A DNA stretch of 64,000 bases from Natrialba asiatica DSM 12278 (GTDB lineage Archaea; Halobacteriota; Halobacteria; Halobacteriales; Natrialbaceae). Positions within the stretch are counted from its first letter, which is position 1. Every line of letters begins with the position of its first letter. The translations under genes and the position numbers were made by a program. Below, piece after piece: positions 1-64,000 of this stretch. The notes beneath the pieces are model-generated. The model was not told where the DNA came from, searched no databases, and saw only the letters and a list, made by a program, of their open reading frames with translations. The stretch spans positions 81,159-145,158 of the forward strand of contig NZ_AOIO01000034.1 in the NCBI RefSeq assembly GCF_000337555.1, written 5' to 3'.

Positions 1-929
1 GATGACTGGTAGCCGCGTGATTCGGCTTCCTCGCGCCAGGGCTCGAACTCGGGGTCGCTGTCGACGTTGTTTGCGACCTGAACCGTCCCGGTTCGAATTG
101 CGGTTCCCGCCGGCCCCTGACCGGTCGGTTCCCCCTCGTCGGCGCTGATTTCGACCGCTTCGAGATAGCCGTTCTCGACGCCGGCCGCCGCCTTGGGGAC
201 GATGTCGTCGCTCCCGGGATTGACCTCGCCGATCCAGGCGAAGCGGTAGCCGTCCGATGCCGTAAGCCGGTCACAGACCCGTTGTTCGAGTTCAGCGCGC
301 GTCTCGGTGGTGATCACCGCGTGGATGATGTCGTGACCGATGTCGTTGAGGCGGTTGATCGCCTCGAGTTGTTCGCGCTGGCGGCGGCGTTCGTGCTCCT
401 GGCGGGCGCGTTCGATCGCGTGGTGAATCGTTCGAACCAGCAACTCGCTCGTCACTTCGTCTTTGACGAGGAAGTCCTGTGCTCCCTGCTGGATCGCCTG
501 AATACCGACTTGCTGGTCCCGCAGACCAGTCAACACGACGATTGGTGTCGTGTCGCTCGCTTCGGAGACGGTTTCGAGCGTCTCGAGTCCCTGGCTGTCG
601 GGCAAATTCAGATCGAGCAGGACGACATCGACGGCACTCTGCTCGAACGTCTCGAGGCCGTCTGCCAGCCGACTTTCACGGATTATCTCCGGTGTTTGCT
701 CGGCGGACTCGGACGAACTGACCCGCTGTGCGAGTTCTTCCGTATCCCGGAGCATTTCCTCGATCAACCGCGCATCGCCGGGATTGTCCTCGATGAGTAA
801 CGCTCGAAGCGTCTCGGATTGCTCCGGTGTCGCGGTCGTGGTATCGAGTTTGTCCCGTCCGCCCGATCCGGTCGTCGTTTCGCTTTCGGACTGGTTCCGG
901 CGCTCGTTCTCAGGGTTACTCTCTGTCAT
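1..929 (-). CDS. Receiver-GAF signal-transduction protein, partial at left edge
   Basis: The gene is read leftward and leaves the window, so only its first 309 codons are visible. Residues 41-165 form a CheY-like receiver with the acidic pair E47/D48, phosphoacceptor D106 (VVLLDLNLP), T134 and K156 (FLVKDE). A charged helical linker follows at about 160-195, and a GAF-like domain starts near residue 200 (DGYRFAWIGEV). In haloarchaea this layout usually continues into PAS and histidine-kinase or Bat-type output domains, but that part cannot be seen. The ATG shares its A with the TAA stop of the upstream response regulator (TAATG), which implies translational coupling and a shared phosphorelay. 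The domain calls are firm. The output function is unknown. Confidence 0.85.
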   Translation of the reverse strand, partial: MTESNPENERRNQSESETTTGSGGRDKLDTTTATPEQSETLRALLIEDNPGDARLIEEMLRDTEELAQRVSSSESAEQTPEIIRESRLADGLETFEQSAVDVVLLDLNLPDSQGLETLETVSEASDTTPIVVLTGLRDQQVGIQAIQQGAQDFLVKDEVTSELLVRTIHHAIERARQEHERRRQREQLEAINRLNDIGHDIIHAVITTETRAELEQRVCDRLTASDGYRFAWIGEVNPGSDDIVPKAAAGVENGYLEAVEISADEGEPTGQGPAGTAIRTGTVQVANNVDSDPEFEPWREEAESRGYQS

Positions 930-1390
930 TACTGATCACGCTCTGACGGCAACCGAACCACCGAAAACCAGAACTTTTCGAAGGTTCGTACCGTCTCGAT
1001 AAACTCGTCAGGATCAACCGGCTTCGTCAAGTACGCATTCGCATGCAACTCGTAGGAGGTTGCAATATCCTCCTCCGCTCGTGAACTCGTCAAAACAATC
1101 ACCGGAATCGAATGCAGTTCTGCGTCGTTCTTGAGTTCTTCGAGCACTTCCGTTCCGTCCGTCCGCGGCAGATTGAGATCGAGTAAAATCAGATCCGGAC
1201 GCGGTGCGTCCGCATACTCACTGCGCTGATAGAGGTACTCGAGCGCTTCGGCCCCGTCGGAAACGACGTGCAGTTCGTTCTCGATTCGTCCCTGTTTGAA
1301 CGCTTCCTTGGTGAGCCGAACATCTCCCGGATTATCCTCCACTAACAGGATCTGTACCGGCATCGATTTGGCCGCTCGACTGTCAGTCAT
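929..1390 (-). CDS. Stand-alone CheY/Rcp1-like response regulator
   Basis: This is a 153-residue single-domain receiver. The acidic pair is E18/D19 (LLVEDNPGD), the phosphoacceptor is D71 in [10 protein letters not shown]101 lies in VLTSS, and the conserved lysine is K123 in YLTKPVDP. There is no output domain, so it should act as a phosphate shuttle or by protein contact. Such Rcp1-like receivers commonly partner with phytochrome-type or PAS/GAF kinases in haloarchaea. Its TAA overlaps the ATG of the following receiver-GAF gene by one base, so the two are almost certainly co-translated. The last residues (LPSERDQ) are a short non-conserved tail. Confidence 0.92.
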
Positions 1391-1866
1391 CGACCCATCC
1401 GTGTCGTCGCCGCTTCTGATACTGGCGGATAGCAGTCAATACGAAGTTGGTCGCGAATTCGCGGCTGTCTCCACCGGCGACGGCCGCAGCGAAGCGACCA
1501 CTCTTCACGCCGTTCTGTCCGACAGTATGAACTCGCAGTGAACGAGTCGCAGGCGGGCTGGTTGTCCCTGTCGCCTCTGTCGCGGCGTTTGTTGATTCGA
1601 TACCCAGTCTGGCACCTAACTCATATTTCCGGTATCCACCCATGTAAGCCTCCTGAACGCGTTTCTCAGCCGGTTTGTACTGCAGCTTCTAGTATTGCAA
1701 AATCGGCTGGCAGGGATAAATGTAGTGTTCACTCTCCACAGGATGGGACGTTCCGTCGACGCGGACAGTCAGAACGGATCGAGATAGTGGTACGTTCTGG
1801 CACTGTCTGCGCTCACGTCCTCCGCCGTCACCGCTTCGTTCCACTGTCCCTCTCGCTTTCGTCGTC
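1391..1866. other. Intergenic region with no well-supported gene
   Basis: These 476 bases separate the response regulator from the Orc/Cdc6 gene. On the minus strand an 86-codon open frame (1383-1643) ends 8 bp inside the regulator start, a spacing compatible with coupling. Its protein (MGGYRKYELGARLG..., ending RRRHGWVDD) has no recognisable motif and may be chance. The stretch at about 1700-1730 (gcaaaat, gataaatg) is AT-rich. No RNA gene or repeat was recognised. Confidence 0.4.
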
Positions 1867-2910
1867 TCACTCCTCGGTCGGTGGCTCCGACTCCTCGCCT
1901 TCGTCCCCGTCTGCGACGGGCCGATACCGCCTCCCGCGGTGCTCGCCAACCGACTCGATCAGGTCGTAATGTACCATCTTCGTCAGGTAGTTTCGTAGCG
2001 TCCGCGCCGTCTTTGGCTCCGCGACCCGTCGTTCGTACGCCTCGTAGAGTTCACCCGGCTCGATCTCACCTGCGTCGGTGATGATTTCATAGAGCACGCG
2101 CTGGTGGTCTGGAAGACCCTCGACAGTCTTGCGCCGAATCGCCGTTCGAGCGTCGGGGATCGCCGCCTCGATCGTGGTCTCGGTGACGTACTCGCGCCCG
2201 TTTCGTTCCGCTCGGCGCGCTGCTGACCGGAGGATTCCGATCCCGACGCGCGCATCGCCGGAGGCCGCGTCGGCAATCATCCGTAACTGGTCCGTCGTCA
2301 CCGCATCCGGTTCGAGCCCTTGCGTTGCTCGTTCGCGAAGGATCGAGCAGAGTTCAGCCGTTCTGTATCGGTCGAACTGCACTCGGGTACCGGCGTGCAG
2401 TCGTGACCGGACGCGGTCGTCGAAGCTGGCGAAGAGTTCTTCCTCGCGGTTGGCGATCAGTACCAGCGAGACGTGGGGTAGCCGGTGTAGATCGTAGAGC
2501 GCGGCGGTTTCTTCGAGTTGATCGACTTCGTCCAGAATGGCGACGATCGGACGGGTATCCCCCTCGGCGAGTCGGTCGAAGAGTTCGTCTTTCGCCGTCG
2601 ATCGATGGATGTCCGTCGTTCGGCCGGTTGCTTCAAGGAGGCTGTACAGCACGCGAAATCGCGTGTATTCCTGCCAACAGTTGACGTAGGCGACCCGGAC
2701 ATCCGGGTCCTGCTCGTGTAACTGGGCGAGCGTGTAGCGGGCGATGCAGGTTTTGCCAACGCCCGTCGGACCGAACAGGAACGCGGGATCAGGCCGGCGA
2801 TCGGAGAGCAGTGGCTCCAGGGTCTCCGAAAGGAGATTCACCTCGTCGTGGCGATGGACGACCTCGCTCGGAACGAAGTCCTCGCGGAGCACTCGACCGT
2901 CGACGATCAC
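1867..2910 (-). CDS. Orc1/Cdc6-family AAA+ ATPase (replication-initiator paralogue)
   Basis: The 347-residue protein has an N-terminal AAA+ ATPase and a C-terminal winged helix. Walker A is GPTGVGKT (47-54), Walker B is IVAILDEVDQ (about 122-131), sensor 1 is LVLIAN (about 148-153), and a sensor-2-like helix lies near GDARVGIGILRSAARRA. The winged helix (about 265-345) contains YEAYERRVAEPKTARTLRNY. Length and layout match archaeal Orc1/Cdc6, which bind origin recognition boxes and load MCM. Haloarchaea carry many paralogues, often without a nearby active origin. No clear ORB-like inverted repeat was seen next to this one, so it may be a secondary initiator or a resident of the accessory region. 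Confidence 0.93.
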   Translation of the reverse strand: MIVDGRVLREDFVPSEVVHRHDEVNLLSETLEPLLSDRRPDPAFLFGPTGVGKTCIARYTLAQLHEQDPDVRVAYVNCWQEYTRFRVLYSLLEATGRTTDIHRSTAKDELFDRLAEGDTRPIVAILDEVDQLEETAALYDLHRLPHVSLVLIANREEELFASFDDRVRSRLHAGTRVQFDRYRTAELCSILRERATQGLEPDAVTTDQLRMIADAASGDARVGIGILRSAARRAERNGREYVTETTIEAAIPDARTAIRRKTVEGLPDHQRVLYEIITDAGEIEPGELYEAYERRVAEPKTARTLRNYLTKMVHYDLIESVGEHRGRRYRPVADGDEGEESEPPTEE

Positions 2911-3101
2911 ACCGTCACTGTTGCTGACCGATCACAATAAGTGATGGCCCCCACGGAGGCAGAGGCAAAGGCAGAGACGGAGACCGTCGGTGTCGGATCG
3001 CACGGTGAACTCGGAGCGTCCACCGGAACGACGAGAGCCGTGTCCTCCCGGCGGGTTCCACGTTCGTTTTGTCTCCCCGGTGCCCTCTGCTAACGTCAGC
3101 G

Positions 3102-3602
3102 TCAGTTGCGCGTGCTAGTGGTGTAGCCCCACGCTGCGATACTGAACAGCACGCCGCCTCCGATCCACCAGGGGTCCCAGAACAGGAGATGCCCCCAGAC
3201 TGCCGTCGTCGAACCGATTGCGCCGGGAACGCTGTACATTCCGGCCGCCATAAGCGCGTGCTGGAGTAGATTCCCGCCCCCGTACAGAACCAACCCGATA
3301 CCCCCTGCCCAGGCACAACCGAGTAAGAGCGGACGCGGAACGCGGTGACCCCAGGGCCGAACGAGTGCAAGTGCAACGAGGCCACCGCCGGCCTTCATGA
3401 TCCCAGTTACCCACAGCATCGCGACAAACGTCGCATCCCGTGACTGCGCAAACGTGCCGATCGTCTTTAGTCCGAGAGTTCCCCCGAGCGCCCAGTAGAA
3501 ACTCATCGCGGCGAACACCGCCGCCCACAGACAGGCCGCGTAGCCGGCCCAGATCGGCACCCGCGTCCGACCGACTGGGCGCGTCCGCCGAGATTCGCCC
3601 AT
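3102..3602 (-). CDS. DUF3995 family membrane protein
   Basis: This 166-residue protein has four predicted membrane helices, at about 17-38, 61-82, 91-112 and 138-160. Its N-terminal part (WAGYAACLWAAVFAAMSFYW followed by ALGGTLGLKTIG) is typical of the DUF3995 family of small four-helix membrane proteins of unknown function. An AT-rich TATA-like site lies about 40 bp upstream (3642-3649 on the minus strand). It stands alone between the orc gene and a broken CPBP protease. The family assignment is by recalled pattern, and no biochemical role is known to me. Confidence 0.88.
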   Translation of the reverse strand: MGESRRTRPVGRTRVPIWAGYAACLWAAVFAAMSFYWALGGTLGLKTIGTFAQSRDATFVAMLWVTGIMKAGGGLVALALVRPWGHRVPRPLLLGCAWAGGIGLVLYGGGNLLQHALMAAGMYSVPGAIGSTTAVWGHLLFWDPWWIGGGVLFSIAAWGYTTSTRN

Positions 3603-3880
3603 GCTCTCCGTTCACGTTCTTCGACGAAAAAGATGAGGGTCCGGCTACTATACTGGTACCGAAACGGACCTGCTATTCTCGGGGGCAAACGGAACTCGGT
3701 TCTCGGAACTCCGTCCGATACGACACATCGAAATCGATGCTGCCGGTGTTCCCCGACGAACAGTGGTTATCAGCCGTTGTACGGCGTGTGAAACCGAGAT
3801 TCGGCAGCCGACCACCGAGTAGTCTGCACGTTCCCGCCGAGTTTCTTATCCTTCGTTTTCAGTCACGGTCGGTCCCCTCC

Positions 3881-4788
3881 TCAGTCTTCCTCGAGCGCCA
3901 TCAAGAGAGGTAGTCGATACCCGGCGAGCGTTCGTGGTCCCCAGACGAGGATGACGGTGATGGCTACGACGGCGATGAGCACGTGTCGATAAGCCCCGTG
4001 TCGAACGAACCCCCCGGGAACAGGGTCTTTGTCGTGACGTTGAGGATGGCGTGACACAGAACGATTGCGAAGACGCTCTTTCCCGTGTTGTTGTAGAGCC
4101 AGACGAACAGAACTCGTACCCCCACCATGTTGAGACATCCCAAAGCGATCAGTGCCGACGATTGGCCGAGCTGCACCATCACTGGGAGGTGCCACATGGC
4201 CCAGACTACCCCCAAGAGAACGCTGGCGTGGAGCGCGCCCCACCGCTCCTGCATCGAGTCGATAACGTATCCCGACCAGCCCAGTTCTTCGCCCAGAGCG
4301 AAGACGACGAACGCACCGAACATGACCAGCACCGTCACCACCGAGAATTGCGGGGGTGGATGCGGCAACTCCAATAAGCGCATCAATCCATACCGCACGA
4401 TCACCACGCCAGGCAGTAGCACAACGATGGGGATGTACCAGATCTTCGCCCTAATGTGCTTGTAATCAACGGATCGCCGCAGTAGCTGGGTCACAGCCGC
4501 GATGCCGTTCTCTCTGTACAGAAGAATTGCAGCCGCTATCGCTGGGCAAAAGCCCCCGAGTGCAGTCACCGGGATACCCGGAAACAACTGTATTCCGGTC
4601 ACTATGCCGACTACCCCGAATGGGATCGAGAGCGCGAAAACCAGCGCGAAGAACGTCAGTGGTGACCGACGCCCTGCCGCGTTGGAGTTCGAGGCATCCT
4701 CATCACCTGACCGCGAGAGTGGCGGCAGCTGTGACTCCTGCTGTGCGTCACCACTCATGCCCGTCCCTCGTAGAGATGATATGTCCAT
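3881..4788 (-). pseudogene. CPBP (CAAX/Abi) intramembrane protease, frameshifted near its C-terminus
   Basis: Reading from 4788, the protein shows the CPBP family motifs: E167/E168 in ALGEELGWSGYV, H200 in MWHLPVM, and H246/N250 in LCHAILN, with about eight hydrophobic segments. The frame stops at 3964 after an unconvincing tail. A hydrophobic tail with good coding character (HVLIAVVAITVILVWGP...) continues in another frame to 3881. The switch falls at a run of six C on the plus strand (4010-4015). One extra base there would join the two frames as LFPGG-FVRHGAYRHV. It is either a natural null allele, a phase-variable site or a sequencing error. The catalytic motifs precede the shift, so a shortened product could still fold. 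An internal ATG at 4758 is an alternative start. Confidence 0.8.
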
Positions 4789-4847
4789 TGCTCGGTCGAA
4801 GCGGGAGAACGAGTACCTTGGTCAGCGTCGATTTGTCCGGCCTGTTT

Positions 4848-4955
4848 GCCGAGTAGACCGAACGGCTCGCTCTGCGTGACTGTGAATGAGGGGCCATCGA
4901 CCGTAGTGGTCTTTCCGAGTCGCTTCGTCATTCCGTCGGTTGCTAGTGCGTTCAT
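4848..4955 (-). pseudogene. Relic of an ABC-transporter ATPase N-terminus
   Basis: The 36 codons MNALATDG/MTKRLGKTTTVDGPSFTV/TQSEPFGLLG line up well with the first strand block of ABC ATPases (consensus like LTKRFG-TTAVDG-SFTV-GE-FGLLG). At the point where the Walker A P-loop GPNGAGKST should follow, the frame instead reads KQAGQIDADQ and soon stops within the CPBP gene start. No Walker A, signature or Walker B remains. This looks like the stump of a deleted ATPase that once preceded the CPBP gene. The match is by eye and short, so confidence is moderate. Confidence 0.6.
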
Positions 4956-5117
4956 CGGTACGTTCTCCTCTGGTACCGGCTGAGAACTGGGGAAACACGA
5001 TGTATCCCCCTCAGCGCCGTTGGCTGTGTGGGAGTCATTGTACCGGTTCCTGATTCCGTGGTATGTTCGTTCATCGGCAATGAATTTAGAGAGCCAAAGT
5101 AGTCCTACTGTGTGCGA

Positions 5118-5315
5118 TTATCCGGACTTCACGCCGTAGACGGCCGTCGCCCCAACTGCGCCAAGGAAGGAGCTCCCAATCGCCGATACCCCTCCCAACG
5201 GCACGAAGCTCGCAAAGACAGCGATGACGCTGAGGACGACCACTCGGACGAGTGCGTTTGCAGCGACAGCGACGAGCACTGTCAGGAGACGATATTGTAC
5301 GAGGTCGATCTCCAC
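5118..5315 (-). CDS. Small two-helix membrane protein, unknown function
   Basis: This is a 65-residue protein (MEIDLVQYRLLTVLVAV...). It has two hydrophobic helices, at about 9-38 and 41-61, a glycine-rich second half (LGGVSAIGSSFLGAVGATAV) and a short basic end (YGVKSG). Small glycine-rich double-helix proteins like this are common in haloarchaea. I do not recognise the family with certainty (DUF5518-like is possible). It could also be the C-terminal stump of a larger transporter, given the relics nearby. There is no clear promoter at the expected distance. Confidence 0.5.
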   Translation of the reverse strand: MEIDLVQYRLLTVLVAVAANALVRVVVLSVIAVFASFVPLGGVSAIGSSFLGAVGATAVYGVKSG

Positions 5316-5487
5316 CGGTGCGCGTCGGCCGCGTGTCGACCGGAGTTGTCATCCGAGACATACCTGTACTGGGAGGAGAGATTCGAAGGCGTTACTGGCA
5401 GATAATGATGAATCTTTAAATCACGCCGATCCACGCACCGCCTCGCCCTCGGATCGAGATAGCAGGGAGGCGTCAGGAGACGATGGC

Positions 5488-6135
5488 TCACTCCGCCTGT
5501 GACGAAGCCGATACTGCAGTCATGAGCCGCGCTTCGCTGTTGCGCAGATGCTCGGAGGCGGTACTGCGGGCGCATCCAACTCGCTCTGCAACGTCGATCG
5601 CGGTCGCGGTACGGGGCGTCGCATAGTAGCCAACCGCCACGGCGGCCTCAATTACTTCGCGTTGGCGAGGAGTGAGTAGCGTCTGCATCTCGGGGGCGTC
5701 TGGGATGTACGTGCCGACTTGCTCGATCGTCGTCTGAGCGCGGATCTCTTCCGGAAAGGCCTGATATGCGTCGGACAGTCCCCGTTCGTAGCCGACAATG
5801 CGGACCGTCACGTCAGACCCGCCGCCGAATCGAATCGGGAGATCGATCAGCAGGGAGTGCGTCCCGAGCAGCTCGTAAAGGCGACAAAGGTGTTCATCCG
5901 GGCGGCCGCGAATATACACATAGCCCTGTCGTCCGTCACGCTCACAGACTTCGTACTGTACGTAGTCGGGACCGTCTTCGAGTTCAGCGACGAGTTCGTC
6001 AATATCACCGTCGACATAATCGAGTTCGAGGCTTGTTCCATCACGGAAGACTCGCATGTTGAGGACTGCTCCCCGAGTGATGGCTGGACTCGGCGAGAAG
6101 ACATCTTCATCAAATGTCAGACGGAGATAACGCAT
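5488..6135 (-). CDS. Bat-type helix-turn-helix transcriptional regulator
   Basis: This 215-residue protein has the layout of the bacterio-opsin-activator HTH family. An N-terminal sensor-like region (about 1-150) has no cofactor motif. The C-terminal HTH_10 domain reads LTPRQREVIEAAVAVGYYAT followed by PRTATAIDVAERVGCARSTASEHLRNSEARLM. A TATA element (TATTAAG, minus strand, 6161-6167) lies 29 bp before the ATG, so the mRNA is probably leaderless. It is one of three intact Bat-type regulators within 8 kb. Its target is unknown. The nearest unpaired transport gene is the broken CPBP/ABC cluster downstream. Confidence 0.92.
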   Translation of the reverse strand: MRYLRLTFDEDVFSPSPAITRGAVLNMRVFRDGTSLELDYVDGDIDELVAELEDGPDYVQYEVCERDGRQGYVYIRGRPDEHLCRLYELLGTHSLLIDLPIRFGGGSDVTVRIVGYERGLSDAYQAFPEEIRAQTTIEQVGTYIPDAPEMQTLLTPRQREVIEAAVAVGYYATPRTATAIDVAERVGCARSTASEHLRNSEARLMTAVSASSQAE

Positions 6136-6485
6136 GCGTTTGAAGCCATACGTTCCCGGTCTTAATAGAAGATTGGCTACCGAGGTGATTACTGCAGAAA
6201 CATCGAAATCGGCCGAAACGTGACGGTTGTCGGTCGTTTTACAGTATGGATTTCGAATGAGTCTCTGTATGGCGAATCGGCCTAGCCGACCTCAGACTTC
6301 ATGGATCTTCTTCGGTCTGAAACGAGAACTGAACTCGACTATGTGGATTAGTTATGTATAATAGCATATAGAATTCATTCTGCCAAGTCGATTTCGACGT
6401 TCGTCGCGCATGAAAAATCCGCCTGCTTGACTTCATCACCCAGACGTCGCCCCGGCGAACTCCCAATCAGGCTGAAACGGCCAAT

Positions 6486-6785
6486 TTCAAGCGATTATCC
6501 GACCGTCTCGTTGTCTCTTGTCACAGACCGCTAATGGGAGTTCATTACCGAGGCCGTCGAACGCGGCTACTACGAGACACCTCGAAACTGCACGCTCGAT
6601 GACCTGGCTGAGACGTTCGACAGCCACAACTGGGCAGCGAGCAGGTTGCGTCACCGGGCTGAAAGCCGAATTTCGGGGTAATTCGTCGCTGAGGCGGCAC
6701 CGTAGCCAGACTACAAGTGAATCGACCGGTACCGACCCCCACCATGGTCGTCCGGCCGTTGAAGACACCGAATTCAAGCGATTAT
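6486..6785. repeat. 13-bp direct repeat flanking a decayed regulator
   Basis: TTCAAGCGATTAT occurs exactly at 6486-6498 and at 6773-6785, each followed within a few bases by a GACC...CTCGTTG block. The copies flank the Bat-type HTH relic. They could be a duplication scar or two copies of a regulator site. The rest of 6136-6944 holds AT-rich tracts (for example 6350-6375 and 6830-6850) and no intact gene. Confidence 0.5.
6511..6681 (+). pseudogene. Decayed Bat-type HTH regulator C-terminus
   Basis: Translating this stretch gives VTDR, a stop (TAA at 6532), then WEFITEAVERGYYETPRNCT followed by LDDLAETFDSHNWAASRLRHRAESRISG and a stop. This is the HTH_10 domain of Bat-type regulators, where LTDRQ-E---AAV--GYY--PR and the recognition helix are conserved. 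The internal stop is one C-to-T change away from CAA (Gln), the usual residue. No N-terminal sensor region was recognised upstream. It is therefore a truncated, mutated copy beside intact relatives at 5488-6135, 11428-12111 and 12499-13176. Confidence 0.78.
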
Positions 6786-6944
6786 ATTTGACCTCGTTGC
6801 CTTCAGATCACTCACTTCCATATCGCTGTATATAGTTTATCGGAAGATATCATCAACTGGTGGCCAACACACTGCTTTGAGGGAGAACTCGCCTCTCTAC
6901 GCGTTTAATCGGTGTTAAATGTAGTGTCTGCGTTCAGTTCGTGA

Positions 6945-8090
6945 GTGGTGAGCAAACGACCACAAGTCACTGACTGGAAGAGTTCACCGATGGGTACTCT
7001 CTCTGCAGTCAAAACGAAACTCGATCGTCGAACACGAGTGGGAACCGACGAACGCACCCGTGAGACGACCACCGACTACGAGGTGACTGTCCACGAGACG
7101 ATCGACAGCATCGATCGTTCACGGTGGAATCACGTCGTTGCCCACGCGAACCAAGCGAGCGTTTTCCATCGCTACGAGTGGCTCGAGGCGATCGAAACCG
7201 GGCTCGGCTACACGCCGAACCACGTCGTCGTGACCAAAGACGGCAATCCGATCGGAATCCTCCCGAACTTCGTCGTCGATCTCCCGAAAGTTCCGTTCCA
7301 ACGGCTCTGGTCGACGTATCCCGGGTTTGGCGGTCCCGCGATTACGACCGACACCGCCGAGACTCTCGATGCGATCCTCGAGATAGTCCCAACACTCTGT
7401 ACCGGTCGGACCATCGTTCACGAAATCCGGGCTCACGATACGGAGTATCTCCAGTACAGCGACGTGCTCCGCTCGCACGGGTATCGACCAGCACGGTCGA
7501 AGGGGCGATTCGTCCTCTCCCTTACGGACGGGTACGACCGGGTCCGGTCAGGGATGAGCGACTCGAGACGCAAGGGAATCGAGCAGGGCAAAGCCCACCC
7601 CTACGAAATCGTTGAAGAAGAACTCACGCGAGCAACGCTCGAACGATTTCACCGCGCGTACGAACGGCACATGGAACAGATCGGCGGCGACGCCTACCCG
7701 CTTGCGTTCTTCGAGAACCTCTTGGCGATGGACTCGCGGCTGCTCCTCCTGACCCTCCGGCTCGACGGCGAGTACGCGGGCGGCTTTCTCGAACTGCTCG
7801 ACGACGAACAGTCCGCCGTTCACGGCTTCTTCGCCGCCGTCCCGGAGGAATACTACGACGACCACGCCTCGGAACTGCTCTACGACGCCGTGATCCGGTG
7901 GGCGATCGACAACGGGTACGACGCCTACGACTTCGGCGGGGCGACCGGTGACTTTCGAAGCGGCCTGTTCCGGTTCAAAGCGGGGTTCGGCGGCGAACTC
8001 GTCCCGAATCTCTACTGGGAGCGCGGCGACGGACTCCGCTGGAAATTTGTGACCGCTGGCCGTGAACTCTACCTTCGGATGCGACAGTGA
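6945..8090 (+). CDS. FemAB/peptidoglycan-bridge-type GNAT aminoacyltransferase homologue
   Basis: The protein (381 residues from the GTG, 366 from the ATG at 6990) has the double GNAT fold of the FemAB/FemX family. The first half contains FHRYEWLEAIETGLGYTPNH and PKVPFQRLWSTYPGFGGPA. The second contains YPLAFFENLLAM, ELLYDAVIRWAIDNGYDAYD and FGGATGDFRSGLFRFKAGFG, with the typical ending FKAGFGGELVPNLYW. In bacteria the family moves amino acids from aminoacyl-tRNA to cell-wall precursors. Archaea lack murein, so the substrate is unknown (surface glycan or polysaccharide modification is an inference). TTAAAT at 6915-6920 sits 25-30 bp before the GTG, favouring a leaderless start there. A tRNA-like gene follows 149 bp downstream. 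Confidence 0.9.
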   Translation: MVSKRPQVTDWKSSPMGTLSAVKTKLDRRTRVGTDERTRETTTDYEVTVHETIDSIDRSRWNHVVAHANQASVFHRYEWLEAIETGLGYTPNHVVVTKDGNPIGILPNFVVDLPKVPFQRLWSTYPGFGGPAITTDTAETLDAILEIVPTLCTGRTIVHEIRAHDTEYLQYSDVLRSHGYRPARSKGRFVLSLTDGYDRVRSGMSDSRRKGIEQGKAHPYEIVEEELTRATLERFHRAYERHMEQIGGDAYPLAFFENLLAMDSRLLLLTLRLDGEYAGGFLELLDDEQSAVHGFFAAVPEEYYDDHASELLYDAVIRWAIDNGYDAYDFGGATGDFRSGLFRFKAGFGGELVPNLYWERGDGLRWKFVTAGRELYLRMRQ

Positions 8091-8238
8091 CCGCTTCACC
8101 GAAGAACGAGTTCGGTGCAGATTGCGGACTGGTACTACGAGTCTGATCGTCCCAACTGATGCGAACGTCGTTTCAGCTGATGCAAACGAGAGATGGGCTG
8201 AAGTGGGTAGCACGCGTGTGATATACTGTCGGAAACGT

Positions 8239-8309
8239 GTCCGAGGTGGTCTAACGGTAAGATTCGCTCCGTGTGAGCGAGATACGCGGTTCGAGTCCCG
8301 TCCTCGGAC
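8239..8309 (+). tRNA. tRNA-His-like gene (GTG), non-canonical or degenerate
   Basis: The acceptor TCCGAGG pairs with CCTCGGA, and an extra encoded G before position 1 can pair with C73, the hallmark of tRNA-His. The D-arm is GTCT/AGAT around AACGGTA. The anticodon stem is TCGCT/AGCGA with the seven-base loop CCGTGTG, placing GTG (His) at 34-36. Oddities are a C instead of U33, U37 and G38 in the loop, no base at position 26, and one bulged C in the T-stem (ACG-C-GG against CCCGT around TTCGAGT). A TATA-like box (GATATACT) is at 8219-8226. It may be a specialised tRNA, a decayed duplicate or an integration scar. tRNA-Pro at 21.5 kb shows none of these defects. Confidence 0.58.
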
Positions 8310-8443
8310 TTCCCCAGGTGTGCTGTTCTTGGCGGCGAGTGCGACTCTGGTGTTGGTCTCGGTGGGCGGTCATCGAGAGCAGTGACTGTCGCCTGGTCGA
8401 TACAGCTCACCCGCTGGCGGGTATCAATACAACTCATATATTG

Positions 8444-8457
8444 TATATCGCGATATA
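8444..8457. repeat. 14-bp perfect AT-rich palindrome
   Basis: TATATCGCGATATA is a perfect palindrome 135 bp downstream of the tRNA-like gene, within an AT-rich tract (8434-8460) before the transposase relic. It could be an operator, the end of a mobile element or a terminator-like structure. Nothing in the surroundings decides which. Confidence 0.45.
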
Positions 8458-8584
8458 GAATTGGGTCGAGTACAGTCCACCGCAGATTCTGCGTTTGGAT
8501 TTCTACAAACCATTCATCTCCACACATGTAGGCGGAGGATAGACTCTATTCATTCAGATGATACTAGGGCGTATTCGCGAGAGG

Positions 8585-9073
8585 TCACGAAGGTGTGTTC
8601 GATGAGCGTGTCCGAGCAGCCTGCACAATCGCATCGCTGCATTCCTGTACGGCATCGCGCAGTTCATCGCTGAAGCGGTGGTGCCACGCCCGCCAGAATG
8701 TCGATTGGTTCGGGAGGGTTTCGAAGCCGAGGTCGCGACCGAGCGATGGATTCGCTCGCAGGTGACCGTGGAGCGCGATCTCGTCCCAGCCGTTGACCAT
8801 CTCGATAATGAACGCTCGCACTAGTCTCACCACCGGATACGGCCTCGAGTACGGCGCTAACGAATCACACGTATCGAACGTGCACTGGTCAATCGGAAGG
8901 CGACAGGCCAGCGTTTCGATGTCGCCACAGTCGGTAGCACGCTCGCACCACGATTGCGCGATGGTCGTGACAGCTGAGAAGTCGTCCAGCTCGTTGGCTG
9001 ACCCTTTGGATTCGAGGGCGAAACAGCGGAAGGCAGTCTGCAGGGCGCCATCTAGTGAATCAGCTAACTCGTG
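8585..9073 (-). pseudogene. Truncated haloarchaeal transposase (N-terminal fragment)
   Basis: The translation from about 9073 to 8585 contains PIDQCTFDTCDSLAPYSRPY, VRAFIIEMVNGWDEIALHGH and LPNQSTFWRAWHHRFSDELRDAV. This is the N-terminal region of a transposase type common in haloarchaeal insertion sequences. The frame ends after about 160 residues at RTRSSNTPS, before any catalytic acidic triad. No start codon lies in the recognisable part: the frame only opens inside the neighbouring permease gene. No terminal inverted repeats were identified. It is an inactive fragment marking past insertion next to the tRNA-like sequence. The exact IS family cannot be named with certainty. Confidence 0.82.
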
Positions 9074-9962
9074 AACTCGCCACGCGTCGCAGCAAGAAGA
9101 CGGCGATACCACCGAATACGAGATTAAACACACCGAGCACTATCACCGCAGGCACGACGGTATTCCAGATGCCGGAGAACGCCGTTACGTCGATTACAGT
9201 AAGGACATCCTGGCCGAGCATCAGCGCACGGACGGCATCGACACCGTACGTGATTGGATTGATCGTTGCCACTAGCTGCATCCACTTCGGGAGAACGCTG
9301 ATCGGCACGAAGGCACTTGAGGCGAAAAACAGGGGATACTGCACGAGATACGCCCAAATAGCGGCCGATGTGGCGTCCTGCGTCACGAGTGCAGCGATGT
9401 TTGAGAAGGCCGTAAACCACAGCGCAAACACGACGACGATGGCGAAGACTCCGAGCACGCCTCCCAGTCCCGTTTGGATGTAAGTCCCGACCGAGCCGCC
9501 GGAATCGATCCACAAGAGTACGTATCCGAGCACGAGAATCATCCCCGTTTCAATGATGATCCGGATCATATCTGCGAGGGCTTTCCCGAGGAACATCGCC
9601 CCACGGTGGGTCGGTGAGACGAGTATTTTGTCGAACATGCCGCTGTTCATGTCGTCGATCAACCCCATTCCCGAGTGGGTGGCTACCACCATGGCTGAGA
9701 GGATGACGATGGATGGCGTGAGGAAGGTAACATAGGTGACGTCCGCTCCGAACAGTTCTTGGATTGGCCCTCCGGCGAGCTGCCCGAACACCTGCGTGAA
9801 TAATATCAAAAAGACAAAGGGCGTTATCAGTGCCTCAAACACCACAGACGAGTTACGAACGGCTTTCCGGAGCCAGCGTTTGAGCGTGATCCACACATCG
9901 ACGAGGAAGCTGTTGCCAGCCGCTTGCTGTTCGACTGCCCGCGCAGTTTCGGTCGTACTCAT
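9060..9962 (-). CDS. ABC-2 type exporter permease (DrrB-like)
   Basis: This 300-residue protein has six predicted membrane helices. The N-terminal cytoplasmic helix leads into LKRWLRKAVRNSSVVFEALI, followed by ITPFVFLILFTQVFGQLAGG, and the ABC-2 signature region lies near LPKWMQLVATINPITYGVDA. It should form the channel of a multidrug or lipid exporter with the ATPase encoded just upstream. The ATPase stop and the permease ATG overlap (ATGA), so they are coupled. The C-terminus (FLLRRVASSRVS) appears complete although a transposase relic lies directly behind it. The substrate is unknown. DrrAB systems export anthracyclines and related hydrophobic compounds. Confidence 0.93.
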   Translation of the reverse strand: MSTTETARAVEQQAAGNSFLVDVWITLKRWLRKAVRNSSVVFEALITPFVFLILFTQVFGQLAGGPIQELFGADVTYVTFLTPSIVILSAMVVATHSGMGLIDDMNSGMFDKILVSPTHRGAMFLGKALADMIRIIIETGMILVLGYVLLWIDSGGSVGTYIQTGLGGVLGVFAIVVVFALWFTAFSNIAALVTQDATSAAIWAYLVQYPLFFASSAFVPISVLPKWMQLVATINPITYGVDAVRALMLGQDVLTVIDVTAFSGIWNTVVPAVIVLGVFNLVFGGIAVFLLRRVASSRVS

Positions 9963-11008
9963 CGACTCACCGCCGTCTGGACGGTGTCGTCCGGCTGGTC
10001 TTCGTCGGCCGTCTCTTCGCTCGCTGTTTCGCCGGTGATCGCGAGAAAGACGTCGTCGAGCGTCGGCGATCGAACGTCGAATCCCGTCACCGTGAAGCCC
10101 GCTTCCCGTAGAGCGACAAGGAGGTCGGTACCCTCCCGGCGCGCGTGCTCGGACGCGATAGCGACGCCCTCGTCGGTGGGTTCGATCGTGTCCTCCTCGA
10201 ATAAGCCCGACTCGCGGACGACCCGTTGGGCGTGCGCTCGCTGCTCGGCTGTCGGATCTTCGAGCGTAATACCGAGGATGTCGCCGCCGACCTGCGATTT
10301 GAGTGCGTTCGGTGAATCGGTGGCGATAAGTTGCCCGTTTTGAATCACCGAGAGACGGTCACAGAGCTCGTCGGCCTCTTCCAGATATTGGGTCGTGAGA
10401 AACATCGTCGTCCCTTGCTCGTTGATTTCACGGAAGTGCTCCCACAGGCAAAGTCTGGCCCTCGGGTCTAACCCAGTCGTGGGTTCGTCGAGGAACACGA
10501 GCGGTGGCTCATGAACCAGTGCAGTCGCGACATCGAGGCGCTTTTTCATCCCACCCGAGAATCCACTGGGCTGCTTGTCGGCCACGTCCGCGAGGTCGAC
10601 GAGGGCTAACAGGTCGTCGATCCGCTCGACGCGCCCGCTTCGGGGGACGCCGTATATCTCACACGCATACTGGATGTTTTCGCGTGCGGTGAGTTCTTCG
10701 TCCACGCTCGTCTCTTGGGCCATATAGCCGATGGACGAGCGGACGGCGCGGGGGTCCTCACCGACATCGAAGCCGTTGACGGTCACCGACCCCGCCGTGG
10801 GCTGTAGCAACGTCACGAACGTCTTGATCGCGGTCGTCTTGCCCGCCCCGTTCGGTCCTAAAAATCCGAAGAACTCACCCTGAGGGATGTCGAGGTCGAT
10901 ATCGCGCACCGCTCGGGTGCCGTCCGAGTACGTGAGTTCGACGTTCCTCGCCGTGATCGCAGTTGAGGAAGCCTTCCGTCTTTCGGTCGTTTCGGCGGAC
11001 ATGATCAC
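9959..11008 (-). CDS. ABC exporter ATP-binding protein (DrrA-like)
   Basis: This 349-residue ATPase has Walker A GPNGAGKTT (51-59), Q-loop near YMAQET (95-100), signature SGGMKKRLDV (151-160), Walker B PLVFLDEPTTGLDP (169-182) and a switch histidine replaced by Q in FLTTQYLEEADELCDRL. It carries the about 80-residue C-terminal extension typical of DrrA/CcmA-type exporter ATPases. Its last codons overlap the permease start by four bases. The promoter region upstream is shared with a divergent Bat-type regulator, suggesting ligand- or stress-controlled export. The Q for H change at the switch position is usual in this DrrA subfamily. Confidence 0.95.
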   Translation of the reverse strand: MIMSAETTERRKASSTAITARNVELTYSDGTRAVRDIDLDIPQGEFFGFLGPNGAGKTTAIKTFVTLLQPTAGSVTVNGFDVGEDPRAVRSSIGYMAQETSVDEELTARENIQYACEIYGVPRSGRVERIDDLLALVDLADVADKQPSGFSGGMKKRLDVATALVHEPPLVFLDEPTTGLDPRARLCLWEHFREINEQGTTMFLTTQYLEEADELCDRLSVIQNGQLIATDSPNALKSQVGGDILGITLEDPTAEQRAHAQRVVRESGLFEEDTIEPTDEGVAIASEHARREGTDLLVALREAGFTVTGFDVRSPTLDDVFLAITGETASEETADEDQPDDTVQTAVSR

Positions 11009-11163
11009 AGTCCCTCCTTCGTTTCTTCCGGAACCGCGTCTTGGATCTCGTTCCCACCGATCGTGAGGAAGTCAGCCGGAGGTGTCTTCCACGACAGGGG
11101 AACGGTAGCTCGGTGCGCTTCGCCCTCGCTCACTTCGGCGGGGTCGCCCCCGAACACAACCAT
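11005..11163 (-). CDS. Possible small leader protein of the exporter operon
   Basis: This is a 52-residue acidic open frame (MVVFGGDPAEVSEGEAHRAT...). Its TGA overlaps the ATG of the exporter ATPase by four bases (ATGA), the usual sign of coupling. The frame stays open further upstream to 11343, but the TATA box at 11311-11320 puts transcription start near 11288, so the internal ATG at 11163 is the likelier start. No domain or membrane segment is seen. It may be a real accessory peptide or only an open leader. Confidence 0.4.
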   Translation of the reverse strand: MVVFGGDPAEVSEGEAHRATVPLSWKTPPADFLTIGGNEIQDAVPEETKEGL

Positions 11164-11287
11164 ATCATCTATATCATCTGTTGGTCGTGGAGTGGTTCCA
11201 TTCGGAGCATCGGTGCGTTCTGTGTTGATCTCTCGCGTCTGTATCCTCCGTATCACGGAGGAAGAGAGACGCTGTTTCCCCTCGGAG

Positions 11288-11325
11288 ATTACTCCGCCCA
11301 TGGGCGGGATGTTTATAATTACTCC
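11288..11325. promoter_or_regulatory. Operator/promoter of the ABC exporter operon
   Basis: A perfect 14-bp palindrome CCGCCCATGGGCGG (11294-11307) lies just downstream of the minus-strand TATA box AATTATAAAC (11311-11320). Both sit between two copies of ATTACTCC (11288-11295 and 11318-11325, 30 bp apart). A protein on the palindrome would cover the transcription start of the exporter operon. The divergent Bat-type regulator starting at 11428 is the obvious candidate. Confidence 0.55.
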
Positions 11326-11427
11326 ACCCTCACTCACGTGCATGATACGGTTGGTAGCACCTCATCCAGAGAGAGGCGATTCGAGAGAGAACGAATAGTG
11401 CGACCGAGTACGTGAACCTCGACAGTA

Positions 11428-12111
11428 ATGAGATACATAACCGTCGTCTTAGCCCTGACGGAAGACTACATTCGGTCGCAGAGCCACCAACAGATGCAGG
11501 AAAGTACCAACGATCCAAGAGAGGTATGGATCGATGGGACGCTCGTCGCGACCCAGGAAGCGATACACTACGTGAATCTTCTCGATGATGGGACCGCCGT
11601 TGGAATCGTGCAGTTCCGAGGTGATGCTGATCGTCTCGCAACGATAGAAGACGAAAACCCAGAGATCATCTCGTGTACCGTAACGGGTGGTGAGACGTGG
11701 CTGGCGTATCTCAGGTACAAGCCCGAAGCGTTTCAAACAACGCTTTTCGAACTCTTCGATACCGAAGCGATCAGTATCGACTGGCCAATGAGGGAGACTG
11801 CTGACGGACTGCAAGTCACCCTCTTCGGTGAGGATGCAGCCCTCCAGCAGATGATCGCTAGCGTCCCTGACGAAATGGACCTCCGTCTCGAACGAGCAGG
11901 AGAGTATCAACCGCAGATGGATGACCCAGCAGCGCAACTCACTGACCGACAGAAAGAGATCGTGCGAGCAGCGATCGCAGCGGGATACTACGACATCCCA
12001 CGGCGTACAACACATCGTGACTTGGCGACCGAACTCGGATTGTCACAACGGACGATCGGAGAACATCTTCAGCGGGCGGAAGCAAAGATCATTCAGTCTG
12101 TAATCGTCTAA
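11428..12111 (+). CDS. Bat-type HTH regulator divergent from the ABC exporter
   Basis: This 227-residue regulator has an N-terminal sensor-like region (about 1-165) and a C-terminal HTH_10 domain: LTDRQKEIVRAAIAAGYYDI then PRRTTHRDLATELGLSQRTIGEHLQRAEAKI. It is transcribed away from the DrrAB-type exporter across a 420-bp spacer containing a palindrome. This arrangement suggests that it controls the exporter and perhaps itself. No cofactor-binding motif is visible, so the signal is probably a small molecule bound by the N-terminal half or a protein partner. Codon use is slightly more AT-rich than in the housekeeping part of the window. Confidence 0.92.
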   Translation: MRYITVVLALTEDYIRSQSHQQMQESTNDPREVWIDGTLVATQEAIHYVNLLDDGTAVGIVQFRGDADRLATIEDENPEIISCTVTGGETWLAYLRYKPEAFQTTLFELFDTEAISIDWPMRETADGLQVTLFGEDAALQQMIASVPDEMDLRLERAGEYQPQMDDPAAQLTDRQKEIVRAAIAAGYYDIPRRTTHRDLATELGLSQRTIGEHLQRAEAKIIQSVIV

Positions 12112-12498
12112 AATAACATAGATATGGGTTTTAGTATACAGCCTTCTGGGAATGGTGGGCTTTTAAGCTATATTCCGACACTGATCGTGCATTAGAAATC
12201 CACCTAGCCGACATCAGAAAACGTAGGATAAAGGACTCGTACAAGTTGATCGGTACGTTCATCAGTACAAGCAAGGAGTGTTTGTTCGGTAAGATTGCCC
12301 CGTCGTTCTCTTTGTGATAACGCAGAGAAGATCGCAGTAGACGTGGAACTCCGACACCGCTCCGATTAAGACGAAGCAAGCGCCGAAGAGATCGAAAGAG
12401 TCGATTTTAAATTAGATGATCAGGTACAATAGGATATGATTGTATAGAAGTCGGCACCGGTCTAGAGGATTAAGTCTGGGTAGCGTCTTCTACATCCT
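12112..12498. other. AT-rich intergenic region, no supported gene
   Basis: These 387 bases are markedly AT-rich. A plus-strand open stretch (about 12169-12318) would encode SDTDRALEIHLADIRKRRIK and more, but it lacks a start codon and family match and may be a relic. Near the right end, ATTAAG (12469-12474) lies 28 bp before the ATG of the next Bat regulator and is its likely TATA box. Confidence 0.45.
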
Positions 12499-13176
12499 AT
12501 GACAGTTACTGCGGAACTCCTCGTTAGTTCACCCTCGCTTCCGTTCGTTAGTTTCGCAGAATCGTTACCGTCCAATCAACTCGAGTGTGTACACGGCCTG
12601 TGTCTCGGAGGGGACTCTCAGGTGTTCGTCGTCCATCTCGACCCAGCCGATGGCGTTACCGAAGATGATCTCATTGCTCTTGATGAAGTAGTGGAGACAA
12701 CCTCCCTTGGACGCGAGAGCGGCAGGGACGTCTATCAGCTCGGCGTCAAACTGGATGATATCGTTTCGGAAGCGTTCGTTCCCGGACAGTTCGCTAAGGC
12801 TCAAATAGAACCGACGATTATCGTTCCAGAGGGATGGTACGAAAAGAAGGTTGTTCGGGATTATGATTCGTTCAATAATATGCGGAATCATTGCGATGAG
12901 CACGGCATTCGGGTCGATCTTATCTCGATCACGCAGGATTCTCCGTCCCCAGATGAACACTCACAGTACGGGCTAACTGACCGGCAATACGAGGCACTGG
13001 CGCTCGCTATCTCTCGCGGATATTACGACAATCCCCGACAGGCCACGGCCGGCGACTTGGCTGAGGAGATGGGTATTTCTCAACCCTCGATGTCGAACCT
13101 TCTCCGTCGAGGGGAGCGCCAGTTACTCACGTCGACGATCGGGACACAGCCATCGCTGACTAACCCTTCGACGTGA
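12499..13176 (+). CDS. Bat-type HTH transcriptional regulator
   Basis: This 225-residue protein has a divergent N-terminal half (about 1-155) and a clear C-terminal HTH_10 domain: LTDRQYEALALAISRGYYDN then PRQATAGDLAEEMGISQPSMSNLLRRGERQLL. The TATA-like ATTAAG 28 bp before the ATG indicates a leaderless mRNA. It lies upstream of, and in the same direction as, the aldo/keto reductase gene (219-bp gap with its own TATA box), so a regulatory link to that gene is possible but not shown. Its sensor half differs from the other two Bat-type proteins nearby, so it probably senses a different signal. Confidence 0.92.
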   Translation: MTVTAELLVSSPSLPFVSFAESLPSNQLECVHGLCLGGDSQVFVVHLDPADGVTEDDLIALDEVVETTSLGRESGRDVYQLGVKLDDIVSEAFVPGQFAKAQIEPTIIVPEGWYEKKVVRDYDSFNNMRNHCDEHGIRVDLISITQDSPSPDEHSQYGLTDRQYEALALAISRGYYDNPRQATAGDLAEEMGISQPSMSNLLRRGERQLLTSTIGTQPSLTNPST

Positions 13177-13394
13177 CAGTATCTTTCCGAACTACTGGGT
13201 CGGAAATTCACCAGGATCAATTTCTATCTGACTATCGCTGTTTCCCCGCAAGTGTTGTATGTCGATATGTAGTCCCGTGCCTGAACCACTCACTGAGCCT
13301 CTGATCAGATGCTGCTATCCAGGACGCTCTATGGAGGGGTGTTCGGGCTAGGCGAAGGGACTTAAATGGGTTTTTAGAATAGCATCGAATCCAA

Positions 13395-14276
13395 ATGTCG
13401 TGCGATCTACACTCGAATGTGGAAATGGAAACCGTCAAGCTAAACAACGATGTGGAAATGCCGATCCTCGGATTCGGTACGTATCAGATCGAGGATCTCG
13501 AAGTATGTGAACGGAGCGTCTCCGAAGCTCTCCGTACCGGGTATCGTCTCATCGATACTGCGGCCGGGTATGAGAACGAAGAGGCCGTCGGCAGAGCGAT
13601 CGAGACGAGCGATGTGGCGAGAGAGGACGTGTTCGTCACCACGAAGCTCTGGATACAGGATGCTGGCTACGAAAGCACGAAGCGGGCGTTTGAACGGTCA
13701 CTCGATCGACTGGGATTGGACTATCTGGATCTGTATCTGATCCATCAGCCCTTCGGTGACGTTCATGGCTCATGGCAGGCAATGGAGGACCTTTACAACG
13801 AAGACAAGATTCGAGCTATCGGTGTTAGCAACTTCCACCCGGATCGCTTGATCGACCTGATCGTCCAGAACGAGGTCGTCCCCGCAGTCAATCAGATCGA
13901 GACACACCCCTTCTACCAGCGGACCGAAGACGCTGAGTTCCTGAGCAGGCATGAGATTCAGCATGAGTCCTGGGGGCCGTTCGCTGAAGGACGGAACAAC
14001 CTCTTCGAGAACGACGTGCTGGTTTCGATCGGCGAGCAGTACAGCAAATCGGCTGCACAGGTCGTTCTTCGATGGCTGATACAGCGAGGCATTGTTGCGA
14101 TCCCCAAGTCAGTCCACAAGGAGCGGATCGTCGAGAACTTCGATATCTTTGATTTCGACCTGACTATCAAAGACATGAATGCAATCTCGGAACTGAATGA
14201 ATCTGAACCTCTGTTCCCTGACCACCGGGACCCGGAATTCGTCAAACGACTGAGTGAAGTTGAGGCCAATACCTAA
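13395..14276 (+). CDS. Aldo/keto reductase
   Basis: The 293-residue protein is an NAD(P)H-dependent (beta/alpha)8 aldo/keto reductase. The catalytic tetrad is complete: D54 and Y59 in [10 protein letters not shown]84 in TTKLWIQ, and H117 in LYLIHQPFG. The family motifs [11 protein letters not shown] and [13 protein letters not shown] (cofactor phosphate-binding loop) are present. It would reduce aldehydes or ketones such as methylglyoxal or sugar carbonyls in the cytoplasm. CTTAAATG (13361-13368) is about 30 bp before the ATG, so the first ATG of a leaderless mRNA fits. It may belong with the adjacent Bat regulator and exporter in a detoxification group. Confidence 0.95.
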
Positions 14277-14792
14277 GCGCTCACGAGCGCCGACTTCCCT
14301 CAGTTCCACCCAGTCCTCGGACGCTTTCCGATCGGATCGACACTGACGCAGCGGCTGAACCGGATGCTGACAGCCGCGACTGACCCGTCGGCTGTCGCTG
14401 ACTCAATCACTGTCCACGCAGAGACACTCTGTGAGCGTGAAGACCACCTCTGGGGCGTCATTCGCCAGTTATCGATTCACGTCGACAACCTCGAGGATGC
14501 CCGCGATCAGAACCGCGTGACCTTTGGAACGAGGATTTTGAGGACGATGATTCGATGACCCGAGATCGATCGGATTCGGGACGCGATTATGACGGCATTC
14601 AACGCCGCCACGGAGAACATTATCAATTCGATCCGTGGCGATGGTCCCTTCGACTCGCGAGCGTCACGAACGGGTCGGTCGTCACAACTTGGACGGTCGG
14701 GACGCTGATCGACGGAGATCGACGGAGCGGCAGATGGCCAGGTTTCGTCTGCAACCCGCACACTCATACCCCTCCCCGATGGCGCACCCACT
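14277..14792. other. Decayed region without an intact gene
   Basis: Coding-like fragments in different frames are seen here. One is at 14364-14558 (SAVADSITVHAETLCEREDH, then LWGVIRQLSIHVDNLEDARD). A second, from 14589 in another frame, reads MTAFNAATENIINSIRGDGP and ends in about 35 codons. Both lack a family match. Their succession suggests one frameshifted gene, but a chance pattern cannot be excluded. Confidence 0.35.
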
Positions 14793-15743
14793 ATGACCAT
14801 GCACACCGATGACGACCCGACGAGTTCGTTCGACGACGTTCAGCGGGCGGTCTACGAGTTCGTCGACCGACACGGAACGGCAACGCGGTCGGAGTTGCTC
14901 CGGTCGGTGCGGGTTGATGCGGGCCCGGCGCACTCGAAGCCGGCACGATCGGGCAACTACACACAACAGACGGCCCTCGAGCCGTCGACGCTGGAGTCGT
15001 GTCTCGAGACGCTGCTTACCGATGGGTACCTGGCCGAATCCGAGGGGACGCTCCGAGTTTCGGTTCCCGGATCGCCAACTGAACTCGAGACCGGATCGGG
15101 GGCGGTGACGATTCGGACCGCCCGAGAGTCGGATCGGGAGGGAATTCTCGAGGCCATGCGGACGGTAGCACAGGATGGGAGTTACGTCGTCGCGGCTGAT
15201 CTGGCGACGCGGCTCGAACGAGCACCGGCGCTGGTTCGGGTTAACGGTACCGAGGACGGCTCACAGTCGCGGATTTGCTTTGCTGCGGTACTCGATTCTA
15301 GCAGCGAGTCTGAGACGGCTACTGACGCCGGGTCCGGTGTTGACCCCGATTCTGATTCTGATTCTGACTCTGACTCTAACTCTACCCCAGAGGCCGGTTC
15401 CACTTCCGCCGACGAACCCGACGACACTCGGATCGTCGGCTGGCTCCACCTCGACGTTCCGGCGCTCGACTCGCGGTCGCATACGGCCGAGTTGACGGTC
15501 GGCGTCGTCCCGGCACATCGTCGTGCGGGAATCGGACGAACGCTCCTTGAGCACGGCCTCGAGTGGGCGAAGGAGGCCGGCTACCGGAAGGTCGTCCAAG
15601 GCGTCCCGAGTTCGAGCGAGACGGCGATTTCCTTCCTGGAGTCCAACGGATGGGAGCGCGAGGGCGTCCGAACGGATCACTATCGCCTTGACGACGAGTT
15701 CGTCGACGAGGTGCTGTTTGCGACCTGGCCTACAGATTCTTGA
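14793..15743 (+). CDS. GNAT acetyltransferase with N-terminal winged-helix-like domain
   Basis: Residues about 12-90 look like a winged helix (DVQRAVYEFVDRHGTATRSE... TLLTDGYLAESEGTLRVS). A GNAT domain begins near residue 104 (VTIRTARESDREGILEAMRT) and carries the acetyl-CoA loop VVPAHRRAGIGRTLLEHGLE (about 237-256). A low-complexity DSDSDSDSDSNS insert interrupts the GNAT core and is encoded by six near-identical hexamers (15348-15383). The protein could acetylate a protein or small molecule and bind DNA or a partner through its N-terminus. The substrate is unknown. The next gene begins 23 bp after the stop and is probably co-transcribed. Confidence 0.9.
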   Translation: MTMHTDDDPTSSFDDVQRAVYEFVDRHGTATRSELLRSVRVDAGPAHSKPARSGNYTQQTALEPSTLESCLETLLTDGYLAESEGTLRVSVPGSPTELETGSGAVTIRTARESDREGILEAMRTVAQDGSYVVAADLATRLERAPALVRVNGTEDGSQSRICFAAVLDSSSESETATDAGSGVDPDSDSDSDSDSNSTPEAGSTSADEPDDTRIVGWLHLDVPALDSRSHTAELTVGVVPAHRRAGIGRTLLEHGLEWAKEAGYRKVVQGVPSSSETAISFLESNGWEREGVRTDHYRLDDEFVDEVLFATWPTDS

Positions 15744-15766
15744 GGGTCGCCGACGGACACCATCGT

Positions 15767-16153
15767 ATGGACTCGATTTCACTCGGCGTTCCGGAACCGT
15801 TGCTCGAGCGATTGCCGGCGGATGACGACGTCGCCGAGGCCGATATGAAAGAGGCCGTGGCCGGTTGGGAACGGCGACTCAACCAGGTTCTCGAGACCGC
15901 TGATGACGACCGCGAGGCAGCGGGCCAGGTGCTCGACGTGCTCGACCGGTTCGAGCAGCGATACGAGACCTACGACGACCTCGTGCCGGAACTGCGGGCG
16001 TGGGGGCAGTCGCCGATTTACGCGATCGCGTGGCGGACGCTCTATGCGGACGTAATCGCTCAGATCCACGACCACGATGAACTCGCCGAGTATATCGACC
16101 GCGAGCGAAACGCTCGGCTGGTCGAAGACGGGATTCGACTTCGAGATCTGTAG
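15767..16153 (+). CDS. Conserved-looking hypothetical helical protein
   Basis: This 128-residue acidic protein (MDSISLGVPEPLLERLPADD...) is predicted almost all helical, with a tryptophan-rich core (AVAGWERRLNQVLETADDDR; ELRAWGQSPIYAIAWRTLYA; DVIAQIHDHDELAEYIDRER). There is no signal peptide and no catalytic motif I recognise. The ATG at 15767 is preferred over the TTG overlapping the previous stop. It follows the GNAT gene closely and may share its transcript. Confidence 0.75.
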   Translation: MDSISLGVPEPLLERLPADDDVAEADMKEAVAGWERRLNQVLETADDDREAAGQVLDVLDRFEQRYETYDDLVPELRAWGQSPIYAIAWRTLYADVIAQIHDHDELAEYIDRERNARLVEDGIRLRDL

Positions 16154-16419
16154 CGTCGCGTCGCTCTATCAGCGGCTGAACTCGTTTTCCCTGGTGGTAG
16201 CCGTGGCTACCGACGGGGCGTCTCGCGAACGACCTGCCGGGTGTCAGCACGCTACTCGATAACGACTCGGTGATGTCCCTCGAGATACCGGAGAGTAGTC
16301 ACTGTCCTGGAATATGGCCAGAACGTTGAAAGTCTCAACAGCAGACGGATAACTATGTGCCGTGACATGAGGCAGAGCGACTGCAATCAGGGGGACGTGA
16401 CGAACGGGTGTGAGAAACC

Positions 16420-17670
16420 GTGAGGCGACGGGAGTATCTCGGGGGTATCGCCGGCAGTGCGGTTACAGCGATCGCTGGCTGCCTCGGCGACGGATTGCTC
16501 GGGGGGAACACCGCTGACGACCAACTGGCACTGGCCGACCGGACGCTTCAGTACGGCGGTGTGCTCCCGCTTTCGGGCGGGCTCGAGGCGTTCGGTGATC
16601 CGCTCCGAAACGGGGCGATGCTGCCGATCGTCGAACTCGAGGGATCCGACCTGGACGTCTCGGTCGATTTCGAAGTCGTCGATTCGGAGACGGCGCCAAC
16701 GGCTGCGGTCAACAACGTGGCGGAACTGATCGATGCAGGATACCCGGCCATCGTCGGAGCAGCGGCGTCGGACGTGACGCTACAGATGACCCAACAGGCG
16801 ACGATTCCAGCCGAAGTAGTCACCTGTTCACCGGCAAGCACGTCGCCGACGATGGGCATTCTCAACGATCGCGGATTCTCGTTTCGGACGGCACCGGACG
16901 ACTCGATACAGGCGGTCATCGCCGCACAGATCGCGGTATCCGAACACGATGCCGAGACGGCGGCGACGCTGTATACGGCCGGTGACTACGGCCGGCAGCT
17001 CTCCGGCGCGTTCTCGGCGTCGTTCGACGGAACGATTCAACACCAGGTGTCGTTCACGGAGGGGAGTAATTCCTATACCGAGCCACTGCGCGAGGCGCTG
17101 TCCGACGATCCGGACATCCTCTTTCTCGTCAGTTACGCCGAGAGCGGCGTCGACCTGCTGACCGAGTACTACGAGAACCACCAGGGAACGGAAACCGTCC
17201 TCGTTAGTGACGGGCTCCAAGACGAGGCGATTCCACGGGGCGTCGACGCATCGCTCTCGAATGTCTACGGAACCGCACCGGTGTCGTCCGGGCCCGGTCG
17301 AGACGGATTCACCTCGCTGTATCAAGACGAACACGGCGGCGAGCCGCCGCTGTTCACGGCAAACGCCTACGATGCGGCGGCGACGCTTTTGCTCTCGAAC
17401 GCCGCGGCGGGCGCGAACGACGGGACGGCTATCCGATCGAATATGATCGACGTAACGACCGACGGGGGAACGGAAATCTTGCCGGGTGAACTCGCCACCG
17501 GACTCGAACTCGCCGCGGACGGCGAGCCGGTTCAGTACCGCGGCGCTTCCGGTGAAGTTGCGTTCGACGAGAACGGTGATGGGGGGTCGGTTACGTACGA
17601 ATACTTCACCTTCGAGGGCGAGGCGATCGTCTCGATCGAGGAGCGAACGCCCGAGGGGGTAGCACAATGA
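16420..17670 (+). CDS. Amino-acid-type binding lipoprotein partnered with a chemotransducer (BasB-like)
   Basis: This 416-residue protein starts with a twin-arginine lipoprotein signal: RRREYLGGIAGSAVTAIAGC with the lipobox cysteine at 21. The mature part is a type I periplasmic-binding fold of the Leu/Ile/Val family (GGVLPLSGGLEAFGDPLRNG, PAIVGAAASDVTLQM, CSPASTSPTM, YTAGDYGRQLSGAF). The start is GTG. Its stop overlaps the start of the next gene, a transducer, by four bases (ATGA), and no ABC permease or ATPase is present. This is the arrangement of Halobacterium BasB-BasT and CosB-CosT, where the binding protein serves chemotaxis rather than uptake. The ligand (branched-chain amino acids or another small solute) is inferred. 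Confidence 0.9.
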   Translation: MRRREYLGGIAGSAVTAIAGCLGDGLLGGNTADDQLALADRTLQYGGVLPLSGGLEAFGDPLRNGAMLPIVELEGSDLDVSVDFEVVDSETAPTAAVNNVAELIDAGYPAIVGAAASDVTLQMTQQATIPAEVVTCSPASTSPTMGILNDRGFSFRTAPDDSIQAVIAAQIAVSEHDAETAATLYTAGDYGRQLSGAFSASFDGTIQHQVSFTEGSNSYTEPLREALSDDPDILFLVSYAESGVDLLTEYYENHQGTETVLVSDGLQDEAIPRGVDASLSNVYGTAPVSSGPGRDGFTSLYQDEHGGEPPLFTANAYDAAATLLLSNAAAGANDGTAIRSNMIDVTTDGGTEILPGELATGLELAADGEPVQYRGASGEVAFDENGDGGSVTYEYFTFEGEAIVSIEERTPEGVAQ

Positions 17671-20150
17671 CGGAAGACGACTCAGAGCAACCGGCAGAGA
17701 CGGCTGGTGGCGAGGATCCTGAAACGGGAGAGACGGCTGGAAACGAGGGTTCCGAGAGGCACGACGGGCGCGCGGCGGAGACGATCGGGGATGAGTCGGG
17801 ACTCGGTTCCACGATGCGGTCGCTGGTCCCATCGGTGATTCGCGGGAGTTATCGGTGGAAGTTCGTGATTTCGGTGCTAGCGATCCTCGTCGTTCTCTCC
17901 GGTGTCGGCGCGATCGGCTACGTCAACGCCCAGAACACCGTCGAAACCGACGCCGAACAGCAACTGACGGCGACGGTTGACATGCACGCAGACTCCATCA
18001 ACGAGTGGACGATTTCGATGGAATCACACACTCGGTCGCTTTCGTCCGCTCCCGCGCTGTCGGGAACCGATACAGAAACGGCCGAGTCACACATCATCGA
18101 GGAGCAGGCGAAGTTGCCGGTCGACGTTCGAGCGATCCACGTCGTCGACACGAACTACGATCGGGTGCTGACGAGCACGAACGGGGAGGTCAGCGGCCGG
18201 TCACTGTCCAGTATCGACGAACCTTGGACGGGGATCGAGCCCGGCGTCGACCTGACGGCGGCGAACGACGTCTGGTACTCGCCGGCGGCATACCAGTCCG
18301 GCACGCTCGACGACCGGGTGATCGCGTTCGCGAGTCCGGTCGAAGGTGACGAGGCCCGAATCGCCGTCGTCGTCGGAACGATCGACTACCGCGTTGACGG
18401 GCTTCGACAACTCCACGAAGACCAGGAGACGATGATCCTCAATACCGAGGGTGACACCGTCCTCGCGAGCAACGACCTCAGTGGTGACCCCGACGAGGAA
18501 ATCGTCGAATCGCTCGGCACCGTTCGCGAGGGCACGGCGTTCGAACGCGACGGCAACCTCGTGATCGGCTACAGCGCGATGGCGGACAACGACTGGGTTG
18601 CGATCACGACCGTCCCGACGGACCAGGCGTTCGCCGCGAGTTCAGCCGTCGGGCAGAGCCTCCTCTCGGTCATCGGAGCGGGGCTGCTCACGCTGCTGGT
18701 CGGCGGGGTCTTCCTCGCGCGCCAGACCGTGACGCCGCTTGAAACGCTCCGAGACCGTGCCAAGCGGATGGAACAGGGCGATCTCGATATCGACCTCTCG
18801 ACGAACCGGATCGACGAGGTCGGCCGGCTCTACGAGTCCTTCGACGAGATGAGCACGGCACTCGAGACGCGGATCACCGAAGCGAAGGCGGCTCAAGCCG
18901 AGGCCGAGGCGGCCCAGGCCGAGGCGGAGGAAGCCAAAACCGAAGCGGAGGCTGCACAGGCCGAAGCCGAGGCCGAACGCGAACGCATGGCAGAGGTGAC
19001 CGCGGAACTGCAACGCGCTGCGGACCAGTACAGTCGGACGATGCGCGAGGCTGCAAACGGCGACCTCACCGTCCGCGCCGACGTCGACACCGATAACGAG
19101 CAGATGCAGGAGATCGGCACCGAGTTCAACGCGATGCTCGACGAACTCGAGGCGACGGTCGACGAGGTCAAACAGTTCGCGACCGACGTGGCGGCCGCGA
19201 GCCAGCAGGTCAGCGCCTCGAGTAAGGAGGTCCAAAGCGCGAGCGAACAGGTCGCCGAATCGGTGCAGGAGATTTCGGATGCCTCCGAGCGCCAGAGCGA
19301 ACAGCTCCAGACCGTCGACGCGGAGCTGTCGGACCTCTCGGCGTCGACCGAGGAGATCGCGTCGACGGCGAGCGAGGTCGAGACGGTCGCCGAACGGACC
19401 GTCGACTCCAGTCGCGAGGGCCGCGAGGCCGCGACCGTCGCGATCGAGGAGATGACCGAAGTCGAAACCGAGGCCGAACGCGCCGTCGAGACCATCCAGT
19501 CGCTCGAAACCGAGGTCGAACAGATCACCGAACTCGTCGACGCCATCTCCGACGTGGCGGACCAGACCAACCTGCTCGCGCTGAACGCGAGCATCGAAGC
19601 GACGCGCGCCGGCGAAGGCGGCGAGGCCGGCGGTTTCGACATGGTCGCCCAGGAGATCAAAGAACTCTCCGCGGACGCGAAAGACGCCGCTGCGGAGATC
19701 GAAGACCGGATCGACGACATCCGGGAAAAGACGGACGAATCCGTCGACGTCGTCGAGCACACGAGCGAGAAGGTCGAGCAGGGCACCGAAGCCGTCCAGC
19801 CGGCCGTCGACGCACTCGCGGAGATCGCCGAACTCGCCGAGGATACGAACAACGGCGTCACTGAAATCTCCGCCGCGACCGACGCACAGGCGGCCTCGAC
19901 TGAGGAAGTCGTCACCGCCGTCGACGAGGTCGCAAGCAGCAGCGAGGAATCCGCCGCCGAGGCAAGCAACGTTTCCGCCGCCGCCGAGGAACAGACGGCC
20001 TCGCTCTCGGAAGTCACCCGCAGCGTCGATACCCTCGCGGACCAGGCGGCCGAACTCTCACAGACGCTCGATCGGTTCGAGACTGCCGTCTCGCAGGAGG
20101 GTAGTGACGGGTCAGCCGAGGCCGATCAGTCGCCCGTCTCGCCCGTGTAA
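17667..20150 (+). CDS. Membrane chemotaxis transducer (BasT-like methyl-accepting protein)
   Basis: The 827-residue transducer has a disordered acidic N-terminus, TM1 at about 66-87, an extracellular Cache-like sensor (about 90-325), TM2 at about 328-350, HAMP 1 (about 350-403), an alanine/glutamate coiled coil with AQAEAEAAQAEAEEAKTEAE (about 404-445), a second HAMP (about 450-500) and the signalling domain (500-800). The hairpin tip is NLLALNASIEATRAG (about 634-648). It should couple the co-translated binding lipoprotein to CheA/CheW and archaellum rotation. The Glu/Gln-rich helices supply methylation sites. The coiled-coil insert between the HAMP domains is longer than usual. Confidence 0.95.
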   Translation: MTEDDSEQPAETAGGEDPETGETAGNEGSERHDGRAAETIGDESGLGSTMRSLVPSVIRGSYRWKFVISVLAILVVLSGVGAIGYVNAQNTVETDAEQQLTATVDMHADSINEWTISMESHTRSLSSAPALSGTDTETAESHIIEEQAKLPVDVRAIHVVDTNYDRVLTSTNGEVSGRSLSSIDEPWTGIEPGVDLTAANDVWYSPAAYQSGTLDDRVIAFASPVEGDEARIAVVVGTIDYRVDGLRQLHEDQETMILNTEGDTVLASNDLSGDPDEEIVESLGTVREGTAFERDGNLVIGYSAMADNDWVAITTVPTDQAFAASSAVGQSLLSVIGAGLLTLLVGGVFLARQTVTPLETLRDRAKRMEQGDLDIDLSTNRIDEVGRLYESFDEMSTALETRITEAKAAQAEAEAAQAEAEEAKTEAEAAQAEAEAERERMAEVTAELQRAADQYSRTMREAANGDLTVRADVDTDNEQMQEIGTEFNAMLDELEATVDEVKQFATDVAAASQQVSASSKEVQSASEQVAESVQEISDASERQSEQLQTVDAELSDLSASTEEIASTASEVETVAERTVDSSREGREAATVAIEEMTEVETEAERAVETIQSLETEVEQITELVDAISDVADQTNLLALNASIEATRAGEGGEAGGFDMVAQEIKELSADAKDAAAEIEDRIDDIREKTDESVDVVEHTSEKVEQGTEAVQPAVDALAEIAELAEDTNNGVTEISAATDAQAASTEEVVTAVDEVASSSEESAAEASNVSAAAEEQTASLSEVTRSVDTLADQAAELSQTLDRFETAVSQEGSDGSAEADQSPVSPV

Positions 20151-20223
20151 CGTTCAGCGTTGAACTCGTCCGGTTCGCGTTTCGGCACACCTCCCTTATA
20201 TTCGTCGCCGTCGTAAACTGTCT

Positions 20224-20940
20224 ATGAGTCGCGAGAACGATACACTCGATACAGAGCACGAGGAGGTCGCAGCGGAGGCAGCGACGGATTCCGAGAATTT
20301 CCTCTCGCTCGTCCCGCACTATTACCGGGGCGAGGTTTCCCAGGCGACGAGCGCGCAGGATCGGCTCGATCGAACGACCGACTGGGCGATCACGCTGATC
20401 GCGGCGCTGCTCTCGCTCGTCTTCTCGAGCGAGGAGATACCGGCGTACCTCCTGCTCGTCGGCCTGTTACTGTTGGTGATGTTTCTATTCTTCGAGGTGC
20501 GTCGCTATCGTTTCTATGACGTCTGGCGCGCCCGCGTTCGACTGATGGAGGAGAACGTCTTCGCCAACGCGTTCGACCCGACCGGCGCTGAACACCCCCG
20601 TTGGCGGGAGGAAGTCGGGGAAGACCTCAGACAGCCGACGTTCAAAGTGTCGTTCTTCGAGGCACTGTCTCGACGGGTGAGACGGGTCTACGCGCTCCTC
20701 TTCGCCGTCGTCGGCGTCGCCTGGGCAAGTAAAATAACGCTCTTTACTCCCGAAGCGCAGTGGACCGAAGCCGCCGAACTCCCGGGCATCCCGGGAATCG
20801 TCGTGGTTGCAGGACTGGCCGTCTTCTACGCCGTCATTATCGCGATCGCAGTCTGGCCCGCCGAACGCCGTGCAAAGGGAGAAATCCACGGTGTCGAAAC
20901 CGGTGACTGGAAAGACACCGACGGCGGTCCCGAGGATTGA
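20224..20940 (+). CDS. DUF2270 integral membrane protein
   Basis: This 238-residue protein contains the DUF2270 core NFLSLVPHYYRGEVSQATSA followed by QDRLDRTTDWAITLIAALLS. Four membrane helices are predicted, at about 55-72, 75-93, 155-173 and 190-212, with a conserved cytosolic block (WRARVRLMEENVFANAFDPTG). The family is widespread in haloarchaea and some bacteria and has no established function. It starts 73 bp after the transducer and may be read from its own promoter. The assignment to the family is firm by motif. Confidence 0.92.
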   Translation: MSRENDTLDTEHEEVAAEAATDSENFLSLVPHYYRGEVSQATSAQDRLDRTTDWAITLIAALLSLVFSSEEIPAYLLLVGLLLLVMFLFFEVRRYRFYDVWRARVRLMEENVFANAFDPTGAEHPRWREEVGEDLRQPTFKVSFFEALSRRVRRVYALLFAVVGVAWASKITLFTPEAQWTEAAELPGIPGIVVVAGLAVFYAVIIAIAVWPAERRAKGEIHGVETGDWKDTDGGPED

Positions 20941-21123
20941 AACGGTCCGCTGTACCGATTTCCCAGCGCACCCGCGTCTGTCGCGGGTGTGCCGGAACTG
21001 ACTTCCAACAGTCCGTCCGCCCGACGCCGCGATGGGTTCTCACTGCTCCCGTTCTGGAACCGCGCTAACAGTTTCGCAAATAGAAACGCTCATTCCATCG
21101 ATATCGACATTATACTATCGGGG

Positions 21124-21315
21124 ATGGCAAACAGAGACGACGTTTCGAGAGAACTCGCCAAATGCACCGAGTGCGATTCCGTTTACGCGGCCCGACAGTG
21201 GCCGAATGGAGACATACAGCTGATCGGGAACGACGGGTGTCCCTGTGGCTCGGCCGAGTTCGTTCTCGTCGATGACGACGACAAACCGGCATCGGATGGA
21301 ACGACTGCGGAGTAA
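21124..21315 (+). CDS. Small zinc-finger-like protein
   Basis: This 63-residue acidic protein has CTECDSVYAARQWPNGDIQL and CPCGSAEFVLVDDDD: the cysteines C-x2-C and C-x-C can hold one zinc ion. The family looks like a haloarchaeal zinc microprotein with no known partner. The ATG at 21124 is preferred because the upstream in-frame stretch has no coding character. It probably binds nucleic acid or a protein. Confidence 0.75.
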   Translation: MANRDDVSRELAKCTECDSVYAARQWPNGDIQLIGNDGCPCGSAEFVLVDDDDKPASDGTTAE

Positions 21316-21508
21316 TCATTCCGCTTCGTATCGACGACGCCTTCACTCGATTTTCCGCTCGAATCGGCATCGATCTACGCGCCGTTGATCGGTTTTGCCA
21401 CTGTTCGAATCACACGAGACTCGTCTCACTTGCTCTCGTTCGCTTCGCTCACGAGAACGCGGTTACAGCACCCGAAGGCACCGCTAGAGGAACGAAAGTG
21501 GGGAAAAG

Positions 21509-21581
21509 TGGGCCGGCGCGAATTCGAATCGCGGTTACGGCCACCCGAAGGCCGAAGGATACCAAGCTACCCCACCGGCCC
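21509..21581 (-). tRNA. tRNA-Pro (CGG)
   Basis: The 73-base cloverleaf reads GGGCCGGTGGGGTAGCTTGG at its 5' end. The acceptor stem is GGGCCGG/CCGGCCC with discriminator A. The anticodon arm is CGGCC-TTCGGGT-GGCCG with U33 and anticodon CGG. The T-arm is CGCGA-TTCGAAT-TCGCG. All stems are fully paired and no intron is present. The CCA end is not encoded, as usual in archaea. Confidence 0.97.
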
Positions 21582-21679
21582 GCAGATTATACGTGGATGT
21601 CCGTTCGTTTAACGCTTCCGAAACCCCGCAAGCGGGACTGTGTCTTCCGTTCGCATCGCCGTCGTAACGCCCAGTGTCC

Positions 21680-22282
21680 TCAAAACCGGTCGTACCCCGC
21701 CGTGTCCAGATAGTGATGCGCAACGGTGATCGCCTGATCCGCATGCAAGCGTTCCGGACCGAGTCGAAGACGCTGCTCAACGTGCGCTTCGAGCAGTTCT
21801 ACCTCCGCGTCGGTGAAATCTCGGTGGTCCGAGAGGACGAACACCCCCGACTCGAGTTCAGCCGCATCGATGTCGACGACCGGCGCGCCGCCCTCGTGGA
21901 GTTGCACGACCGGCCCGTCGTCGGCGAGTTCAGCGAGCGTGTCTGCGAGGCCGCGGCGGTAGAGTTCGATGCCGGGACCGGGCTCGGCCGGCAAGGCACC
22001 GATGGCTTCCTCCCGATGCTCCAGCGCGTTGCGGACGAGGGCGGCGGTGCTTCGTTCGTCCGGATTGAGTCGCCGGAGGTCGCTCCCGGTGAAGGTGATC
22101 GTGAACTCGTCCTGGACGACGAGATGGGTGCGGACGTCCTCGCGGATGCCGTGGGAAGTGACGAACGAGGCGGTAATCGATCGACAGAGCGCGTCGAGTC
22201 GGCCGGCGCCGCCGGCGAGATCGTCGAGCGAAAAGTCGGGTTCGAGCGGCACGTCGTGGGCGATGAGAACGAACTGGCGCAT
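21680..22282 (-). CDS. trmY: tRNA (pseudouridine-54 N1)-methyltransferase TrmY
   Basis: The 200-residue SPOUT methyltransferase begins MRQFVLIAHDVPLEPDFSLD and contains the family blocks LDALCRSITASFVTSHGIRE, EFTITFTGSDLRRLNPDERS and the trefoil-knot region near VFVLSDHRDFT. It methylates pseudouridine 54 in the tRNA T-loop to m1-pseudouridine, the archaeal counterpart of ribothymidine. Its substrate base is made by Pus10, whose gene lies 3.1 kb away at 25410-26780. The ATG at 22282 gives the normal family length (about 200). Confidence 0.95.
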   Translation of the reverse strand: MRQFVLIAHDVPLEPDFSLDDLAGGAGRLDALCRSITASFVTSHGIREDVRTHLVVQDEFTITFTGSDLRRLNPDERSTAALVRNALEHREEAIGALPAEPGPGIELYRRGLADTLAELADDGPVVQLHEGGAPVVDIDAAELESGVFVLSDHRDFTDAEVELLEAHVEQRLRLGPERLHADQAITVAHHYLDTAGYDRF

Positions 22283-22427
22283 ACGCGATGAACGGCGGGT
22301 GGTGGGATAGCCGCCACGGTTTCGACCGGCCGGAGCGGGGGGAGGACGGCGCGAGGAGTGGGGAAAGGGGGGTGTGGTGGGGCGGAGAAGAGAAGAACGA
22401 GCGGGGGCGGACGAAATGGGTTCCCAG

Positions 22428-22985
22428 TCAGGATCGAGTCGGCAGATACCGCCGAACCGACGCCCGAACGGTCGCCAGCCCCGGCGCGCCATCGCGATAC
22501 CAGACGAGAACCGCACCGGCGAACAGGCCGAGCTGGAGCCACTCGTAGGGTCCCATCGTGTAGTAGTTGAGAAACGCATCCAGAATTCCGCCGATCGGGT
22601 CCTCGGACGGCTGCTCGACCACCGGCCAGAGCAAGTACGCGGCACCCGTCGGCTCACCGGTGAGCACCGACGGCGGAATATCTGCGAGCAGGTGCGAGAG
22701 GTAGCCGATCGAAAAGGCGATGCTCGCCGACCTGAACTCGAGTCGATCCGCAACTGCGTATACCGCCGGAAGGAACAGCGCGACGAACAGCAGCGAGTGG
22801 CTGAGCGTCCGTCCGCCGGGAAGGACGTCGAACGTCCAGGCGAACGGCTTATCGATCAGATCGGGAAACTGCGAGCCGATCGCGAGTGCAACCAGTGGCA
22901 CGAACCGCGGCGAGCGGTCGAATCGACGCGCAGTGTAGCCGGTATAGAGCAGGTACGCGACGGCAAGGTGTCCCCAGGGCCACAT
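22428..22985 (-). CDS. Membrane-bound metal-dependent hydrolase (DUF457/YdjM-like)
   Basis: This 185-residue protein has four to five membrane helices and the family metal ligands: H in MWPWGHLAVAYLLYTG, D in SQFPDLIDKPFAW, H-S-H in GRTLSHSLLF and H/D in GYLSHLLADIPPS. Members are called LexA-regulated or membrane-bound metal-dependent hydrolases. Their substrates are unknown but may be phospholipid-like. It lies 145 bp upstream of trmY in the same direction, possibly in one transcript. Catalytic function is inferred from motifs only. Confidence 0.9.
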   Translation of the reverse strand: MWPWGHLAVAYLLYTGYTARRFDRSPRFVPLVALAIGSQFPDLIDKPFAWTFDVLPGGRTLSHSLLFVALFLPAVYAVADRLEFRSASIAFSIGYLSHLLADIPPSVLTGEPTGAAYLLWPVVEQPSEDPIGGILDAFLNYYTMGPYEWLQLGLFAGAVLVWYRDGAPGLATVRASVRRYLPTRS

Positions 22986-23108
22986 CCCGTGGCCCTTCTC
23001 GGGATCGACGAATAGATGCTTCGACTCGTCCCGCGCGGTGAGACGGGGCAGCCGAACATTGCATAGACAGGGCCAATCGTTTCCGGTATCTCGGGCTGAA
23101 GTACCTAT

Positions 23109-23285
23109 ATGGCGAAATCACAATCACAGCAGAACGCGGCGCGGGGACAGTTGCTGTCACTCCTCGAGGGACGGCCCTGTCCGGCCTGTGATGACGGTGA
23201 ACTCGAACGCGACCGTTACAAGGGAAACAGGGCCGTCGTCTGCGACAGTTGTGGAACGCCACAGGCACAGGTATGGTCCTCGTGA
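23109..23285 (+). CDS. CPxCG-type zinc microprotein
   Basis: This 58-residue protein (MAKSQSQQNAARGQLLSLLE...) has two zinc knuckles: CPACDDGELERDRYK and VVCDSCGTPQAQV. Small CPxCG zinc-finger proteins are abundant in haloarchaea, and several influence motility or biofilm formation in Haloferax, but this member's role is unknown. A CTATAT tract sits just before the ATG. Confidence 0.8.
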   Translation: MAKSQSQQNAARGQLLSLLEGRPCPACDDGELERDRYKGNRAVVCDSCGTPQAQVWSS

Positions 23286-23310
23286 CTCGCTCCCGGTCGA
23301 AATGCGATCG

Positions 23311-23532
23311 CTATCGTGAGCGGGACCCGTCGATTTGACGCTCGTCGTACGATCGAGAGCCAGGATAGTCGTGGCCGATAACGAGGGCAATGATGTTGAT
23401 CACGAGCACACAGAGAAAGATCGAAAATCTGGTTACCGACCCGATGCCCGCCACGAACAGCGGGAGATAGACGACAGGGAGCAGTGTCCCAACCCAGAAC
23501 CCGATTGTCGTAACTGTACTCCCGAGGTGCAT
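23311..23532 (-). CDS. Small two-helix membrane protein
   Basis: This 73-residue protein (MHLGSTVTTIGFWVGTLLPV...) has two hydrophobic helices, at about 8-28 and 32-54. A charged tail, SRSYDERQIDGSRSR, follows. It starts only four bases after the stop of the DUF7511 gene upstream, so the two form a small operon. I do not recognise the family. Confidence 0.65.
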   Translation of the reverse strand: MHLGSTVTTIGFWVGTLLPVVYLPLFVAGIGSVTRFSIFLCVLVINIIALVIGHDYPGSRSYDERQIDGSRSR

Positions 23533-23536
23533 TGGA

Positions 23537-23833
23537 CTAGCGTATCGATTCGAGATCGACGAACGATCCTTGGGTCGCCGCGATCCAGTTCGACATGAGT
23601 TCTTCTTCGGGAGCCTCCGCCGGGAAGATCGCACACTCGTCGGGCGAGTCCCCATTGTCGATTCTGACGTGATCGAGTTCGGGTCCGGTGTCGTGTGTCT
23701 GTCGCTGTGAGCGTCGCGCGTCTGTAGACTCGAGTTCACCGTCGGGTGCGTTCGCGTCGTCCATCGTGCTCGACGTCGACTGTTCGTCACCGACCGTAGT
23801 ATCCGACGACCAGCTGTCAGCATCGTGATTCAT
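23537..23833 (-). CDS. DUF7511-type small acidic protein
   Basis: This 98-residue protein has a disordered acidic first half. Its conserved end reads LDHVRIDNGDSPDECAIFPA then EAPEEELMSNWIAATQGSFV, a pattern I recall as the haloarchaeal DUF7511 domain. The function is unknown. A start at 23863 is possible, but the ATG at 23833 fits the family length better. It is followed after four bases by a small membrane protein gene, and the pair are likely co-expressed. Confidence 0.8.
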   Translation of the reverse strand: MNHDADSWSSDTTVGDEQSTSSTMDDANAPDGELESTDARRSQRQTHDTGPELDHVRIDNGDSPDECAIFPAEAPEEELMSNWIAATQGSFVDLESIR

Positions 23834-24090
23834 TGAATGGCAGGCGTCGAGTGTTCGCGCCATCTTCGGGTTCAGCGGTTGAACCTATTGTTATCGGGAG
23901 GCTAAACGCCGCAAACGATACCCTGATCCCCATTTCGAGCCGGTTCGAACAGTTCATTCCGCCGAAAAAGAACTCGACAGCGGCTGACCTGTACGAAACT
24001 GTTATCGGGATCGGAACGGCTGTAGCGGTAGCGTAACGACGGAAACGGACCGATTCAATCAGTGATTTGCCGCCGGTATTGTGCGGATGA

Positions 24091-25212
24091 CTACCGCTCG
24101 CCGAGGACCATTTCCGCGGTCGTCTCCCGACCATCTCGCCAGAGCGTGAGCGAGAGCGTGTCGCCGGGACTGGTTTCGAGGGCGAGATACGTCGAGAACG
24201 CGTGTCGATCGGGAACCGGTTCGCCGTTCAGTTCGAGAATGACGTCTCCGCCGACGGGTATCGGTGCGCCGCCGCGCGTGGTCGTCCGCGTCGATTCCTG
24301 GAGCGTCCCCGCTGCTGGCTGGCCCGACCGGACGCTATCGACGATGACGCCCGTCGCCTCGGAGAGACCGTTCGCCTCGGCGACGAGGCGGTCGACGGTC
24401 ATGAACGTAATTCCCATCAGGGAGTGGTTGTACTCCCCGTCAGCGATCAGCGACGGGACGACACGCTGCATCAGTGCTGCAGAGATCGCAAAGCCGATAT
24501 TTTCGCCGCCGGCAGCGTTGACGATGCCGACGACGTTTCCGTTGCGGTCGACCAGTGGTCCACCGCTGTTGCCGGGATTGACGCCGGCATCGGTCTGGAC
24601 GACGTTCGGGAACGAGAACTCGCGTCCCGGTGCGTCGAGCGTTCGATCGACGCCGCTGACGATTCCTTCGGACATCGAGCCTTCGAGCCCGTAGGGATTG
24701 CCGATCGCGAGGACCTGCTGGCCGACAACCGGTCGCTGGTCGGCAAGCGTCAGCGGCGTTGCGCTATCCGGGACGTGATCCGTCTCGAGGACCGCCAGAT
24801 CGCTGTGCGTGTCCGTTCCGACGAGTTCAGTCGTCGTCCAGTCGCCGTTGATGTACTGGAGATCGGTTTCTTCGCCGCCGGCGACGACGTGTGCGTTCGT
24901 GACGACGTGGCTTTCGTCGACGAGGAACCCGGATCCCCGTCCGCGACCAACGGAGTCGCTGTTCGGGTCCTTCACGCCGAAGACGCGAACCTGCGTGACC
25001 GAATCGATAACCGCCTCGTAGATATCGGTAAACGTCGAACCGTCTGCGAGGTTTCCGCGATCTATTTCGTGCGAGGAACCGCCCTCGATAGGCCCCGAGG
25101 CCCGGGGTTCCAAACAGCCGGCGGCAACGCCGGCGAGGCCGGCGCTCGTCGCCGCCAGAAACCGTCGTCGCCCCGATCGAAAATCGTCCATAGCCGATGG
25201 ATGAGAGTCCAC
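24091..25212 (-). CDS. HtrA/DegP-like S1C serine protease, twin-arginine lipoprotein
   Basis: This 373-residue protein has the signal GRRRFLAATSAGLAGVAAGC with lipobox C33. It is thus exported folded and anchored outside the membrane. The trypsin-like triad is H108 (VTNAHVV), D138 (HSDLAVL) and S216 (GNSGGPL). A PDZ-like domain (about 280-370, ATGVIVDSVRSGQPAAGTLQ) ends the protein. It should degrade or refold damaged extracellular proteins. The ATG at 25191 (MDDFRSGRRRF) is an alternative start closer to the signal. The gene stands alone, divergent from pus10. Confidence 0.95.
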   Translation of the reverse strand: MDSHPSAMDDFRSGRRRFLAATSAGLAGVAAGCLEPRASGPIEGGSSHEIDRGNLADGSTFTDIYEAVIDSVTQVRVFGVKDPNSDSVGRGRGSGFLVDESHVVTNAHVVAGGEETDLQYINGDWTTTELVGTDTHSDLAVLETDHVPDSATPLTLADQRPVVGQQVLAIGNPYGLEGSMSEGIVSGVDRTLDAPGREFSFPNVVQTDAGVNPGNSGGPLVDRNGNVVGIVNAAGGENIGFAISAALMQRVVPSLIADGEYNHSLMGITFMTVDRLVAEANGLSEATGVIVDSVRSGQPAAGTLQESTRTTTRGGAPIPVGGDVILELNGEPVPDRHAFSTYLALETSPGDTLSLTLWRDGRETTAEMVLGER

Positions 25213-25409
25213 CTATTTTGCAGTACCGAGGACCGCTGCGGACACGGCCGAGAGGAAGCCACGAGCGAAACCGGGTGCGAGCGATGATGCCGACGATCTG
25301 TCGACGAGACGAGGGCAGCGGAGCGTGACCGAAGAGAGGGTGAGAAAGCCACGCAGAAGCGAATCGGGAAGGGAAAACGTGTTACCCGCGGCTGCCCGAC
25401 GCATAGGAT

Positions 25410-26780
25410 ATGACGACGCTCGAGGACGACGCCCGCGCGCTGCTCGCGACGGGACCACTCTGTGATTCCTGTCTCGGTCGCCCCTTTGCCGACCGGAGTT
25501 TCGGCCTGACGAACGCCGAGCGCGGCCGGGCACTTCGGACGACCATCGCACTGGCCGACGACGCGGACTACGATCCCGACGCCCCCGACGCGTGCTGGGT
25601 CTGTGAAGGGTACTGCGGCACCTTCGATGCCATCGCCGCCACCATCGTCGCTGAACTCGACGGTATCGACTTCGAGACCTACCAGGTCGGGACGAAGGTC
25701 CCGCCGCTAGTCGAAGAGAACGAGCGCCTCCTCCGGGAGGACGCGGCTCTCGAACCCGACAGCGGCGAATCGCTCAAACGCGAGATGAACCGCGAAGTGG
25801 GTCGCCGCGTCGGCGCGAAGACGGGTACCGACGTCGACTTCGACCGACCGGACGTACTGGCGGTCATCGATCTCGAGGGGTTCGGTCCCCTCGACGTGCT
25901 CGAATCGGGCGCGGCAGCCGAAGTCACGAGCCACGCGGTCGACGTACAGATCAATCCGGCCTTCGTCTACGGGCGCTACCGCAAACTCGAGCGCGACATT
26001 CCTCAGACGGAGTGGCCCTGTCGGGAGTGTGGCGGCAGCGGCATCCAGCTCGGCGACGGCGGCGAGGAACCCTGTGACTACTGCGGCGGCTCGGGCTACC
26101 TGTACGAGACGAGCGTCGAGCAGACGGTTCGACCCCACGTCGTCGACGCGATGGACGGCGACGAGGGTACCTTCCACGGCGCGGGCCGCGAGGACGTCGA
26201 CGCCCGCATGCTCGAGGAGGGCCGCCCGTTCGTCCTCGAAGTGAAACGACCCCGGAACCGCGACCCCGATCCGGCGGCGCTCGAACGCGAGATCAACGAG
26301 GCCGCTGCGGGTTCCGTCGAAGTCGCGGGACTCCGGCTGGCGACCTACGAGATGGTCGAACGCGTCAAGGAACACGACGCGAGCAAACGCTACCGCGCGG
26401 ACGTCGAGTTCAGCGAGCCGATCGACGAGACGGCGTTCGAGGATGCGCTCGCCGAACTCCGGGGCACGACGGTCGAACAGGACACGCCACAACGCGTCGA
26501 CCACCGACGGGCGGCGCTGACCCGCGAGCGGACGGTCTACGACACCGACGGCGACCTGTCCGACCCGACCCGGGCCGAGGTTCGAATCCACGGCGAGGGC
26601 GGCCTCTACGTGAAAGAACTCGTCAGCAGCGACGACGGGCGGACGGAGCCGAGTCTGGCTGGCCTGCTCGGTACCGACGCCGAGGTGACGGCGCTCGACG
26701 TGATCGGCGTCGAGGGAGAGACCGAGCCGTTCGAACTCGAGGAGTACTTTCGGGACGAACCGGGTGTCGACGAGGAGTAG
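25410..26780 (+). CDS. pus10: tRNA pseudouridine synthase Pus10
   Basis: This 456-residue enzyme makes pseudouridine 54 and 55 in archaeal tRNA. Its N-terminal THUMP-like zinc region has CDSCLGRPF and CWVCEGYCG. The catalytic domain carries the active aspartate in GAGREDVDARML (about 262-268) and ends with ELVSSDDGRTEPSLAGLLGT. A second cysteine block, CRECGGSGIQL... CDYCGGSGYL (about 203-231), resembles a DnaJ zinc finger and is seen in haloarchaeal Pus10. TrmY, which methylates pseudouridine 54, is encoded 3 kb away. The start is a clear ATG with the THUMP beginning at once. Confidence 0.95.
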   Translation: MTTLEDDARALLATGPLCDSCLGRPFADRSFGLTNAERGRALRTTIALADDADYDPDAPDACWVCEGYCGTFDAIAATIVAELDGIDFETYQVGTKVPPLVEENERLLREDAALEPDSGESLKREMNREVGRRVGAKTGTDVDFDRPDVLAVIDLEGFGPLDVLESGAAAEVTSHAVDVQINPAFVYGRYRKLERDIPQTEWPCRECGGSGIQLGDGGEEPCDYCGGSGYLYETSVEQTVRPHVVDAMDGDEGTFHGAGREDVDARMLEEGRPFVLEVKRPRNRDPDPAALEREINEAAAGSVEVAGLRLATYEMVERVKEHDASKRYRADVEFSEPIDETAFEDALAELRGTTVEQDTPQRVDHRRAALTRERTVYDTDGDLSDPTRAEVRIHGEGGLYVKELVSSDDGRTEPSLAGLLGTDAEVTALDVIGVEGETEPFELEEYFRDEPGVDEE

Positions 26781-27162
26781 CGCGTTCGCCCCTGCGAGAT
26801 AGCAGAGTTACGAATCGTCACGCTCGGTTTCATCGGCGAGTGCTTCGAGCCGACCGCGTTACCTTCTGCGTCCGATGATCGTCGATGCTGCGGAGACATG
26901 ATCGGCTCCCCGGAGCCCTCGATGCGTTCGTCGGCATCCTCGACGGCGATCCGTTCGCGCAGCCACGCGAGAGCGCCCCGAATCGTGGTTGTTCGAGTAC
27001 CGTTCACGGCGACGACCAAACGTGTACGCCACGTTCGGGTTCGATTCCCACCGACTCGCTCGTCGTTCTCGACGCGAGCCGGCCGCTGTCACCCGTCGGT
27101 CACTCGGTGTAACGGACCGAGAGAACGCAACGGTTTAGCAGTCCGCGACCGACCCTCGGCAT
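26781..27162. other. Intergenic region between pus10 and rnhB, no supported gene
   Basis: These 382 GC-rich bases have open frames on both strands. None has a recognisable motif or good start. A minus-strand stretch from 27019 (VVAVNGTRTTTIRGALAWLR) is coding-like for about 50 codons but runs into pus10 antisense. A T-loop-like GGTTCGATTCC at about 27037 has no matching cloverleaf. Confidence 0.4.
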
Positions 27163-27876
27163 ATGCCATTCGGCGTCGACGAAGCCGGCAAGGGTCCGGC
27201 CCTGGGATCGATGTTCGCCGCCGCCGTCCACGTCGAGACGGACGCGGCGCTCCCCGAGGGCATCGCGGACTCGAAACGACTTACCCCCGCCCGCCGCGAC
27301 GAACTCGCGGACACGCTGCGAGCCGACGACCGGATCGGTATCGGTCTCGCCGAAATAACGCCCGCGCAGATCGACGACCCCGAGACGGACATGAACTCGC
27401 TCACCGTGCGAGCGCACGCGCAGGCGATCGAATCCCTTTCGACGGCGAACGAAACCAAGGACGAGAACAAGAACAAAAACGAAAATGAAAACGAAAACGG
27501 AAACGAGTTCGACGCCGATCCGCTGACGGGACTCTGCGACGCCTGCGACACCGACGCCGAACGCTTCGCGCGGCGAGTAACAGACGCCTGCACGCTCGAA
27601 CTCGAACTCGACGCACGCCACGGCGCGGACGAGGACTCGCCGATCGTCGGAGCGGCGAGTATCGTCGCCAAGGTCGCACGCGACGCCCACGTCGAGACGA
27701 TCGCCGACGAGTTCGGCTCGGTCGGTAGCGGGTATCCGAGCGATCCGACGACCCGGGAGTTCCTCGAACGCTACGTCGACGAGCACGGCGAGTTACCGCC
27801 GGTGGCGCGAACGTCGTGGGCGACGTGCGAAGACGTGCTTGCGGCGGCCGAACAGACGGGGCTCGGCCAGTTCTGA
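27163..27876 (+). CDS. rnhB: Ribonuclease HII
   Basis: The 237-residue enzyme removes RNA from RNA-DNA hybrids. It begins with the catalytic motif MPFGVDEAGKGPALGS (D6, E7) and contains IADSKRLTPARRDELA, a further acidic region near DACTLELELDARHG and the conserved IVGAASIVAKVARD. A KNKNENENENGNE insert (27463-27507) of about 15 residues lies in a surface loop, so the protein is longer than the usual 200-215 residues. The insert is a coding microsatellite of GAA/AAC/AAA codons. Housekeeping role and fold are certain. Confidence 0.96.
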   Translation: MPFGVDEAGKGPALGSMFAAAVHVETDAALPEGIADSKRLTPARRDELADTLRADDRIGIGLAEITPAQIDDPETDMNSLTVRAHAQAIESLSTANETKDENKNKNENENENGNEFDADPLTGLCDACDTDAERFARRVTDACTLELELDARHGADEDSPIVGAASIVAKVARDAHVETIADEFGSVGSGYPSDPTTREFLERYVDEHGELPPVARTSWATCEDVLAAAEQTGLGQF

Positions 27877-27949
27877 GACGGCTCGTTGCGAGCGGTCGAT
27901 GACAGTCGTGTTGTTTTATGTGAGTTCTCTTCGCGAGTACACGTAACAC

Positions 27950-28963
27950 GTGCTCGATATTCTGCTCCTGCTCGCGCTCGCGACGGTTGCCACCGGCGTC
28001 GTCTGGAAGGGCAGTTCCTGGCTGGAATCCGCTTCGAACAGCCTCGCGGCCGGCTACGGCGTGCCGCCGGTCGTCCAGGGCGCGCTCATCGCCGCCGCCG
28101 GTTCGAGTATGCCCGAACTGATGAGCGTGCTCCTGGCGACGCTCGTACACGAGGAGTCCGGACTCGGCGTCGGCGCGATCGTCGGCTCGGCCGTCTTTAA
28201 CCTGCTCGTTATCCCCGGCCTCGCCGCGCTCGCCGGCCCCGGAGAGATGCAGACGAACCGCAAACTCGTCTACAAGGAGTCGCTCTTTTACATGCTCTCG
28301 GTCGCCGTGTTGCTGCTGACGTTCTCGCTCGCGGTGATCTACTATCCGATCGGCGAGAACGGCGTCCGGGGCACCGTTACGGGCCCGCTTGCGCTGTTCC
28401 CGATCGCGCTGTACGGGCTGTACGTCTTCACGCAGTACCTCGACACCGCCGAGGACGAACTCGAGGTCGATACGAGCATCGATCTCGCCAAGAACTGGCT
28501 CTGGTTCGGGCTGGGGCTGGTCGTCATCATCGTCGGCGTCGAAGGGCTCGTCCGTGCGGCGGTCGGGCTCGGTGACGCCTTTGGAACGCCGTCATTTCTG
28601 TGGGGGATGACCGTGGTCGCGGCGGGATCGAGCGTTCCGGACGCGTTCGTCAGCGTCGTCGCGGCGCGGTCCGGCCGCTCGTCGGTCAGTCTCGGCAACG
28701 TGCTCGGCAGCAACATCTTCGACCTGCTCGTCGCGGTGCCGATCGGCGTTCTCGCCGCGAGAGGAATGGATATCCAGTTCGCCCACGTCGTTCCGATGAT
28801 GGCCTTTCTCGTCCTCGCGACGGCGATCTTTTTCACGATCGCGCGGACCGATATGCTCCTCTCCGAACGGGAGGCCTGGTTCCTGATCGGCGTGTACGGC
28901 CTGTTCGTGCTCTGGCTCCTCCTTGAGAGCATCGGGCTGCTCTCTATCATACAGACGTCATAG
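27950..28963 (+). CDS. CaCA-family sodium/calcium antiporter-like protein
   Basis: This 337-residue membrane protein has ten or more helices and the duplicated alpha motifs of the cation/Ca2+ exchanger superfamily: AAAGSSMPELMSVLL in the first half and VAAGSSVPDAFVSVV in the second. It should exchange Ca2+ or another cation for Na+ or H+ across the cell membrane. The start is GTG at 27950. An acidic loop (TAEDELEVDTSID) separates the halves. It is 73 bp behind rnhB, possibly with its own promoter (TTTTATG, 27914-27920). Confidence 0.95.
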   Translation: MLDILLLLALATVATGVVWKGSSWLESASNSLAAGYGVPPVVQGALIAAAGSSMPELMSVLLATLVHEESGLGVGAIVGSAVFNLLVIPGLAALAGPGEMQTNRKLVYKESLFYMLSVAVLLLTFSLAVIYYPIGENGVRGTVTGPLALFPIALYGLYVFTQYLDTAEDELEVDTSIDLAKNWLWFGLGLVVIIVGVEGLVRAAVGLGDAFGTPSFLWGMTVVAAGSSVPDAFVSVVAARSGRSSVSLGNVLGSNIFDLLVAVPIGVLAARGMDIQFAHVVPMMAFLVLATAIFFTIARTDMLLSEREAWFLIGVYGLFVLWLLLESIGLLSIIQTS

Positions 28964-29059
28964 GCGCGTTGCAACGGCAGGCGCGCGATTCTTCTCTCTC
29001 GCAGCGATCACTCGACGTGGCGATCGAGCGAAATCGGAGACAACGGAGGTAGTTAACTG

Positions 29060-29170
29060 ATGCCGATCTGTACACGGTGTGAAAACCACGTTTCAATCGA
29101 CTTCGTCCGCGCACACGGTGACGAAGAGGCTGGTACCGTCGACTGGTGTCCGCGTTGCCGTGAGAACTGA
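29060..29170 (+). CDS. DUF7563-type zinc microprotein
   Basis: This 36-residue protein reads MPICTRCENHVSIDFVRAHG and then ends in WCPRCREN. C4/C7 and C30/C33 form a single treble-clef-like zinc site. The pattern matches the haloarchaeal DUF7563 family of very short zinc proteins. The function is unknown. Confidence 0.8.
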   Translation: MPICTRCENHVSIDFVRAHGDEEAGTVDWCPRCREN

Positions 29171-29348
29171 TCGGGCGACCCCAGTCGCCGTATTCTGTAG
29201 TGAACGGCTCGTAGCGGCCGCGACAGCGCGGTCGTGGTCGGAACGGAACGATCGCGGATCAGGAGGAGGATTAGAACCAGAATCAGAATCAGAGCCAAAA
29301 TCAAACCGGCGCAGCGTAAAGACGAGTTCGGCTGAACGGTCTCGCTCG

Positions 29349-30998
29349 TTACTTATCCGTGAGCAGTCGTTCGAGGATCCCCCCGTAGGCGGGCCGCGTG
29401 ATGAGGACCCCGATCAGCACGCCGAGGATCGTGATGATGGCGAACCCGCGGAGGTCGCCGAGGCTCAACACCGCGAGCGGCGACAGCGCGATAACCGTCG
29501 TTGCCGCGGCGGCTCCGATGACCCAGAAGGCCTTGCTAAAGCGAGACTCGAAGACCCGCTGTGAACTCACGTTGCCGTCGCTCATCACCTCGTCGGCGAT
29601 GATGATGAGGTCGTCCACCCCTGTCCCGACGACGGCGATGAACCCGGCCACGTGCGAGAGGTCGATCGGCATTCGTATCAGCGCGGCGAAGCCGAGCAGG
29701 ATGACGACTTCCGAAAGCGCCGTCACGACCATCGGTGCCGCGACGCGCGGGTCGCGATACCGGAGGAAGACGACCCCGCTGACGGTGATCACCGAGAGGA
29801 TCCCGATCATGAGCGAGAACGTCTTGAACTGGTCGGCCAGCGCCGGTTCGGTGGAGTAGGTCTGCTCCTGGCTGAAATCGAGCGGTGCGGTCAGCGCCCC
29901 TGACTGCAGGTTCACGGAGAGGTACTGGGCGTCCTGCTGGGTCGGGACGATCATCTGGAATCCGGGATCGTTCGCCCAGGTTCCGGATTCCATATCACCG
30001 CCGAGTCCGCTGCTCATACTGTGGGCGTCGATTACCTCGTCGTCGACTACCGTGAGCAGACACCACTGTTGCTGATCCTGATCGAAGTTGAACTCGCCGG
30101 CGTCGCGGTCGTGGACCGAACACTGGCCGATTCCCTCCGAGGTAAAGCCGTACTCGTTCATCGAACTTTGGAACTCGGAGGCCGCGCTATTGCCGTCGGA
30201 GCCTTCCGTATTATCGACCGTCACCGGCACGTAGTGAGTGCCCTCTCGATCGTTGAATGCAGGCGGGCTGATATCACTGAAGTCGTCGTCGTTGAGAACG
30301 GTGTCGTTGGTCTGATTCCCGTTCCCGTCGGGATGGTACGCGACGATCTGGACGTCGCCGCGGTCGCTGAGCAGGCCCCGGAGTTCGTTCGGGCTCATCC
30401 CGGGAACCTCGGTGACGATGTAGTAGCCGCCGTCGACGGTCGCCTCCTGGTAGACGTTCCCGCCGGAGAGGCCCGCTTCGTTAACCCGCAACTCGATCGT
30501 ATTGATCATCTCGTCGCGCGTCTCCTGCGTGACGCCGTTTTCGACGTCGTCTTCGGTCGCGTCGAGGCCGGCGCTCTGGAGTGCGCTTGCGAACTCCGCC
30601 GCGGTGACGTTCTCGGTGAAGACCTCGGCGGTGTATCGGTCGTCGTTCTCGTGGTAGCGCACGGTCGCATCCGACCTCTCGATGTCGAGTTCAGCGTAGA
30701 GCGTCGTCTCGATATCGCGTTGGTCGTTGTCGTCGATGTCGAGTTCGTCGACCATCATGCCGGTTGCGGGTGCGCTCACTCGCGTGCCGCCGTCGAGACC
30801 GATCCCGTACTCGAGGTTCGTAAAGCCCTCGTCGCCGGACTGGTTGGCAGCGGTTTCGTTGTCGCCGAGGTTGTCGGCGAGGGAGTCGTCCGCCATGATG
30901 CCGCCCGGGATGAACAGGGCGACCATGGCGAACGCGAGGAAGGCGACGAGCAGGATAACCCGCCAGTATTCCTTGACGAAGGCGATCGGATTCGTCAT
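29349..30998 (-). CDS. secD: Protein-export membrane protein SecD
   Basis: The 549-residue archaeal SecD has TM1 at about 10-30, a long extracellular P1-type region (about 31-340, LDGGTRVSAPATG and TIELRVNEAGLSGGNVYQEA) and five C-terminal helices with LGFAALIRMPIDLSHVAGFI, AVVGTGVDDLIIIADEV and AIITILGVLIGVLITRPAYG. With SecF it uses the ion gradient to finish translocation through SecYEG on the outer face. The ATG overlaps the secF stop by four bases. Archaea have secF before secD and lack SecA, as here. Confidence 0.96.
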   Translation of the reverse strand: MTNPIAFVKEYWRVILLVAFLAFAMVALFIPGGIMADDSLADNLGDNETAANQSGDEGFTNLEYGIGLDGGTRVSAPATGMMVDELDIDDNDQRDIETTLYAELDIERSDATVRYHENDDRYTAEVFTENVTAAEFASALQSAGLDATEDDVENGVTQETRDEMINTIELRVNEAGLSGGNVYQEATVDGGYYIVTEVPGMSPNELRGLLSDRGDVQIVAYHPDGNGNQTNDTVLNDDDFSDISPPAFNDREGTHYVPVTVDNTEGSDGNSAASEFQSSMNEYGFTSEGIGQCSVHDRDAGEFNFDQDQQQWCLLTVVDDEVIDAHSMSSGLGGDMESGTWANDPGFQMIVPTQQDAQYLSVNLQSGALTAPLDFSQEQTYSTEPALADQFKTFSLMIGILSVITVSGVVFLRYRDPRVAAPMVVTALSEVVILLGFAALIRMPIDLSHVAGFIAVVGTGVDDLIIIADEVMSDGNVSSQRVFESRFSKAFWVIGAAAATTVIALSPLAVLSLGDLRGFAIITILGVLIGVLITRPAYGGILERLLTDK

Positions 30999-31891
30999 GA
31001 TCGCACCCCTTCGAACTTGTACCAACGAAGCAGACTCAGGTTCAACAGGTAGGTGTTCATCAGGTCGGCGGCGAGGCCGACGAAGAGGATGGTCCCGATC
31101 GACGCCAGGAGTTCAATGCCGAAGAGCGAGGCGACGATTCCCATGACGAGCATCGCTGCCATGGAAGTGATGGTCATCGTCACGCCGGTCGTCATGGCTC
31201 GCGAGGTGCTCTCGTAGAAGTCGCCGCTCCGGCGGAGCACGTGATTGTTCAACAGGATGTCCGAGTCGACGGAGTAGCCGATCAACATCAGGAGTGCGGC
31301 GACGGTCCCGAGCGAGAGCGAGATGCCCGCGATCGACATGAACGCGAGCGGGATCACGAGGTCCGAAAACGCCGAGAGGACGATCGCGATGGAGGGGACG
31401 AACGTCCGAAAGAGCAAGAACGTGAGCGCGCTCATGCCGACGAACGCGACGGCGAGACCGAGCAGCGCGGTCTGTTGGGTCTGGGCCGCGAAACTCGGTG
31501 ACGCCGTCGATTCCTGCTGAACGATTTCGGCGTTCCCGTCTTGCTCGAGTTCAGCGGTGGCTTGCTCACTTAACGTTTGAATCGCCTCGTCGTCTTCGAC
31601 GCCAGCGAACTGGACGGTATACTGATTGTCGACGCCGGGAGCCTGGATGCGCTGGATGGAATCCGGTTCGACGCTGAACGCCGTCTGGATCTGGGCTTCC
31701 GAGGACGTCGTCTGAATCGTCAACTCTGCACCGCCCGTAAAGTCCATGCCGAGTGGCACTGGCGCGCCGGTGAGCAGAAACGAGCCGCTCAACACGAGCA
31801 GTGCAACGGCGAGGAGTCCGAGCGGTACCGCCGCGAGCTGGCGGTTAGTGTACCGGGGATACTGTATGTCCGGTACGTCGAAATACCCCAT
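30995..31891 (-). CDS. secF: Protein-export membrane protein SecF
   Basis: This 298-residue protein (MGYFDVPDIQYPRYTNRQLA) has six membrane helices, the DFTGGAELTIQ motif after TM1, and the family region LMLIGYSVDSDILLNNHVLR. It forms a complex with SecD in the cell membrane. A GTG at 31903 is an alternative start. The minus-strand AT box at about 31934-31940 (CTAAAAT) is the likely promoter. The stop overlaps the secD ATG (ATGA). Confidence 0.95.
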   Translation of the reverse strand: MGYFDVPDIQYPRYTNRQLAAVPLGLLAVALLVLSGSFLLTGAPVPLGMDFTGGAELTIQTTSSEAQIQTAFSVEPDSIQRIQAPGVDNQYTVQFAGVEDDEAIQTLSEQATAELEQDGNAEIVQQESTASPSFAAQTQQTALLGLAVAFVGMSALTFLLFRTFVPSIAIVLSAFSDLVIPLAFMSIAGISLSLGTVAALLMLIGYSVDSDILLNNHVLRRSGDFYESTSRAMTTGVTMTITSMAAMLVMGIVASLFGIELLASIGTILFVGLAADLMNTYLLNLSLLRWYKFEGVRS

Positions 31892-32008
31892 ATATCGGAC
31901 CACTGGGTGTCGCCCGAGGTAAGCCTTCTCAATTTTAGTCGTCTGTTCCAGAACGAATTGGCGTGAAACGACACCACGCTCAAGCCGGCCGAGACCCTAT
32001 CGGGGAGT

Positions 32009-32377
32009 ATGACAACCAGCTCGCGCACCCGATCCGATCGGCAGCACCGTGGCGATTCTCGAGGCGAGGCGGCAGGTCGAGTCGTCGTTTCGTATCCGGC
32101 CGACCTTTCGGAGTGGGGTCGGTTTCAGATCGAAAAGCCATCGTTCCGCGCCTTCCTTCGCAAGACGCGCGAAAACGCGCGCGAAGGCGATCAGTGGGAC
32201 GAGTTCGTCGGCGTCGGGTGCTGCGGGAACTCGCTCGACGTCCCGCTTCGCGTCGAGGCGGTTGAAGGCGGCGCACTGATCGACGCGGATACGGAGATCA
32301 GCTACGAGATCCGCGAGGCCTGCGGTATCGAGGGCAGTTGGCGCGTGCAGAGCGAGGACGGGCCGAGTCGGGCCTAG
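32009..32377 (+). CDS. Conserved haloarchaeal hypothetical protein
   Basis: This 122-residue protein has a disordered N-terminus, then a folded block: VVVSYPADLSEWGRFQIEKP, SFRAFLRKTRENAREGDQWD, FVGVGCCGNSLDVPLRVEAV and ISYEIREACGIEGSWRV. The CCGN motif is distinctive. It has no signal or membrane helix. I do not recognise a function. It is divergent from secF. Confidence 0.8.
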   Translation: MTTSSRTRSDRQHRGDSRGEAAGRVVVSYPADLSEWGRFQIEKPSFRAFLRKTRENAREGDQWDEFVGVGCCGNSLDVPLRVEAVEGGALIDADTEISYEIREACGIEGSWRVQSEDGPSRA

Positions 32378-32444
32378 CGGGGGGTTCTCGTTTCGTCGTG
32401 GTGGCGCACTGCCGGATAGTGTACTGCCCTGATGGGACGTGTGA

Positions 32445-32945
32445 CTAGTCAGGAAGGTAGCGAACGCTCAGCACGCCGGTGTCGTCCTGGGAATCGGCCG
32501 ACGCCTCGGTCGTGGCCCGACGAACCTCCACCCGAACCGCATCGAGGCGGGCCGCACGCGCGATCGTCTCCTCGTCCTCGAGTACGTCCCGAGCCGCCGC
32601 CTCGAGTTCAGCCGCCGGCACGCAGAAGACGTGAATCTCGCCGGTGCCGGCGCGTTCCTCCTGGATGAACTCGCCGGGATCGGCGTCGGCGGCGAGCGCT
32701 TTGGCGTGCTGGGTGGGGTCGAGATCGCTGTCGACGAGGTCGACGGAGCGCCGCTCGGCCACGTCGATCACTTGCCAGGTGACCTCGAGCGGGGGATCGG
32801 GGGCGACGGTGGCTTCGAGCACGTCGTTCGTTTCGAGGCCGGGATTCGACGCGAGCGTGTGGACCTGCGTCGTCTCGACGTCGCGGACGACGGCGGAGTC
32901 GTCCTCGGCGTGGGTGACGACGAAGGTGCCGGTTTTCTCGGTCAT
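32445..32945 (-). CDS. DUF5812 family protein
   Basis: This 166-residue protein (MTEKTGTFVVTHAEDDSAVV...) matches my recollection of the haloarchaeal DUF5812 family. A small beta-rich N-terminal part (VLEATVAPDPPLEVTWQVID) is followed by acidic helices (DLDPTQHAKALAADADPGEF, ELEAAARDVLEDEETIARAA). It is a soluble cytoplasmic protein of unknown function. The ATG at 32945 is chosen because upstream codons in this frame look non-coding. It is divergent from pgi. Confidence 0.85.
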   Translation of the reverse strand: MTEKTGTFVVTHAEDDSAVVRDVETTQVHTLASNPGLETNDVLEATVAPDPPLEVTWQVIDVAERRSVDLVDSDLDPTQHAKALAADADPGEFIQEERAGTGEIHVFCVPAAELEAAARDVLEDEETIARAARLDAVRVEVRRATTEASADSQDDTGVLSVRYLPD

Positions 32946-33049
32946 GTGCCGGCGTAGGCATCCGGGCGGTTTCGGGGTTTCGGGTCGCTCCGAGGGAACG
33001 ACCGCCGGATGACGGAACGTCTTTACCGCAGGCGGTTGCCCTCTCGCAC

Positions 33050-34357
33050 ATGAACGTCGACATCGGAAACGCGCTTTCGGCGGTTGCCGCTCCGGGTATC
33101 TCGCGGGCGGCGCTCGAGCGCCTCGACGAGCAGGTCGCCGACGCACACGAGCGAATCGACGCCGGAATGGAGGCCGGCGAGCACGGCTACGCCGCGTTGA
33201 ACCTGCCGAACCGGACGGACACCGACGAGATACGGGTTGCCGTCGATCGGGTAACCGGTCCCGACACGAGCGCCATCCTTACCGTCGGTATCGGTGGCAG
33301 CGCACTCGGTGCGGCGACGATCACCGACGCGCTGAACGACGCGGACGATCCCGAGGCGATCTACCTCGACAACGTCGACCCCGACTGGCTCTCGGCGACG
33401 CTCGATCGGCTCGACCTCGAGACCACCGTGCTCAACGTCGTCTCGCGCTCGGGCACGACCGCAGAAACCCTCGCGAATTTCCTCGTCGTCCGCGAGACCT
33501 TCGAGGAAGCCGGCGTCGACTGGACCGAACGAACCATCGTCACGACCGGCGACGACGGGCCACTCCGTGAACTCGCGGAGCGCCACAATCTGCCCTCGCT
33601 CGCAGTTCCCGACGGCGTTCCGGGTCGCTTCTCCGCGCTCTCCGCGGTCGGGCTGGTCGCCGCCGCCGTCTGCGGGCACGATCTCGATGCCCTGCTCCGC
33701 GGGGCGGCCGCCGAGGCCGAGACGCTCACCGGCTCGCTGTTCGAGTGTCCCGCCTACGCCTACGGCGCGACCACCTACGCGCTCGACGCACGCGGCGCAC
33801 GCACGAACGCGATGATGCCCTACGCGGAATCGCTGGAAACCTACGCCGAATGGTTCGCCCAGCTCTGGGCCGAAAGCCTCGGCAAAGACGACCTCGGCCA
33901 GACGCCGGTCCGCGCGCTCGGCGTGACCGACCAACACTCTCAGTTGCAACTCTATCGGGCCGGCCCGCGGGATAAACTCGTCACCTTCGTTACGGTGCAG
34001 GAAACCGCGGCTCGGCCGATCCCTGACACCGACGTCGACGACCTCGCCTATCTCGGTGACGCCTCGCTCGGCGACCTGCTCGACGCCGAGTTCGAAGCGA
34101 CCGAAGCGAGCCTCGCCGCCGCCGGCCGTCCCAACGTCCGCATCGAAATCGACCGCGTCGACGAGTTCGAACTCGGCGGACTGCTCTACGGTATGGAAGC
34201 CGCCTGCGTGCTCGCCGGTGAACTCTACGGCGTGAATACGTTCGAGCAGCCGGCCGTGGAGTGGGCGAAGAAGGCGACTCGCGGTCTGTTGGGCGGCGGC
34301 GAGTTCGCGGAGGCCGAGGCGGTCGCAGAGAAGACGGAGTTGCGGGTCGAGCGGTAA
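33050..34357 (+). CDS. pgi: Glucose-6-phosphate isomerase
   Basis: The 435-residue isomerase interconverts glucose-6-phosphate and fructose-6-phosphate. The sugar-phosphate motif is SRSGTTAETLANF (about 131-143). The catalytic glutamate lies in WAESLGKDD, the conserved histidine in VTDQHSQLQLY, and the C-terminal lysine in WAKKATRGLL. Its length equals other haloarchaeal PGI proteins, which are shorter than the 550-residue bacterial form. The ATG lies just after a short intergenic region shared with the DUF5812 gene. Confidence 0.97.
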   Translation: MNVDIGNALSAVAAPGISRAALERLDEQVADAHERIDAGMEAGEHGYAALNLPNRTDTDEIRVAVDRVTGPDTSAILTVGIGGSALGAATITDALNDADDPEAIYLDNVDPDWLSATLDRLDLETTVLNVVSRSGTTAETLANFLVVRETFEEAGVDWTERTIVTTGDDGPLRELAERHNLPSLAVPDGVPGRFSALSAVGLVAAAVCGHDLDALLRGAAAEAETLTGSLFECPAYAYGATTYALDARGARTNAMMPYAESLETYAEWFAQLWAESLGKDDLGQTPVRALGVTDQHSQLQLYRAGPRDKLVTFVTVQETAARPIPDTDVDDLAYLGDASLGDLLDAEFEATEASLAAAGRPNVRIEIDRVDEFELGGLLYGMEAACVLAGELYGVNTFEQPAVEWAKKATRGLLGGGEFAEAEAVAEKTELRVER

Positions 34358-34476
34358 CGGGACGGGGCGCTCCAGGAGTCGAGCAGATCGGCTTGCGGGG
34401 GTGTCGTTTCCGGAGGAGTACCCGGTGTTTGGGCCGGTTGCGGAGCCCATATGTGGACGCGTACGAAACGTGACGT

Positions 34477-35601
34477 ATGAACCAAGCCACAGGGGCCGAT
34501 GAGGCCGCTGCCGTGACGTCTGCTGCCGTTCCCGGTCTCGGGGCGGTCTTTGCTGCCGTGATGCTCGCGGCGACGCTGCTTCCCGTTACGCGCGGGATCG
34601 AGAGCCCTGCGATCTGGGCGGCGGCCGCGTTCGCGGTCGTGACTGTCGTCGCCTTTCTCGCCAGTCGCCACGGGAGCCTCGACCGGCGACTGGCCGCGGC
34701 TGTCGCGGGCGCGTCGAGTATCGCCGTCGTCGTGCTCTCCGGCTACACGCTGAATCAGGGAATCCCCGTCTCGGTCGAGGTTCCCGTCGTCCAATCGTCG
34801 TTTTCGCTGGTCTTTGCAGCCTTCGTGACGAGCGGACTTGCCGTGGGTGTGGCCGTTGCGGATTACTTCGGGATCGGGCTGGTCGGACTCAAGGAGCGAA
34901 CGCAACGAACGACGATACTGTCTGCGCTCGGCTTTGGTGGATTGCTCGCCCCACAGGTGGGCGCGCTCGTGATCGCACTGCCCGTGATGGCGGCGATCGG
35001 CGAACTGTCGCGGATCCAGTCGGTCGTCGTGAGCCAACTCGGGATGGCGCTTGGAACGGCGATCCTGGTCTGGTGGTACCTCTCGGTGACCGGACGTGAC
35101 CTGTCGTACATCGATCTGCGACGGCCGACGGGGCGAGATCTCCTGCTGATCGCGGGGGGCGTCTTCGTCATCTTCGGGACGCTCGGAGCGATCTCACTGC
35201 TCTTTCAGGCGACCGGCGTCGAGAGTTCGGATCACGGGACGACCCAGCAGGCGGCGGAGAACCCCGAAATCCTGCTGGTGCTGGTACCGGCCTCGATTCT
35301 CGTCATCGGTCCCTTCGAAGAGTTGCTTTATCGAAATATCGTCCAGAAATCGCTGTACGAGTCGTTCTCCCGAGTCGGTGCCATCCTGATCGGCGGCATC
35401 ATCTTCGCGATTATTCACACCCAGGCGTACTGGACTGCCGGCCCGGGACAGGTCGTCGCGAGCCTCGCCGTTATCTTCGGTCTGGCGCTCGTTCTGGGAA
35501 CGCTGTACGAACGAACGGAGAATCTACTCGTGCCGGCGCTCGTTCACGGCGTCTACAACGCCGTCCTCTTCGCGAACCTCTACTTCACGTACAGCGCGTA
35601 A
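34477..35601 (+). CDS. CPBP family intramembrane metalloprotease
   Basis: This 374-residue protein has about ten membrane helices. The CPBP motifs are in the C-terminal third: FEELLYRNIVQKSL (about 283-296), FAIIHTQAYW (about 310) and LVHGVYNAVLFANLYF. The glutamates and histidines form a metal site within the membrane. Such proteases process prenylated proteins, bacteriocins or membrane regulators. The archaeal substrate is unknown. Unlike the copy at 3881-4788, this one is intact. Confidence 0.92.
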   Translation: MNQATGADEAAAVTSAAVPGLGAVFAAVMLAATLLPVTRGIESPAIWAAAAFAVVTVVAFLASRHGSLDRRLAAAVAGASSIAVVVLSGYTLNQGIPVSVEVPVVQSSFSLVFAAFVTSGLAVGVAVADYFGIGLVGLKERTQRTTILSALGFGGLLAPQVGALVIALPVMAAIGELSRIQSVVVSQLGMALGTAILVWWYLSVTGRDLSYIDLRRPTGRDLLLIAGGVFVIFGTLGAISLLFQATGVESSDHGTTQQAAENPEILLVLVPASILVIGPFEELLYRNIVQKSLYESFSRVGAILIGGIIFAIIHTQAYWTAGPGQVVASLAVIFGLALVLGTLYERTENLLVPALVHGVYNAVLFANLYFTYSA

Positions 35602-35632
35602 CCCGGCACACGCTGTCGGAAGCCCGCTGACG

Positions 35633-36091
35633 TTATGACGGGTTCTTCCGCGCGAGTTCAGAGCCGCAGATCGGACACCGTTCTTTTTCCTCGTCGAACT
35701 CGCGGCCACAGCCCTGACACTGGTAGTGCCAGTGGCGCTGTTCCTCGATGCCGTCGCGGGCGATCACGTCGACGGCGACGTTTAATTTCTCGGAGACGTT
35801 TTGCATCGCGTAGTCGTCGGTCACGAGCGTGGCGTCGAGTTCGAAGCTCGCGGCGACGAGGCGGATGTCGGTATCGGAGAGGACGCTCAGGTCGCCGGAC
35901 TCTTTGGCGGCGCGGCGGACCTTCTCGGTGGTGTCTTCGTTCGGGATGTGGATGTGCATGCCCGAACCCTCCATCGCGTCGAAGCGATAGGCGCTCTCGT
36001 CTTCGAGTTCCTCGCGGACGAGGGGGATGGTTGCGGTCTGTTCTGTTGTGTGAAAGTCGTGGATAAAAGCCGAGGAGTCGAGAACGTACAT
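35633..36091 (-). CDS. nob1: rRNA maturation endonuclease Nob1
   Basis: The 152-residue protein has an N-terminal PIN nuclease domain with D5 (MYVLDSSAFIHD), further acidic residues in LSDTDIRLVAASFEL and TLVTDDYAMQ, and a C-terminal zinc ribbon CQGCGREF...CPICGSEL. Nob1 cleaves the 3' end of 16S rRNA during late small-subunit maturation. It lies 4 bp after a PRC-barrel gene. The ATG at 36091 is chosen because the PIN domain starts immediately there. Confidence 0.95.
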   Translation of the reverse strand: MYVLDSSAFIHDFHTTEQTATIPLVREELEDESAYRFDAMEGSGMHIHIPNEDTTEKVRRAAKESGDLSVLSDTDIRLVAASFELDATLVTDDYAMQNVSEKLNVAVDVIARDGIEEQRHWHYQCQGCGREFDEEKERCPICGSELARKNPS

Positions 36092-36095
36092 ACCC

Positions 36096-36341
36096 TTAGC
36101 GCTGGACGACGATGTAGTCTTTGACCGCCTGAACGCGGCTAACGGAGACGAGGAATCGACCGGCGTCGTCGACGCTGAAGTCGACGGCCCGCTCCGGAAG
36201 TTCCTCGTCCGGTTCGATAACGAGGTTGTGAAGTTGACCCGATTTGAGGTCCATGGTGATGTTGTACAGCAGCCCCAGTTCGGTGCCGTCCGACCCCATG
36301 ACGGACTTGCCCGAGAGGTTCTCGGCGAGTATCTCACTCAT
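36096..36341 (-). CDS. PRC-barrel domain protein
   Basis: This 81-residue protein (MSEILAENLSGKSVMGSDGT...) is a complete PRC barrel with GLLYNITMDLKSGQLHNLVI and a final strand VQAVKDYIVVQR. PRC barrels occur in RimM and other RNA-processing proteins. The four-base gap to nob1 supports a role in ribosome assembly. The AT-rich tract at about 36347-36370 (tttactaatcgg, attaaaaa) is the likely promoter. Confidence 0.92.
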   Translation of the reverse strand: MSEILAENLSGKSVMGSDGTELGLLYNITMDLKSGQLHNLVIEPDEELPERAVDFSVDDAGRFLVSVSRVQAVKDYIVVQR

Positions 36342-36588
36342 GCATACTCGTATTTACTAATCGGTATTAAAAACCTCGGGCTCAACGCTGGTTGCGACGG
36401 CGGGCGAAGTCGTCACACAGCGCCAGTGGGAATCTCCGCTCCTGCTCGCGGGTGCCCGACAAAAGCGTTCGGAAACCCTGCTGTGCCGTCGTGAGGACCA
36501 CACTTCTGCACTCGGCTGCGGGGCGTGACGATGGGTTTAACTACCGCCCTCCGGATTCTCTAGGCAAGAGCTTCTCTGGTGGTTCATC

Positions 36589-38418
36589 ATGTCGGATACC
36601 GATACGGACACGGACACAGACGCAGACGCGGGCGCACGCAACTCCACATCTCTCAGAACGCCGATCGTCGCCGTCCTCGGACACGTCGATCACGGGAAGA
36701 CGAGTCTCCTCGATAAGATCCGCGGCTCGGCGGTCATCGAGGGTGAAGCAGGGGCGATCACCCAGCACATCGGCGCGACGGCCGTTCCGCTCGACGTGAT
36801 CTCCTCGATCGCGGGCGACCTCGTCGACCCCGATGACTTCGATCTCCCCGGCCTCCTGTTCATCGACACGCCGGGACATCACTCCTTTACGACGCTTCGT
36901 TCTCGCGGCGGCGCGCTGGCTGACATCGCCATCCTCGTCGTCGACGTCAACGACGGCTTCCAGCCCCAGACGCTCGAGGCGCTCGACATCCTCAAGCGTT
37001 CGGAGACGCCGTTTATCGTCGCGGCGAACAAGATCGACACCGTTCCCGGCTGGAACGCAACCGAGGACTCGCCGATCAACGCGACCTACGAGGCCCAGAC
37101 CGACCGCGTCAGTTCGCGCCTCGACGAAAGCCTCTACGAGATCATCGGCAACCTCTCGGACGAGGGCTTCTCCGCCGACCTCTACTGGCGGGTGCAGAAC
37201 TTCCAGCGCAACGTCGGCGTCGTCCCCGTCTCGGCGATGACCGGTGAGGGCGTTCCCGACCTCCTCACCGTTATGATGGGGCTCTCGCAGCGCTATATGA
37301 AAGAGGAGATGGAGATCGACGTCACCGGCCCCGGCGTCGGTACCGTTCTCGAAGTCAAAGAAGAGAAAGGCTTCGGGACGACCATCGACACCGTCCTCTA
37401 CGACGGCACGATCAGGGCCGACGATCAGCTCGTCGTCGGTGGCATGAACGAACCCATCGTCACCGACGTACGCGCCCTGCTCCAGCCGCGCCCGCTCGCC
37501 GAAATCCGCACCGAAAGCCGGTTCGAAAAAGTCGACGAAATCTCGGCCGCCTCGGGGATCAAGATCGCGGCCCCCGAACTCGAAGACGCGATGGCCGGCG
37601 CACCCGTCCGCGTCGTCCGCGACCGCGAACTCGACGAGGTTATCCAAGAGGTTGAAGCCGAACTCGCAGACATCGCCGTCGACACCGCCGAAGAGGGCGT
37701 CGTCGTCAAAGCCGACACCCTCGGCAGTCTCGAGGCGATGGCCGACGCGCTTGACGAGGCCGAAGTACCGATCGTTCGCGCCGAAGTCGGCGACGTTGCC
37801 CCCCGAGACGTGTCAGTCGCTTCGACCGCCGACGACCCGAAACAGCAGGCCATCCTCGGATTCAACGTCGAGACGCTCTCCGACGCCGATCAGCGCGCCG
37901 AAACCGAAGACGTGACGATCTTTACGGACGAAGTCATCTATCAACTCATCGACGAGTACGAGGAGCACGTCGACGAACTCGAACGCGCCCAGCAAGACAC
38001 CATCCTCGACAACATCGTCCGCCCCGCCCGCTTTCGCATCCTTCCCGACCACACCTTCCGCCAGAACGATCCCGCCGTCGTCGGCGTCGAGGTGAACTCC
38101 GGAACCGTCCAAAACAACACTAATATCGTGAAATTCGACGGCTCCGAACCCGAGCGCGTCGGGCAAGTCAAGGGGATTCAAGAGCAAGGCGAAGACGTCG
38201 ACGAAGCCCGCGCCGGCAACCGCGTCTCCGTCGCCATCGACGGCCCTACCGTCGGCCGCCAGATCGAGGAAGACGACGAACTCTGGGCAGAAATCCCCGA
38301 AAAACACGCCAAAATCTTAGAACAGGAACTTGCGAGCGAAATCCCCGGCGACGAACTCGAGGCGCTGAACATGTACCTCGACAAACAGCGCAGCCGAGAT
38401 CCGTTCTGGGGCAAGTAA
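36589..38418 (+). CDS. infB: Translation initiation factor aIF5B (IF-2 family)
   Basis: The 609-residue GTPase promotes subunit joining and initiator-tRNA binding. G1 is GHVDHGKT (31-38), G3 is DTPGH (93-97) and G4 is NKID (147-150). Domain II contains VTGPGVGTVLEVKEEKGFGT, domain III VVVKADTLGSLEAMADALDE, and domain IV begins near PARFRILPDHTFRQNDPAVV. No intein interrupts the G domain. The N-terminus is a short acidic repeat (SDTDTDTDTDADAG) encoded by hexamers, replacing the long eukaryotic extension. Confidence 0.97.
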   Translation: MSDTDTDTDTDADAGARNSTSLRTPIVAVLGHVDHGKTSLLDKIRGSAVIEGEAGAITQHIGATAVPLDVISSIAGDLVDPDDFDLPGLLFIDTPGHHSFTTLRSRGGALADIAILVVDVNDGFQPQTLEALDILKRSETPFIVAANKIDTVPGWNATEDSPINATYEAQTDRVSSRLDESLYEIIGNLSDEGFSADLYWRVQNFQRNVGVVPVSAMTGEGVPDLLTVMMGLSQRYMKEEMEIDVTGPGVGTVLEVKEEKGFGTTIDTVLYDGTIRADDQLVVGGMNEPIVTDVRALLQPRPLAEIRTESRFEKVDEISAASGIKIAAPELEDAMAGAPVRVVRDRELDEVIQEVEAELADIAVDTAEEGVVVKADTLGSLEAMADALDEAEVPIVRAEVGDVAPRDVSVASTADDPKQQAILGFNVETLSDADQRAETEDVTIFTDEVIYQLIDEYEEHVDELERAQQDTILDNIVRPARFRILPDHTFRQNDPAVVGVEVNSGTVQNNTNIVKFDGSEPERVGQVKGIQEQGEDVDEARAGNRVSVAIDGPTVGRQIEEDDELWAEIPEKHAKILEQELASEIPGDELEALNMYLDKQRSRDPFWGK

Positions 38419-38513
38419 GCGACGGCTAGCGCGATAGTTCTTCGCACCGAACGCCGGCGGTGTGGCGTCGCTGACGGCGATCCGATCCTCCTAAAATAAC
38501 ACTTGAGTAGCGG

Positions 38514-39527
38514 TCACTCGGGCGTCTCGAGTTCAGCTGCCGCGTCGGGATCTGCCGTCGTCTCGGTCGCGGTCGAACGCTCGGGAACCGACGCGCCGCC
38601 ATCGGCGGCTCGCCCGTCGCGCAGCTGGTTCGTTTCGGGCCGTCGAACGCGATCGAGTGCATCCCGAAGCGATTCGGCATCGGGCTCGATCGCCTCCCGA
38701 TCGCAGCGAACGTCGAGCCACCGGGAGGTGAATCGGCCGAACCACCGTCGTTCGAGGACGAGTTCGTCGTCGGTCAGCCGAACGTCGGTGATGGCGTTCC
38801 AGGGGATGAACTTCCGCGCGAACGGGCGTTTGTGGACGAGGCCGGCCTCGTGGGCGCGCAGTTCGGGCGGGTTCCACCGGTCGCCGGGATCGAGTTCGTT
38901 CCAACTTCCCGGGCCGCGGTGGGAGGTGAGGAAGATCAGGATGCCGTAGAACGCCCAGATCAGCCCCTGTCCGTTGCCCGCCGCCGCGCTGATCAGTCCG
39001 AAGACGACCACCAGACCCATGATTGCGACGAAGATGCACTCGCCGGGGCTGATGCCGGCCGGATGATACTCCCAGTTCGCGGCCGACTCCTCGGGCGTGA
39101 GCGCCGCGACGTAGCGATTGCGGCTCATCCGATCGAGGCCGTACGCCGAGACGGCGGTCAGCAGCGCGAAAACGCCCACGACGAGCTGGAATCGAGCGGA
39201 GAGATCGACTGCGACGACGGCCGGAGCGGCGACGAGCGCTGTGAGCGCGACTGCCGGAAGATAGCAGGCAAGTCGTCGCCACCGGCTGCGGCCGATCCGC
39301 TCGGGAAGGCCGTAGGCTCGTTTCGCGAGGATGTGCCCGAGAATCGCCACGCAGGTGACCACGCTGGGCAGGATACCGAGCAGCGTCGCCGTCGCTGCCC
39401 CGGCCGCGGTTCCCACGGCCGCCGCGATTCCCGTGACGGCGACCCCGAGGTAGAACCCGAAGCCGGCCTGAAAGCTGATATCTGGGTCGCTAATCTCGAG
39501 GGTCGCCCGTCGTTCGTGAGCTGTCAC
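38514..39527 (-). CDS. Membrane protein with C-terminal PH-like domain, unknown function
   Basis: The 337-residue protein has six to seven membrane helices (about 20-60, 85-125, 155-185) and a soluble part from about 200: AGLVHKRPFARKFIPWNAIT followed by DVRLTDDELVLERRWFGRFT, a pattern like bacterial PH domains. The C-terminus is an acidic disordered tail. A minus-strand AT box at 39555-39562 lies about 27 bp before the GTG at 39527. A GTG at 39542 is the alternative. I do not recognise a named family. Confidence 0.8.
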   Translation of the reverse strand: MTAHERRATLEISDPDISFQAGFGFYLGVAVTGIAAAVGTAAGAATATLLGILPSVVTCVAILGHILAKRAYGLPERIGRSRWRRLACYLPAVALTALVAAPAVVAVDLSARFQLVVGVFALLTAVSAYGLDRMSRNRYVAALTPEESAANWEYHPAGISPGECIFVAIMGLVVVFGLISAAAGNGQGLIWAFYGILIFLTSHRGPGSWNELDPGDRWNPPELRAHEAGLVHKRPFARKFIPWNAITDVRLTDDELVLERRWFGRFTSRWLDVRCDREAIEPDAESLRDALDRVRRPETNQLRDGRAADGGASVPERSTATETTADPDAAAELETPE

Positions 39528-39685
39528 TAATAGGTACTCCACGCATCCCTATCGTAAAATACGCTTTGGATGCTCTCGCTGCGACGTTTCTCTGATCCCG
39601 TCGATCCCCGCAAGTGCTATAGTAACACGGTCGGGTTGCGAGTTCCACTAGAATCATTATATGGATACTGCGGGTAGTGTTATCC

Positions 39686-40036
39686 ATGCTCGTCCACTGT
39701 CGCCAGTACAAACACGAGGAGGTTCAGTTCGATGATAATCGGACGACAGGCGAGTCCCAGACCGAGGACACGGTCAATCCGGATTCGGAGGACTACTTCG
39801 GGGCGGATATCGACGATTTCGAGCTTGAAACCTGGGATACCATCGAGTTCAGGGGCGACCCGATCCAGCGCCGCTCCGTTACGATCGACGGCGTTACCGC
39901 CGTCTCCGTGCCGGACGATCCGACTGAGGAGGACGATAGTACCCTTCCCGGGGGAACGGTTCAACTTCGTCTGGACAGCGGCATCGAAACGCTCGAACAC
40001 GCTGCGATCGTCGAAGTGCAAGACGAAAACCCCTAG
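39686..40036 (+). CDS. Acidic hypothetical protein
   Basis: This 116-residue, strongly acidic protein starts MLVHCRQYKHEEVQFDDNRT and contains DDFELETWDTIEFRGDPIQR and a beta-rich end LPGGTVQLRLDSGIETLEHA. It has no membrane segment or catalytic motif. TTATATG (39657-39663) lies about 26 bp before the ATG, fitting a leaderless transcript and this start. The function is unknown. Confidence 0.83.
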   Translation: MLVHCRQYKHEEVQFDDNRTTGESQTEDTVNPDSEDYFGADIDDFELETWDTIEFRGDPIQRRSVTIDGVTAVSVPDDPTEEDDSTLPGGTVQLRLDSGIETLEHAAIVEVQDENP

Positions 40037-40198
40037 TCGGGCCGCAAGCAGACGGGCGTGCAGGCAGTCGATCAATCGCGGGAAGGTAAACGGGCGGTCA
40101 TCGTCGAATCCGATCGGGGACGCTATCGGCGTATGGTAGCTACTGTCGTTTCCGATCCCCTCCGAAATCGTTTTCAACCGCTCACGCGGACACTCGGT

Positions 40199-41890
40199 AT
40201 GCCGACGGAACCGGACACTCATTATGACCCCTCCCTGGGGAACAAGTTCATCTTCGTCACCGGCGGTGTGATGTCGGGACTCGGAAAGGGAATTACGGCC
40301 GCGAGCACCGGCCGACTTCTCAAAAACGCCGGGTTCGACGTTACCGCCGTCAAGATCGACCCGTACCTGAACGTCGATGCGGGGACGATGAACCCCTACC
40401 AGCACGGAGAGGTGTACGTCTTGGAGGATGGCGGCGAGGTCGACCTCGACCTGGGGAACTACGAGCGATTCCTCGATGTCGACATGACCTCGGACCACAA
40501 CATCACCACCGGGAAGACCTACAAACACGTCATCGAAAAGGAACGCGCCGGCGACTACCTCGGGAAGACGGTCCAGATCATCCCGCACATCACCGACGAC
40601 ATCAAACGCCGCATTCGCGAGGCCGCCGCGGGACACGACGTCTGTATCGTCGAGGTCGGCGGGACGGTCGGAGACATCGAGGGCATGCCCTATCTCGAGG
40701 CCCTGCGCCAGTTCGCCCACGAGGAAGACGAGGAAGACATCCTCTTTACACACGTTACCCTCGTCCCCTACTCGAAAAACGGCGAACAGAAGACCAAGCC
40801 GACCCAGCACTCGGTCAAAGAGGTCCGCTCGATCGGCCTCCAGCCCGACGTGATCGTCGGCCGCTGCGAGGACAAGCTCGATCCCGAGACCAAGGAGAAA
40901 ATCGCGCTGTTCTGCGACATTCCGACCGACGCCGTGTTCTCGAATCCCGACGTCGAGGACGTCTACCACGTCCCGCTGATGGTCGAAGACGAGGGACTCG
41001 ACCAGTACGTCCTCGAGCGATTCGGCCTCGCCGACGAGGCGCTGCCGGAGGGCGAACGAGCCAACGAGTGGCGCGATATCGTCACGACCGAGAAATCGGG
41101 CACCGTCGACATCGCGCTGGTCGGCAAGTACGACCTTGAAGACGCCTACATGTCGATCCACGAATCGCTGAAACACGCCGGCTTCGAACTCGGCGTCGAC
41201 GTGAACGTCCACTGGGTCCACGCCGACGGAATGGCCGACGGCTACGACGACCAACTCGAGGACGTCGACGGCGTCATCGTCCCCGGCGGCTTCGGGATGC
41301 GCGGGACGGAAGGCAAGATCGAGGCGGTTCGATACGCCCGCGAGAACGACGTCCCCTTCCTCGGACTCTGTCTCGGCTTCCAGATGGCCGTCGTCGAGTA
41401 CGCCCGCAACGTCTTGGGACTCGAGGACGCTCACTCCGCCGAGATGGACGAGGACACGCCCAACCCCGTCATCGACATCCTCCCCGAGCAGTACGAAGTC
41501 GAGGACATGGGCGGAACGATGCGACTCGGCGAACACACGACCGTCATCGAACCCGAAACGCTCGCCTACGACCTCTACGGTGACACGTCCTGTTCCGAGC
41601 GCCACCGCCACCGCTACGAGGTCAACCCCGAATACTTCGAGCAGTTTGCGGCCGAACCGCTGACCTTCTCCGGGACCGCGGGCAACCGGATGGAGATCCT
41701 CGAACTCGAGGGCCATCCGTACTTCCTCGGAACGCAGTTCCATCCCGAGTACACGTCCCGTCCGGGCCAGCCGAGTCCACCGTTCCTCGGATTGGTCGAG
41801 GCGGTCACCGACGGCAGTACAACCAGCGCCACGGACGCCGCCACCGAAACGGACGGCGAAACCGACACCGAAACAGAGGTAACCCACTGA
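40199..41890 (+). CDS. pyrG: CTP synthase
   Basis: The 563-residue enzyme makes CTP from UTP with glutamine. The N-terminal synthetase domain has [20 protein letters not shown] and [20 protein letters not shown]. The C-terminal class I amidotransferase has the nucleophile in [14 protein letters not shown], and a histidine-glutamate pair in [14 protein letters not shown]. The last 25 residues are an acidic Thr/Glu repeat not needed by the family. The next gene starts within the stop codon (TGATG), so nucleotide genes are co-translated. The ATG at 40199 begins 20 residues before the P-loop as usual. Confidence 0.97.
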
Positions 41891-42807
41891 TGGTAGACAC
41901 TGAAACGTTCGTTCCAGACGCGATCGACGAAATCCGGGCCGAAATCGGCAACGCAAATGCCGTCATCGCCCTCTCCGGCGGCGTCGACTCCTCCGTCGCT
42001 GCGGCCCTGGCTTACGAGGCTATCGGCGACCAACTCACACCCGTCTACGTCGACACCGGCCTGATGCGCAAGGGCGAAACCGCCGGCATCCGCGACACGT
42101 TCGACTACATGGACTCCCTGCGGATCGTCGACGCGAAAGACCGCTTTCTCGACGCGCTCGCCGGCGTGACGGATCCCGAAGCAAAGCGCGAAATCATCGG
42201 CGAGCAGTTCATCCGCGAGTTCGAACGCGAGGCAACGGAGTCCGATGCCGACTACCTCGTCCAGGGGACGATCTACCCCGACCGCATCGAAAGCGAGGGC
42301 GGCATCAAATCCCACCACAACGTCGGCGGGCTCCCCGACGTCGTCGACTTCGACGGCATCGTCGAACCCGTTCGGGACCTCTACAAAGACGAGGTTCGCG
42401 ACGTTGCCCGCCACCTCGACCTGGAGGAGGTCGTCGCCGAACGGATGCCGTTCCCCGGCCCCGGCCTCGCAGTGCGGGTCATCGGCGAAGTCACCGACGA
42501 AAAACTCGAGGTCGCACGCCACGCCTGTCACGTCGTCGAAGACGAACTCGAGGAATACGATCCGTGGCAAGCGCTGGCCGCCGTGATCGGCAAAGCCACG
42601 GGTGTCAAGGGCGACAACCGCGTTCACGGCTGGGTCGTCTCCGTCCGTTCGGTCGAATCACGTGACGGAATGACCGCCCGCGCACAGGAGATCGACTGGG
42701 AGACCCTCCAGCGCATCCAGTCCCGGATCACCGGCCAGAACGACAACGTGGCGCGCGTCGTCTACGACGTAACCCACAAGCCACCGGCAACGATCGAGTA
42801 CGAATGA
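41890..42807 (+). CDS. guaA: GMP synthase, ATP-pyrophosphatase subunit
   Basis: This 305-residue protein converts XMP to GMP using ammonia delivered by a separate amidotransferase subunit, the split form normal in archaea. The PP-loop is [15 protein letters not shown] (about 27-41). The dimerisation and XMP-binding part contains [16 protein letters not shown] and ends [12 protein letters not shown]. The glutaminase subunit is not in the window. It overlaps pyrG by one base and the following DUF7126 gene by four. Confidence 0.97.
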
Positions 42808-43169
42808 GCGACACAAACACAGACAGCGATACAGAGACAGAGACAGACCTGCACGCAATCGTCGCCGGTCCCGATGAGGACGGTCTCGCCGACGCGCTCG
42901 AAGCCGAAGGCGTCACCGTCACCCGACTCGGCGGCGTCATCTCGCGCCCGCAATTGGAGGACGCCGGTATCGTCGAAACCGATCTCTACGTCCTGACCGA
43001 CATCGATCAGGCGACGACGATTCCGATCGTCTACGATCTTACCGACGACCTGCGGACCGTTACTTACGCCCGTCGGACCGTCCCCGAGTTCGTCAAGGGA
43101 CAACTCGACCTCGCGATCGACCCCCGCCTCATGTCGCCCGACGTCGTCGCGGATGAACTCGCCGAATAG
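42804..43169 (+). CDS. DUF7126 family protein
   Basis: This 121-residue protein has an acidic repeat N-terminus ([12 protein letters not shown]), followed by a Rossmann-like fold: [60 protein letters not shown]. It overlaps the GMP synthase gene by four bases (ATGA). I recall this family (DUF7126) next to nucleotide genes in haloarchaea. A role in purine or pyrimidine control is inferred from position only. Confidence 0.85.
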
Positions 43170-43636
43170 GTGGGGCACCCTGCGGCCCTGCAGCGGTTAT
43201 TCCGGCAATTTCTGCCACCCACGAGTACGCTGCCGCCAAACTGACCACCGAGAACGGATACACTCCCTCTAAACGGTTCTACTGGTCGTATTAGTCGATT
43301 AAATCCGGGTTAAACTCGGGAAATCCGGGACAAGAGCAGTGGACCATCACCCCGGTTCAAGTAGATCCCTCCAATAGGCACAGGTGGAGGTCGACGGGTA
43401 CACCTCACCCGAGGCACCCACGACTCCCGTGACTTCCAGCAATCCCACCACAGCACCCTTCCCCCACCATTGCCACACCGCAATCGCTGTCCCGTGGGAA
43501 CTGCACCAGCCCGCGGGCAACTGCGGCTCTGGCACCTGTACTCGGGGCGTCTTTCGTCCCGAGTCCTTCAGGATTCGTTCTCGGCTAAACTGTCGACCAG
43601 TCCCAATAGACCGCGAGTGAACGCCGAGTACCGCCC
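43170..43636. other. 467-bp spacer with repeats and hairpins, no clear gene
   Basis: A TATA-like GATTAAAT (43298-43305) overlaps three tandem copies of AAAyyCGGG (43301-43309, 43312-43320, 43321-43329). Downstream lie several hairpins, the best being ACTCGGG/CCCGAGT (43540-43546 with 43558-43564). Open frames exist on both strands (78 codons at 43384-43620 plus; 119 codons at 43347-43706 minus), neither with a known domain. It may encode a structured RNA or a small unrecognised protein. Confidence 0.45.
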
Positions 43637-44449
43637 TTAGCGCTGTTCTGACAGTCGATCGAGGACCGGCATCGCTTCGCGCCGCTCGGCGGAGAGCAAA
43701 CTCCAATCGATACCGTACGGCCTTTCAGCACGAGTTCCGTTTTCGGCTTCGTTCTCGCCTTCCTGCCCTGCTGGTCGTCTCACTCGCTCCGGCGTAACGA
43801 CCAGATCCATCGGCACGTCGTGTTCGTCGAAGCTGATCGCTGCAGCGTCGTCACCGGCGAGGAGTTGGCGTTCGTGAACCGTCGTCGCGACGGGCGTCTC
43901 CTCGTCGACGAGTTCGAGTTCGGCGAGAATTGCGAACTCGAGATCGCTGTAGCCTTCACCCTTTCCGATTCGACCGCCGTCTACGCTGCCGGAATCCTCG
44001 TTGGAGACGGGCGCGGGGTCGATGCAGACGGCGACGCTTCCGGAGACGATCAGGTCGATTTCGTCGACGGCCGCTGGACCGACCTGTTCACCGTGGTCGG
44101 CAGAGCCGGAGACGGTGGTGGCCGCGTCGTAGTCCTCGAGTTCGTCGGGATCGAGTTTCAGGAAGCACTGTTCGTCGCGAAGTCGGGGGACGGCCATGTA
44201 GACCGTTTTACCGTCCCGGAGGGCTCGGCGACGGACCGGCAACTGCGGCGCGTCGGGGTTTGCCTTGATCGTCGTCGCTGCCTGCCACTCGGGCTGGGCG
44301 GCCAGGCGCGTGGCAGCGTCCGTCGCGTTTTCGAAGTTGGGAATGCGACCGTGCGGCGGAAACGGGAACCGGGCGACGCCGCTGTCTTCCAGGTCGTCCC
44401 AGACGCGCTCGCGGACGGCTTCTTTCGAGAGCGTGTCCCGGTCCGTCAT
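43637..44449 (-). CDS. 5-formyltetrahydrofolate cyclo-ligase-like protein
   Basis: The 270-residue protein has the MTHFS/NagB-like layout: KEAVRERVWDDLEDSGVARF at the N-terminus, IKANPDAPQLPVRRRALRDG, the substrate block DLIVSGSVAVCIDPAPVSNE, the phosphate-loop-like GGRIGKGEGYSDLEFAIL and VATTVHERQL near the end. The family converts 5-formyl-THF to methenyl-THF with ATP. Haloarchaeal members are longer and their exact substrate is uncertain. A Glu/Ala-rich insert (PAGQEGENEAENGTRAE) precedes the C-terminus. The ATG overlaps moaB by four bases. Confidence 0.85.
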   Translation of the reverse strand: MTDRDTLSKEAVRERVWDDLEDSGVARFPFPPHGRIPNFENATDAATRLAAQPEWQAATTIKANPDAPQLPVRRRALRDGKTVYMAVPRLRDEQCFLKLDPDELEDYDAATTVSGSADHGEQVGPAAVDEIDLIVSGSVAVCIDPAPVSNEDSGSVDGGRIGKGEGYSDLEFAILAELELVDEETPVATTVHERQLLAGDDAAAISFDEHDVPMDLVVTPERVRRPAGQEGENEAENGTRAERPYGIDWSLLSAERREAMPVLDRLSEQR

Positions 44450-45165
44450 TGAATATCACCGTCGATCTCCTCGGCGCTTTCGTCCTCGCCCGTTCTCTCT
44501 CCGTCTCCCGTGCTTTCGTCCGTGCCCCCGTCCACGTCTTCGTTCTCGTTCTCGACTTCGTTTCCGTTTCCGTTTCCGACCTCGGCGTCGGTCGACTCGC
44601 CCGCCGACTCCTCCGAGCGAGCGAGTTCGACGAGATGGCGACACTCGGGAACGATGAGTTCCGTGGCTGCAAGCCGCGCCGCGTTGGCGTTTCCAGGCAG
44701 GCAGAAAACCGGTCGGCCGTCGGTTACGCCGGCGGTGGTTCGGGCTGCGAGCGCGCGAGTACCGTTTGCCTCGTAGAGGATCGTCGTCAGCAGTTCGGGA
44801 AACGTCTCCAGTCGCTTCTCGAGAAGCGGCGTCACCGCCTCGATCGTCCGATCGCTGGGCTCGACACTCGTTCCGCCCGCGGTCACCACGACATCGACGT
44901 CGTCGCGGTCGATCACGCGCGAGACGATCGATTGGACGCTGTCGTGATCATGGGTCACGTGCTCACGCATCGAAATCTCGTGACCCGCCTGGGTGAACTC
45001 GTCGCTGAGAACCTCACCGGCGGGATCGGATTCGAGCGTTCGATCGTCGGCAATCGTGACCATCCCCACGCCGAGTGGTTCGGCGTGTTCTCGAGAACTC
45101 GGTTCAGCGGCTGTTTCAGCGCCGCCGGCTGCTGTGTCCGGGTCCGGTTCGGTCGACTCGTTCAT
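44446..45165 (-). CDS. moaB: Molybdopterin adenylyltransferase-type protein MoaB
   Basis: The 239-residue protein has an acidic N-terminus, then a MoaB/Mog domain (about 30-180): GVGMVTIADDRTLESDPAGE, DVVVTAGGTSVEPSDRTIEA and FCLPGNANAARLAATELIVP. It acts in molybdenum-cofactor synthesis by adenylating molybdopterin. From about residue 185 a disordered Gly/Asn/Glu/Asp tail encoded by short repeats (GNGNEVENENEDVDGG) replaces ordinary sequence. The stop overlaps the cyclo-ligase-like gene start. Pterin cofactor chemistry links both genes loosely. Confidence 0.93.
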   Translation of the reverse strand: MNESTEPDPDTAAGGAETAAEPSSREHAEPLGVGMVTIADDRTLESDPAGEVLSDEFTQAGHEISMREHVTHDHDSVQSIVSRVIDRDDVDVVVTAGGTSVEPSDRTIEAVTPLLEKRLETFPELLTTILYEANGTRALAARTTAGVTDGRPVFCLPGNANAARLAATELIVPECRHLVELARSEESAGESTDAEVGNGNGNEVENENEDVDGGTDESTGDGERTGEDESAEEIDGDIQ

Positions 45166-45382
45166 ACGCCGACTTGACCGCCGGTGGGTAAAACGCTAGT
45201 CGCTCGGCTATCGGGGCGATCCAGACAGTCGTCGGTAGTGGCTATCGCTTGCGTCACCGACTGGTTCGACAGTCCGCTGGCACAACTCGAAGCAGTCGAC
45301 GAGTTCTGTGTCCTCGCCGTGATACCGGCGCTACTGAACGTAGTCACAACTGTTATGCTGGTGTTTGGGCCAACCTGTGTGT

Positions 45383-46423
45383 ATGCAGGCAGTCAAAATC
45401 ACGGCACACGGCGGGACGGACGTCATCGAGTACGGCGAGTATCCCGACCCCGAAATCGGCCGCGACGAGGTGCTCGTCGACGTGAAAGCCGGGGCGCTCA
45501 ACCACCTCGACGTGTGGGTTCGCCGCGGGCTGCCGACGCTCGACCTCGAACTGCCACACGTCCCCGGTAGTGACGCCGCAGGCGTCGTCGAAGCCACCGG
45601 GAAAGACGTTACGCGATTCGACCCGGGCGACCGCGTCGCGGTCACGGCGGGCGTCAACTGCGGCGACTGTGAATTCTGTCGCAGCGGCGACCCGACGCTG
45701 TGTGTCAACTTCCACCTGCTGGGCGAACACGTCACCGGCGTCCACTCGGAGTACGCCGCGGTTCCCGCGGACAACCTGATCCCGGTTCCGGAACACGTCG
45801 ACTGGATCACCGCCGGCGCGTCGTCGCTCGTCTTCCAGACCGCCTGGCGGCTGCTGATCGACCGCGCGGATATCGAGGCCGGCGAGAAAGTGCTCGTCCT
45901 CGGAGCCAGCGGCGGCGTCGGTCACGCCGCCCTTCAGATTGCGGACTACGCGGGCGCGGAGGTGTACGCCACCGGCAGCACCGAGGACAAACTCGACTAC
46001 GCCCGCGAACACGGCGCTGATCACGTGGTCAACTACGAGCAACAGAACTTCGCGGAGTGGGTCCGCAGCGAGACCGGCAACCGCGGCGTCGACGTCGTCG
46101 TCGACTACATCGGGGCCGGCACCTGGCGCGATTCGATCAAGAGCCTCGCGAAGAACGGCCGCCTCGTCACCTGCGGAGGCACCGCCGGCGGCAATCCCGA
46201 AACCGACATTCCGCGCATCTTCTGGAATCAACTCCAGATCATCGGCTCGACGATGGGAACCCCCGGCCAGGTCGACGACGTGATGGAACTCGTCTGGGAC
46301 GGCACCTTCACCCCCGCGGTTCGAGAAGTGCTGCCGATGAGCGAAACCGCCCGCGCACACGAGATCATCGAAGGCCGCGAAGGGTTCGGCAAGGTCGTCG
46401 TCCGGCCGGATAGTGAACTCTGA
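45383..46423 (+). CDS. Zinc-type medium-chain dehydrogenase / quinone oxidoreductase
   Basis: This 346-residue MDR protein has a GroES-like domain (NHLDVWVRRGLPTLDLELPH, VPGSDAAGVVEATG), a structural zinc site with four cysteines in CGDCEFCRSGDPTLC, and a Rossmann domain with LGASGGVGHAALQIADYAGA. It should oxidise alcohols or reduce enones or quinones with NAD(P). The ATG at 45383 is chosen over a GTG-like start 18 bp upstream because it precedes the first strand directly. It stands alone, divergent from moaB. Confidence 0.93.
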   Translation: MQAVKITAHGGTDVIEYGEYPDPEIGRDEVLVDVKAGALNHLDVWVRRGLPTLDLELPHVPGSDAAGVVEATGKDVTRFDPGDRVAVTAGVNCGDCEFCRSGDPTLCVNFHLLGEHVTGVHSEYAAVPADNLIPVPEHVDWITAGASSLVFQTAWRLLIDRADIEAGEKVLVLGASGGVGHAALQIADYAGAEVYATGSTEDKLDYAREHGADHVVNYEQQNFAEWVRSETGNRGVDVVVDYIGAGTWRDSIKSLAKNGRLVTCGGTAGGNPETDIPRIFWNQLQIIGSTMGTPGQVDDVMELVWDGTFTPAVREVLPMSETARAHEIIEGREGFGKVVVRPDSEL

Positions 46424-46621
46424 GGCCGTCTCCGGTACCGATTTCGCGGTGCAACTCCAGGTAAGGGCGCGGTTGCGCCAAAAACGACTGACAGCAATCC
46501 GCATGAGCCGGTACCCAACACAGCGACACGAACAGCACCGAGCAGAACAATTCGGTGTGAACTCGAGGCTGCGAAATCACGAACCGGGAGTGCTTTCATC
46601 ACGGAGTCGAAACCGACACTC

Positions 46622-46948
46622 GTGACCTCGAGCGACGACGACGGCTACGTTCACGACCCTACGGCGTTCAACGGGCCGGACGACCGTGGGGCAGAGACTG
46701 AAACCGCCGAGGCTGACTCCGACGGGGAGTGGACCGACGCGCCGCGTCATCCGGCGACGGCCGAGCGCGAGTTCGACTGGCGCGGGTGGATTCTCGTGGG
46801 GGCGATCGTGCTCGCGTTCGTCGTCGCGCCGCTGTCGATTTTGCTGTGGCCGCCGCATCTGAACTACTTCGTGGCGCTGTTGATCCTGCCGCTACTACCG
46901 GCGGCGTTGCTCGCGCTGACGGCAGTGTGGGCGACGACGCGCCCCTGA
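46622..46948 (+). CDS. Small membrane protein with acidic N-terminus
   Basis: This 108-residue protein starts at GTG. The first 55 residues are acidic and disordered. Two helices follow: FDWRGWILVGAIVLAFVVAP (about 57-77) and NYFVALLILPLLPAALLALT (about 84-103). The block RGWILVGAIVLAFVVAP-SIL suggests a conserved haloarchaeal family, but I do not know its function. Confidence 0.75.
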   Translation: MTSSDDDGYVHDPTAFNGPDDRGAETETAEADSDGEWTDAPRHPATAEREFDWRGWILVGAIVLAFVVAPLSILLWPPHLNYFVALLILPLLPAALLALTAVWATTRP

Positions 46949-47013
46949 CGTGGCCGCTTGGACTGGTTTCAGATGCGTCGATGAAAAACGGCGATCAGCA
47001 CCGGCGACCGGCG

Positions 47014-47331
47014 CTACTCCTGTGTCTCGAGTACCCCGTCGAGTTCATCGATCACCGAGCGGCCGAACTCGACATCCCGGGACGGCGTTTCCTCACGGTC
47101 GAGATAGTCGGTCAGGAGTGTACTGAGTCGTTGGAGCTGTGACTGGGTGAACCGACCGGTGTTGTCGTTGGATTCGACCAGTTCGACCAGCGTGAGGATC
47201 TGCGATGGTGGTGACGCGTCCTCATCGAGGGCCTCATCGACGCGTGCCACCAGTGAATGGTGGACGACCCATTCTTCCTCTCTGGAGAGCGTGACCTCGT
47301 GGCGTTCGGTTTCCGATGGTGGGGTACTCAT
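47014..47331 (-). CDS. DUF7853-type small helical protein
   Basis: This 105-residue protein begins MSTPPSETERHEVTLSREEE and continues WVVHHSLVARVDEALDEDAS with a second helix block FTQSQLQRLSTLLTDYLDRE. It matches the haloarchaeal DUF7853 pattern from memory. Its function is unknown. The AT-rich site at 47402-47417 (ATATATGATATC on the minus strand) is probably its promoter, and an ATG at 47388 is an alternative leaderless start. Confidence 0.75.
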   Translation of the reverse strand: MSTPPSETERHEVTLSREEEWVVHHSLVARVDEALDEDASPPSQILTLVELVESNDNTGRFTQSQLQRLSTLLTDYLDREETPSRDVEFGRSVIDELDGVLETQE

Positions 47332-47545
47332 TGCGATACTGGATCGATTTCGTCGATCCTCACCCGACACTACGATAGATGCGCTCATAAAGTTTGTCAC
47401 ATGATATCATATATCAGTTAGTGTAGCCGGTGGCACTGACGGTGACAGAGCGAACGGATACCGAAACCACCCCAGTGAAACGGCACGACGAGCTCCGAGC
47501 GCAGCGTGCGTGCAAAACGACCGGTCCAGTGAGAGTTCTTGAAGG

Positions 47546-48637
47546 TTAATGGATCCTGACACCGGAGTCCGGATCGAACAACTGCGTCGCCGATTCATCG
47601 AGGACCAGCCCGTAGTCGGTCTCGGCGTCGCCGTCGAAGTCCGCGTGCGTGACGACGGTCACGTCGCCGAACTCGGTCTCGAAGATGCTGTGCGTTTCGT
47701 CTCCCAGCGGTTCGTCGAGAACGTGCTCGGCCTCGATTCCCTCGGCTGGATCTCCGATACCGATCTGCTGGGGCCGAACGCCGACGCGAACCGGACCGTC
47801 GACGTACCCCTCGAGTTCGGCGGCGGTCGCGGGGAGCGAGACGGTGTGTTCGCCGAGGGAGACGGCTGCGGTGCCGTTTGCCGATTCGACGCGGGCGTCG
47901 AAGAACTCCATCGCCGGCTGGCCGATGAACTCGCCGACGAAGTCGTTAGTGGGTTCGGAGTAGACGTTCTTCGGCGAGCCGGCTTGCTGGAGCTCACCGT
48001 CGTCCATAATGGCGATCCGGTCGGACATCGTCATCGCCTCCTCCTGGTCGTGGGTGACGTAGAGAACGGGACAGCCGATTTCGTCGGTGATCCGCTGGAC
48101 GACCGGTCGGAGTTCGCGCTTGAGTTTGGCGTCCAGATCGCTCATCGGTTCGTCGAAGAGGAACACGGAAGGGTCCCGAACGAGTGACCGGCCGAGTGCA
48201 ACACGCTGTTGCTGGCCGCCCGAGAGCGAGGCGGGCATCTTGTCGAGTTGGTCGCCGATCTGGAGGAGGGCCGCGGCCTCCGCGACGTGTTCGCGGCGTT
48301 CGTCTTCGGGAACGCCGGCGATTTTGAGGCCGTATTCCATGTTCTTACGGACGCTCATGTGCGGGTAGAGCGCGATGTCTTGAAAGAGTAAGGCGACATC
48401 GCGTTGCTGCGGTGGGAGTTCGGTTACGTCGCGGTCGTCGACGCGGATGGTGCCGGCGGTCGGCGTGTCGAGGCCGGCGACGCAGCGAAGCGTCGTGGTC
48501 TTGCCACAGCCGGAGGGGCCGACGAGCGTGAGGAACTCGCCGTCTTCGATGGTCAGCGAGAGTTCGTCGACGGCGACGATGCGATCGGCGTTCGGAGAGT
48601 CGAACACCCGGGTCATGTTGTCGATGTGGACGGTCAT
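47546..48637 (-). CDS. ABC importer ATPase, MalK/UgpC type
   Basis: The 363-residue ATPase has Walker A GPSGCGKTTT (40-49), Q-loop LLFQDIALYP, signature LSGGQQQRVALGRSL, Walker B VFLFDEPMSDLDAKL and the switch histidine in LYVTHDQEEAMTMSDR. A C-terminal TOBE/OB region (about 240-363, VRVGVRPQQIGIGDPAEGIE) marks carbohydrate importers. It powers the two permeases encoded just upstream on the same strand, with a 110-bp gap. The divergent binding-protein gene at 50901 completes the importer. Confidence 0.95.
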   Translation of the reverse strand: MTVHIDNMTRVFDSPNADRIVAVDELSLTIEDGEFLTLVGPSGCGKTTTLRCVAGLDTPTAGTIRVDDRDVTELPPQQRDVALLFQDIALYPHMSVRKNMEYGLKIAGVPEDERREHVAEAAALLQIGDQLDKMPASLSGGQQQRVALGRSLVRDPSVFLFDEPMSDLDAKLKRELRPVVQRITDEIGCPVLYVTHDQEEAMTMSDRIAIMDDGELQQAGSPKNVYSEPTNDFVGEFIGQPAMEFFDARVESANGTAAVSLGEHTVSLPATAAELEGYVDGPVRVGVRPQQIGIGDPAEGIEAEHVLDEPLGDETHSIFETEFGDVTVVTHADFDGDAETDYGLVLDESATQLFDPDSGVRIH

Positions 48638-48747
48638 TGTATCGGTGGTGGATGGTGTGTTGCGTGTTGCGCGTGGCGGTGTGATCTGTTGTGTGTGCGT
48701 TTTGCGTCGTGTATCGTGTGAATTCGATCTCGAACGGGCGACGGTCG

Positions 48748-49644
48748 TTACCGCGTGCGAACTTCGAAGCCCTTCAGCAGGTACTCCTGCAGGAAGTACG
48801 CGAACAGTAGCGGCGGGACGGTCATCAGGAGCGACACGGCCATGATGTCACCCCAGGAGGTGTAGCCGCCCTGATCGATGAGTCGCATGATGCCCGGCGC
48901 GAACGTGGTCGATTCCTGGCTCGGCAGCAGGATCTGGGCGAACGTGAAGTCGTTCCACGCGATCGCGAACGCGAACAGCGCACAGGCGACGATCGCGGGT
49001 TTCGTCTGCGGGACGACCACGTCCCAGAACGTTCGCCAGCGCGAGGCCCCGGCGATCCAGGCGCTTTCCTCCATCGACTCCGGAATGGTCTGGATGTACT
49101 TCCACATGAGCCAGACCGCGAAGGGCATCGAGATGGACGAGAGCGCGATAACGAGGCCGATCTGGGCGTTCAACAGTCCGATCTCGGACCAGATGAGATA
49201 CAGTGGCAGGCCGAGCACGATCGGACTGAACATGTAGCCGAGCAACAGGAACTGCGCGAACGACTCCTTGTACCGGAATCGGAACCGCGCCATGCCGTAC
49301 CCTGCGACGAGCGAAATCCCGACGACCACGGCGATCGTCCCGGCGGTGACGACGATCGTATTGATGACGTACCTCGGCACTGCACCGGCGGCCAGCACGC
49401 CGAAGTTATCGAGCGTTACCGTCTCGGGCGAGGGCAGCCAGCTGAACTCGGTAATGACGGTCTGACTGTCGGTGAAGGCGTTCTGGATCATCCAGTAGAT
49501 CGGGAACAGGATGACGGCCGAGAACAACGCGGCGCTGCCGTACAGCGCGAGGTGGTAGAGGCGGTCGCGCGTCTCGTAGGAGAGTTGCGTCCCGCCCTCT
49601 GTCTCTGTTTCTGACGGTGTCTCCGTCTCCGTCGGTGTGCTCAT
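48748..49644 (-). CDS. ABC sugar-importer permease, MalG type
   Basis: This 298-residue protein has an acidic repeat N-terminus (TETETPSETETE), six membrane helices and the inner EAA loop ESAWIAGASRWRTFWDVVVP that docks on the ATPase. It ends in LQEYLLKGFEVRTR, as usual for MalG-type permeases (YFQRYLVKGLTAGAVKG-like). The ATG overlaps the MalF-type gene's stop (ATGA). The substrate is probably a sugar or glycerol-phosphate-like solute. Confidence 0.94.
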   Translation of the reverse strand: MSTPTETETPSETETEGGTQLSYETRDRLYHLALYGSAALFSAVILFPIYWMIQNAFTDSQTVITEFSWLPSPETVTLDNFGVLAAGAVPRYVINTIVVTAGTIAVVVGISLVAGYGMARFRFRYKESFAQFLLLGYMFSPIVLGLPLYLIWSEIGLLNAQIGLVIALSSISMPFAVWLMWKYIQTIPESMEESAWIAGASRWRTFWDVVVPQTKPAIVACALFAFAIAWNDFTFAQILLPSQESTTFAPGIMRLIDQGGYTSWGDIMAVSLLMTVPPLLFAYFLQEYLLKGFEVRTR

Positions 49645-50585
49645 GTGTTCACCTCCGCGGTCGGGTCGAACGCCCGGAAGTAGCAGTAGGCCCCGATCGC
49701 GAGGAAGACGAACATGACCACCGCCATCGCGTTCGCGACGCCGTAGTCGTTGTGCAGGAAGGCGGTTCGGTAGGCGAGGATCGGCAACGTCGTCGTCGCG
49801 CCGGCCGGGCCGCCCTCCGTTAGCATCCAGATGATGTCGAACTTGTTGAACATGAAGACCGCGCGCAAGAGCACGGCGATCAGGAGGACGCCGGTGATCC
49901 GCGGAAGCGTGATGTCGCGGAACATCTCCCAGCGGGACGCGCCACAGATCTTGGCGGCCTCGTAGAATCGATCGGGAATCGCACGCAACTGCGCGAGCGT
50001 GAAGATCGTGACGAAGATCGAAAACTTCCACGAACCGACGAGGACGACCAGCGGCATCGCCCACGTCTGGTCGCCAAGCGCGAAGGTGCGTTCACCCCAC
50101 AGCCCGAGAGTCGAGCCGGCGATGTGGAGCACGCCGACCTCGACGTCGAACATGAACAGCGCGACGAGGACGACGATCACAGTTGGGACGAGATACGCGG
50201 TGAACGCGACGGCGGTCAGAAACCGCTGGCCGCGATCGAGCTGGTTCAGGACGAGCGCAATCCAGAGTCCGACGAGCAACTGGACGACGGTACTGCCGAT
50301 CATAAACAGCGCGCCGAGCCACAGTGACGACCAGAACGAGTTCATCGTCAGCACCTCGACGTAGTTCGAGAGCCCCGTAAACGTCCAGTTCGGGTTCAAG
50401 AGCGGAACCTCGAACAGCGACGCGTAGATCGCGAACGCGACCGGCGTGACGGCCACGAACAGGTACAACAGAATCACCGGAGCGACCGTTGCCCAGCCCC
50501 GGAGCGCTTCCCCATCGAGGCCAAGCCGCCCCCGCACGGATCGGCGGTCGGTAGTGGCTGTCGACTCGACCGTTTCACTTGCCAT
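49641..50585 (-). CDS. ABC sugar-importer permease, MalF/UgpA type
   Basis: This 314-residue permease has six helices and the EAA loop YEAAKICGASRWEMFRDITL followed by PRITGVLLIAVLLRAVFMFN. The N-terminal helix region (WATVAPVILLYLFVAVTPVA) is typical. It pairs with the MalG-type subunit, overlapping it by four bases. Its ATG is 315 bp from the divergent binding-protein gene. CTATAAG on the minus strand near 50704-50710 is the likely promoter, giving an mRNA with a leader of about 95 bases. Confidence 0.94.
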   Translation of the reverse strand: MASETVESTATTDRRSVRGRLGLDGEALRGWATVAPVILLYLFVAVTPVAFAIYASLFEVPLLNPNWTFTGLSNYVEVLTMNSFWSSLWLGALFMIGSTVVQLLVGLWIALVLNQLDRGQRFLTAVAFTAYLVPTVIVVLVALFMFDVEVGVLHIAGSTLGLWGERTFALGDQTWAMPLVVLVGSWKFSIFVTIFTLAQLRAIPDRFYEAAKICGASRWEMFRDITLPRITGVLLIAVLLRAVFMFNKFDIIWMLTEGGPAGATTTLPILAYRTAFLHNDYGVANAMAVVMFVFLAIGAYCYFRAFDPTAEVNT

Positions 50586-50900
50586 GTGTTACCACCCATC
50601 TCCCCATCTGCTATTAAACGCTTCGACGGGTTGCTCACAGTTTCCTAATTCGTCCCAATTTGTGGTAGTGAATTAAAGTAGAAAGGGAACCACTGGTAAC
50701 AATCTTATAGTCAACGGAAAGACTGGTAAGTAGCGATTCGCACACCGATTTCGTGGTACTGCCTATCGGTTCCGATTCGAACTCTACCACCGGTTCCTAG
50801 AACCACGTTCATTCTAACCGTCGTTTTAGCAATTCTCTCTAAATAACTTGCTCGTTAGCGGTACGGCCCGTTATTCATTACTCTGCTAACCCAAAGAGTA
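50586..50900. promoter_or_regulatory. Divergent promoter region of the sugar-type importer
   Basis: The 315-bp spacer is AT-rich with candidate TATA boxes for both directions (CTTATAG at 50704-50710 for the permeases; TTATTCATTA at 50871-50880 or CTAAATAA at 50839-50846 for the binding protein). ACTGGTAA occurs twice (50693-50700 and 50722-50729). A perfect inverted repeat ATTACTCT-N10-AGAGTAAT spans 50877-50902 and covers the start of the binding-protein gene. No regulator gene is adjacent. Confidence 0.6.
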
Positions 50901-52322
50901 ATGTATTGTAACTTGGTATCACACCACGTGAGTAGAGAACACCGTTACTCGCGGCGACGACTACTGGGAGCAACAGGAGCGAGCACCGCAGCAGCACTCG
51001 CGGGCTGTCTCGGGGGGAGCGGCAACGACGACGGGATTCACTTCTACACCGACTACAGCACGGAAACTTGGCAGAATCGGTGGGAAGACGATCTCATTCC
51101 GGCGTTCGAGGACGAAACGGACCACACCGTCAACCCGGAGTACGCAGGATTTCAGGGCGACAGCGAAGAGCGCCTGATGAACCTGATCCAGGCCAACGAC
51201 CCGCCCGATATCCACGTCGAAACGTTCTACACCGCCGCCGACATCTGGGCCCAGGGAATGCTCCAGCCCATGACTGACACCCTCGAAGCCGTCGAGGACG
51301 TAAACGGCGACATCAACGTCGAGACCTTCGAGGACGAGGAAGGCGTCGTCAGCCAGGGCGACACCTTCCACGTCTCCCACGGCGGCTACACCAACGTCCT
51401 CGTCTACCGCGAGGACATCTACGACGCCCTCGGACTCGACGTCCCCGAAACCTGGGACGAACTCGTCGACAACGCCGAAACCATCGACGATTCCGACGAG
51501 TTCGATACCGCCCGCGGCTTCGCGACCCCGGCGGGCGTCGTCGGCCAGAGTCGCGAACTGTTCTGGATGTTCCTCTACCAGAACGGCGTCGACACCCACC
51601 GGACGGCGGACGGCGACGTCGAGGTCTGGGTACCCGAAGACGAAGCCATCGAAGCGCTCGACTATCTCACTGAACTCGCGCAGTACTCGCCGGATCCGTC
51701 GGGCCTGAACTGGGGGACATCCCTCGAACAGTGGGTGCAGGGTCGAGTCGGTCAGATGTACCACGTCAACGGCTGGGCGGCGGGTGTCGCCGCGGCCGAG
51801 GGCATCGATCACATCGCGGAGAATACGGCGGTTGCGCCGCTGCCGCGAAACGACATTCCGCTGGAGGAGTCGTACATGACGCTGCCGACGGGCAACGGCT
51901 ACATGGTGTTCGAGGGCGGCAACAATCCCGCGGGCGCGGTCGAGTTCATCGAGTGGCTGTACGCGGACTCGATCGAGCGGACGGCGTCGCTGTTCGAGCA
52001 GGAGCCGATGCGGCTGTTGCCGGCCTACGACGACGTGGTCGCGTCGGATGCCTACGCGAACCTCGAGTACTTCCAGGCGTGGCCGGAGCATCTCGAACTC
52101 AATCGGCAGATCCAGGAGGAGATCGTCCCGATGTACGGCCAGAACACGGAGGAGAGTCCGACGACGGGGGCGGAGCAGTACGGGCTGAGTGGCTACCACT
52201 ACGCGGACATGATGAATCAGATTATCGTCGGGGATGCAGCCATCGAGGACGCCCTCGCGACGGCGAAGGGGCAGGCCGAGGAGCGACTCGCGGAGGGCAA
52301 GGAGCTGACCGGCGGCTGGTGA
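50901..52322 (+). CDS. Family 1 extracellular solute-binding lipoprotein
   Basis: This 473-residue protein has the Tat lipoprotein signal SRRRLLGATGASTAAALAGC. The mature part is a MalE-like fold: LIPAFEDETDHTVNPEYAGF, DPPDIHVETFYTAADIWAQG, TNVLVYREDIYDALGLDVPE and YMTLPTGNGYMVFEGGNNPA. It collects the substrate for the divergently encoded MalFGK-type transporter. ATG 50901 is a plausible leaderless start, and a GTG at 50928 (just before the twin arginines) is the alternative. An operator-like inverted repeat overlaps the ATG. Confidence 0.94.
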   Translation: MYCNLVSHHVSREHRYSRRRLLGATGASTAAALAGCLGGSGNDDGIHFYTDYSTETWQNRWEDDLIPAFEDETDHTVNPEYAGFQGDSEERLMNLIQANDPPDIHVETFYTAADIWAQGMLQPMTDTLEAVEDVNGDINVETFEDEEGVVSQGDTFHVSHGGYTNVLVYREDIYDALGLDVPETWDELVDNAETIDDSDEFDTARGFATPAGVVGQSRELFWMFLYQNGVDTHRTADGDVEVWVPEDEAIEALDYLTELAQYSPDPSGLNWGTSLEQWVQGRVGQMYHVNGWAAGVAAAEGIDHIAENTAVAPLPRNDIPLEESYMTLPTGNGYMVFEGGNNPAGAVEFIEWLYADSIERTASLFEQEPMRLLPAYDDVVASDAYANLEYFQAWPEHLELNRQIQEEIVPMYGQNTEESPTTGAEQYGLSGYHYADMMNQIIVGDAAIEDALATAKGQAEERLAEGKELTGGW

Positions 52323-52363
52323 TTCCCGTGATCGGCAAGTGTCAGTCCCGGGTAGGGTAAGCG

Positions 52364-53164
52364 ATGCGGGTTCCCGATCTCTGGCCGAGTACCCAGCCGC
52401 CACGGGCGAACCCGGAGACCGCAGGGCGACAGCTCCTGGTGGATCGAGCGCTGGCGGCGGGAATCGATCTCGGGCTCTGTTACGTGCTGCTCGTCGCGCC
52501 GATCAGCTACGTCGTCCTCTCCGTGTTGCCGGTGTTGGAGGCGCAAGGACCAGTCGCGGTCGCGATTTCGCTCGGAATACTCGTCCCGGTCAACCTCACC
52601 TACGCGTTCGTCTTCGAGTGGCGGTACAGTCGTACGCCCGGCAAGGTCGCCCGCTCGCTGATGGTCACCACGGCCGAGGGGGAGCCGTGTACGCTCAGAG
52701 CCAGCGCCGTTCGGAACCTGCTGCGGTACGTCGACGGTCTCGGGGTGCCACCCCTACTATACGCCGTGGGCGTCCTTGCGTCGGCCGTCTCTCCGTCCGG
52801 CCAGCGCGTCGGTGATCGGCTGGCCGACACCGTCGTCGTCCGTTCGGGACGGCTCCGCCGGCCCGCGGGTGACAGAACAGGTGAGGCGGCTCGCGACGAT
52901 ACCCCTCGTCGTACCGCTGAGACTGGTGAGACTGCTGAGGGGAACCACGAACGCGAGAACGAGACATCCCAGGCGTGCCAGGCTACGTGTCGCGAACTGC
53001 ACTCGGATCTCAGCGCACGTCCCGACGCATCGCGATTTCGAACCACGGACAGAGGCGGAGCTGGCGGTACCACTCTGGGTTCGAGTGAAGCCGCTCGTAG
53101 GGGACCCACAGCAGGCCGGCGACCTCGTCCTCGTTCGGCTCGAGTTCGCGATCGGAAAGGGTGA
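52364..53164 (+). CDS. RDD family membrane protein with long basic tail
   Basis: Residues 1-165 are a normal RDD domain: LLVDRALAAGIDLGLCYVLL, WRYSRTPGKVARSLMVTTAE and PSGQRVGDRLADTVVV, with three to four helices. The next 100 residues are Arg/Thr/Glu-rich, low in structure, and lie partly antisense (155 bp) to the convergent isopentenyl-diphosphate isomerase gene. A normal RDD protein would stop soon after VVVRSG. The tail is therefore probably the result of a lost stop or a frame change. RDD proteins are thought to be Na+/H+ antiporters or membrane adaptors. Confidence 0.83.
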   Translation: MRVPDLWPSTQPPRANPETAGRQLLVDRALAAGIDLGLCYVLLVAPISYVVLSVLPVLEAQGPVAVAISLGILVPVNLTYAFVFEWRYSRTPGKVARSLMVTTAEGEPCTLRASAVRNLLRYVDGLGVPPLLYAVGVLASAVSPSGQRVGDRLADTVVVRSGRLRRPAGDRTGEAARDDTPRRTAETGETAEGNHERENETSQACQATCRELHSDLSARPDASRFRTTDRGGAGGTTLGSSEAARRGPTAGRRPRPRSARVRDRKG

Positions 53165-53573
53165 GTTTGAGGACGGCACAGACCTCGTGCTCGACGCCGG
53201 CGTTTTCGAAGTAGCGTTTGTACTCGAAGCGGTCGGTCAGGCGCAGGTTGTCGTACTGGTCGGGGGTAATGCCGAGTTCTTCTTCGAGTCGCTGGCGCGT
53301 GGCGTCGGTCTGGCTCTGGCCGTCGACGGGATGGGAGGCGACGGTGCCGTCCCAGTAGGTGCCCCAGAGGCGTTTGTCGGGGGCGCGCTGGGCCAGCAGG
53401 ACGTTGTCTTCGTCGTCGAAGACGAGGGCGGTAAACGCCCGGTGGCGAATGCCGTCACCGGTGTGGGCCTCGAGTCGGTTGACGAGTTCGAGTTCGGTAT
53501 CGTCGGCGTCGACGGCGATGACGTCCTGGCCGGCGTTTTCGTGCTGCAAGTCGTCGTCCCGCGGCGTAGTCAT
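53010..53573 (-). CDS. idi: Isopentenyl-diphosphate delta-isomerase, type I-like
   Basis: The 187-residue Nudix-type isomerase makes dimethylallyl diphosphate for archaeal lipids. It has RHRAFTALVFDDEDNVLLAQ, RAPDKRLWGTYWDGTVASHP, ATRQRLEEELGI and the acidic pair E128/E130 in GVEHEVCAVLKL. The position of the catalytic cysteine of the E. coli enzyme (Cys in SVCGHP) is alanine here (TVASHP, A79). This may be usual for the haloarchaeal subfamily, or the activity may differ. Its 3' end overlaps the convergent RDD gene. Confidence 0.92.
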   Translation of the reverse strand: MTTPRDDDLQHENAGQDVIAVDADDTELELVNRLEAHTGDGIRHRAFTALVFDDEDNVLLAQRAPDKRLWGTYWDGTVASHPVDGQSQTDATRQRLEEELGITPDQYDNLRLTDRFEYKRYFENAGVEHEVCAVLKLTLSDRELEPNEDEVAGLLWVPYERLHSNPEWYRQLRLCPWFEIAMRRDVR

Positions 53574-53829
53574 GTCTGCATCATTGCAGAGGGTCGTGAA
53601 ACCAGTATCGGCTTTTGGTCGTTCGGTAGCGGCATCGATGAACTCGAGTCGGAATTACACCGTCGGGATACGATCGGTGGCTCGTAGCGCGGAAAATTCA
53701 CGACTGAGTCTTCGAGAGACGCTAGTGATAGCGAACGATAGAGCGGGCCGAGTGAGGAGCGAGCGATTCAGGAGAACGGCGTGTGTACGCACAAAAGAGC
53801 AGCGTCTGCTCGGGACGAGCGCCGGTAAT

Positions 53830-54321
53830 TCACTCGACGAGTTCAGCCAGGTTCCGTAAGGACGATCGGTTCCCGGCTTCGTTGTCTTCGGGGCGGATAC
53901 CTTGCGGGATGTTCTCACAGCGATACGTGACTGTCGTTTTCCCGTCCGTCTCTTCTAGAGAGACGATGATTCGCATCTCGCCTGCAAATCGCTGGTCCGT
54001 CGTTTCGAACTCGATGGTCTCCACGATTTTCTCGTGGGGCACCAGCGCGACGAACCGCCCGCGGTGCGTATCCGCATCGTCGGCGGTCTTCCCACCCTCT
54101 CCCCCCGGCGAATCGTTCCGGGGATCCCGGTACGTGAGCGAAATCCTGAACTCGCCGCCCTCCCGCGGATCGAAGGAATGGACGTGACCGTCCATACCGT
54201 CTGGTGGCAGCCACATAGCCACCGCGTCGGGGTCAAGGAACGCTCGGTAAACCTCCTCTCGCGGGGCGTCGATAACTACTGTCACCTGCGTACTTGGTCC
54301 CTCATCACCCGGAGTCGTCAT
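53830..54321 (-). CDS. SRPBCC/AHA1-like domain protein
   Basis: This 163-residue protein shows the START/AHA1 helix-grip pattern: TVVIDAPREEVYRAFLDPDA, MWLPPDGMDGHVHSFDPREG, GEFRISLTYRD, FVALVPHEKIVETIEFETTD and a C-terminal helix region. Related proteins bind hydrophobic ligands or activate Hsp90. This one's ligand is unknown. The ATG at 54327 is an alternative. It is probably monocistronic. Confidence 0.86.
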   Translation of the reverse strand: MTTPGDEGPSTQVTVVIDAPREEVYRAFLDPDAVAMWLPPDGMDGHVHSFDPREGGEFRISLTYRDPRNDSPGGEGGKTADDADTHRGRFVALVPHEKIVETIEFETTDQRFAGEMRIIVSLEETDGKTTVTYRCENIPQGIRPEDNEAGNRSSLRNLAELVE

Positions 54322-54327
54322 GCCCAC

Positions 54328-54783
54328 TGACCTCGTCCAGAAACCGGCGGGATTTCGGCAGCGTTGTCAACGCGAAGAGCGCCGTCAGTTTGGTTTCGTC
54401 GGCCGATTCTTCTTGCGTTCCCGTCCCTCACCGGTCGGCCGTAGTGACGACCAATCGCTCCGTACTGCCGGTTGTCGGTCGGCATGGAATCGTTCACGAC
54501 CCGTACTACGGGGGCCAACCGCATAGAGATAGCCCGTGAGAATCGTTACGGTCCGAGAATCTGTACGGTCTGACCGGGCGTGCGACGAGTTCACCGTTGG
54601 AGTCGGTGTCGCGGGTACGGGCCGAGTTGGATGGTGGTGTGGTTTCGATGGTGGTGGTGGTGGTAGACGGATCGCGGTGATCCGCTCGCACACCCCCGCC
54701 AACTCGGCTGGCCGCCGCGACCCGAGTGCAGGTGAACTGAACTCGGCGTGCGGTGGCCGCGGCTTACTCGGCTTTACTCGACT
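54328..54783. other. Intergenic region with a GGT microsatellite
   Basis: These 456 bases contain no frame with a recognisable product. A simple-sequence run rich in GGT (about 54630-54666) lies in the middle. Short duplications CGGCTTTACTCGACTTTACTCGG are seen in part at 54770-54790, overlapping the end of the next gene. Confidence 0.4.
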
Positions 54784-55143
54784 TTACTCGGCGTTCGAGT
54801 CCGATTGTGAGCGCGTGCCGACGCGGGGGGCGACGCGACAGCCGCAGGGACCGGCGATGGCTTCGCCCGGCCCGATCATGGTCCGCTGGACGATGGGCGT
54901 GTTACAGCGGGGACAGCGCGGGAGGGACAGGGTTTCCGGACTGTCCGTCGTGTCGCCGGGATTCGCATCGTCGGGGTCCGTATTGTCGGGTTCCGTCGTG
55001 GAGGCTTCCGTCCCGACGGATTCCGCGTCGTCACCATCCGTCTCGCCGGTATCGGTGCCGGCGGTGTCCGTCTCGCCCGTTTCGCCGGTGCCGTCGCTAG
55101 CCGCGTTGCGTGCGGCGTCGTCGTCGGTCACGCAGTCGAACAC
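54784..55143 (-). CDS. Zinc-ribbon protein with acidic Thr/Asp-rich N-terminus
   Basis: This 119-residue protein has a disordered acidic first part (GTGETGETDTAGTDTGETDG) and a C-terminal zinc ribbon: LPRCPRCNTPIVQRTMIGPG followed by GPCGCRVAPRVGTRS. The cysteines C-x2-C and C-x-C can bind zinc. The block TMIGPGEAIAGPCGCRV looks conserved. The long Thr/Asp/Gly repeat is a hexamer-type low-complexity tract. The true start could be internal. The function is unknown. Confidence 0.75.
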   Translation of the reverse strand: MFDCVTDDDAARNAASDGTGETGETDTAGTDTGETDGDDAESVGTEASTTEPDNTDPDDANPGDTTDSPETLSLPRCPRCNTPIVQRTMIGPGEAIAGPCGCRVAPRVGTRSQSDSNAE

Positions 55144-55210
55144 CTCGGCGCGTTCCCGAGACCGCCTGTAAGAGCCGCTGCTCGCTTGATATACCGATCC
55201 GTCAGTCGTG

Positions 55211-55326
55211 CGGGATGTTTATATCCCGTGAGAATGTACGCAATCATGGCTTTGACCCTTGCGGGGTGGAAGCCACGTCTCGGATGCTGGTACATCCGGG
55301 ACACTTTCGTGTCCGATGTGGCTTCC
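55211..55326 (+). ncRNA. Candidate structured RNA with a three-way junction
   Basis: A 9-bp helix GGAAGCCAC (55268-55276) with GTGGCTTCC (55318-55326) encloses two perfect 6-bp hairpins: CGGATG-CTGGTA-CATCCG (55281-55298) and GGACAC-TTTC-GTGTCC (55299-55314). Only short joining segments (GTCT and GAT) remain, so the 59 bases fold completely into a three-way junction. Upstream, CGGGAT-GTTTAT-ATCCCG (55211-55228) is another hairpin that also contains a TATA-like TTTATAT. The strand is not decided by structure alone. It could be an independent small RNA or the RNA end of a lost IS200/IS605 element. No coding gene fits. Confidence 0.5.
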
Positions 55327-55451
55327 GTCCTAATTGTTGACTGGTAGCGACTTATATCTACCGCTGAACGACGGGAAGGAGCGCCTGCTGCTGGCCTCGT
55401 GGGACCCGAACCACGGTGAACTCGACCGGTAGTGGTGAACTCGGATCGCGC

Positions 55452-56420
55452 CTACTGAGTAGGTTCGAGCGGCCACCTTTGCTCCGCGTCGGGGTTCTCC
55501 TGATAACTCTTCCCGACGGCCACTTCGAGGGGGTGGGGGTGTAGTTCGAGGTGTAGCGTCTCCGTTTCGAGCATTTCGCCATCGAGGCTGTATTCGATGG
55601 AGTCTTCGAGGCTTTCGACGGTGAGCGACGGCGTTCGTCGGCGGATGATGTGTGCGCTCTCGCGGTCGAACAGTCCTTCGAGGGCGGCGTCGCCGACCAG
55701 TCGACCCGGCGAGGCGTCTTCGACGATCGTGACCTCGAAGAGGCCGTCTTCGACGTGTGCCTGTGCGGTGCGCGTGCCGGTGAATCGGCGGCAGTTGCCG
55801 ATGAGAACGAACATCGCGTCGCCGGTCCAGGACTGGGCGGCCTCGCCGTTCGGTCCCTCGGCCGTCTCGACTCGCAGCGAGAGCGAGTCGAAGTCCGCGA
55901 CGGTCGCGACGGTGTTTTTCACGTATGCGAGGACGCCGAGCGCTCGTTTGCTGTCCGGCGTCGTCTCGCTGCTGGCTTCGGCGGTCACGCCGCCGACGCA
56001 GGAGTTGACGAACGAGCGGTCGTTCGCGACGCCGAGGTCGATCCGTCGCCGTCGGCCGGTTTCGAGCACCTCGAAACTGTGCTCGAGGCCGGTGATGCCG
56101 ATGTTCGTCGCGAAGTTGTTGCCGGTGCCGGCGGGAACGACGGCGAGCGTCGTCGTCTCGAGTTCGTCCGCGGCCGCGATCCCGTTGATGACTTCGTTGA
56201 CGGTTCCGTCGCCGCCGGCGGCGGCGATCAGGTCCGCCTCGGGTGCGGCGTCGCGGGCGAACCGCATCGCGTCCCCTGCTCCTTCGGTCTGTCGGACCGT
56301 CAACCCGTAGTCGGCCGCCAGTTCGACGGTGTCATCGACGTGGTCCTGGCTGCCGCTGACGGGATTGAGAACGAGAACGCGGCGGGGATCGGCGTCGCTG
56401 TCTCTACCCTCCGAGTGCAT
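55452..56420 (-). CDS. Diacylglycerol/lipid kinase family protein (YegS-like)
   Basis: This 322-residue protein has the kinase motifs VLVLNPVSGSQDHVDD and AAAGGDGTVNEVINGI (about 72-87), then LAVVPAGTGNNFATNI and the C-terminal beta domain ending SLDGEMLETETLHLELHPHP. It should phosphorylate a lipid such as a glycerol ether or sphingoid-like alcohol with ATP. The ATG at 56420 is favoured because the frame upstream is non-coding in character. It is divergent from the PHP gene, with only 54 bp between starts. Confidence 0.93.
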   Translation of the reverse strand: MHSEGRDSDADPRRVLVLNPVSGSQDHVDDTVELAADYGLTVRQTEGAGDAMRFARDAAPEADLIAAAGGDGTVNEVINGIAAADELETTTLAVVPAGTGNNFATNIGITGLEHSFEVLETGRRRRIDLGVANDRSFVNSCVGGVTAEASSETTPDSKRALGVLAYVKNTVATVADFDSLSLRVETAEGPNGEAAQSWTGDAMFVLIGNCRRFTGTRTAQAHVEDGLFEVTIVEDASPGRLVGDAALEGLFDRESAHIIRRRTPSLTVESLEDSIEYSLDGEMLETETLHLELHPHPLEVAVGKSYQENPDAEQRWPLEPTQ

Positions 56421-56474
56421 ACCCCACCGTATGCCGGCCGAGCGCAAAAGGGTCTGGCTGGCGTTTGCCTCGGT

Positions 56475-57191
56475 GTGTATCTCGTCGATCTTCACGCGCA
56501 CACGCGATTCTTTCACGGCCACCGGTCTCTCGGTGACCGATTCGATCCGCTTGGTGCACGAGTGCTCACCGAGATGGCAGCGAGGCGCGGCCTCGACGGC
56601 GTCGCGACGACGAACCACGACTACTACACCCACCTGAACACTGCCGCAGACGCGGTCACCCTGCCCGGAATCGAGATTACGACCGATCGGGGTCACGTCC
56701 TCGTCATCGGACCCGATCCGCCGGCGGAGACGAAACCGGGGGCGTTGTCTCCGGCGGAGGCGGTCGCGCTGGCTCACGATCGCGACTGTGCCGCTATCGT
56801 CGCACACCCGTTTCGAAACAGCACCGTTCGCGAGCTCACGGCCGTTCCCTTCGACGCCATCGAGGTTAACGGCAAACATCCGCGGTCGCGTCCGCTGGTC
56901 GAGAAGTTGGCGTCGGAACGAAACCTGCCGCTCGTCGGCGGCAGCGACGCGCACTATCCGTTCGAGGTCGGGCGAGCGTACACGATCGTCGAGTGCGATC
57001 GGCTCACGCCCGAGGCGGTCGTCGAAGCGATTCGAGACGGTCGCGTCGAGGCCCAGGTCTCCCGGTCGACATTGGACGAGGTGGTGCGACGCGGGTACCG
57101 GGCCGTCCACCGCCGCAAGCGCGTCATCGACGCGATCGAGCGGCCGACGCCGGGGGTCGGAACGCCACCGGGTGAGGAGTCGACGGAGTAA
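56475..57191 (+). CDS. PHP-domain metal-dependent phosphoesterase
   Basis: The 238-residue protein starts at GTG with VYLVDLHAHTRFFHGH. PHP metal ligands are DLHAHT, TTNHDYY, AAIVAHPFRNST and VGGSDAHYP. The short C-terminus has a helical arginine-rich region (RRGYRAVHRRKRVIDAIERP). Members hydrolyse phosphate esters such as histidinol phosphate or nucleotide cyclic phosphates. The substrate here is unknown. There is no in-frame ATG near enough upstream, so GTG 56475 is the best start. Confidence 0.9.
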   Translation: MYLVDLHAHTRFFHGHRSLGDRFDPLGARVLTEMAARRGLDGVATTNHDYYTHLNTAADAVTLPGIEITTDRGHVLVIGPDPPAETKPGALSPAEAVALAHDRDCAAIVAHPFRNSTVRELTAVPFDAIEVNGKHPRSRPLVEKLASERNLPLVGGSDAHYPFEVGRAYTIVECDRLTPEAVVEAIRDGRVEAQVSRSTLDEVVRRGYRAVHRRKRVIDAIERPTPGVGTPPGEESTE

Positions 57192-57275
57192 GCCGCCTCC
57201 ACGCGCCGCTCGAACGCCGCTCGAATTCTGCTCGAACGCCGACCGACCGCCGACCGAACGCCGACCGAACGCCGA

Positions 57276-57689
57276 TCAGCCGAGCTGTTCGTCGAGAATC
57301 AACCGCGTCTTCGTGCTGACGACCTCCTCCTGGTTGCGCGCTTTCGTAATGAGATCGTTCACGCCGCGCGTGTCCGCGGCGTCGACGCCGAGGACGACGT
57401 CCTGCTCGCCCGAAACCATCCAGACGAAATCGACCTCCTCCCACTCCGCCATGCGCTCCGAGATGCCTTCCGTATCCACGTCGACCGCGACGCTGATTTC
57501 GATCATCGCCTTGACGTTGCCCGTCCGGGTCGCGATCGTAAACCGTTCGATCACCTCGTCGTCCATCATCCGCTCGACGCGATTGCGAACCGTCCCCTCG
57601 CTCGTCCCGACTTCGTCCGCGATTTCCGTGTACGGCGTTCGGGAGTCTCGTCGCAGCACGTCGAGGATCGCTCGATCGAGTTCGTCCAT
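57276..57689 (-). CDS. Lrp/AsnC-family transcriptional regulator
   Basis: This 137-residue regulator has the winged helix MDELDRAILDVLRRDSRTPY then TEIADEVGTSEGTVRNRVER, followed by the ligand-binding RAM domain (about 60-137, ISVAVDVDTEGISERMAEWE, VSGEQDVVLGVDAADTRGVN). Archaeal Lrp proteins bind palindromic DNA as oligomers, with amino acids or related metabolites as ligands. It is divergent from carA, with TTACGAA-type palindromes between them, so control of carA and itself is likely. Confidence 0.95.
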   Translation of the reverse strand: MDELDRAILDVLRRDSRTPYTEIADEVGTSEGTVRNRVERMMDDEVIERFTIATRTGNVKAMIEISVAVDVDTEGISERMAEWEEVDFVWMVSGEQDVVLGVDAADTRGVNDLITKARNQEEVVSTKTRLILDEQLG

Positions 57690-57725
57690 TGAGATCCGTG
57701 ACTACGGACGAGTGGCACTTACCGA

Positions 57726-57792
57726 TTACGAAATTCGTAACTGAGTTTCGAAGACAACACTTATGATGGTGTGTCCAATACGTAGTTCGTAA
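57726..57792. promoter_or_regulatory. Lrp-type operator sites between the regulator and carA
   Basis: A near-perfect palindrome TTACGAA-A-TTCGTAA occupies 57726-57740. The half-site TTCGTAA recurs at 57786-57792 and runs into the carA ATG (57792). The carA TATA-like CTTATGAT (57760-57767) lies between them, about 28 bp before the start, giving a leaderless mRNA. Binding at the downstream half-site would block carA initiation. Confidence 0.62.
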
Positions 57793-58868
57793 TGACAGCA
57801 GCCTACGTTGCGCTGGAGGGCGGACACGTACTCGAGGGACGTGGTCGCGCTTCGGGCACGGCTCGCGGCGAGCTGGTTTTCACGACAGCCTACACCGGCT
57901 ACGAAGAGAGCCTGACCGATCCGTCCTACGAGGAACAGATTCTTACCTTCTCCTACCCGCTGATCGGCAACTACGGCGTCCGAACGGAACGGTTCGAAGA
58001 CGACCGCGTCCACCCTCGCGCCGTGCTCGCAAAGGAACTCACCGACGACGTCGCCGACTGGCTCGAGGGCGAAGGCGTTCCCGCGGTCGATCACCTCGAC
58101 ACGCGAGACGTCGTCACCGACATCCGCGACGGCGGCGCGATGAAATGCGGCATCGCCGTCGGCGAGGACGCCACCGAGGAAGACGCCCTGGCCGAACTCG
58201 AGGCCTGCAAGGCCATGAGCGAACACACCGACATCGGCGCGCAGGTCAGCGTCGACGATCACACCGTCCACGGCGCGGACAACGACGGCGAGACCGTCGC
58301 CCTCGTCGACTGCGGCGCGAAGGGCTCGATCGTCGATTCGCTGCTCGACCGCAACGCGACGGTTCACGTCCTCCCCTACGACGCAAGCACAGCCGATGTC
58401 GAGGCCGTCGATCCCGATATCCTGTTCATCTCGAACGGCCCCGGCGACCCCGCGAACTACGAACAGGCGATTGAACTCGTCGAGGCGTTCGTCGAGGACA
58501 CGCCCGTTGCCGGTATCTGCCTCGGCCAGCAGATCGTCGCCGAGGCGCTGGGTGGCACGACGGCGAAGATGGACTTCGGCCACCGCGGGGTCAACCAGCC
58601 CGTCCTCGACCTCGAGTCGGGACAGGTCGTCATGACGACCCAGAACCACGGTTACACCGTGGACGAGCCCGGCGATTATCTCGAAGTCACGCAGATCAAC
58701 GTCAACGACGACACCCCGGAGGGGCTCGACGGCGTCGAACACGATATCATCACCCGCCAGTACCACCCCGAAGCCAATCCCGGGCCGGAAGACACCCTCG
58801 AGTTCTTCGACAGCGTCGTCGGTATGGCCGGGAAATCGGAGCAGCGAGCGGTTCCGGCGGACGACTGA
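57792..58868 (+). CDS. carA: Carbamoyl-phosphate synthase small subunit
   Basis: The 358-residue glutaminase subunit provides ammonia for carbamoyl phosphate, used for arginine and pyrimidines. The N-terminal domain has YTGYEESLTDPSYEEQILTF. The class I amidotransferase domain has FISNGPGDPANY, the nucleophile in VAGICLGQQIVAEAL, the conserved QNHGYTVD, and the His/Glu pair in ITRQYHPEANPGPED. The large subunit gene carB is not next to it: a lipoprotein gene follows on the other strand. The promoter carries apparent Lrp sites. Confidence 0.97.
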   Translation: MTAAYVALEGGHVLEGRGRASGTARGELVFTTAYTGYEESLTDPSYEEQILTFSYPLIGNYGVRTERFEDDRVHPRAVLAKELTDDVADWLEGEGVPAVDHLDTRDVVTDIRDGGAMKCGIAVGEDATEEDALAELEACKAMSEHTDIGAQVSVDDHTVHGADNDGETVALVDCGAKGSIVDSLLDRNATVHVLPYDASTADVEAVDPDILFISNGPGDPANYEQAIELVEAFVEDTPVAGICLGQQIVAEALGGTTAKMDFGHRGVNQPVLDLESGQVVMTTQNHGYTVDEPGDYLEVTQINVNDDTPEGLDGVEHDIITRQYHPEANPGPEDTLEFFDSVVGMAGKSEQRAVPADD

Positions 58869-58947
58869 GTCGAATTCGTTTTGCGTGGTCTCCGGAAGCG
58901 ATCGTGACTCCAACGGGAACGGACAACCGACGCCGATCGAGGGCCGT

Positions 58948-60066
58948 TCACTCCGTCGTCTCCTCGTAGGTGCCCTCGTACGCGGTGAGCAGATTCTCGG
59001 TGCGGAGGGTGACCATGAACCACTCCGTATCGATTGGATCGCCCGCATCGGGGTCCGCGTCGACACCCGCCCGTAGTCGGCCGTCCCGGACGGAGAGGGA
59101 CAGCGTCTCCCCGGGTTCGAACGCCTCGTCCAGGCTCGCCCCGCGATAGTTCTCGCCGATCGCAGACAGCGAGACCGTCGACCCTTCGGGTATCGGATCG
59201 CCGGCTTCCATCGCGAGTTCGATGACTTCTCCGCCGTCAGTCGAAATCGACACCTCGGGGGCTTTCTCGAATCCCTCGTCGACCCACTCCGGTCTCTCGA
59301 GTTCGGTCTCACCGACGCTCGAGAACGATGTTTCCACCGCAATCGTTTCGGTAGCGCCGGCCGATGTCCCCTCCAACTCGTACGCGTAGCGCTCGATGCC
59401 GTCGTCGGAGACGGAGACCGTTGCGACGAACTCGTCGTACTCGTCCGCCGGATTCATCCGCTCGAGAGCGTCGCTCATCTCCGTCCCTTCGTAAGTGACG
59501 ACCGTCGTCCCGTCGGACTCCTCGACGTCGATCAAGTCGTACTCCGAAACGCGCAGTACGGCTTCCAATTCCCGGCGAATGCTCCGTTCGTTCGTCGAGG
59601 GAGCCGCCGGTCCGTTCTCGATCCGGTACCGGTCGCCTCCGTCGAAGGTCTGGCGGACGAGCGTTTCGTTCGCCGATTCCGTGAAGAGCCAGGTTTCCTC
59701 CGTCGACGATTCGTGTCGGAGCCTCGTTTTCTGTACCTTTCGCTCGCCGTCGACGGCGAGCGCGATCGACTCTTCGAACGTTCTGGCGTCGATGCTGATC
59801 GTCTCGGACGTGTCGACCGTGTACGAACCGTCTTCGAGAATCGCCGCCTGTCGAGACGCGAGTTCGTCGGCATCGAATCCGGTTTCGCCGGTTCCGTCAG
59901 GGTAGTCGATGGTCCCGTCCGTTTCGTTTGCGGCCGTCTCTCCCTCTGCTGCCGCTCCGTCGGCGCCGTCGCCGGTGTCGGTGCTGCCGCCGTCGAGGAC
60001 GCCCGCACACCCCGCGGTCGTTGCCAGTATCGCAACGGCGAGTACGATAACTAGTGACTTTTTCAC
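58948..60066 (-). CDS. DUF7537-type outer-surface lipoprotein
   Basis: This 372-residue protein has a Sec-type lipoprotein signal MKKSLVIVLAVAILATTAGC (lipobox C20), unlike the Tat signals of its neighbours. The mature part has an acidic linker, then a beta-rich domain (SYTVDTSETISIDARTFEES, TFDGGDRYRIENGPAAPSTN, ATVSVSDDGIERYAYELEGT) similar to the haloarchaeal DUF7537/LolA-like lipoproteins. It may carry lipids or sense surface stress. The C-terminal half repeats an Ig-like pattern (PEGSTVSLSAIGENYRGASL). Confidence 0.85.
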   Translation of the reverse strand: MKKSLVIVLAVAILATTAGCAGVLDGGSTDTGDGADGAAAEGETAANETDGTIDYPDGTGETGFDADELASRQAAILEDGSYTVDTSETISIDARTFEESIALAVDGERKVQKTRLRHESSTEETWLFTESANETLVRQTFDGGDRYRIENGPAAPSTNERSIRRELEAVLRVSEYDLIDVEESDGTTVVTYEGTEMSDALERMNPADEYDEFVATVSVSDDGIERYAYELEGTSAGATETIAVETSFSSVGETELERPEWVDEGFEKAPEVSISTDGGEVIELAMEAGDPIPEGSTVSLSAIGENYRGASLDEAFEPGETLSLSVRDGRLRAGVDADPDAGDPIDTEWFMVTLRTENLLTAYEGTYEETTE

Positions 60067-60252
60067 GGCGTAATTATTCGATCCCCCGGTTATGACACTA
60101 CCGGATAGGGGGCGACACGAGGACGATCACGCCGTACTCGGAACGGCACTCCGTATCAGAACTCGTCGGTCTCGATCTCCACGGCCCGCTCGCGGATCAC
60201 TTCGCCGTCGAGTGCGGCGGCGAGGCGTCGATATCGAACGCGGGGTCGCCCA

Positions 60253-61449
60253 TTAGAACTCCCCGCGGATGATCGCCGCGACGCGCTCGCGGTCGAACAG
60301 CCGCTCGTCCTCGGGAATATCCGGGTACGGTGTCCCAGGCTCGTAGCCGGGCCAGGTACCGAACTCGTCGGGATAGAGCTGCTTGGCCGTCATCTCGAGT
60401 TGGAAGAGGTTCATGAGCGGCCCCTGGTATCGCATGCCGCCGGCGACGACGCGGTCGTTTTGAACTGCCGTCAGCTTGCTTCCGACGGGATGGCTCTCGA
60501 GTTCGTCGCGGATGTCGTCGATGCTGTACTGGGAGGTGATTCCCCAGAGGTGCAAGATAACGTCGGGATCGACATCGAGCATCGTCTCGTAGTCGACGGT
60601 GCCCCAGTCGCCCGACCAGGAGCGGTCGGCGAGCGCGTCGGCGGCGGCGAGTGGACGCGTATCCGCCTGCCAGTAGCCGGGCGCGTTGAGGTGGTACGTG
60701 AAGAACTGGCCGTCGCCGAGCGTGACGCGGGCGGCGGTCGGGCGCTCGTCTTCGGGCGGTAAATTCGACGCGATCCGCCCGTGCAGGTCGTCGTACACCG
60801 CTTCGAGTGCCGCGTAGCGCTCGCGCTCCTGAAACACGTCCGTAACGCGGTCGAACAGTTCCCAGAGCGTGTAGAACTCGTACTGGTCGGCGTAGGCGTC
60901 CGCGGGGTCGCTGTGGACGCCGCTGTGGAAGTTGCCGACCCACGGCCCGACGGTCGAGGCGATGTCGTCGATGTCGTCCTCGGTCCAGTCGTCGTGTTTC
61001 AGGACGTAGGACGGGTCCAGAAAGTGAACGTCGCTGTCGAGTTCGTAGAGTTGCTCCTTGCGGAGGCCGCCCTCGAGCGGGTTCGGGAGGCCGTCCCAGT
61101 CGAAGGAGACGCCGGGGAGACGGTCGTAGAACTTGTTCATCGTCGTCCCCGACATCTCGGTGGAAAACAGCGTGGTGACGGCATCGCCGTGGCCGAGCGC
61201 GACGGCCATGTCGGCGTACTGCGGAAAGGCGACGAAAACGCGTTCGGGGACGGCATCGAACGAAACGTCGCCCATCGGCTGCAGCGTTGCGGTGTGGCCG
61301 TCGCCGTTCGAGTGGCCGTTCCCGGTCGGATCGTCTCTTCCGGAAATGCAACCGGCGAGCATCGCACTGCCGAGCGCCGTACTCGCGGCGACGAACCGGC
61401 GGCGGCTCCGGTCGATCCCTCCCTGTCCGATAGCGCTTCGAGCGTCCAT
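60253..61449 (-). CDS. Iron-siderophore type ABC binding lipoprotein
   Basis: This 398-residue protein has a Tat lipoprotein signal SRRRFVAASTALGSAMLAGC. The fold is the two-lobed FecB/BtuF type: PERVFVAFPQYADMAVALGH, SDVHFLDPSYVLKHDDWTED, DVDPDVILHLWGITSQYSID and LTAVQNDRVVAGGMRYQGPL. It should capture ferric siderophore, haem or cobalamin. No permease or ATPase gene is adjacent. An iron-box-like palindrome lies just before its ATG, so expression is probably iron-regulated. A 19-codon frame overlaps its stop (TAATG). Confidence 0.92.
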   Translation of the reverse strand: MDARSAIGQGGIDRSRRRFVAASTALGSAMLAGCISGRDDPTGNGHSNGDGHTATLQPMGDVSFDAVPERVFVAFPQYADMAVALGHGDAVTTLFSTEMSGTTMNKFYDRLPGVSFDWDGLPNPLEGGLRKEQLYELDSDVHFLDPSYVLKHDDWTEDDIDDIASTVGPWVGNFHSGVHSDPADAYADQYEFYTLWELFDRVTDVFQERERYAALEAVYDDLHGRIASNLPPEDERPTAARVTLGDGQFFTYHLNAPGYWQADTRPLAAADALADRSWSGDWGTVDYETMLDVDPDVILHLWGITSQYSIDDIRDELESHPVGSKLTAVQNDRVVAGGMRYQGPLMNLFQLEMTAKQLYPDEFGTWPGYEPGTPYPDIPEDERLFDRERVAAIIRGEF

Positions 61450-61454
61450 ACGTT

Positions 61455-61468
61455 TTAGGCTCGCCTAA
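61455..61468. promoter_or_regulatory. Iron-box-like operator
   Basis: The perfect palindrome TTAGGC-TC-GCCTAA sits 6 bp upstream of the siderophore-binding gene. The TATA-like TTTTAGAT (61474-61481, minus strand) lies just beyond it, so a DtxR/Idr-type repressor bound there would cover the transcription start. A second TTAGGC half occurs at 61489-61494. Confidence 0.7.
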
Positions 61469-61524
61469 TCATCTAAAAGGGATTCGATTTAGGCCAGCCG
61501 AAACCGTTCGGTTGACGACAGCGT

Positions 61525-62286
61525 TCAGTCCGCGAAGGAGTACACGACGGTCGCGTTCGCCGTCACGGTCACGGGATCGGCGTCGATCTCGGTCGGCGGC
61601 GCACTCCCGTCGTCCGCCGACGTTGCGAACTCGACGTCGTGTCGCACCGAGTTCACCCGAACGTCGTTCGTCGTCACCGCCGTCGTTCCGGTAAGTTCGA
61701 CCTCCCGATTCGATGCGATGTGGGCCGCCTCCTCGTCTGCGGTCGCCAGCGCATCGTCGATCGCATCCTTGCGAAGCGCCGCCCGCGTCTCCTCCTGTAG
61801 CGTGAAGTTCACCCGGCCGATGTCGTCGGCCCCGGCGGAGACGGCGGCGTCGATGACCTCGCCGACCCGGTCGACGTCGTCGATCGTCACCTGGTACGAG
61901 TGCGTTCCGGCGAACTCGTCGACGCCCTCCTCCCGTCTCGCCGCCGCCGACGGTCGGATTCGATACCGGCCCTCTTCGACGTTTTCGTCCGGGATTCCGA
62001 GCTCGTCGATGGCGTCACGGAGCCGTTCGGACTGCGTGGCCAACTCGTCGCTGACCGCCTCGGCGGACTCGTCGGTCGCCTCGACGCCGAGACTCACCGT
62101 CGCCGTATCCGGCTCGGCTTCGACCTCGCCCTCGGCGCTGACGGTAATCTCGTTGTCCGTCGCGCTCGACTCCGTTTCGTCGCCCGACTGGGCCGGATCG
62201 CCGGTCGAGAGCGCACTGCCAACACAGCCTGCCATCGCCGCTGCAACACCGACGCTCGATACCGCGAGGAACTGTCGTCGATCCAT
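61525..62286 (-). CDS. SIMPL domain protein, twin-arginine lipoprotein
   Basis: This 253-residue protein starts MDRRQFLAVSSVGVAAAMAG with lipobox C21. The SIMPL (DUF541) domain follows: ITVSAEGEVEAEPDTATVSL, LRDAIDELGIPDENVEEGRY and TLQEETRAALRKDAIDDALA. The family is exported or periplasmic with a proposed role in oxidative stress or protein binding. The ATG at 62286 precedes the signal directly. The GDPD gene ends 42 bp before this start, in the same direction. Confidence 0.9.
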   Translation of the reverse strand: MDRRQFLAVSSVGVAAAMAGCVGSALSTGDPAQSGDETESSATDNEITVSAEGEVEAEPDTATVSLGVEATDESAEAVSDELATQSERLRDAIDELGIPDENVEEGRYRIRPSAAARREEGVDEFAGTHSYQVTIDDVDRVGEVIDAAVSAGADDIGRVNFTLQEETRAALRKDAIDDALATADEEAAHIASNREVELTGTTAVTTNDVRVNSVRHDVEFATSADDGSAPPTEIDADPVTVTANATVVYSFAD

Positions 62287-62327
62287 ACGCTCTCGACACG
62301 TGCACACCAAATAATGATTCGCCAGGG

Positions 62328-63164
62328 TCAAACCGCTCTTTCACCCTTCCGGGGCGTCGAGTTCAAGAACTCGAACGCGTAGTCCGGCCGGTTCGTGACG
62401 AACACGTCGGGTTCGGTGGTCAGCGCGTCGCGGACGCTGCCCTTGGTGTCGACGAGTTTCCAGACGCCGGCGGTGAGTCCCGCCTCGCGCGCCGTCTCGA
62501 GGAATCTCGGGATGGCGCGTGGAACGTAGTGACTGAAGACGCTCCCGGCGCCGCAGTCGGTCGCCTCATCCGCCAGCCCCGATGTCGGCACCGAGCCGAC
62601 CAGACCGGTTGGAACGTCGGATACCTGCGCCTGCTCGAGGGGCGCAGTCTCGAATGAGAGTACCGAGACCCGGTCGAGAACGTCGTAGTCGCGCGCCATC
62701 TCGAGGATGGCATCGGTGTAGCCCGCCTCTTTCAGCTCGAGGTAGATCGACACGTCGGTGTCGGCGAGGAGTTCGAGCGCGCGAGCGAGCGTAATGAGCG
62801 GTTCGCCGTCGATACGAGCGCCGCTGATCTCCGCCCAGGTGGTGTTTCGAATCCACCCGTGGCCCGTCGAATCCCAGTCCAGAACGGGGTCGTGAAACAA
62901 CATCAGCGTTCCATCGCGAGTTCGTCGTACGTCGAGTTCGACGCCGTCGACACCGAGCTCGATGGCGCGTCGAATCGCGGCTGCCGTGTTCGGCGGTTCC
63001 AGTCCGGATGCGCCGCGGTGGCCGACGATACGCGGGCGCGTCGATGGCACTGACCCGCTCGTAATAAGCGGCGACAGCCCCCAGACGGCAAGTGCGGAGA
63101 CTCCCGTCCCCACCCCCGCCAGGAGTCGGCGTCGGGAGGGACGACAACGTGACCAATCAGGCAT
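62328..63164 (-). CDS. Glycerophosphodiester phosphodiesterase
   Basis: This 278-residue protein has a Tat-type signal (SRRRLLAGVGTGVSALAVWG), with no lipobox cysteine, so it may be membrane-anchored or secreted. The GDPD motifs are VGHRGASGLEPPNTAAAI, VDGVELDVRRTRDGTLMLFH and YLELKEAGY. The catalytic histidines (HRG, FHDP) and metal ligands E/D/E are present. It would release glycerol phosphate from deacylated lipid headgroups. The ATG at 63173 is an alternative. Confidence 0.93.
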   Translation of the reverse strand: MPDWSRCRPSRRRLLAGVGTGVSALAVWGLSPLITSGSVPSTRPRIVGHRGASGLEPPNTAAAIRRAIELGVDGVELDVRRTRDGTLMLFHDPVLDWDSTGHGWIRNTTWAEISGARIDGEPLITLARALELLADTDVSIYLELKEAGYTDAILEMARDYDVLDRVSVLSFETAPLEQAQVSDVPTGLVGSVPTSGLADEATDCGAGSVFSHYVPRAIPRFLETAREAGLTAGVWKLVDTKGSVRDALTTEPDVFVTNRPDYAFEFLNSTPRKGERAV

Positions 63165-63242
63165 ACCTGACACGTTCTTCTCAAAGATAGTAACGTTTTC
63201 TTAGTTGAGACGTTCTCGCGAGTTCTCCGCTGTCGTTCCAAA

Positions 63243-63647
63243 ATGACTATACTGTCAACCGACCAATTCGACCACGTGTCCCGCCTCGAACCCCTCCTAG
63301 AGCGGGCGGCTGACCGGCCCGTCACGACCGTCTTCGTCCTCCTCATTACCGGGCCGCTCATCGTCGCCGGCCTCTCCTTTCGCCAACCGATCGCGCTTCC
63401 GGACGCCCTGCTCACCGAACTCGAATGGGTGTTCTGGCTGCTCGTCTACATGCCGGTCAGCGCGATCAGGAGGCTGTTGTTCGACCCGCTCGGCCTCGAA
63501 CGACTGTTTGGGGTTCCCGTTCTCGGACAGGGGCTCATCGTTCTCACGCTGGGTGGGCTCTACTACCTCGTGAGCTACTTCCTGGTCTACGCCGGTAGCG
63601 CCCTGCTCGGAACGGCCGAGACCGACGCCGGTGGAGACGGCCGGTAG
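63243..63647 (+). CDS. Hypothetical membrane protein
   Basis: This 134-residue protein has three membrane helices, at about 28-47, 60-80 and 97-120. Between the second and third, a conserved-looking basic loop reads AIRRLLFDPLGLERLF. The start is ATG. It is divergent from the GDPD gene and convergent with purH. The family is unknown to me. Confidence 0.75.
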   Translation: MTILSTDQFDHVSRLEPLLERAADRPVTTVFVLLITGPLIVAGLSFRQPIALPDALLTELEWVFWLLVYMPVSAIRRLLFDPLGLERLFGVPVLGQGLIVLTLGGLYYLVSYFLVYAGSALLGTAETDAGGDGR

Positions 63648-63665
63648 TCCTGTCCTATTCTGTCG

Positions 63666-64000
63666 TTAGTCGTGGCGGAAACTACGGCTGCCCGTAAACG
63701 CCATGGCCATCCCGTGCTCGTCTGCGGCTTCGATCACGTCGTCGTCGTTGACGGAGCCGCCGGGCTGGATAACGGCCTCGATACCCGCCTCGGCGGCCTC
63801 CCGGATACCGTCCGGGAACGGGAAGAACGCGTCCGACGCCATCACGGCTCCCTCGGCGTCCTTGCCCTCGGCGTGTTCGTCCGCCTTCATCGCGGCGAGT
63901 CGAACCGCGTCGACGCGGGAAACCTGTCCCATCCCGACGCCGACGGTCTCGGTCCCGTCCGCGAAGAGGATACCGTTGGATTTGACGTGTTTGAGCGTCT
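63666..64000 (-). CDS. purH: AICAR transformylase / PurH C-terminal part, cut by right edge
   Basis: Only the last 110 codons are visible. They contain [80 protein letters not shown] and the end [11 protein letters not shown]. This is the conserved C-terminus of PurH (phosphoribosyl-AICAR formyltransferase), which makes formyl-AICAR in purine synthesis. Whether the IMP cyclohydrolase domain is fused cannot be seen. Confidence 0.93.

Follow-up and report, generated by a model that had tools for sequence, protein, structure and literature searches.

A FemABX-type transferase gene and a tRNA-His-like gene in Natrialba asiatica: a candidate for a dedicated, non-decoding tRNA in haloarchaea

Does the tRNA-His-like gene that follows a Fem-type transferase gene in Natrialba asiatica DSM 12278 supply that enzyme with an amino acid, or is it a tRNA gene in decay? 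The first of these possibilities had been put forward in a sequence-only reading of the locus, which lies in a stretch of 64,000 nt (hereafter the window; positions are counted from its first letter). The way in which aminoacyl-tRNA is diverted from translation is an open question, for which the staphylococci offer one well-known example of a special tRNA; for most non-staphylococcal cases it has been described as 'somewhat unclear' (PMC4052509). No earlier report of a Fem/pseudo-tRNA-His pair was found in the open-licence literature.

The transferase

The gene for the Fem-type, putatively aminoacyl-tRNA-dependent transferase (hereafter Fem) was located at 6990..8090 on the + strand and encodes 366 aa from an ATG codon. 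An alternative GTG start is present at 6945; the ATG at 6990 is the better-fitting start, as the ORF of Natrialba aegyptia opens with the identical MGTLSAVKTK. Three Pfam families (Acetyltransf_6, FemAB_like and FemAB) exceeded their cut-offs on the window ORF, and the NCBIfam model TIGR03019 (pepcterm_femAB) scored 64.6 bits, far below its curated cut-off of 260 bits. Searches of the PDB returned the aminoacyl-tRNA-dependent peptide synthase 9wqy by sequence (E 7e-8) and the FemX of Weissella viridescens by profile (E 4e-8). The AlphaFold2 model (pLDDT 86.5) had Sba18/Sbb17, FemX and FemA as its top Foldseek matches, with E-values to 9e-17 and TM-scores to 0.80 of the target for Sba18, FemX and FemA, followed by tandem GNATs and MprF. 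Both the Pfam matches and the model give the protein the FemABX-type double GNAT fold.

The Phe followed by a catalytic Lys that marks FemABX transferases was also present, with F329-K330 aligned to Phe304-Lys305 of FemX and K330 invariant across 48 sequences. Lys305 of FemXWv has been reported as catalytic and Lys329 of DhpH-C as essential (PMC12945691), and K330 is, by alignment, the counterpart of both. The nearest solved relatives of Fem are all users of aminoacyl-tRNA, and the use of such a donor by Fem itself is predicted. Fem matched its counterparts in Natrialba taiwanensis and N. aegyptia at 97% and 95%.

Murein is absent from haloarchaea, so an acceptor other than a peptidoglycan precursor is expected for the archaeal enzyme. 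Neighbouring genes gave no clue to it, as the HD hydrolase, zinc dehydrogenase, epimerase, HTH-10 and transporter genes varied by lineage and formed no pathway. Nothing that was found supports the surface-modifying role that the sequence-only reading had attached to Fem. Three regulators with an HTH_10 domain were observed within 8 kb (5488-6135 on the - strand, 11428-12111 and 12499-13176 on the + strand), two of which carry the HVO_0513 N-terminal domain.

A class of tRNA-His-like RNAs

After a gap of 148 bp from the Fem stop codon, a 71-nt gene for a tRNA-His-like, apparently non-decoding RNA was found at 8239..8309 (+ strand), with G-1 at 8239 and C73 at 8309. It reads GTCCGAGG TG GTCT-AACGGTA-AGAT T CGCTC-CGTGT-GAGCG AGAT ACG(C)GG-TTCGAGT-CCCGT CCTCGGAC and was assigned an 8-bp acceptor stem with G-1:C73, a 4-bp D-stem, a 5-bp anticodon stem and a 5-bp T-stem, all arms being on the + strand. 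The 5' strand of the acceptor stem (G-1 plus 1-7; 8239..8246) pairs with the 3' strand (8302..8309, ending in C73) with zero mismatches. Both sides of the stem in the D-arm (GTCT AACGGTA AGAT; 8249..8263) are changed relative to the tRNA-His-type elements. Rather than a 7-nt loop with U33 and GUG, the anticodon arm (8265..8279), the stem of which covaries, carries the 5-nt loop CGTGT (8270-8274) without U33. In the T-arm (8284..8301), the C at 8287 bulges out between positions 51 and 52. The Pfam matches, the gap and the 5-nt loop thus bear out the earlier description of a Fem-like transferase followed by a tRNA-His-like gene with an odd anticodon loop.

The proposal of a dedicated tRNA presupposed another, normal tRNA-His, and one was present: the 4.4-Mb source genome, with 46 RF00005 matches (tRNAs being gathered by search and region), contains a single canonical tRNA-His (C38:78486-78557, anticodon GTG) and one full copy of hisS. 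The window RNA was called neither by ARAGORN nor by Rfam at the gathering score. The Rfam result is a weak negative, since Rfam also overlooks the tRNA-Pro at 21508-21581. That gene, on the - strand, is a complete tRNA-Pro(CGG) called by ARAGORN and is absent from the RF00005 matches even at E <= 1. By bare energy, the window RNA favours a non-cloverleaf fold (-34.4 kcal/mol) over the cloverleaf (-24.8 kcal/mol), and its cloverleaf therefore rests on homology and covariation; for two Natrinema/g10-type members that were tested, the energy fold was the cloverleaf.

BLAST searches with the window element retrieved copies at 98% in two congeners, 89% in genome G093 and 81% in G099. No substitution was observed among the 71 positions of the RNA in three Natrialba species, whereas the window and N. 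taiwanensis differed at 52 of 293 flanking positions, taken from the 148 bp before the gene and some 150 bp after it (p = 6e-6). Across genera, compensatory changes were seen in the anticodon stem (CGCTC/GAGCG, CGACC/GGTCG), and the acceptor stem, most of the D-arm and the bulged T-stem are unchanged.

A covariance model built from three sequences was run over 391 Halobacteria and revealed further paralogs of tRNA-His, in genomes of the Natrinema type and in others, giving a class that consists of the window RNA and 20-odd more elements. Its members are marked by G-1:C73, by an anticodon loop shortened to 5-6 nt (with one exception) and by a single additional base on the 5' side of the T-stem. 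The T-stem strands are GCG[C/T/G]AG against CTCGC and, in Natrialba, ACG[C]GG against CCCGT, so that no element of the class has an unbroken 5-bp T-stem (6 nt in the 5' strand against 5 nt in the 3' strand in all). In alignment A5, all 24 elements have a loop of 5-6 nt and all 24 keep both G-1:C73 and C50-G64, and the D-loop GG is kept in 23, the exception being that of G099. The cores of the loops vary (GTG, GTA, GTT, GTC), and most are GTG-like. A variant in G008 has a 7-nt loop with C33, and its T-stem (GC[T]GAG) is bulged one step earlier than those of the others. Compared with tRNA-His, the Natrialba-type RNA is altered in three stems (D, anticodon and T).

Across the 24 aligned elements, 95.8% of the pair cells were standard and 9 of the 22 pairs had changed on both sides, against 22-52% of cells paired in slid-structure controls on the same alignment; as manual padding fitted the A5 alignment to the cloverleaf, these figures lean towards it. 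No promoter box with shared conservation was seen upstream of the elements, as judged by eye. In the family scan, a match scoring about as high as a canonical tRNA-His (77.6 bits) recurred once per genome beside any paralogs, and those that were read were canonical. The consistent alteration of anticodon loop and T-stem across the class supports the non-translating character suggested for the window RNA. The class comprises conserved tRNA-like genes that ARAGORN either overlooks or calls without an amino acid. Degenerate copies were also seen at loci L335, L338, L348 and L352, as an extra copy in Natrinema gari and in three Fem-less genomes; the latter copies look as if they were decaying after loss of the enzyme.

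Linkage, co-occurrence and inheritance

The RNA was found beside Fem in 10 of the 30 best Fem loci of Natrialbaceae, in 10 genomes of five genera, with measured gaps of 24-148 bp and with Fem orthologs 59-97% identical to that of the window. Three arrangements were observed: Fem followed by the RNA on the same strand (three Natrialba and G093), the RNA followed by Fem on the same strand (G099), and the two genes tail to tail (G023, G025, G027, G028 and G104). The conserved adjacency that the sequence-only reading had left to a search of relatives is therefore real. In G094, the RNA faces a C-terminal fragment of Fem, and an intact Fem is located elsewhere in the genome. No extra aminoacyl-tRNA synthetase gene was seen beside the Fem-RNA pair. 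In Natrinema, the RNA is not linked to Fem and occupies two other conserved loci, one between TFB and NadE, beside a tRNA-Gly (CCC) (L101, L103, L106, L111, L114, L117 and L118), and the other between the genes for prephenate dehydratase (pheA) and Bcp, where the second copy of a genome is often found.

Co-occurrence was assessed in 125 Natrialbaceae genomes, with 52% identity or more defining a Fem ortholog. Both genes were present in 32 genomes, Fem only in 24, the RNA only in 4 and neither in 65 (Fisher p = 1.3e-10, in a test that ignores shared ancestry). For the Natrinema-type genus, the corresponding numbers were 20, 2, 2 and 5 (p = 0.003, phylogeny likewise being ignored). Broken pairs or altered invariant bases were seen in three of these lone RNAs (G024, G061 and G065), and the fourth (G087) sits at the end of a 7.5-kb contig. 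The 24 genomes with Fem and no detectable RNA of the class indicate that the pairing is not obligatory. Around the RNA-less Fem genes (38-40 loci), covariance-model and T-loop scans for hidden RNAs returned only two tRNA-Ala and known elements. When 25 genomes with Fem and no RNA were scanned at other sites for cryptic RNAs, one came to light, that of G008, the other extra matches most likely being ordinary tRNA-Asp and tRNA-Gly. In the RNA-less lineages, either the RNA is not strictly needed or the enzymes use canonical His-tRNA.

In a midpoint-rooted Fem tree, the ortholog clade divides most deeply into two groups, each with RNA-positive sequences. One subclade of 19 sequences had no RNA and was mostly found at a fixed site near idi and carA; Fem of N. 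chahannaoensis, N. hulunbeirensis and two more Natrialba genomes belongs to this RNA-less clade, at the idi/carA locus. Fem of the window species and its two sister species is instead sister to that of G093, which is from another genus and has an RNA 89% like theirs. The simplest reading is that this group of Natrialba appears to have gained Fem and the RNA as a unit, by transfer or replacement. Two tandem Fem orthologs were present at the idi/carA locus of G107 (a Natronorubrum; L212), and more distant paralogs (39-44% identity; L240, L241) in two Natrinema-type genomes.

A possible dedicated tRNA and its alternatives

A dedicated, histidylated, non-translating tRNA that feeds the Fem-type enzyme is the reading that we consider probable. 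The dedicated-tRNA part of the original proposal is supported by the conservation, the covariation and the recurrent association with Fem. We infer that the RNA, which would descend from tRNA-His, is transcribed and processed, that the ordinary cellular HisRS charges it with histidine, that it escapes both aEF1A and the ribosome, and that Fem takes the histidine from it and joins this by an amide bond to some acceptor. The histidine identity elements of archaea are N-1, C73, C50-G64 and G29-C41, and the anticodon is not read by the HisRS of A. pernix (PMC9976931). Charging with histidine would be expected from the retention of G-1:C73 and C50-G64, the anticodon independence of the A. pernix HisRS and the single full hisS. 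Decoding would be barred by the short anticodon loop, an RNA with a loop of 5-6 nt being unlikely to decode. The specificity of EF-Tu depends on pairs 49-65 and 51-63 (PMC4052509). A49-U65 is found only in the Natrialba-type RNA; pair 51-63 stays G-C and is next to the bulge in all members. Binding of the elongation factor aEF1A would probably be poor on account of the bulged T-stem, given A49-U65 in the Natrialba type and a bulge adjoining pair 51-63 in all (one step earlier in G008).

Simple decay of the RNA, which the sequence-only reading had named as its main alternative, is ruled out by the invariance in three Natrialba (0/71 against 52/293) and the covariation, and the repeated pairing of the RNA with Fem, in several gene orders, also speaks against it. 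The RNA might still be a relic, a copy of tRNA-His left behind by an integrating mobile element or by a duplication and decaying beside Fem by chance, as tRNA genes are common integration sites, a truncated transposase-like ORF (DUF772; 8585-9133, - strand) lies just downstream and decayed copies exist at L335, L338, L348 and L352. However, the element is of full length and has diverged from the tRNA-His of the host, its oddities are invariant, its changes are compensatory and absent over three species, and it adjoins Fem repeatedly in several arrangements; none of the annotated neighbours of the pair was recognised as an integrase, and this origin was rejected as very improbable. It is just as hard to credit that the pseudo-tRNA still translates, as a minor or frameshifting tRNA-His: most loops retain a GTG-like core, but they are of 5-6 nt and lack U33, the T-stem is bulged, and each genome examined has one gene that scores as a canonical tRNA-His. 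A virus-borne element was also considered and discarded, as viral_contigs yielded neither an exact match to the pattern nor, in a search for close relatives, a relative of Fem.

Two further alternatives keep the tie to Fem. The RNA could act as a regulator or decoy instead of a donor, for example as a sensor in its charged or uncharged state, as an element for 3' processing or stability of the Fem transcript, or as a blocker of an RNA-cutting toxin. Regulatory pseudo-tRNAs do exist, such as the tRNA-Other of B. cereus (PMC3399842), and a co-directional RNA gene after Fem is what Natrialba and G093 have. A role in cis is hard to reconcile, however, with the tail-to-tail loci, with an RNA placed ahead of Fem or with the unlinked loci of Natrinema, whereas the retained G-1:C73 and C50-G64 fit charging and the partner enzyme has a fold that uses aminoacyl-tRNA; we regard this as unlikely. 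A dedicated tRNA for Fem that carries an amino acid other than histidine would accommodate the variable loop cores and the departure of the Natrialba type from tRNA-His in three stems. It is at odds with the invariant G-1:C73, the clear ancestry from tRNA-His, the one full HisRS in the genome and the lack of any extra synthetase gene seen beside the pair, and seems quite improbable.

For the dedicated-tRNA reading taken as a whole, we lean by a little towards a private-tRNA pathway of haloarchaea, in which a ribosome-barred paralog of tRNA-His, inherited or transferred with Fem, would supply histidine for the histidylation of a cell component. If true, it would be the first archaeal tRNA reserved for amide synthesis outside the ribosome, and we know of no earlier histidine tRNA of such a dedicated kind. 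The pair would point to a novel archaeal amino-acid modification. With a tRNA that is apparently disabled for decoding, lies in linkage with its enzyme and comes and goes between closely related genomes, it makes the diversion of aminoacyl-tRNA from translation directly testable in a cultivable, non-pathogenic organism.

The combination of a FemABX-type enzyme and an extra tRNA with T-stem changes resembles the tRNA-Gly/FemXAB system of S. aureus, in which the cell-wall (non-proteinogenic) tRNA-Gly has A49-U65 and A51-U63, changes thought to evade EF-Tu (PMC4052509). A49-U65 is common to that tRNA and the Natrialba-type RNA. The present system differs in being archaeal, with tRNA-His instead of tRNA-Gly, a destroyed anticodon loop and a bulged T-stem; in 10 genomes the RNA shows genetic linkage to the enzyme, there is no peptidoglycan acceptor, and the RNA keeps the D-loop GG (except in G099), whereas G18G19 is replaced in S. 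aureus. The tRNA-Other of B. cereus is likewise a conserved tRNA-like RNA outside translation, and its loss alters the cell wall (PMC3399842), but it has a Trp anticodon, is poorly charged with Lys, forms part of a larger regulatory RNA and has no reported Fem-type partner. With canonical haloarchaeal tRNA-His, its putative ancestor, the pseudo-tRNA shares G-1:C73, the acceptor stem (in the wider class), C50-G64 and the T-loop; the canonical tRNA differs in its 7-nt anticodon loop, its unbulged T-stem and its one copy per genome.

On the enzyme side, the double-GNAT fold and the active-site Phe-Lys are shared with Sba18/Sbb17 (PDB 9wqy, 9wqw and 9wqx), the streptothricin-type Orf11 and DhpH-C/VlmA/PacB (PMC12945691), the Sba18/Sbb17-type peptide synthases being the best match to archaeal Fem in both sequence and structure. 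All of these belong to bacterial natural-product pathways, whereas the archaeal gene has no pathway genes alongside, and no dedicated tRNA for such synthases is mentioned in PMC12945691. The FemX of W. viridescens (1ne9, 4ii9), which uses Ala-tRNA and UDP-MurNAc-pentapeptide, is alike in fold and in the position of the catalytic Lys305, at about 17% identity to archaeal Fem.
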